A stretch of DNA of 23,719 nt from a virus. How positions within the stretch are numbered: the stretch's first letter is position 1; every line of letters begins with the position of its first letter. The stretch spans positions 1 through 23,719 of IMG/VR virus record IMGVR_UViG_3300024348_000254, one strand, 5' to 3'. Positions 1-23,719 of the stretch are shown here, one piece after another. The translations under genes and the position numbers were made by a program. Under the pieces are notes generated by a model that was given only the letters and a program-made list of their open reading frames with translations, was not told the DNA's origin and ran no database searches.

Positions 1-125
1 ATAAATCAGTAGAGCTAGAGCAAGCATACGATAAGCTAGAGGATCAGTACTGGGATTTAATCGAGTGGTTAAAAATTCATGCACCATTAACTCTTGAATC
101 ATACAAAAGAAGGGATACATTATGA
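1..125 (+). CDS. Hypothetical protein, 3' end only
   Basis: An open frame runs in from the left edge (first full codon at base 3) to a TGA at 123-125 and encodes the last 40 residues of a protein. The visible part is charged and helical (ELEQAYDKLEDQYWDLIEWL). Its stop overlaps the next start as ATGA, the coupling used throughout this phage. The start lies outside the window, so total length and function are unknown. Confidence 0.6.
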   Translation, partial: KSVELEQAYDKLEDQYWDLIEWLKIHAPLTLESYKRRDTL

Positions 126-313
126 AGATTTACCGTATATTAGACGAAGATAACAACTTATTTCGCATTGTGAAATGTGAATGGGAACGTGATAGACTAC
201 TGGCACTTGACTCTCGCTTCAGATGTGATACAATATTAATGAAGAAAGTTTTTAATAAACGTGATGATGCCTATACATGGGCTTACAATAAGGTAGGAGA
301 GTGTTTAATATGA
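122..313 (+). CDS. Small hypothetical phage protein
   Basis: This 63-residue protein is rich in charged and aromatic residues and begins MKIYRILDEDNNLFRIV, which reads like a short beta-hairpin. An AAGGGA ribosome site (110-115) lies 6 bases before the ATG. The gene overlaps both neighbours by 4 bases (ATGA). No family is recognised. Its place in a run of tiny genes ahead of the primase suggests an early or host-interaction role, which is inference only. Confidence 0.65.
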   Translation: MKIYRILDEDNNLFRIVKCEWERDRLLALDSRFRCDTILMKKVFNKRDDAYTWAYNKVGECLI

Positions 314-471
314 ACAGAAAAGAAATCATGGAAAAGCTTTTATCAGACATGGAATCAACAATCTATTTAATGAAACAACAATACGCTAGTGATGGTAAAG
401 TAGCACTGCAAGGTAAGCTTGATTACATTGAATCAATTCTAGAATGGATTACTCAAGGGGGTAAAGTATGA
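310..471 (+). CDS. Small hypothetical helical protein
   Basis: This 53-residue ORF (MNRKEIMEKLLSDMESTIYL...) starts at an ATG inside the ATGA junction with the upstream gene, preceded by GGAGAG at 296-301. It ends in another ATGA junction at 468-471. The predicted protein is largely amphipathic helix and may form a short coiled coil or dimer. No function is recognised. The ribosome site and the exact overlaps on both sides support a real gene. Confidence 0.6.
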   Translation: MNRKEIMEKLLSDMESTIYLMKQQYASDGKVALQGKLDYIESILEWITQGGKV

Positions 472-659
472 GATGCATTTGCTGTGATAAAAACCTAAGT
501 GACTTTGAATCCACACGAAAGTCAATACATACTAACGAGTACATTGACATGTGCCAAAAATGTTACAGCACAATCGTTAGAGATGTACCAACACTTGAAC
601 GTGAGGACTTACTAACTAATGATGAGAAAGAAGATACAGAAGAGTACAAAGAACTCTAG
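468..659 (+). CDS. Small zinc-finger-like protein
   Basis: The 63-residue protein has two closely spaced cysteine pairs: C3/C5/C6 near the N-terminus and C-x2-C in MCQKC around residues 29-32. Four such cysteines could bind one zinc ion in a ribbon or knuckle. The C-terminal 20 residues are strongly acidic. A strong AAGGGGG ribosome site (455-461) precedes the ATG. Small phage proteins of this type can bind DNA or host proteins, but no specific family is recognised and function is not assigned. Confidence 0.65.
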   Translation: MRCICCDKNLSDFESTRKSIHTNEYIDMCQKCYSTIVRDVPTLEREDLLTNDEKEDTEEYKEL

Positions 660-687
660 ACAACACTGTAATTTTGTGATACACTAT

Positions 688-747
688 TACTATATAGTAC
701 TATGTAAGTTAAAAACATACTATATAAGTAAGAACATACTATATAAG
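688..747 (+). repeat. Spaced TACTATATA-type repeats in an AT-rich leader
   Basis: The 95-base gap between genes holds four copies of a TACTAT(A/G)TA(A/G) element, starting at 688, 698, 718 and 737. The spacings are 10, 20 and 19 bases, close to whole helical turns. The first copy lies in a perfect 12-base palindrome, TACTATATAGTA (688-699). The last two are part of an exact 15-base direct repeat, AACATACTATATAAG (714-728 and 733-747). This could be a set of protein-binding sites, a replication origin element or a tandem promoter region; the sequence does not decide. Confidence 0.65.
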
Positions 748-754
748 GACTTAT

Positions 755-922
755 ATGTTACACTTTGATGATACTTTAGAAGCTGAACAATACGAATATC
801 ATTTTGCTATCAGTGATATTGTCGATAAGATTGATCTCTATGGCTATGATGCTGTGATGGAAGACATTAAAGACTACTATCACAAAAGACAATTCGATAG
901 AATGTATGAATCAGAATTTTAA
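755..922 (+). CDS. Small acidic hypothetical protein
   Basis: This 55-residue ORF begins MLHFDDTLEAEQYEY and is acidic and rich in tyrosine. An AAGGA ribosome site (745-749) lies 5 bases before the ATG and is partly formed by the end of the last leader repeat. It is the first gene after the repeat region, so it would be first on any transcript starting there. Its end overlaps the next gene by 17 bases. No family is recognised. Confidence 0.55.
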   Translation: MLHFDDTLEAEQYEYHFAISDIVDKIDLYGYDAVMEDIKDYYHKRQFDRMYESEF

Positions 923-1082
923 TAACGAGATTGTTGTCGATATTGATAACTGGTTAAACTTTTTAGATACTTTACACGATAGCTTTCCTGAAATCTATAA
1001 CGATCCTGATAGTGCAATGATAGGATTCGAATCAGACTGGGAAGAATACAAAAGAATCTTGTCTAACATTAAGGAAAGATAA
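906..1082 (+). CDS. Small acidic hypothetical protein
   Basis: This 58-residue acidic ORF (MNQNFNNEIVVDIDNWLNFL...) begins inside the end of the preceding gene and its TAA overlaps the primase-helicase ATG (TAATG). No good ribosome site is visible before its ATG, so it may be translated by coupling to the upstream gene. The protein looks helical with conserved-looking tryptophans. Function is unknown. The tight fit between two genes is the main support. Confidence 0.5.
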   Translation: MNQNFNNEIVVDIDNWLNFLDTLHDSFPEIYNDPDSAMIGFESDWEEYKRILSNIKER

Positions 1083-2722
1083 TGTACGAAGTTAAGCAGT
1101 CCTCCACTGTCGTTAAAGCACACAGACCATGTAAAGATTGTGGTTCAAGTGATGCGTTAAGTATATACAGTGACGGACATACGTATTGTTTTAGCTGTCA
1201 GACCAACACAAAGGCTGTCAGAGAGGCGATCGATGATACAGTAATACCTACCTATAGGGATAAATTTAAATTGAATACAGAGCGTTTTAAGGGCATTCCT
1301 GACGATGCTGAAGTAATACCGTTTACTAAACGTGGCATTGTGCAGAAGACTTCAGAAGTATTTGGGGTCAGAGTGGATGATAACAAGATCTACTTTCCGT
1401 ACTATGACATCAACGGTACTCTTGTAGCTACCAAGATGCGAGGAAAGAAAGAGAAGACATTCAGCAGTGACGGTGCATGGGCAGAAGCTACGTTGTTTGG
1501 ACAGAACCTGTTCACCAAGGGTGGCAAAGCTATCACGATCACTGAGGGTGAGTTCGATGCGATGGCTTGCTATCAGATGACCGGCTCACGTTACCCTGTC
1601 GTGTCTATCCGTAACGGTGCAGGTAATGCATTGAAGGATTGTCGTGCCCAATACGAGTACCTAGATTCATTCGAGAAGATTGTTATCTGCTTTGATGCTG
1701 ATGAGCAGGGTGTTAAGGCAAGTAAAGAAGTAGCAGAGTTGTTTGGTAGTAAAGCACACGTGTTCATGCACACAGGTACTACGCATAAGGATGCATGTGA
1801 TTACTCATTTAACAACGATACTAAGTTGTTCATTGAGAAGTGGTGGAACGCTGACAAGTACGTACCTGATGGGATCGTAGCAGGTTCAACACTATGGGAT
1901 ATCGTATCAGCACCTGTAGAGAAAGCTGATGTGTTGTATCCATACAACGGTCTTAATGATTTAACATACGGAATCCGTAAGGGTGAGCTAGTTACTGTGA
2001 CAGCAGGTTCAGGACTAGGTAAGTCACAATTCTTACGTGAGATTGTATGGCACATCTTGAATAACTCAGAAGATAACATCGGCTTGATGTTCTTGGAAGA
2101 GTCAGTTAAGAAGACAGCACAATCATTGATGAGCTTGGCAGTTAATAAACCTTTACATTTACCGGACAATAATGCGACAGACGATGAACGAAGATACGCT
2201 TTTGATAAGACTCTTGGCACTGATAGGCTATTCCTGTTTGATCATTTCGGGAGCACTTCTATCGATAACATTCTTAATCGGGTACGGTTTATGGCTCGTG
2301 GGTTGGATTGTCAGTATGTTTTCGTAGACCACGTGAGTATCATTGTATCTGCACAAGAGTCCGGTGATGAGCGTAAAGCAATTGACGAGATCATGACCAA
2401 GCTTCGCATGCTAGTACAGGAAACAGGTATCAGTTTGTTTGTTGTATCACACTTGAAACGCCCTAATGATAAGGGTCACGAGGAAGGAGCAGCCACGACA
2501 CTGGCACAGCTACGTGGTTCAGGTTCAATTGCACAGCTAAGTGACGTAGTTATTGGATTGGAACGCAACGGTCAACACCCTGAGATACTCGAGAGAAACA
2601 CTACTCACGTTAGGGTTTTAAAGAATCGTTTCAGTGGACTGACTGGTAAAGCTTGTCGATTGTTCTACAGTAGGATGACTGGTCGCATGGATGAGATGCC
2701 ACCGGAGGAGCAAACACTGTGA
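1082..2722 (+). CDS. Bifunctional DNA primase-helicase (T7 gp4-like)
   Basis: The 546-residue protein unwinds duplex DNA at the fork and makes RNA primers, like T7 gp4 (566 residues). An N-terminal zinc-binding module has C17, C20, C36 and C39. A TOPRIM primase core follows, with the acidic EGE motif at 155-157 and the D-x-D pair D205/D207. A RecA/DnaB-type helicase domain follows, with Walker A GSGLGKS at 309-315, an acidic LEE motif near 338-340, a Walker B-like segment (YVFVDH) and a later VVSHLKRP motif. The full set of motifs indicates an intact enzyme. The ribosome site AAGGA lies at 1071-1075. A GTG-started gene overlaps its stop. It should act with the polymerase and SSB encoded downstream. 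Confidence 0.96.
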   Translation: MYEVKQSSTVVKAHRPCKDCGSSDALSIYSDGHTYCFSCQTNTKAVREAIDDTVIPTYRDKFKLNTERFKGIPDDAEVIPFTKRGIVQKTSEVFGVRVDDNKIYFPYYDINGTLVATKMRGKKEKTFSSDGAWAEATLFGQNLFTKGGKAITITEGEFDAMACYQMTGSRYPVVSIRNGAGNALKDCRAQYEYLDSFEKIVICFDADEQGVKASKEVAELFGSKAHVFMHTGTTHKDACDYSFNNDTKLFIEKWWNADKYVPDGIVAGSTLWDIVSAPVEKADVLYPYNGLNDLTYGIRKGELVTVTAGSGLGKSQFLREIVWHILNNSEDNIGLMFLEESVKKTAQSLMSLAVNKPLHLPDNNATDDERRYAFDKTLGTDRLFLFDHFGSTSIDNILNRVRFMARGLDCQYVFVDHVSIIVSAQESGDERKAIDEIMTKLRMLVQETGISLFVVSHLKRPNDKGHEEGAATTLAQLRGSGSIAQLSDVVIGLERNGQHPEILERNTTHVRVLKNRFSGLTGKACRLFYSRMTGRMDEMPPEEQTL

Positions 2723-2949
2723 GAGATTTCCTTTTGACACTGCTCTTTGTATTTGTATTCATGGGTGGGTTTGCTTATGGTTCACTGAACCACTATGTAG
2801 ATAACATGACTCACTGTACTAGCTATACTAAAAGTGGTGTTAAATGGATAGGTTACAGAGCAATCAGTGATGACTATGATCGCAGATGTTTTTGGTTAGA
2901 AGAAAGATTCCCTTACAGGGTTCAACAAGGAGTGGAGGTAAAGAGATGA
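2719..2949 (+). CDS. Small membrane-anchored hypothetical protein
   Basis: This 76-residue protein starts with GTG in a GTGA junction with the primase-helicase stop. A strong GGAGGAG ribosome site (2704-2710) sits 8 bases upstream and decides this start. Residues 3-22 form a hydrophobic segment (FLLTLLFVFVFMGGFAYG) consistent with one membrane helix or an uncleaved signal. The rest is polar with two cysteines and probably lies in the periplasm. Possible roles include superinfection exclusion or envelope modification, but nothing specific is seen. Confidence 0.65.
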   Translation: MRDFLLTLLFVFVFMGGFAYGSLNHYVDNMTHCTSYTKSGVKWIGYRAISDDYDRRCFWLEERFPYRVQQGVEVKR

Positions 2950-3077
2950 TTAAGTTTGTTAAGTTACCTTGGTTCAAAGGCACACCGGTGTATTGGAATC
3001 AGTATTACTTTAATAGTGGCAGACCGTACAGAGCATACCGATTGTTCTGTCTATCGATAAGGATTTATTATGACTGA
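2946..3077 (+). CDS. Tiny basic aromatic hypothetical protein
   Basis: This 43-residue ORF starts at the ATG in an ATGA junction, with GGAGG at 2934-2938, 7 bases upstream. A longer in-frame reading from 2886 is possible but overlaps the previous gene more and lacks this ribosome site. The product is basic and rich in tyrosine, tryptophan and phenylalanine. It overlaps the next gene by 8 bases. Function is unknown. Confidence 0.5.
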   Translation: MIKFVKLPWFKGTPVYWNQYYFNSGRPYRAYRLFCLSIRIYYD

Positions 3078-3420
3078 TTTAGTTTATCGTTTGAGAAAGA
3101 GAGCAGAGATACGTAGGCAGATTGATACTCGTAAGTCAGTACAGAATAATGAACCTGATCGTATCGCAGACTTGTTAGAAGAAGCATCAGAAGAGATAGA
3201 ACATCTTGAGAAAGTAAAAGATTTACACAGAGATGCACATCATAAGTGTGTACAATTATCAAGAGATGAGTATAAAAAAGTTTTAGAAACCATGGAAAAG
3301 TATAAAAAAGTGTTGATAGATATAGCTAATGATTATCCTGAGCTGAGTTACGACAAGGCTCGTATGCAAAATCTAGACCACATTAAGTGGGCAAAGGAGG
3401 TACTAAATGAAACTGTATGA
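3070..3420 (+). CDS. Coiled-coil phage protein of the ead/Ea22-like type
   Basis: The 116-residue protein begins MTDLVYRLRKRAE and continues with RIADLLEEASEEIEHLE. This N-terminal pattern is widespread in phage accessory proteins sometimes annotated as Ea22-like. Residues 40-85 are strongly heptad-like and should form a coiled coil. An AAGG ribosome site precedes the ATG. It overlaps its neighbours by 8 and 14 bases. The family's biochemical role is not established, so only a structural description is offered. Confidence 0.65.
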   Translation: MTDLVYRLRKRAEIRRQIDTRKSVQNNEPDRIADLLEEASEEIEHLEKVKDLHRDAHHKCVQLSRDEYKKVLETMEKYKKVLIDIANDYPELSYDKARMQNLDHIKWAKEVLNETV

Positions 3421-3616
3421 TTTAAAACGAGGTGATAAGTTTATTATTACTGATGATGATGCTAGAGTGCCAGTGGCTTCACCTAAAGCTGAGGCAGGTA
3501 AGGTATATTGGTTTGGTCATATTGATGGTATGTATTCATACTCTAAAGATGGTGATGATGTGGTTCACTTCGCAGCTTGGACTGAAGTAGAACGTGTCGA
3601 TGAAACGGAGAAATGA
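3407..3616 (+). CDS. Small hypothetical phage protein, beta-rich
   Basis: This 69-residue protein (MKLYDLKRGDKFIITDDDAR...) has the look of a small beta-barrel. A near-perfect AAAGGAGGT ribosome site (3393-3401) precedes its ATG, one of the strongest in the window, suggesting high expression. Proteins beginning with a similar (L)xRGD(K/R)F pattern are common in phage genomes without a known function. It starts inside the end of the preceding coiled-coil gene. Confidence 0.65.
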   Translation: MKLYDLKRGDKFIITDDDARVPVASPKAEAGKVYWFGHIDGMYSYSKDGDDVVHFAAWTEVERVDETEK

Positions 3617-3620
3617 GAAC

Positions 3621-3845
3621 ATGAAAACTAAAGAACAAGCAGAGCAGTACTTAGATAACTTAGAATTAAAGTGCAGAGATATGTATCAAGATGAGTGTGG
3701 TGCTGATGGTATTTATTTATCAGACGGTGTTTATGTAGATGCCTTGGACTATGCAATAATGCAAGGCGACTTAACCTCTAAAGAAGAGAAGATGTTTGAA
3801 CAAGCTATGAATATTTTATATCCTGAGGAAGAATATGAAGCATAG
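3621..3845 (+). CDS. Small acidic hypothetical protein
   Basis: The 74-residue protein starts MKTKEQAEQYLDNLELK. In-frame upstream starts exist (GTG at 3594, ATG at 3600), but the ATG at 3621 is preferred because GGAG lies at 3607-3610 and it avoids a longer overlap. The protein is acidic and mostly helical. No family is recognised. Its end overlaps the next gene by 11 bases. Confidence 0.55.
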   Translation: MKTKEQAEQYLDNLELKCRDMYQDECGADGIYLSDGVYVDALDYAIMQGDLTSKEEKMFEQAMNILYPEEEYEA

Positions 3846-4002
3846 ACCATGTGGTAACGGTAAAGGTGATACACCAAGACCAATACAAGACAGGGAGAAG
3901 TTTGATAGTAACTGGGATTCAATCTTTGGAAAGAAGAAGAAACATGATGAAGTGGACAGGAACAACACTATGCCTGATCGGGATAGCACTGACAAGTCTT
4001 AA
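3835..4002 (+). CDS. Small GKGDxPRP-motif phage protein
   Basis: This 55-residue ORF contains GKGDTPRPIQDREKFDSNWD followed by SIFGKKKK. Short proteins with a G-K-G-D-x-P-R-P motif and a lysine-rich FGKKK segment recur in many phage genomes, which supports a real gene despite overlaps of 11 bases upstream and 59 bases downstream. A GAGGAAG ribosome site (3825-3831) precedes the ATG. The function of the family is unknown; the basic tail could bind nucleic acid. Confidence 0.65.
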   Translation: MKHRPCGNGKGDTPRPIQDREKFDSNWDSIFGKKKKHDEVDRNNTMPDRDSTDKS

Positions 4003-4153
4003 TATCTTTCCATTGAATCTGTGGTTCGGGTTCATTGGTTCAGGCTTGTGGGCATACGCAGGACTACGTGAGAAAGACTTCGCATTATTTGTAGTAGAAA
4101 TAGTTGCAGTTTTAATGTACGTAGGTGGACTAATTAAATTATTCGTGGTATAA
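3944..4153 (+). CDS. Small integral membrane protein
   Basis: Read from the tandem ATGs at 3944/3947, the gene encodes 69 residues with two or three hydrophobic helices: LCLIGIALTSLNIFPL (about 9-24), LWFGFIGSGLWAYAGL (26-41) and FVVEIVAVLMYVGGLIKLF (49-67). A longer frame from 3851 would add a polar stretch overlapping the previous gene and is less likely. It lies just before the polymerase, and a promoter overlaps its final codons. It may be an inner-membrane accessory or holin-like factor, but no family is assigned. Confidence 0.6.
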   Translation: MMKWTGTTLCLIGIALTSLNIFPLNLWFGFIGSGLWAYAGLREKDFALFVVEIVAVLMYVGGLIKLFVV

Positions 4154-4154
4154 T
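4126..4154 (+). promoter_or_regulatory. Extended -10 sigma70-like promoter before DNA polymerase
   Basis: TGGACT (4126-4131) is separated by 17 bases from a perfect TATAAT (4149-4154), which is preceded by TGG, forming an extended -10 element. The predicted start point is around 4160-4162, at the polymerase ATG (4161). If active, it would give an almost leaderless polymerase message. The -35 matches 4 of 6 consensus bases. Confidence 0.5.
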
Positions 4155-4160
4155 AATAGC

Positions 4161-5810
4161 ATGAAGATTATACTTGATATTGAAACCAATAGTACACACG
4201 ATAAGATTTGGTGTGTAGTTACAAGAAACATTGAAACGGATGAGGTTAAGGTATGGACGGAAGTAAGTGGGTTACAAAAGTATTTGGATCAATGCGATTT
4301 GATTATAATGCACAACGGCATAAGCTTCGATGCACCAGTACTCCGGAAGAACTGGAAAGTTTCGATGAAGCTGAGCCAAGTGTACGATACGCTCGTAGCA
4401 AGTCGCCTCCTAAGTCCAAGTCTAGAGGGCGGTCATAGTCTAGATGCATGGGGTCAACGCCTTGGTTACGCTAAGTTTGAGTTCAGTGACTGGGATGGTG
4501 GGTGTACAGCACAGATGGTAACGTACTGTATCCAAGATACATTAGTAACACAAAAGCTGTATGAATATTTAGTAACAGAATTTAACAACCAAGGATTTGA
4601 CAAAAGGAGTATTGATCTTGAACACAAAGTACAAGCAATCATCTGCAAGCAAGAACAAAACGGATTCAAGTTGGATCAGCAAGGTGCTATCATACTTATC
4701 TCAGAGCTTAAGAGTAAGCTTAGCAATATTGAAGATGAATTACAGAGTGTATTTCCAACGAAAACAACTGAAAGATATTCAGAGAAAACAGGAAAGAAAC
4801 TCAAAGATGATGTCGAAGTATTCAACCCCGGAAGCAGACAGCAAATCGCCAGTCGCCTCCAAGAAAAAGGTTGGAAGCCAAAAAGATTTACAGAAAAAGG
4901 ACAAGCAATCGTCGACGAAACAACGCTCAACGAAAGCACGATCCCCGAAGCAAAGTTAATCGGTGAATACTTGTTGTTACAAAAGAGAATCAGTCAGATA
5001 GATTCTTGGTTAAAGGTAGTAAGTAGTGACGGTAGAGTACATGGTCGTATCATTACCAACGGTGCAGTGACAGGTCGTATGACTCACATGAGTCCGAACA
5101 TGGCACAAGTACCTAACTCAGGTAGTGAATACGGTGAAGAGTGTAGGGCTTTATGGACAGTAGAGAAAGGATATAAGTTAGTAGGTATCGATGCTTCAGG
5201 ACTGGAGTTAAGAATGCTTGCTCACTATATGAAAGACGATGCGTATACAAATGAAGTCGTATCAGGCGACATCCACACAGCTAACCAAAAAGCAGCAGGG
5301 TTGGAAACGAGGAATCAGGCTAAGACGTTTATATATGCATTCCTCTATGGTGCAGGAAGTGCCAAGATCGGGACGATTGTTGGTGGTAACTCGCAGACAG
5401 GACAGCGACTCATCAATAATTTTCTTAAGAACACGCCTAAGCTACGAGAGCTTCGTGAAAAAGTGGTTCGGTTATTTTCTGAGAAAGGAACGCTACCGAG
5501 TCTTGATGGACGTAGGTTACAAGTTAGGTCGGAACATTCCGCACTCAACACACTCCTTCAAGGTGCAGGTGCAGTTGTCATGAAGCAAGCGTTAGTGTTG
5601 TTAGATAAGAAACTTAAGTCAGCAAAGATTGATTACAAGTTCGTAGCTAACGTGCATGATGAATGGCAGATAGAAGTAGAAGAAAGCAGGGCAGAAGAAG
5701 CAGGTAAGATGGGTGTTCAAGCAATAGCTGAGGCAGGATTAGTTCTCAACATGCGATGCCCTCTTACCGGTGAGTACAACGTAGGTAATAACTGGAAGGA
5801 AACACATTGA
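4161..5810 (+). CDS. DNA polymerase, family A with 3'-5' exonuclease (T7 gp5-like)
   Basis: The 549-residue protein is the replicative polymerase. The N-terminal DEDD proofreading exonuclease has D6-I-E8 (motif I), HNGISFD with D57 (motif II) and Y122-x3-D126 (motif III). The polymerase domain has motif A IDASGLELR (D344), motif B with R384, K388 and Y392 in RNQAKTFIYAFLYG, and motif C VHDEW (D500). It is clearly shorter than T7 gp5 (704 residues). Much of the shortening falls between the exonuclease and the VFNPGSRQQI segment (219-229), where T7 carries its thioredoxin-binding loop. All visible catalytic residues are present. No strong ribosome site precedes the ATG, which fits a leaderless or coupled start. 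Confidence 0.96.
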   Translation: MKIILDIETNSTHDKIWCVVTRNIETDEVKVWTEVSGLQKYLDQCDLIIMHNGISFDAPVLRKNWKVSMKLSQVYDTLVASRLLSPSLEGGHSLDAWGQRLGYAKFEFSDWDGGCTAQMVTYCIQDTLVTQKLYEYLVTEFNNQGFDKRSIDLEHKVQAIICKQEQNGFKLDQQGAIILISELKSKLSNIEDELQSVFPTKTTERYSEKTGKKLKDDVEVFNPGSRQQIASRLQEKGWKPKRFTEKGQAIVDETTLNESTIPEAKLIGEYLLLQKRISQIDSWLKVVSSDGRVHGRIITNGAVTGRMTHMSPNMAQVPNSGSEYGEECRALWTVEKGYKLVGIDASGLELRMLAHYMKDDAYTNEVVSGDIHTANQKAAGLETRNQAKTFIYAFLYGAGSAKIGTIVGGNSQTGQRLINNFLKNTPKLRELREKVVRLFSEKGTLPSLDGRRLQVRSEHSALNTLLQGAGAVVMKQALVLLDKKLKSAKIDYKFVANVHDEWQIEVEESRAEEAGKMGVQAIAEAGLVLNMRCPLTGEYNVGNNWKETH

Positions 5811-5989
5811 TGAATGGGAAACTTAAGCAGTGCATCATGGAGATGCTTCGTATGGGAGAAAATCCTGAAGAGATTGCTGAGTCGTGTAGAGAGTCGTTGA
5901 ATTATCTTCATAGTCTTAGGACATACGAACCTAATCATGATTTAGCAGACTTCTATCGTGCTTATAAAGATGCGGATCATAGACCATGA
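5810..5989 (+). CDS. Small hypothetical protein
   Basis: This 59-residue protein starts at an ATG overlapping the polymerase stop (TGATG), with a GGAAGGA ribosome site at 5794-5800. A TTG one codon earlier is less likely. The protein (MNGKLKQCIMEMLRMGENPEE...) resembles a helical bundle with the acidic segment ENPEEIAESC. It is coupled to the polymerase and to the next gene (ATGA). Function is unknown. Confidence 0.55.
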   Translation: MNGKLKQCIMEMLRMGENPEEIAESCRESLNYLHSLRTYEPNHDLADFYRAYKDADHRP

Positions 5990-6153
5990 ACATACCTGAT
6001 GACGTAGAGTTAGTAGTAGGATTAGGTATTGACAAAGATGACAAGTTAGTACTTGCTACTTATCTAAACATGGAAGAACTTGAAGAGTTTCTTGAAGACT
6101 GTCTAGATATAGTAAGAGAAAAACAATTGTCAGAAAGCTTTACATTGCAGTAA
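5986..6153 (+). CDS. Small acidic hypothetical protein
   Basis: This 55-residue ORF (MNIPDDVELVVGLGIDKDDK...) starts in an ATGA junction with the upstream gene and ends just before the SSB promoter. It is very acidic, with a predicted beta strand followed by a long helix (MEELEEFLEDCLDIV). The ribosome site is weak, so coupled translation is likely. A promoter -35 element overlaps its last codons. Function is unknown. Confidence 0.5.
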   Translation: MNIPDDVELVVGLGIDKDDKLVLATYLNMEELEEFLEDCLDIVREKQLSESFTLQ

Positions 6154-6166
6154 AATGTGGTATAAT
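6139..6166 (+). promoter_or_regulatory. Extended -10 sigma70-like promoter before ssb
   Basis: TTTACA (6139-6144, 5 of 6 consensus bases) lies 16 bases before a perfect TATAAT (6161-6166), which is preceded by TGG (extended -10). The predicted start is near 6173, giving a leader of about 30 bases with an AAGGAAA ribosome site. It shares the string GTGGTATAATA with the promoter at 4126-4154. It should give high SSB expression from host RNA polymerase. Confidence 0.65.
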
Positions 6167-6202
6167 ATATGTGTAGTATCAATTACTTGAAAGGAAATTC
6201 AA

Positions 6203-6622
6203 ATGAGCGTAGTTAAAATTAAAGGTGAATTGTTTTGGTCTAAGTGGATGAAAGAGTTGAACACTAAGTTTAACCCTGACAATGACCGTTACGAAGCTGT
6301 AGTAGGTAACATCTCTGATGCCGACTGTGAGAAGTTAAAGTCTTTAGGTATCAAAATTAAGAACAAAGAAGGTCAAGGTAACTTCATCATGGCTAAGAGT
6401 AAGTATGAGTTTACTCCTGCTACACCATCAGGTGATAAGGTTGAGATTGACGACATCGGTAACGGTACTAAGGTAGAAGTTGAAGTGTCTTCATATACAC
6501 ACCGTATGAGTGCTATGCACGGTAACGCACCTTCGATCAAGAAGATTACAGTTACTCAGCTAGAGAAGTACGAACCTGAAGCAGTGGCTGTAACAGACAT
6601 TGACGATGACGACATCCTCTAA
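6203..6622 (+). CDS. Single-stranded DNA-binding protein (T7 gp2.5-like role)
   Basis: The 139-residue protein is predicted to coat single-stranded DNA during replication. Support comes from an OB-fold-like beta-rich body (residues 1-120, including KVEVEVSSYTHR), an acidic C-terminal tail (DIDDDDIL) typical of phage and bacterial SSBs that contact replisome partners, and its place between polymerase and exonuclease with its own promoter. T7 gp2.5 is longer (232 residues) and ends in phenylalanine; this one ends in leucine. AAGGAA lies upstream of the ATG. Identity rests on tail and context rather than an unmistakable motif. Confidence 0.75.
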   Translation: MSVVKIKGELFWSKWMKELNTKFNPDNDRYEAVVGNISDADCEKLKSLGIKIKNKEGQGNFIMAKSKYEFTPATPSGDKVEIDDIGNGTKVEVEVSSYTHRMSAMHGNAPSIKKITVTQLEKYEPEAVAVTDIDDDDIL

Positions 6623-7349
6623 GAAAGCCTTGATCGATGCTGATTCTCTAGTTTATGCTATCGGTTTTTCAAGTCAAGACATTGAAGAACCTTTAGCTAA
6701 ATGGAGACTCGATGAAGCGATCAATAATATTCTTACCGATATAGGTGCTACTGATTACGAAGGTTGGATTACTGGGAAAGGAAACTACCGTAACGACATC
6801 GCAGTCACAGCACCTTATAAAGGTCAGCGTAAAGCAGAGAAGCCTGAACACTATGATGCCTTAAGAGAACACATGCTAAAGAAATGGAAGTTCCACAAGA
6901 CAGAAGGTATTGAGGCTGACGATGCAGTAGGCATAGCTGCTTATGCTGTATCTGAAAATGAAGTTATTATGGTTCATATTGATAAAGACTTGAATCAATT
7001 CAGAGGATGGCACTATAACTATAGGAACAAAGAAACCTATCATGTTACAGAGTTCGAAGGATTGAAGAGTTTTTATACTCAGATACTAACAGGAGATCGA
7101 ATTGACAATATCATCGGTATCAAGGGAATTGGTGCAGTTAAAGCGGAAAGGATTCTTAAAGAATGCAAAGACGAAAACGAAATGTATCTTGCTGTACTCG
7201 AAGCATACAAAGGAGACTCGGAGCGAGTACTGGAAAACGGACAACTCCTGTGGCTACAAAGACAAGTAAACCAAGTTTGGCAACCTCCCCAATTGTCTAC
7301 ATCGAGTGGGTCGATGCAGTCTCAGACGGAGGATGGGAAGACGAAGTAA
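6606..7349 (+). CDS. 5'-3' exonuclease, FEN/PIN-like (T7 gp6-like)
   Basis: The 247-residue enzyme is a flap-type exonuclease expected to degrade host DNA and remove primers. Metal-binding acids are visible at D11/D13 (IDAD), E103/D105/D106 (EGIEADDA), D126/D128 (IDKD) and D164/D167 (TGDRIDN), followed by a helix-hairpin-helix GIKGIGAVKAERIL (171-184). The ATG at 6606 is chosen over a TTG two codons earlier. The gene starts inside ssb with a 17-base overlap. The conserved body ends around LLWLQRQVNQVWQPP, and a further 18 or so residues run through the overlap with the next gene. Confidence 0.93.
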   Translation: MTTSSKKALIDADSLVYAIGFSSQDIEEPLAKWRLDEAINNILTDIGATDYEGWITGKGNYRNDIAVTAPYKGQRKAEKPEHYDALREHMLKKWKFHKTEGIEADDAVGIAAYAVSENEVIMVHIDKDLNQFRGWHYNYRNKETYHVTEFEGLKSFYTQILTGDRIDNIIGIKGIGAVKAERILKECKDENEMYLAVLEAYKGDSERVLENGQLLWLQRQVNQVWQPPQLSTSSGSMQSQTEDGKTK

Positions 7350-7558
7350 AGGTAGATATACATCCGGTTAGAACTATAGGCTACTTAGTAGCAGAGACTA
7401 ACGATGGTATCTGTCTAGCTTCTACAGTGTCCGGTGAGATGAGTAACGCAAGGATGCATATACCAAAGTCATGGATTGTGAAACGAAAGGAAGTTAAACT
7501 TGAAACCCCAGTCAGCAAAAGCAAAAGGAAGAAACCTACAAAAGTGGGTCAGGGATAA
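7250..7558 (+). CDS. Small hypothetical phage protein nested between two nucleases
   Basis: The conserved-looking core (IVYIEWVDAV followed by GYLVAETNDGICLAST) has the beta-rich pattern of small phage proteins often found beside exonuclease genes. No ATG suits the core, so GTG at 7250 with CGGA at 7238-7241 is the best start, giving 102 residues. TTG at 7277 is an alternative. The gene overlaps the exonuclease by 100 bases (or 73) and the next nuclease by 59. The C-terminus is lysine-rich. Function is not known. Confidence 0.6.
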   Translation: MATKTSKPSLATSPIVYIEWVDAVSDGGWEDEVKVDIHPVRTIGYLVAETNDGICLASTVSGEMSNARMHIPKSWIVKRKEVKLETPVSKSKRKKPTKVGQG

Positions 7559-7832
7559 GATACTTAGTAGCTTCCCTAGCCTACAGCAGGACGATGTAAG
7601 AAGTACTAGTATGGGTGCAGGTGGTGAAGATGTACAGTTAAGTCCGGCAGCTAGAGAGTTCTTTCCTTACCAAGTGGAGTGTAAGAACCTAGCAAAGATT
7701 GCTGTATATAACTACTACGAACAAGCTAAGGAACACGGTTATCATCAACCAGTTGTGTTCATTAAGCAGAATCAAAGTAGACCACTAGCTATTATAGATG
7801 CAGAATACTTTTTTAAAATGGTGAGCAAATGA
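7500..7832 (+). CDS. PD-(D/E)XK-like nuclease, possibly resolvase-like
   Basis: The 110-residue protein has E43/D44 (GAGGEDVQLSPAAREFFPY) followed by E60-C-K62 (YQVECKN), the spacing of a PD-(D/E)XK nuclease core. The basic N-terminus (KAKGRNLQKWVRDKI) could contact DNA. Small phage proteins of this pattern may act as Holliday-junction or structure-specific endonucleases, a role filled by gp3 in T7. The start is TTG at 7500, supported by a strong AAAGGAAG ribosome site (7486-7493) 6 bases upstream. It couples to the next gene by ATGA. The nuclease fold is inferred from motifs and the precise substrate is unknown. Confidence 0.72.
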   Translation: MKPQSAKAKGRNLQKWVRDKILSSFPSLQQDDVRSTSMGAGGEDVQLSPAAREFFPYQVECKNLAKIAVYNYYEQAKEHGYHQPVVFIKQNQSRPLAIIDAEYFFKMVSK

Positions 7833-8083
7833 GTTGTAACAATCATAGCTATGAGTCTCAACTTTCTGAACTTGCCGATGAGTTATATGATCGTGAGTGT
7901 GAGATTGAAACTCTAGAGGTTGAAACAAGGATGATGAGAGCAAGGATGGATCGTCTGTCAGAAGAGAACACATTGCTTATCAAACAAGTTGATGCTCTCT
8001 TATTGATGGTTAAGAGTAACGATGCTGAACGACTTAAAGTAATTCAAGAAGTTTGGCAGAACACTATGGAGAAACGTGGATGA
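7829..8083 (+). CDS. Coiled-coil hypothetical protein
   Basis: The 84-residue protein is almost entirely heptad-like helix (LSELADELYDRECEIETLEV onward), predicting a dimeric coiled coil. It starts in an ATGA junction with the nuclease gene and ends in another with the next gene. Similar short coiled-coil proteins are common in phage accessory regions. No function is assigned. Confidence 0.6.
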   Translation: MSCNNHSYESQLSELADELYDRECEIETLEVETRMMRARMDRLSEENTLLIKQVDALLLMVKSNDAERLKVIQEVWQNTMEKRG

Positions 8084-8244
8084 AAGATGAATATGAATTA
8101 AACTTCAGAGACAGTGAACGTACAGTTCGACATACATTTACTGTCAATGATTCAGATCCGCATTGGGAAGTACATCGACAGTTTATTACTTTCTTAAGTG
8201 CAGTATACGGTTACGACTTACATGGAGAATACTCACAAGAATGA
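8080..8244 (+). CDS. Small hypothetical protein
   Basis: The 54-residue protein (MKDEYELNFRDSERTVRHTF...) starts at an ATG in an ATGA junction, with GGAG at 8069-8072. An earlier in-frame TTG at 8053 lacks support. The sequence suggests two beta strands and a helix (VHRQFITFLSAVYGY). It ends in an ATGA junction with the DEDD exonuclease, so it is translationally coupled on both sides. Function is unknown. Confidence 0.55.
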   Translation: MKDEYELNFRDSERTVRHTFTVNDSDPHWEVHRQFITFLSAVYGYDLHGEYSQE

Positions 8245-8975
8245 AGATACTATTACTAGATATTGAATCCAGTCCAAACGTAGCACACGTGTGGGGAATC
8301 TGGCAGCAAAACGTAGGTATCAATCAGCTGATGGAGTCTTCTTACGTACTCTGTTGGGCAGCTAAGTGGCTAGGCGAAGACGAGATTATGTTTGATTCTG
8401 TTCACGTATCTAAACCTAAAAAGATGCTGAGTAGAATTCATGACTTGATCTCTGAAGCTGATGCAGTAGTTCATTATAACGGTACTAAGTTTGATATGCC
8501 TACGTTAAACAAGGAGTTCTTATTGCAAGACATGAATCCTCCCGCTCCTTACAAGCAGATTGATTTGTTAAGGCAAGTACGTAGTCAGTTCAGATTCCCT
8601 AGTAACAAGCTAGATTATGTAGCACAACGACTAGGTTTAGGTAGCAAGACTGCTCACGAAGGGCATGAGCTATGGGTTAAATGTATGAATAAGGATAAAG
8701 ATGCTTGGTTTAGAATGGAAGAATACAATAAGCAAGACGTTATCTTGCTTGAGAAGTTATATGTTAGGTTGTTACCTTGGATTAAAAACCACCCTAATCA
8801 TAATCATCAAGCAGATGGTGCTGTGTGTCCGAGCTGTGGTGGTACTCACTTACAGAAGCGTGGTATTTCTGTTACAACTACCTCTACTTATCAGAGATAT
8901 CAATGCAGAACGTGTGGCTCATGGAGTCAGGGAACGAAGCAAACAAAATCGTCAGTAGAGGTTAAGCCCTTATGA
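8241..8975 (+). CDS. DEDD (RNase H-like) 3'-5' exonuclease with C-terminal zinc ribbon
   Basis: The 244-residue protein has a DnaQ/YprB-type exonuclease fold: D7-I-E9 (motif I), HYNGTKFD with D85 (motif II) and Y162-x3-D166 (motif III). A zinc ribbon follows with C196, C199, C222 and C225. The start at ATG 8241 sits in an ATGA junction and places motif I directly at the N-terminus; an upstream extension in frame is not plausible. The polymerase already has a proofreading domain, so this is a separate nuclease, perhaps for host DNA breakdown, recombination or RNA-DNA processing. The zinc ribbon probably binds nucleic acid. Confidence 0.87.
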   Translation: MKILLLDIESSPNVAHVWGIWQQNVGINQLMESSYVLCWAAKWLGEDEIMFDSVHVSKPKKMLSRIHDLISEADAVVHYNGTKFDMPTLNKEFLLQDMNPPAPYKQIDLLRQVRSQFRFPSNKLDYVAQRLGLGSKTAHEGHELWVKCMNKDKDAWFRMEEYNKQDVILLEKLYVRLLPWIKNHPNHNHQADGAVCPSCGGTHLQKRGISVTTTSTYQRYQCRTCGSWSQGTKQTKSSVEVKPL

Positions 8976-9328
8976 GTGGAGACCATAACATGAATCAGAT
9001 AAGAGAAGGCTATAGACACTATGATAGTCCAGTAGCTATGCCTGATCTAGGTCAACCTAAAGAGTTTACTCTTGATGAATATTTTGCCGGTTTATACAAA
9101 CTTATGGAAGATACAGGCAAATCAGTTAAAGATCAACAGGTTGCAGGTAGTCACTATCAACGTGCTATCCAACCTTGGGATATTATTTCTGAATGGGAGC
9201 TTGACTTTTGGGAAGGAAATGTGTTAAAATATCTGTTACGTTGGAAACATAAAGACGGTGTTCAGGATTTGCAGAAAGCCAAACACTATTTAGAATACTT
9301 AATTGAAAGGGAATTAAATGACGACTAA
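8972..9328 (+). CDS. DUF3310 protein (T7 gp1.7-related nucleotide metabolism candidate)
   Basis: Residues 57-111 carry the DUF3310 signature: VAGSHYQ, then IQPWDII, then LDFWEGNVLKYLLRWKHKDG and a KAKHYLEYLI helix. T7 gp1.7, a nucleotide kinase, contains this domain, so a role in nucleotide pools is plausible but not proven for this protein. The first 55 residues are variable. The 118-residue gene begins in an ATGA junction with the exonuclease; a second ATG at 8990 is a possible alternative start. It lies near the ribonucleotide reductase gene, consistent with dNTP supply. Confidence 0.85.
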   Translation: MSGDHNMNQIREGYRHYDSPVAMPDLGQPKEFTLDEYFAGLYKLMEDTGKSVKDQQVAGSHYQRAIQPWDIISEWELDFWEGNVLKYLLRWKHKDGVQDLQKAKHYLEYLIERELNDD

Positions 9329-9647
9329 GAAACAAACAGTAAACTTTAGTAAGTTCTTTCCGGAGGACAATGCATTCGTATCATTATCAGGTATGTTCAA
9401 CCCGAATGCAAAAGATATCTTTGATGAAGAGTTCGATTTAGATCTTACGATTCAATCAGCAGGTGGACGCTTTGTTAATCTGTACTCATGGCTAGACACT
9501 AACGAGTCTACATTGAAACAGATGAAAGCAATTCACGAAGCTACAGGTAAAGCAATCGAGTTCTATGAATCAGCACGACAAGCTAAGAAAGAAAAGAAAA
9601 CTAAGCCTATCAAAGTAGAACCACGAGTAACAAAGCAACGCAAGTAA
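9318..9647 (+). CDS. Hypothetical phage protein with basic tail
   Basis: The 109-residue protein has a folded-looking first 75 residues (FSKFFPEDNAFVSLSGMF...) and a strongly basic C-terminus (KKEKKTKPIKVEPRVTKQRK) that could bind nucleic acid. AAAGGGAA precedes the ATG, and the gene overlaps DUF3310 by 11 bases. No family is recognised. It is one of few genes here followed by a short gap (3 bases) rather than an overlap. Confidence 0.6.
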   Translation: MTTKKQTVNFSKFFPEDNAFVSLSGMFNPNAKDIFDEEFDLDLTIQSAGGRFVNLYSWLDTNESTLKQMKAIHEATGKAIEFYESARQAKKEKKTKPIKVEPRVTKQRK

Positions 9648-9650
9648 ACT

Positions 9651-9836
9651 ATGTATCCGTTGACGCTACAAGAACTACAAGAGAGGCTGAAACGGCTCGA
9701 TGAACTATCTCTTCTAGAGTTATTAGATATAACTTCTGAGGAGATAGTCGAGATGTTTATAGACCGTATTGAAAATAACTATGATCAACTGATGGATGAA
9801 GTTGACTATGATGGAGAAGAAGAAGACAATGAGTAG
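9651..9836 (+). CDS. Small acidic leucine-rich hypothetical protein
   Basis: The 61-residue protein (MYPLTLQELQERLKRLDELS...) has two amphipathic helices and a very acidic C-terminus (DEVDYDGEEEDNE). Proteins of similar size and pattern (Y-P-L-T-L-x-E-L then LLELL-I) recur in phages without known function. It overlaps the reductase start by 8 bases, so translation is coupled. The ribosome site is weak. Confidence 0.6.
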   Translation: MYPLTLQELQERLKRLDELSLLELLDITSEEIVEMFIDRIENNYDQLMDEVDYDGEEEDNE

Positions 9837-11736
9837 ATATGAATTAACACCTTACAATACCTTCATTGCTAAGTCACGATACTCACGTTACTTGGATGAT
9901 AAAGGTAGACGTGAACACTGGGGTGAAACAGTAGCACGTTACTTTGATTTCATGACTAAGAACTTGAAAGAGAAGAACGACTACACGTTAACACCTGAGT
10001 TACGTGCAGAGTTAGAAGATGCTGTAAAGCATTTAGATGTAGTACCAAGCATGAGAGCAGTGATGACAGCAGGTGCAGCATTAGAGCGTCAGAACGTGGC
10101 AGCATTCAATTGTTCATACCTGCCTATCGATGACCCTAAAGCATTCGATGAAGCTATGTACATCTTGTTATGTGGTACTGGTGTAGGATTCTCAGTGGAG
10201 CAACAGTATGTTAAGCAGTTACCTGAAGTACCGGATCAGTTGTACGATAGTCAGACTACTATTGTGGTGTCGGATTCTAAAGAAGGATGGGCTAAATCAC
10301 TCAGGCAGTTACTGGCTTTATTGTACTCTGGCGAAGTTCCAAAGTTTGACTTGTCGAAGGTTAGACCTGCAGGTGCACGACTTAAAACGTTTGGAGGAAG
10401 AGCTTCAGGAGCTAAGCCATTGGAGGATCTCTTCAAATTCGTTATTACTAAGTTTAAAGGTGCAGTGGGACGGAAGCTTAGTTCATTGGAGTGTCATGAC
10501 ATTCTCTGCAAAATCGGGGAAGTTGTTGTCGTGGGCGGTGTACGCAGATCAGCGATGATTTCATTGTCTGACTTATCTGATGATAAGATGGCTCATGCTA
10601 AAGCAGGTGCATGGTGGGATGGTCAAGGTCAACGTGCCTTAGCTAACAACTCAGCTACTTATTTAGAGAAGCCGGGCATCGGTCAGTTCATGCGTGAGTG
10701 GACAAGTATCTATGAATCACATTCAGGTGAGAGAGGAATTTTTAATCGTGATGCATCACAGAAACAAGCAGCAAAGAATGGCAGACGAGACGCTACTTAC
10801 GACTTTGGTACGAACCCTTGCTCTGAAATCATTCTTCGCCCTTATCAGTTCTGTAATCTATCCTCTTGCATTGTGCGTAGTACTGATACTGTGGAGTCTT
10901 TGGAACGTAAGATTAAGTTGGCTACGATTCTTGGAACTTTCCAAGCTACGTTAACTAACTTCCCTTACCTACGTAAGATTTGGCAGAAGAACACTGAAGA
11001 AGAAGCATTGTTAGGTGTATCAATGACAGGCATTCTAGACAATGCATTGTTAAATAACCCTGATGATCCTGAGTTACCTAAACGATTGGAGAGATTAAGA
11101 GATGTCGCTGTTTCTACAAATGCTGAACTCGCTAGTTTGCTTGGCATTAACGCTTCTGTTGCTGTCACTGCCGTTAAACCTGAAGGAACTGTTTCTCAGC
11201 TCTGCTCTACTGCAAGCGGTATACATCCTCAACATAGCAAGTATTATATTAGACGTGTCCGTGCTGATAACAAAGACCCGCTAACACAGTTCATGATTCA
11301 GTCAGGCTTTGTAGCTGAACCATGTGTTATGAAACCTGAGAGTACTACAGTGTTTTCATTCCCTGTGAAGGTAGCTGACGGTGCTTTGTTACGTGAAGAG
11401 TTGTCTGCTATTCAGCACTTGAAGTTATGGTTGTTGTTCCAACGTCATTACTGTGAACATAAACCTTCAGTAACTATCTCTGTTAAAGAGCATGAGTGGA
11501 TGGAAGTAGGAGCGTGGGTGTATGAACACTTTGATGAGGTAACTGGAGTATCATTCCTACCTATGGACGGTGGAACGTATCGCCAAGCACCTTATGAAGA
11601 AGTAGACGAAGAAGCTTACAACAAGTTAAAGTTACTTGTTCCTGAGTCAGTTAATTGGGATAGCTTCAAGGAGTATGACGATAACGTAGAAGGTGCTCAG
11701 ACGTTGAGCTGTACTGCCGGAGGTTGTGAGATTTAA
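9829..11736 (+). CDS. Adenosylcobalamin-dependent (class II) ribonucleotide reductase
   Basis: The 635-residue enzyme reduces ribonucleotides to deoxyribonucleotides using adenosylcobalamin, so it needs B12 but not oxygen. Compared with the monomeric Lactobacillus RTPR (739 residues), C95 (AAFNCSYLP) and C342 match the active-site redox pair. N329-P-C331-S-E333 carries the catalytic Asn, thiyl-radical Cys and Glu, with the same 11-residue step from C331 to C342. C628/C633 (CTAGGC) match the C-terminal CX4C that reloads electrons. The ATG at 9829 fits MSRYELTPYNTF; earlier in-frame ATGs overlap more of the preceding gene. It is about 100 residues shorter than RTPR. No class I or III reductase is seen nearby. 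Confidence 0.95.
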   Translation: MSRYELTPYNTFIAKSRYSRYLDDKGRREHWGETVARYFDFMTKNLKEKNDYTLTPELRAELEDAVKHLDVVPSMRAVMTAGAALERQNVAAFNCSYLPIDDPKAFDEAMYILLCGTGVGFSVEQQYVKQLPEVPDQLYDSQTTIVVSDSKEGWAKSLRQLLALLYSGEVPKFDLSKVRPAGARLKTFGGRASGAKPLEDLFKFVITKFKGAVGRKLSSLECHDILCKIGEVVVVGGVRRSAMISLSDLSDDKMAHAKAGAWWDGQGQRALANNSATYLEKPGIGQFMREWTSIYESHSGERGIFNRDASQKQAAKNGRRDATYDFGTNPCSEIILRPYQFCNLSSCIVRSTDTVESLERKIKLATILGTFQATLTNFPYLRKIWQKNTEEEALLGVSMTGILDNALLNNPDDPELPKRLERLRDVAVSTNAELASLLGINASVAVTAVKPEGTVSQLCSTASGIHPQHSKYYIRRVRADNKDPLTQFMIQSGFVAEPCVMKPESTTVFSFPVKVADGALLREELSAIQHLKLWLLFQRHYCEHKPSVTISVKEHEWMEVGAWVYEHFDEVTGVSFLPMDGGTYRQAPYEEVDEEAYNKLKLLVPESVNWDSFKEYDDNVEGAQTLSCTAGGCEI

Positions 11737-11755
11737 GTTTAAGAGGGGAAAGCGG

Positions 11756-11818
11756 ATGGTGGGTAGGTGGATTGAGACTACTTGGTCGACCACTGCAGCG
11801 AGTACCCTCACCTATTAG
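11756..11818 (+). CDS. Possible 20-codon small ORF in a structured leader
   Basis: An ATG preceded by AGGGG (AAGAGGGGAAAGCGG context) opens a 20-codon frame reading MVGRWIETTWSTTAASTLTY and ending TAG at 11816-11818, inside the AGGAGG ribosome site of the next gene. The span also contains complementary arms TAGGTG (11764-11769)/CACCTA (11809-11814) and TACT (11779-11782)/AGTA (11801-11804) around the palindrome TGGTCGACCA (11783-11792). It could be a coupling leader peptide, an RNA structure, or neither. Confidence 0.3.
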   Translation: MVGRWIETTWSTTAASTLTY

Positions 11819-11826
11819 GAGGTATA

Positions 11827-11976
11827 ATGAGTGTAGAACTAAGTGTTATCCGAGGCATTGCATTCGGTATAGAGTACTTAAACGGTGATGATATAGGAGA
11901 TGAAGACGTATCAGTCTATGTTGTAGTTGACTTAGGCTTCTTACGGTTGTTGTTTATTACGTACAAGCCTACGTAA
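11827..11976 (+). CDS. Small hypothetical protein, last gene of plus-strand arm
   Basis: The 49-residue protein (MSVELSVIRGIAFGIEYLNG...) starts at ATG 11827 after AGGAGG (11817-11822). It has hydrophobic beta-strand segments at both ends and an acidic middle (GDDIGDEDV). Short proteins beginning MSVELSVIRGIAFGIEY are seen in related phages without known function. Its 3' end overlaps the convergent minus-strand DUF5675 gene by 8 bases. A reading from a TTG at 11782 is rejected in favour of the strong ribosome site. Confidence 0.65.
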   Translation: MSVELSVIRGIAFGIEYLNGDDIGDEDVSVYVVVDLGFLRLLFITYKPT

Positions 11977-12397
11977 TTTGTAACGTGACAGGACTAGTAG
12001 AGTTGTCAATGATTGGCATCAAAGCACTCATTGCTACTTTACTAGATCCTATCCAATCTGATTTACCATCCCATGTCATCCCAACGAGTATGCATCCCTC
12101 AGTATTCTTGGAAGAGTTACCGCTGTGTATTCGTATGCCTGTAAACCCATCGACATCATTGAGTAAAGGTAGTCTAACCTTAAATCTGTTGGACAAGGTA
12201 ACAGAAACATTGTAAGTTCCTCTAGGGATTGCTGTCTCATTCTGTACTTTCCATTCCTTAACCGGCTTACCTTCTACTTGTCTTACCTTGTCTTCAAGTG
12301 TATAGCAGATAGGAGATAGTCCATACTTAGTCTCTTCGTATAACTGACCTACTGTGAATGTTTCACCTTCGTGGATACGCTTAAGTATCAGATTCAT
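11969..12397 (-). CDS. DUF5675 protein, candidate cell-wall lysis enzyme
   Basis: The 142-residue protein matches the DUF5675 pattern: CYTLEDKVR (31-39), ETAIPRGTYNV (54-64), then GIRIHSGN with H91 and TEGCILVG with C102. The His and Cys motifs recall L,D-transpeptidase-like active sites, and the gene lies directly after a holin gene, so a peptidoglycan-acting lysis role is plausible. This is inference, since the family has no firmly known activity. It has an AAGGGA ribosome site, couples to the holin gene by ATGA and is the last gene of the minus-strand arm. Confidence 0.75.
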   Translation of the reverse strand: MNLILKRIHEGETFTVGQLYEETKYGLSPICYTLEDKVRQVEGKPVKEWKVQNETAIPRGTYNVSVTLSNRFKVRLPLLNDVDGFTGIRIHSGNSSKNTEGCILVGMTWDGKSDWIGSSKVAMSALMPIIDNSTSPVTLQIT

Positions 12398-12789
12398 TTA
12401 ATCCCTTTTACTTTCTCGTAAGTACGTAAGCCACCGATACCAAGTAAGCCACCAAGTACAGTCATTAGAGTTGTCATGTCAAAAGGAATAGCTAAGGCTT
12501 GATGACCTAGAGCAACCATAATCTTATCAACGATAGGAAAGGCTACAAAGTGTAACATGAAAGATACGCTACAAGTCCATCCAATAGACGGTCTCCATCC
12601 TGATTTGAATATGTTATCTGACTTAGCTTCCTCTTCATTTACTTTAATCTGTGCTAATGCTAGTTGAAAGTCTTGGTCTTGAGCAGCTTTGATTAACTCT
12701 GCTTGTGCCTTCTCTCTAGCATCCTTGTCAGGAATTACTTTATCAAGTAACTTAGCACCAATCTCTAGGATGGATAGAACAGGTATCAT
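12394..12789 (-). CDS. Holin of the GTA-type three-TM family
   Basis: The 131-residue protein has a charged amphipathic N-terminal half (DAREKAQAELIKAAQDQDFQ), a W-R-P-S-I-G-W motif at 65-71 and membrane segments at about 70-95 and 104-123. This architecture matches the holin family described for gene-transfer-agent release. It would form inner-membrane lesions that let a lysis enzyme reach the wall. It overlaps the large virion gene upstream and the DUF5675 gene downstream, by 4 bases each. Only two clear membrane helices are visible; the N-terminal helix may be the third. Confidence 0.82.
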   Translation of the reverse strand: MIPVLSILEIGAKLLDKVIPDKDAREKAQAELIKAAQDQDFQLALAQIKVNEEEAKSDNIFKSGWRPSIGWTCSVSFMLHFVAFPIVDKIMVALGHQALAIPFDMTTLMTVLGGLLGIGGLRTYEKVKGIK

Positions 12790-15644
12790 TTGTTTTTCTT
12801 CCTTGATTCTCTAGCTTCTTTATCCCACTGGTTAACTTGTACTAAGTACTCATCTAATGTCTTAAGCAGTTGCTTCTGCTGATCTGTTCTGCTATTAGCA
12901 GTAGCTGCATAGATTTGTTTCTTAGCGTCTTCTATGTCTTTCTTAATCAACACCCAGTTCTTAGAGCTTACTTCAGCAGGATCAAACTTGATCTGCCTGA
13001 TACCTGTAGCTGTTTGTAGTCCACGTTCTGCTTCTGGTGCGTCAGTACGTGACTCACGCATGTTACCAAAGATACTTGGAGTTGTAGTAATCTGACCAGT
13101 TACTTCATCTTTAGTACGAGTACCGAAGATACCATTTGGATTCAATCTGTCTACTTCGTTAGCCAAGATAAAGTTAGAGATAGTGTGTGCTGTCTTAGCA
13201 CCAATCTTCATGCCTAAGAAGTCTACTTCCTGTCCTTCAAACTCTCTAATGTTTTTCTTACGGAAGAAGTCATAGTTAAGTAATAACTGTACTGGTTCTT
13301 TAAATACAGGGTTCAAAGATCCGGTAGCTGTTGAAGCAGCTGAAGAAATCTTACCCTTCTCAAAAGGACTAGTAGGTCTGTTGCCTGTATTGAACGCATT
13401 AGTTAACAAGTTCAAGTCAGCGAATGGCAAGATACCTGATAGCGGAATAGCTGTTGACTTACCTGTAATAGGATTACTAATGTAGACAGGCATCTGATCT
13501 TTAACGTAATCAGGTACATCTTCTGCTACTGGTTTTTCAACACCGGCTTCTACGTTCTGCTTGAAGATATTAATCTTATTGATCTTCTCAGGAGTAGTTA
13601 CTAAAGCTTCTAACTGTAGAGGAATGTTCTTACGTGACCATGTGTAGAAAGGCATAGCTCTCTTCATCACGTTCTGCTCAAACGGACTTAATGAACCATA
13701 GTCAAACAAGTACTTCTGCACTGCTTTACCTGCGTCTTCGTATGATGCACCTTTCTTTACACGATCCAAGAATAGAGCAACACGTGCGTTGTCTTCAATA
13801 GCAGAACCTACAGCAAAGCCACCCTTAAGTAAAGGATTCTCTGTGCCTACAGTCTTACCTGCGATTTGCTTTAGAGACTCAGTAGCTGAACGTAGATTAT
13901 TAAACGACAACGGTTGATTAATACCTAACTTACTCTCAATAACTTGAGCTACGTCAGCACCGTATTGACCTTCACCAATCACACCACGATTAGCCATCTC
14001 TTCATAGATTTCTTTAACTGGCTTACCGTAGATTGTACCGTCTAAGTTATTCTGTGCAATCTTATATTGAACTACAGCAGCGTCTTTGTATCTAAGAGGG
14101 TTATCAACACCTGCTAGGTAGTTATTCCATAAGTTACCGATAGCATTCTTTGTGTGATATGAAGGACGTACACCTAAAGACCACATCTTCCACCAGTTAG
14201 TAGTACCATCAACTACTTGTAAGAACTTGTTAATAGCTTGATCGTTAGTAGCGATGCCGTGAATACGGACGATACGGCTCTTTACTTCTGGAGGAAACTT
14301 AACACCCGGAATCTCTGGGATACTTACATAGTTCTTAGGTGCAACCGCAGCGTCAACACCAAACTCTCTTGATACATCATCAAGAATCTTCTTACCTGCG
14401 ATAGCGTTAGCTGCTTTGAATTCATAGATACCTTGTACTACAGCCGGATCGTTTCTGAATCTAACAGCGTCATCACCATATAAAGCTTTAGCGTTAATGT
14501 TCTGTACGGTGTCATCAATCTCACGAGTTAATGCTTGTGTGTTCTTAGCAGATGGACGTGAAGAGATAGTCAACGCTTGCTTGTTAACAATGTCATCTAA
14601 CTCTTTAGATCTGATATGAGGGAAATAATTCTCGCCTAAGTCACCAATCTTGATGCCGGCAGCTTGTTGTTCTTCAAGCAATGACTTATACTTGCTAACA
14701 ATGTTTTGCTCTAATGCACCGATAGCATCGTCACCGATCTGACCTGTTTCAATATCATTAACAATCTTAGCTTTCAAGTCATCAACAGATATACCTGTTT
14801 GCTTAGACAATACTTTGATCTCTTTGTTCAAAGCTTTAGCGTCACGAATACCTTCGTTAACTGCCTTGTCTCTAGAGAATCTAAACTGAGCATAGAGTTC
14901 ATCAGCCTTGTCAATGTTCTTAGAACGTAGCATGAAGGCTTTATATAGTTCATTGTCAGCAAGTTTACCCGGAACTGATACAGCACCTGCGATAGGCTTG
15001 ATAACAGTTTCTTTTAATGCTTGGAAGGGTGCACCAAGAGCAGCACGGTCAACAATAGAGTCACCAGCAAAGCCGATAACAGAAGCAATGATAGGATTCT
15101 TTTCTCTAAAGTCTTGAGGTAAAGCTTCTAGTGTTCCTGTCTTAGCCTCGCCTTTGAAACCTTTAAGAGCAGCTGTCTTAATACGTTGCTCATTCTCAGG
15201 AGTCATTGACTGCATAGTCTTGTTCAGCATGCCAAAAGGTGTAGACATATCTACCGGAGGTTGCTCACGTTCGATCTGACGCATCTCTTTAGCACCACCT
15301 AAAGCAGCTTGACCGGGACGGCTTAGATAATCTAAAGCGTCCATCAAGAAGTTACCTGTCTTCTTTAAGCTTTGCTGTACTAGTTCAGGTGATGCTTCAT
15401 AGATAGCACCTGCTCCACTAGCTACAGCACTGCCTACGTCTTTAACAACTTGAGGAGTAGCTGCAGATATCTTAGCACCTGCTTGTCTGTATGTTTCAAT
15501 AGAAGGTACTTCAGCAGTCGCTGCTGAAGGAGCAGCTGGTGCAGGAGCTTTTTCACCTATGTATGCAAGAATCTTAGATTTAGCTACAGCAGGATCTGTG
15601 TCAGGTATGTCATACTGCTGACCTTGATATTCATATAAAGGCAT
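12786..15644 (-). CDS. Large internal virion / ejection-type protein
   Basis: The 952-residue protein is the longest in the window. It begins MPLYEYQGQQYDIPDTDP, a short N-terminal module seen on many phage virion proteins, then an Ala/Pro-rich linker (about 33-45). A long helical body follows, with heptad-like stretches (EIKVLSKQTGISVDDLKAKI) and a segment WKMWSLGVRPSYHTKNAIGN resembling large polyvalent-protein-associated domains. A C-terminal region with proline and hydrophobic runs (LSGILPFADLNLLTNAFNTG) follows. Size and position beside lysis and virion genes match T7 gp15/gp16-type internal proteins injected with DNA. No lytic transglycosylase motif is evident. An AAGGA ribosome site precedes the ATG. 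Confidence 0.7.
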   Translation of the reverse strand: MPLYEYQGQQYDIPDTDPAVAKSKILAYIGEKAPAPAAPSAATAEVPSIETYRQAGAKISAATPQVVKDVGSAVASGAGAIYEASPELVQQSLKKTGNFLMDALDYLSRPGQAALGGAKEMRQIEREQPPVDMSTPFGMLNKTMQSMTPENEQRIKTAALKGFKGEAKTGTLEALPQDFREKNPIIASVIGFAGDSIVDRAALGAPFQALKETVIKPIAGAVSVPGKLADNELYKAFMLRSKNIDKADELYAQFRFSRDKAVNEGIRDAKALNKEIKVLSKQTGISVDDLKAKIVNDIETGQIGDDAIGALEQNIVSKYKSLLEEQQAAGIKIGDLGENYFPHIRSKELDDIVNKQALTISSRPSAKNTQALTREIDDTVQNINAKALYGDDAVRFRNDPAVVQGIYEFKAANAIAGKKILDDVSREFGVDAAVAPKNYVSIPEIPGVKFPPEVKSRIVRIHGIATNDQAINKFLQVVDGTTNWWKMWSLGVRPSYHTKNAIGNLWNNYLAGVDNPLRYKDAAVVQYKIAQNNLDGTIYGKPVKEIYEEMANRGVIGEGQYGADVAQVIESKLGINQPLSFNNLRSATESLKQIAGKTVGTENPLLKGGFAVGSAIEDNARVALFLDRVKKGASYEDAGKAVQKYLFDYGSLSPFEQNVMKRAMPFYTWSRKNIPLQLEALVTTPEKINKINIFKQNVEAGVEKPVAEDVPDYVKDQMPVYISNPITGKSTAIPLSGILPFADLNLLTNAFNTGNRPTSPFEKGKISSAASTATGSLNPVFKEPVQLLLNYDFFRKKNIREFEGQEVDFLGMKIGAKTAHTISNFILANEVDRLNPNGIFGTRTKDEVTGQITTTPSIFGNMRESRTDAPEAERGLQTATGIRQIKFDPAEVSSKNWVLIKKDIEDAKKQIYAATANSRTDQQKQLLKTLDEYLVQVNQWDKEARESRKKNK

Positions 15645-15653
15645 TGACTATCC

Positions 15654-16505
15654 TTATTTTAATTTAATAACACCTTGAGGCTGTTTGCCACCTTGCCAAG
15701 GCTCACGAAGAGCAATCTTCTGTGCAGACGCTAGTGCTGTGTTTAATTGATCAGCACCTTGTAGCTTATCAGTAGGTTTGTAACCAGCAGCTGCCAACGC
15801 TTCGATAGCAGCTTGACGTTCGTAGTTCCAACGAGTACCTGCATCAAACTTATCACCAATGTCAGCAAGTTCTTTCTTGTTCTTAGCAATAGTTGTCTTA
15901 AGACTTTCGATAGTAAGACCTTCCTTCTCTTCCTTCTGAGCTCTATCCATGATAGCTGTTTGACCTGCGTTTGATAACTGCATGATCTTCTTGTACTCAG
16001 GAGTCTTCTCTAGCTTAGCTTGAATATCCGCAGGTACTTCACCTTCTCCTGTCCATCCGGCTAATTTAGCTTTGTTCTCTAAACGAGTTGTAAGTGTTGA
16101 TAACTCAGTAGCTAACTGCTCTGGACGTTTAGATACAAACTCTACGTCTTCACGTGTTTGTTTAGTAGTAGCTGTCTCTAGCTTCTGTGCTTCTTGTAAA
16201 GCATAAGCTTTAGCGTTAGCCATGTCAGCAGGAAGTGCATCAGCAATAGCTTTAAAGTACTCAGGAGTGTTAGGACTATACTGAGAACCTACCTCTTGAA
16301 GAACTTTGTTTAGAACACCAGCACGTCCTTGCTCAGTAGTCTCACCGCCAAACAAAGAACCACCTAGTTGACCTAAAGCAATACCCATTCTTTCATAAGG
16401 AGAAGCAGCTTGACCGTACAAACCAGCCCATAGTTTCTGCTGTTGTAGTTGTTGCTCACGAGGATCATATCCTAGTAAGTTTTTATATAAATCTACTGTA
16501 GCCAT
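15654..16505 (-). CDS. Virion-associated helical protein
   Basis: Read from ATG 16505 (AAGGAA 7 bases upstream; an earlier start at 16547 lacks this), the protein has 283 residues and begins MATVDLYKNLLGYDPREQQL. It is rich in Gln, Ala, Lys and Glu, with long helices and few cysteines, suggesting an internal or scaffold-like virion protein. It sits between two other likely internal proteins and should act with them in the capsid core or the ejectosome. No enzymatic motif is visible. Confidence 0.6.
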   Translation of the reverse strand: MATVDLYKNLLGYDPREQQLQQQKLWAGLYGQAASPYERMGIALGQLGGSLFGGETTEQGRAGVLNKVLQEVGSQYSPNTPEYFKAIADALPADMANAKAYALQEAQKLETATTKQTREDVEFVSKRPEQLATELSTLTTRLENKAKLAGWTGEGEVPADIQAKLEKTPEYKKIMQLSNAGQTAIMDRAQKEEKEGLTIESLKTTIAKNKKELADIGDKFDAGTRWNYERQAAIEALAAAGYKPTDKLQGADQLNTALASAQKIALREPWQGGKQPQGVIKLK

Positions 16506-16515
16506 TATGTATTCC

Positions 16516-17466
16516 TTATCTCTTATATGCAGCGTAAGCGTTTGCACCGCCAGTCATCAAGCCACTCCAGAATCCAGCGTTAGCAGCATTGGCAGCTTGA
16601 GCACCTTGGAAGGCTGTATTAGCAGCTTGTGATAGACCTTGTTGATACATTTGTGAACCAGCAGTCTGACCCGGTTGTTGAGCTTGACCAAGTTGAATAC
16701 CCATTTGATAAGGCATCTGTGATAAGTTTTCAACGTTACCTGACAAACCTAACAATGTTTGTAACGGTGAGTATGCACCAGCCAACGTAGCTTGTTGTGC
16801 TTGTTGTAGTTGTGTACCAGTACCTAACAAACCTGCACCGAATGTTTGTTGTTGCTGTGCAGCTTGATCAGCACCTGCAGAAATCTGTGCATTCTGCTGA
16901 GCTAATGCGTTGTAGTACGCAGCCATCTCAGGGTTAGTAGCTTGCATGCCTGTAGTAGTACCACCTGTAGCTAAACCTTGACGACCTGTTTGGAATAGAC
17001 GGTTACGAATACCTGACAAAGCTTGTTCATTTTGTCCGCCAACTAAACCTTGCTGCTGCGTAATGTAACGTTGTCTGGCTGCTTCCGGTGATTCAGATAA
17101 GTAACCAGCACCTAAGTTATACAACTGAGTTGCTTGATCGCCTAAAGCACCAGCTTGTTGTTGCATTGTTTCAGCAGCAGTTAAGCCTTGTCCAAATGTA
17201 TTAAACAATCTATTTTGTAGATTAGCTAACTCTGGAGCAGCTGTATAACTAGCACCAGATATATACGGCATACCTGTTTTAGGATCGAGTTCTCGTGTAA
17301 ACTGAGACGAACCAAACCTACTAGTCATTCCTACAGGTCTGAACGCAGCAGAGTAAGCCGCATCTTTTGCAGCTTGAGACTGTTGAGCAGCTGCAGCATT
17401 AGCAGCGTCTCTTGTGTCATCAGCTCCAGTAAATATATTTGCTACTGAACTAATTAACTTACCCAT
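16516..17466 (-). CDS. Ala/Gln-rich internal virion protein
   Basis: The 316-residue protein is low-complexity: long Ala/Gln/Gly runs such as QAGALGDQATQLYNLGAGYL and QQAQQATLAGAY, with very few acidic residues in the C-terminal half. It ends in a hydrophobic WSGLMTGGANAYAAYKR. These features fit internal or DNA-ejection proteins of podoviruses (as P22 gp7/gp20 or T7 gp14) that insert into membranes during infection. Assignment is by composition and position only. GTAGGAG precedes the ATG, and the start overlaps the upstream gene's stop by one base. Confidence 0.65.
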   Translation of the reverse strand: MGKLISSVANIFTGADDTRDAANAAAAQQSQAAKDAAYSAAFRPVGMTSRFGSSQFTRELDPKTGMPYISGASYTAAPELANLQNRLFNTFGQGLTAAETMQQQAGALGDQATQLYNLGAGYLSESPEAARQRYITQQQGLVGGQNEQALSGIRNRLFQTGRQGLATGGTTTGMQATNPEMAAYYNALAQQNAQISAGADQAAQQQQTFGAGLLGTGTQLQQAQQATLAGAYSPLQTLLGLSGNVENLSQMPYQMGIQLGQAQQPGQTAGSQMYQQGLSQAANTAFQGAQAANAANAGFWSGLMTGGANAYAAYKR

Positions 17467-17762
17467 TATAAACTCCTACTATAAATTTCATATGTTTCAT
17501 TATTAGTACCTGTTAAAGGTTGTTCGTATTTAAATCCTATTGATCTTGCAAACTTAGCTAGTTTAGTATTGTCTATCATTGCAACTAAAGGAATACTAAC
17601 AAGGGTTTGTAATGTATTTAAATCTTTTATAAACTGTTTCTTTACTTCACTAGACCACTTACGTACATCTGTATGAAACCACAACATACCTGCAAAGTGT
17701 TCTAAGTACATTGTGTAGTCTTGTTTATTGACTACTGGTATTTTACCAAGAGAATGAGACAT
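17466..17762 (-). CDS. GNAT-like small protein (T7 gp13/DUF2833-like candidate)
   Basis: The 98-residue protein has a GNAT-type C-terminal half: a strand (SIPLVAMID, 56-64), then NTKLAKFARSIGFKYEQPL (65-83), where an I-G-F motif follows the helix, as in acetyltransferase-fold proteins. T7 gp13 and related small virion proteins have this fold and sit near the internal virion genes, matching this location. The acetyl-CoA binding loop is not evident, so catalysis is doubtful. It overlaps the fibre gene upstream by 20 bases. Confidence 0.6.
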   Translation of the reverse strand: MSHSLGKIPVVNKQDYTMYLEHFAGMLWFHTDVRKWSSEVKKQFIKDLNTLQTLVSIPLVAMIDNTKLAKFARSIGFKYEQPLTGTNNETYEIYSRSL

Positions 17763-18456
17763 AGCCTGTACCGCCTACTAAACCTGTACCGCCCTGTGCA
17801 GCTCCTCCAAGACTGTTACCGCCTAGACCACCAGCACCATATCCAGTACCGTTCTGTCCTTTACCGTCATATCCTTGACCGGCTGTGTTACGATTAACCA
17901 TCCAAGAAGCAGTGTTAGAACCAGCGATACCCCCGGGAGAACCAGCAGCACCTCCAAAAGCAGGATTGTTATCACCTACAACACCTGCTCCACCGCCGCC
18001 ACCAGTAGCTGAGAAAAGAGTTGTAGCTCCTCTCTTAAGTGTAGTAGTACCGCCTGTAGCTCCTGTACTACCGCTACCGTTACCAGCACCTCCAGCACCC
18101 ACAGTAACTGTTAATGTTTCACCCGGTGTTACAGCAATAGTTTGATTAGAGTAATAACCACCTGAACCACCGTTAGCAGCTCCGTGTCCGTCACCAGAAA
18201 ATATAGATCCACCACCGCCACCACCTGCTCCAACTAACAAAGGCATTGATAAACTATAAATACCATTAGGTACTACAAAAGAATAAGTACCTGCAGTTGC
18301 GTAAGCTTGAGTGCCTGATTCAGGAAAAGCTTTCTTCCAAACACCAGAGTCCTTAACATAAATCTCTTTAGAAGCTTTCCAAACACCAGCATCATTAACA
18401 TAAATCTCTTTAGGTTCTTTAAAGACACCGGCATCTTTAACAGATATAGTAGGCAT
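17743..18456 (-). CDS. Glycine-rich tail fibre / adhesin
   Basis: The 237-residue protein has three N-terminal 14-residue repeats of the form EIYV-x-D-(A/S)-G-V-W-K (about residues 3-44), then a beta segment (YSFVVPNGIYSLSMPL). From about residue 77 it has long glycine-rich tracts (GAGGGGGG, GGGGGAG, GGLGGNSLGG). Such polyglycine tracts form polyproline-II sandwiches in receptor-binding adhesins of other phages. The C-terminus ends VGGTGYVSFSW. It probably decorates the tail and contacts the host surface. AAGG lies before the ATG. Confidence 0.82.
   Translation of the reverse strand: MPTISVKDAGVFKEPKEIYVNDAGVWKASKEIYVKDSGVWKKAFPESGTQAYATAGTYSFVVPNGIYSLSMPLLVGAGGGGGGSIFSGDGHGAANGGSGGYYSNQTIAVTPGETLTVTVGAGGAGNGSGSTGATGGTTTLKRGATTLFSATGGGGGAGVVGDNNPAFGGAAGSPGGIAGSNTASWMVNRNTAGQGYDGKGQNGTGYGAGGLGGNSLGGAAQGGTGLVGGTGYVSFSW
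18335..18454 (-). repeat. 42-base tandem repeat coding the fibre N-terminal repeats
   Basis: Exact shared strings recur 42 bases apart: TTCCAAACACCAG at 18335-18347 and 18377-18389, and an 18-base string at 18353-18370 and 18395-18412 (plus-strand reading). A more diverged third copy reaches about 18454. The period equals the 14-residue protein repeat. Copy number could change by slippage or recombination. Confidence 0.8.
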
Positions 18457-18458
18457 TA

Positions 18459-18902
18459 TTAAACCTTATACCAAACATCACCGTTAGAACCACCTGTAGG
18501 AGAACTTGTTGATACTGTTCTAGCACCTACAGAGTTAGATCCAACAGAGTTTCCGTTAACAGTAGCACTTGTAATAGTTACACTTGCTAAAGTACCACCA
18601 GTAATTGCTACAGCATTTGCATTCTGAGAAGACAAAGTTCCTAAAGAACCTGTAGCTGTAGTAACTGCAGTGTTTACAAAAGCTGTGGTGGCTAACTGGG
18701 TTGTGTTAGCACCTGCTGTTGCTGTAGGAGCTGAAGGAGTTCCTGTAAATGTAGGAGATGCTAAGTCAGCTTTAGAACTAACAGCTCCTGAAATAGAATT
18801 AAACTCATTATCTAACTCTGTGCCTTTAACAATCTTGTTAGAGTCACCGGTAGGTAGTGTGTCTTTAGTTGTAAAGTTGGTTGCTTTTACATAATTACTC
18901 AT
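18459..18902 (-). CDS. Tail fibre protein with phage fibre repeat motif
   Basis: The 147-residue protein has an N-terminal GTELDNEFNSISGAVSSKAD segment followed by LASPTFTGTPSAPTA and NTTQLATTAFV, a signature of phage tail fibres. The C-terminal half is Ser/Thr/Val/Gly-rich (ITGGTLASVTITSATVNGNS) and beta-helical in character, ending SSPTGGSNGDVWYKV. It may attach the downstream glycine-rich adhesin to the tail or form a short fibre. AGGAAAG precedes the ATG, and it overlaps the nozzle gene by 4 bases. Confidence 0.82.
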   Translation of the reverse strand: MSNYVKATNFTTKDTLPTGDSNKIVKGTELDNEFNSISGAVSSKADLASPTFTGTPSAPTATAGANTTQLATTAFVNTAVTTATGSLGTLSSQNANAVAITGGTLASVTITSATVNGNSVGSNSVGARTVSTSSPTGGSNGDVWYKV

Positions 18903-20500
18903 AGTAGTGTCTTTCCTGTCTTAATAGCAAAGTCAATCTTTTGGATTGATAAAGGTGTTCCGTCAATGTCTGATTCAAATCCTAGTTGTAATACGTTACC
19001 TGAACCAGAAGCTGAGATGTTTGCAGAGTCTAAAGCAATACCGTTATTATAAGTAGCTAGTCCATACTCAGCAATACCGTATTCAAATACAAGTACTTGT
19101 GCTAAAGTAATACCACGAGAGAAGTAGTTACGTGTATAGTCATAACCCCACTTCATAACAATAGGTTGACCAGAACCACCAATAGCAACTACGTTGATCT
19201 TCTTTAGGATCTTAATGATAGTAGCTTGATCAAAGTCAAAGTAGTTAGTGAAGTAAGACATACGATACTTCTGTCCGTTATCTTCATACAAGTCATACTT
19301 ACCGATGTATCCCGGCTTACCAATATATAACTGTCTATCTTGTGTTACGCAGAATGCAGTAGGTTCAATCTGTTTCCAGATAGTTGTTCTTGCTGCACCG
19401 TTCTCTAACGTACCTCTAGTATCAAAGCAATAAGTAAATCCTGAACTAGGTAATGACAATAGATACATAGCATCTGTAGGATAGTACACAGCTTTAATAT
19501 CTCTCAACTGTTCAGAAGCTACGAGTGCTAGTAACTCATCACGTACGTTCTTTGATACATCTCTGAACGGTAATGACTTCTCTTGAATAACACGTTGTAA
19601 AGACTGAACACCAGTACTAGATAAGAACAACAAGTCAGTACCAATAGATTGAACTGAATCTCTAGAAATACACCCAACACCTTCAATAGTATCTGATAAT
19701 GTTAACTGTGATGGGTCAACTGGATTAGCATATATAACAATATGTTTAGTACAGAATATAATTAAGAATCCATTGTGAGCAGCCAATGCTACAATAGGAT
19801 CGTTATTAGGAACAACTTCACTGATGTTTAAGTACCCTGAAGTACCTGTTTTCCATTCAGCTGGGTTAAGTAAATCACTAAAGTAAACTGTTTGTCTATC
19901 ACCTGAGATATCAGCAACCCAGACTCTACCGTAAGATGTCATAACACAGTTAGGAGTAAAGCTAGTTACAGTATGTCCGACAGGTAAATTAGTAGCAATA
20001 TCTCCAAGTCTTTGTAATCCATAAGCACCTGTATGAGCATGTGCTGTAGCACCTAACTTGTGATATAGTAAAGCAGGATGACCTTCTTGTACTAAAATAG
20101 CATGACCTGATGGAGTAGCTCCTGTATCATAAGGCATACCACTAATCTGCCAGTTATCATTACTTATAGTGTATGATAAATTACCAGTGTCTGTACCGTT
20201 ACGGATAACTCTTTCAGTTAAAGTTGTAGTACCTGTGTATAACTTATTGTTAGCTGCTGAAATAACTTCAATACCATCATCTTTAACTAGCTCATAGATA
20301 GCTTTAAAGTCACCTGTAGACGCTGCAGTAGCATTCACTGGAGTCCACCCTTTACGTGCACCGATACGACCGTAGCGATCGATTACGCAGTTATTAGCCT
20401 CTAGTGCAAAACCAGACGACAACTGAACTGACGAGTCTTGGGTATTTAAACCGAAGAAACCCGGAGCAGCGATTGATCCTGTTAGTAGTTGTTCAGCCAT
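18899..20500 (-). CDS. Tail nozzle / tail tubular protein B-like
   Basis: The 533-residue protein opens MAEQLLTGSIAAPGFFGLNT and continues with ALEANNCVIDRYGRIGARKGW, a pattern shared by podovirus tail nozzle proteins (T7 gp12, P22 gp10-type). It is beta-rich with repeated blade-like segments (for example VISAANNKLYTGTTTLTERV, then a VWVADISGDRQTVYFSD strand pair), consistent with a beta-propeller nozzle. T7 gp12 is longer (794 residues). The start at 20500 is chosen because its ATG overlaps the adaptor stop (TAATG); a GTG at 20515 is the alternative. It should form the distal tail tube that the fibres bind. Confidence 0.82.
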   Translation of the reverse strand: MAEQLLTGSIAAPGFFGLNTQDSSVQLSSGFALEANNCVIDRYGRIGARKGWTPVNATAASTGDFKAIYELVKDDGIEVISAANNKLYTGTTTLTERVIRNGTDTGNLSYTISNDNWQISGMPYDTGATPSGHAILVQEGHPALLYHKLGATAHAHTGAYGLQRLGDIATNLPVGHTVTSFTPNCVMTSYGRVWVADISGDRQTVYFSDLLNPAEWKTGTSGYLNISEVVPNNDPIVALAAHNGFLIIFCTKHIVIYANPVDPSQLTLSDTIEGVGCISRDSVQSIGTDLLFLSSTGVQSLQRVIQEKSLPFRDVSKNVRDELLALVASEQLRDIKAVYYPTDAMYLLSLPSSGFTYCFDTRGTLENGAARTTIWKQIEPTAFCVTQDRQLYIGKPGYIGKYDLYEDNGQKYRMSYFTNYFDFDQATIIKILKKINVVAIGGSGQPIVMKWGYDYTRNYFSRGITLAQVLVFEYGIAEYGLATYNNGIALDSANISASGSGNVLQLGFESDIDGTPLSIQKIDFAIKTGKTLL

Positions 20501-21147
20501 TAGCTTGCGAACCACTGACCTTCTTCTTCGTATCTGCTGCTTTCAATTGCAATAGCATCAGCCAAAGATTGATTATAGATTGCATACATTTCGTTAGACT
20601 GAATACCACCATCTTCACCACGTTCTGCAATAGCTCTTGCTGTAGCATTAAAGATAATAGGTTCTTCAGGTACTAATAGAATATCAGCGTCAGCTACTAG
20701 CTTAGGCTGTGGTTTAATTACGTTGAATCGTACGGTATAAACCTTATCAGGGATAGGGTAAATATCTACCTGAGTATCTCCGTTAACGTTTGTACCGTTA
20801 AAGTTATAGTATCTTGGTGATCCTGACTCGCTTGAACTCATCAAGAATAAACGGTTCATCTCTTGTACTGTTTGATATTTGAGATTAAAATCATCAGTAT
20901 CGTTAATAACATCTACGATGCGGAAGCGTTGACCTGAGCCTACTAATACATAGTTAAAGATACCGTTAGATGTTACAGCTGTTAGAGTATCTGATAATGC
21001 ATTCCAAGCATAAGCGTCTTCTACTTGTCTCTTAGCATCATTAACAAACTCACCAATAAGCTTTGAATAAGCGTTATCTGCTACGGATGAAACCTCAGTT
21101 TCACGTAGTCTTCTTAGTACGTTGTTAACTAAACCGATATAATTCAT
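20500..21147 (-). CDS. Head-tail adaptor / tail tubular protein A-like
   Basis: The 215-residue protein resembles T7 gp11-type tail tubular A (adaptor): an N-terminal helix MNYIGLVNNVLRRLRETEVS, a helix with DAKRQVEDAYAWNALSDTLT, strands around FRIVDVINDTDDFNL, a central YYNFNGTNVNGDTQVDIYPI block and C-terminal helices (NATARAIAERGEDG). Its position directly before the nozzle gene matches the T7 gene order 11-12. It joins the portal to the nozzle. It has its own promoter (21171-21199), a leader of about 17 bases and an AGGAA ribosome site. Confidence 0.85.
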   Translation of the reverse strand: MNYIGLVNNVLRRLRETEVSSVADNAYSKLIGEFVNDAKRQVEDAYAWNALSDTLTAVTSNGIFNYVLVGSGQRFRIVDVINDTDDFNLKYQTVQEMNRLFLMSSSESGSPRYYNFNGTNVNGDTQVDIYPIPDKVYTVRFNVIKPQPKLVADADILLVPEEPIIFNATARAIAERGEDGGIQSNEMYAIYNQSLADAIAIESSRYEEEGQWFAS

Positions 21148-21170
21148 AGTGTTCCTGTTTTTCTGTGTAT

Positions 21171-21199
21171 ATTATAACATACTTTATTTAAAAAGTCAA
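21171..21199 (-). promoter_or_regulatory. Strong extended -10 sigma70-like promoter for the tail operon
   Basis: On the minus strand, TTGACT (21199-21194, 5 of 6 consensus bases) is separated by exactly 17 bases from a perfect TATAAT (21176-21171). A TG one base upstream of the -10 makes an extended element. The predicted start is near 21164, just before the adaptor gene. It should drive genes from 21147 down to 11969. It sits in the only sizeable gap (21148-21207) of the minus-strand arm. Confidence 0.75.
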
Positions 21200-21207
21200 G
21201 CTTTATT

Positions 21208-21468
21208 TTACCATTTTACTTTATCAGCCCAGTACGCAGCACTCATTTTACCCTTAGCTATGTTCTTAGCATGTCTATCTTTGAATGCTTTATTTCTAGC
21301 TGATCCGTCAGGACTACCTTTAACACCCTGTTGACCGAATCTAATGGTCTTAACTTCATCACCGTCTTTAGCTACAACTACGTGGGATTTAGTGGGATGG
21401 CTTGGTGTTTTCTTAGGCTTATTATACCCAGCTACACCGGCACGTTCTAGTCTAGAGTCTTTTTTCAT
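21208..21468 (-). CDS. Small basic phage protein ([10 protein letters not shown] motif)
   Basis: The 86-residue basic protein contains [33 protein letters not shown] and [18 protein letters not shown]. Closely similar small proteins are found in many phages beside structural genes, and their function is unknown. A strongly basic nature suggests nucleic acid or capsid binding. It starts in an ATGA junction with the upstream gene and is followed by the tail operon promoter. Confidence 0.75.
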
Positions 21469-21599
21469 TTCTTTTTCTTAGCCTTACCAGCTTTTTGCAG
21501 TGCAATAGCGACTGCTTGCTTCTGAGGACGACCTTCTTTAACCATCATTCTAATGTTTTTACTAACTGTCTTGTCTGACTTACCTTTAGCTAGTGGCAT
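21465..21599 (-). CDS. Tiny basic phage protein ([10 protein letters not shown] motif)
   Basis: This 44-residue ORF reads [20 protein letters not shown], then [20 protein letters not shown] and a poly-lysine end. The motif KEG[15 protein letters not shown] is shared by very short basic proteins in many phage and bacterial genomes of unknown role. It is often adjacent to the [10 protein letters not shown] protein, as here. It is tightly flanked: a 2-base gap upstream and an ATGA overlap downstream. Confidence 0.75.
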
Positions 21600-21601
21600 A
21601 A

Positions 21602-21946
21602 TTATGATCCATTCTGATAAGATGTGTTTTGATGAATTTCCATAGTCAGGATAACTGAGAATGTTGAACCTGCTGCTGGAGTAACTGTTACGTAATCATA
21701 CTCATCCATTACCATGCGTCCTTGATTGAACTGTAATACTTCACCGCCTCCAACTGACTTAGCTCCAGAGATAACAATAGTAGCTGGTTGACTAATATCA
21801 TGCCATCCTGATGATACCGATGCTGTAGAACCACCACCGTTAGCAATGAACAATAATGTAGCGATAGCTTTACAGCCTTTAGGTACTGTATACACAGTGT
21901 TACTTACACCTGCTGTTAAGTTCTTACCAACTGTTAGTTCTCTCAT
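21602..21946 (-). CDS. Small beta-rich, probably structural protein
   Basis: The 114-residue protein ([20 protein letters not shown]...) is rich in Gly, Ser, Thr and Val, has no clear helices and appears to be a beta-sandwich ([20 protein letters not shown]). Similar small proteins in phage structural operons are candidate capsid decoration or fibre-associated proteins. No motif proves this. It overlaps the upstream coiled-coil membrane gene by 4 bases. Confidence 0.6.
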
Positions 21947-22158
21947 TTAACTGTCCAATGACTTGTTATGTAAGTGATAATACCACCAACTCCAGAAGCA
22001 ATGACCATACCCATCCAGAATCCGCCTTTAGACTTATTAGCTAACTCTAGCAGTTCTTCCATCCCAGACTCTAGCTTGTCTATTTTCTTTTCCATAGCTT
22101 CTACCTGAGCAGTAAGCTTACCGTATTTGTAGAGGTCTACACCGTTTTCTGTTGTCAT
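21943..22158 (-). CDS. Coiled-coil, single-TM protein (XhlA/holin-like)
   Basis: The 71-residue protein begins MTTENGVDLYKYGKLTAQVE, forms a coiled coil (VEAMEKKIDKLESGMEELLEL) and ends with one membrane helix (GFWMGMVIASGVGGIITYI). This matches XhlA-type phage proteins linked to lysis and some holin-like accessory proteins. The ATG at 22158 overlaps the methyltransferase stop (ATGA), favouring it over an earlier ATG at 22188 that would add 10 residues. It is a second holin-like candidate besides 12394-12789. Confidence 0.68.
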   Translation of the reverse strand: MTTENGVDLYKYGKLTAQVEAMEKKIDKLESGMEELLELANKSKGGFWMGMVIASGVGGIITYITSHWTVK

Positions 22159-22799
22159 AATGTGCCTGTAATAAATAATAATTGCCATGAAGCAGGTAAA
22201 TCTAAAGTAGATACTTCTAAGCTGTTCAAATTAGCTTCTTGTAGTTGTTGTTCTACTTCTGAAACAGTAAAAGCAGCTTTCATAGAGTTATCAAAATCTA
22301 TTCTAAACTGTTTAAACTTATCTGATGGAGCGTATTCATTCAGAATAGCTGTTCTAGTTTCTAGATCTTCTACTCTGACCATATCCATTATTAATACTTT
22401 AGTACCTTCTTTGCCTACTTGTTTTACAGTATCCCAAAGAACACTAGGCTCAGCTAATTGATGTAATAGCATACTACTAATAATGCCATCATACTTCTGA
22501 GTAATAGTTAAGTCAGGTATGTTTCTATTTTCTAAAGTTACATTAGCTGTAATCTTGCTTTTAGCTTTTTCAAGCATGTTAATAGAAGCATCAATACCTG
22601 TAAACAATACGTTAGGATATGCAGTAGTTAGACTAGGGAAGTAGTCACCTGAGCCACATCCAATATCTAAAACAGAACCTTCTGAGTTAAGATTTAATTT
22701 TGATAAATAAATATTTATAATAGGAGTCTTATCAAACTCAGAGTAAGCATCTACTTGTAGAGGCTCATTCATTACCTCTGTTTCAAGCACTCTTGGCAT
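22155..22799 (-). CDS. Class I SAM-dependent methyltransferase
   Basis: The 214-residue protein has a Rossmann methyltransferase fold: motif I VLDIGCGSGDY (43-53), the acidic residue D70 ending strand 2 (TGID), a YDGIISSMLLHQL segment (motif IV region) and KVLIMDMVR. It resembles small-molecule methyltransferases more than DNA methylases: no DNA target-recognition domain or (D/N)PP(Y/W) motif is visible. The substrate is unknown. It lies next to a cupin-like gene within the virion operon. An AGGAA ribosome site precedes the ATG, and the upstream gene overlaps by 17 bases. Confidence 0.85.
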   Translation of the reverse strand: MPRVLETEVMNEPLQVDAYSEFDKTPIINIYLSKLNLNSEGSVLDIGCGSGDYFPSLTTAYPNVLFTGIDASINMLEKAKSKITANVTLENRNIPDLTITQKYDGIISSMLLHQLAEPSVLWDTVKQVGKEGTKVLIMDMVRVEDLETRTAILNEYAPSDKFKQFRIDFDNSMKAAFTVSEVEQQLQEANLNSLEVSTLDLPASWQLLFITGTL

Positions 22800-23304
22800 T
22801 TTTAAGTTCCTCTAAATAGTCCATTGTTTTTGTAGTATCTGCATACCCATCATAAATAAAAGCATTGGGGTTAAATCTACGAATTAAAGCTTCATGTTTA
22901 ACACCTACTGTCTTACCTTTCCACTGAGTTGCTACTGTAGTTGGTGTTAGTTTAGGATGCCATCTTTGAATAGATACTAATGGATATCCTCTTAATTCTG
23001 CTTTGTCTCTAATTCCTACACCATGTGCTTCACCGTTGCGTAGTGTAGGTATTAAGGTTACTACGCTTTCTGTTACAGGTGTTTCTATTACCTCTACACC
23101 GGGATGCTCGTGAACAGGAACAAATGGTTGAGGGAATATTAAATACAACTCAACCTGAAATTGCCCTTTACGAAACATACAAAAAGCAGTAGCATCATCA
23201 GAGTTAAACACTTCAACACCTACAGGCGGCATAAATGGAAGACCATTGTCTACATACCATTTAGCGAACTCTTCTGTTGAGTTCCATGTTTCAGGGATAA
23301 TCAT
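22783..23304 (-). CDS. Cupin-like protein with HxHx3E metal motif
   Basis: The 173-residue protein has a beta-rich centre with VELYLIFPQPFVPVHEHPGVEV, in which H65, H67 and E71 match the HXHX(3-4)E metal-binding part of cupin motif 1. A later H (near RWHP) may complete the site. Cupins are metal-dependent enzymes or small-molecule binders. No substrate can be named. The gene overlaps the methyltransferase gene, so the two may act on the same target, perhaps a surface or virion component. This is inference. Confidence 0.6.
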   Translation of the reverse strand: MIIPETWNSTEEFAKWYVDNGLPFMPPVGVEVFNSDDATAFCMFRKGQFQVELYLIFPQPFVPVHEHPGVEVIETPVTESVVTLIPTLRNGEAHGVGIRDKAELRGYPLVSIQRWHPKLTPTTVATQWKGKTVGVKHEALIRRFNPNAFIYDGYADTTKTMDYLEELKNAKSA

Positions 23305-23543
23305 AGTTTACTCTGCATCTCTTTTATAATTTCAGCTTCATCGACAGAAGTCACTGCACTAGAAGAATTCCAAGTTTCCCAACCATTCTCGTCAGTTGTT
23401 ACAACACTATAAACTATGCCATGAGCATGAGATATGTAAAATGATAAAGCTCTTTTTGCTAATTCTTGTTTAATTAAGTCTTCTGTTTCAAAAAAATCGT
23501 ACTCACCGTTAGCAGGATTAAGTAAAGCATATTTAGTTGTCAT
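23301..23543 (-). CDS. Small hypothetical protein
   Basis: The 80-residue protein (MTTKYALLNPANGEYDFFET...) looks like a mixed alpha/beta domain with strands YVISHAHGIVYSVV-like in the middle and a C-terminal helix (DEAEIIKEMQSKL). GGAG lies about 10 bases before the ATG. Its ATG overlaps the stop of the fibre fragment (TAATG). Such genes behind fibre genes are often fibre chaperones, but no motif supports that here. Confidence 0.55.
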   Translation of the reverse strand: MTTKYALLNPANGEYDFFETEDLIKQELAKRALSFYISHAHGIVYSVVTTDENGWETWNSSSAVTSVDEAEIIKEMQSKL

Positions 23544-23719
23544 TATGATATTGCTCCATATCTAGTTCCTGTAGCTGCCCAAGTAACTGAATATCCGTTT
23601 AAGTGAACAGCTTTACCACCAGCTTCTCCCGGAACAGGTGCTGGCAATACTGAAATCGTAGTATCTGACCTAGCTGCTCCGCCTGATGATCCCCAACCAC
23701 CACCACCGCCACTAGCTAT
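23543..23719 (-). CDS. Tail fibre / glycine-rich adhesin, C-terminal end only
   Basis: An open frame enters from the right edge on the minus strand and ends at TAA (23545-23543), giving the last 58 residues of a fibre. It has a polyglycine run (SGGGGGWGSSGG) followed by a C-terminal beta segment (HLNGYSVTWAATGTRYGAIS). The glycine tract is like that in the adhesin at 17743-18456, but the C-terminus differs, so the two are not simple duplicates. The upstream part is outside the window. Confidence 0.65.
   Translation of the reverse strand: MASGGGGGWGSSGGAARSDTTISVLPAPVPGEAGGKAVHLNGYSVTWAATGTRYGAIS

Follow-up and report, generated by a model that had tools for sequence, protein, structure and literature searches.

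Near-palindromic boxes behind a predicted sigma-70 promoter at the replication operon of an aquatic phage, recurring at the terminase operon: putative sites of one dimeric regulator

An A+T-rich leader in an uncultured virus carries repeated TACTATATA pieces just upstream of a primase/helicase operon, which raises the question of whether they belong to a replication origin, to a set of promoters or to the operators of a regulator. Judged from its sequence, the stretch is a bacterial-type sigma-70 extended -10 promoter followed by a leader that runs to the ATG at 755, and the replication and terminase gene sets of this phage group probably answer to one putative regulator. The window, that is, the whole stretch of DNA that we analysed, is a virus record of 23,719 bases.

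The repeated leader and its promoter

As the first-pass annotation had described, TACTATRTAR occurs in four exact + strand copies starting at 688, 698, 718 and 737, with a palindromic copy also read on the - strand at 690-699. With one mismatch allowed, the number of matches over the whole window was ordinary (11 found vs 12.9 expected), and the exceptional feature is therefore the clustering of the copies, which lay far beyond chance: in none of 300 dinucleotide shuffles of the window did two exact copies fall within the same 60-nt stretch, and 5000 shuffles of positions 660-754 produced two exact copies at most. The region was likewise confirmed to be very AT-rich (77% A+T across 660-754, where the window maximum for a 95-nt stretch is 78%). 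The first copy does form a perfect 12-bp palindrome, TACTATATAGTA, but we rejected its length as evidence, since palindromes as long appeared in 11% of shuffles of this A+T-rich 30-nt stretch and the median palindrome-length p over 34 leaders was 0.33; the weight of the palindrome thus comes from its conservation. The window holds a single perfect box, and box 1 (ACTATATAGT) and the clade variant (ACTATATAAG) differ.

The repeat unit proved longer than first noticed. The segments 710-728 and 729-747 are identical at 18 of their 19 bases. The last three copies thus form units joined head to tail, about 20, 19 and 18 nt long, and none of 500 local shuffles yielded a 19-nt repeat with one mismatch or fewer. 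The repeats at 698-754 probably go back to duplication of leader sequence in tandem, and part of them may be no more than spacer; the likeness of copies 3 and 4, whose tandem unit includes the ribosome-binding site, may be owed in part to that duplication. The spacings in the window are 10, 20 and 19, as noted earlier, but in an alignment of close relatives the gap between copies 1 and 2 is 10, 11 or 12 while the gaps of 20 and 19 are fixed, and this variable first gap counts against strict helical phasing. The leader also contains ATGTAA at 703-708, a start codon followed directly by a stop; close relatives retain either this or ATGTAG, and L009 has neither.

Table 1. Features of the replication-operon leader and adjacent genes in the window
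Feature	Position	Strand	Remark
-35 hexamer TAGACA	657..662	+	TAG doubles as stop codon of upstream small gene
Extended -10: TG 677-678, TACACT 680-685	677..685	+	17-nt spacer; kept in close relatives
Predicted transcription start	692..692	+	inferred from usual sigma-70 spacing
Perfect palindrome TACTATATAGTA	688..699	.	over predicted start
Box 1 core ACTATATAGT, fits ACTANNTAGT	689-698	.	over predicted start
Box 2 ACTATGTAAG, imperfect	699..708	+	perfect form ACTATGTAGT in L010
Box 3 ACTATATAAG, clade variant	719..728	+	also in relatives' terminase leader
Box 4 ACTATATAAG	738..747	+	overlaps ribosome-binding site
Three head-to-tail units (698-717, 718-736, 737-754)	698..754	+	
Shine-Dalgarno AAGGA for gene at 755	745..749	+	within last repeat unit; direct reading
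Upstream 63-aa four-cysteine protein	468..659	+	relatives in 13/13 records (tblastn)
Leader's first gene (ATG 755), 55-aa protein	755..922	+	predicted two-helix hairpin
Second small gene, 58 aa	906..1082	+	without confident family
DNA primase/helicase	1082..2722	+	same operon

The promoter, TAGACA-17-TACACT at 657-685, matches sigma-70 at 9/12 positions plus the TG and fits hexamers separated by a spacer of 16-18 nt. Over the whole window, sigma-70-like sites occur at chance number (49 found vs 50.8 expected). The promoter is kept in L001, L006, L007 and L010 despite differing flanking sequence, and most records of the wider family have TTGACA or TAGACA, 17 nt, TGn and TATACT at the same leader position. 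We found no single-subunit RNA polymerase (PF00940) in 14 records of the phage group, some of them fragments, with T7 as a positive control (E 1e-109), and each of the larger records that we examined had strong sigma-70 promoters, several with 12/12 matches, at several sites; the predicted promoter is thus likely to be read by the host polymerase. The reading of the repeats as tandem phage-type or T7 promoters was accordingly dropped in favour of the one sigma-70 extended -10 promoter upstream of them. Downstream on the + strand of the window, PHROGs named the primase/helicase, a RusA-like resolvase, an exonuclease subunit and a ribonucleotide reductase, and the gene after the primase/helicase we take, by its position, to be SSB. 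Elsewhere in the family, two strong sigma-70 promoters face each other 63-65 bp apart in all five contigs scanned whole (L083:1817-1880, L085:9701-9764, L087:5301-5364, L089:5823-5888 and L092:12030-12095), and such overlapping convergent promoters invite interference control.

The box at the replication and terminase operons

Among 28 distinct replication leaders of relatives, 24 carried ACTANNTAGT just downstream of the same promoter, with the box centre 7.5-9.5 nt or 18.5-22.5 nt after the -10; the exact box was absent from L006, L012, L036 and L060. A scan of 80 related loci, the window and fetched contigs, some contigs being present twice, returned 150 strand-rows, equal to 75 sites because the box is its own reverse complement, and 100 of these rows (50 sites) lay at most 80 nt downstream of a replication-leader promoter. 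For 43 of the 77 loci with a known primase start, the box was found within 1300 nt upstream. The 34 loci without it include 15 from a more distant group (62-64% primase identity), where the box was absent in 15/15, and several with short upstream sequence. Counted over whole genomes, ACTANNTAGT is about as frequent as expected in several records, and it is the placement of the box that carries the case.

Absence from the same leader in close relatives, the refuting condition set in the first-pass annotation, gave a mixed picture: the repeat copies persist in L001, L004, L006, L007 and L010; they are degenerate in L009 (85% primase identity) and replaced in L011 (75%), and neither of these two has a leader box. 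In sister lineages the boxes are paired, 10-13 bp apart, in replication and terminase leaders alike. The replication leader of L044 (3712-3781) has ACTAAGTAGT followed by six CTTAAGTAGT, giving seven units at exactly 10 bp, the only such array among 14 records scanned. A third box location was seen in the lineage of L011 and L088, where two boxes and a near-box with 13-bp spacing precede the first early gene (L011:204-226 and L088:18575-18597).

The box was found a second time in front of the divergent terminase operon, in a leader that lies about 3-4 kb from that of the replication operon. Two collection scans gave 59 distinct late-type leaders, of which 45 were followed by an AT-hook (terminase small subunit-like) reading frame. 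In these phages such a frame is typical of the gene that precedes the large terminase, the latter named by PHROGs. All 45 leaders passing this filter carried the box, 40 as ACTANNTAGT and 5 as ACTATATAAG. The former was present in 40/40 distinct leaders from outside the window clade, 68-103 nt after the promoter -10, and the latter in 5/5 leaders of the window clade, at 59.5-61.5 nt; the window ends short of its own terminase leader, and the terminase box is shown for its relatives only. The 14 late-type leaders without the AT-hook frame were set aside, with the box in two (L236 and L245) and absent in 12. In each of three window-clade records, ACTATATAAG has exactly three sites, all in sense orientation, with two in the replication leader, one in that of the terminase operon and none anywhere else. 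The gene before the large terminase (L082:17614-18042), present in 12/13 records, is the first of the boxed late operon, and its N-terminal RGRPP and GRP motifs we take to be AT-hook-like.

We then compared the box with palindromes of the same composition and with other promoters. Across the 12 half-site permutations of the letters A, A, C and T, ACTA alone exceeded 2 counts (32 and 59), and the 11 control palindromes had at most 2 matches in either leader set. Among 56 strong sigma-70 promoters of 12 records, the box lay within 155 nt of 9/11 replication and 12/12 terminase promoters and of 0/33 others, counts that are not independent because the same records supply both promoter sets and their sequences are related. 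The same site thus marks the promoters of the two operons (21/23) and not the others (0/33), the pattern of an operator array at co-regulated promoters. From one lineage to another the box varies in its centre letters, in copy number and in spacing but keeps its arms, an indication that the arms are under selection. A general comparison of the two leaders within one record, in which the G008 replication leader was not found by pattern, gave strong similarity in some records only. What was observed directly is that the boxes exist, where they lie, that they are conserved at the two operons and that the other strong promoters lack them.

What the boxes may do

We consider it somewhat better than an even bet that the host sigma-70 promoter and the replication-operon leader carry near-palindromic boxes as putative sites of one dimeric regulator, with the terminase operon under the same factor. 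The sites would be ACTANNTAGT and, in the window clade, also ACTATATAAG, and the regulator could be phage-coded or of host origin. We infer protein binding, a single protein, action on the DNA and repression, the last being a simpler guess than activation; that the box is symmetric and lies over the start speaks for binding to DNA. As the first box covers the predicted transcription start, binding there would block or re-time initiation by the host RNA polymerase. Through the boxes of the terminase leader the same factor would also control the packaging genes, as a road-block, which the distance of these boxes from the -10, 68-103 nt, would suit, or as a switch between replication and packaging. 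The earlier idea of a regulator operator array survives in part: relatives keep the core at the replication promoter and have it again at the terminase operon, but no regulator was found, and copies 3 and 4 lie in a tandem unit running into the ribosome-binding site.

That the boxes act instead as RNA in the 5' leaders, through an RNA-binding regulator, antitermination or pairing between the replication and terminase leaders, appears doubtful to us. All terminase-leader boxes and window boxes 2-4 lie within the transcript, ACTATATAAG is sense-oriented in both leaders, and replication leaders mostly have ACTAAGTAGT where terminase leaders have ACTACTTAGT, its exact reverse complement, so that 15/24 leader pairs from the same contig are fully complementary. 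However, box 1 straddles the predicted start and half of it would be untranscribed, and the two boxes do not covary: in L045 and L052 the replication box centre has changed to TA while the terminase box stays CT, and in L044 a terminase AG stands opposite AG. Pairing of the leader RNAs was rejected on this ground. RNA structure was rejected as an explanation as well, because the window leader folded no better than shuffles (z -0.55 and -0.74), with other replication leaders behaving likewise, and there was no Rfam match over 500-1100. Of five terminase leader RNAs folded, those of G007 (L089 from 10845, - strand) and G004 (L082 from 17439, + strand) had z of -3.3 and -2.8 against shuffles, and the other three ranged from -0.2 to -0.9. 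A translational role, in which the repeats are tandem Shine-Dalgarno-like or standby ribosome sites arising from local duplication, seems rather unlikely, even though the last repeat unit contains the ribosome-binding site, the leaders of L021, L025, L047, L048 and L060 have two or three tandem ACTTAGGAG-like Shine-Dalgarno copies directly before the first start codon, and a 12-nt tandem match (p <=0.05) occurs in 14/34 distinct leaders. The units at 698-717 and 718-736 have AAGT instead of AAGG, box 1 lies before or at the RNA start, and the boxes of the terminase leaders, which have no AGG, stand well ahead of the start codon.

Iterons of a replication origin, suggested in the first-pass annotation by A+T-rich direct repeats just upstream of a primase/helicase operon, gained no support and strike us as very improbable. 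Repeat number and spacing vary between lineages, where conserved iterons would keep them, the box also marks the terminase leader, and in 4/5 records the minimum of the cumulative GC skew falls between the divergent gene blocks, about 2.6-3.7 kb upstream, and in the fifth record it is about 3.1 kb distant, a weak line of evidence as gene direction drives the skew. We give equally little credence to a chance low-complexity, A+T-rich promoter leader with no bound factor. The length of the palindrome alone is indeed not unusual for its composition, but the control palindromes already disfavour chance, composition-matched palindromes being nearly absent where ACTANNTAGT is found in 24/28 and 40/40 leaders, and none of the 33 other strong promoters has the box.

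Candidate regulators and comparison with known systems

If the boxes are operators of one dimeric regulator, its gene is not obvious from domain searches, as a Pfam scan of 30 proteins gave no DNA-binding domain above cut-off. The product of the leader's first gene is modelled as a two-helix hairpin (pLDDT 87), which is not a known DNA-binding fold, and for the four-cysteine protein the model was poor (pLDDT 63). We disbelieved two weak matches below the cut-off, one to SelB_WH2 by a gene in 1/13 records and one to RbpA (E 0.054). The four-cysteine protein, coded directly upstream, is one candidate; a host-coded regulator is also possible. Ogr/Delta proteins are zinc-finger activators of P2-like phages, and Ogr sites lie upstream of promoters. 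The conserved adjacent upstream gene resembles them in coding for a small four-cysteine protein, but differs in that Ogr/Delta was not among the Pfam families matched by 23 four-cysteine members at E up to 5. We tentatively suggest, with low confidence, a two-operon regulon in a widespread aquatic phage family without its own polymerase, in which a regulator of no recognised DNA-binding class times the host polymerase between replication and packaging.

How gene expression is ordered in T7-like phages that lack a polymerase is poorly known, and a site conserved at just two operons offers a concrete handle on the regulator. With the box, promoters that are probably co-regulated can also be picked out in uncultured aquatic phages by sequence alone. 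A limited search of a partial literature collection found no description of the box.

The promoters resemble those of phages without their own polymerase that use sigma-70 extended -10 promoters, in the TTGACA-like hexamer, the 17-nt spacer, the TGn before the -10, the strong promoter copies at several operons and the lack of a detected single-subunit polymerase, and differ from them in the short boxes that follow the promoter at two operons only. Roseobacter phage SIO1 is stated to be without its own RNA polymerase (PMC6775973). The arrangement of the boxes recalls the operators and stoperators of Cluster A mycobacteriophages, where sites of one short type occur both at an early promoter and downstream of further starts. 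A protein bound at a stoperator could stop elongating polymerase, and the Cluster A sites are reported to be asymmetric, numerous and bound by the immunity repressor of a temperate phage (PMC9283540). Here, in contrast, the site is near-palindromic and confined to two leaders, and we found no repressor. A further likeness is to the early-late switch of phi29, whose phage-coded early proteins p4 and p6 order expression through the host RNA polymerase where early and late promoters are clustered (PMC3100819). The phi29 sites surround adjacent promoters, whereas here the operons lie about 3-4 kb apart with the boxes at or downstream of the start.
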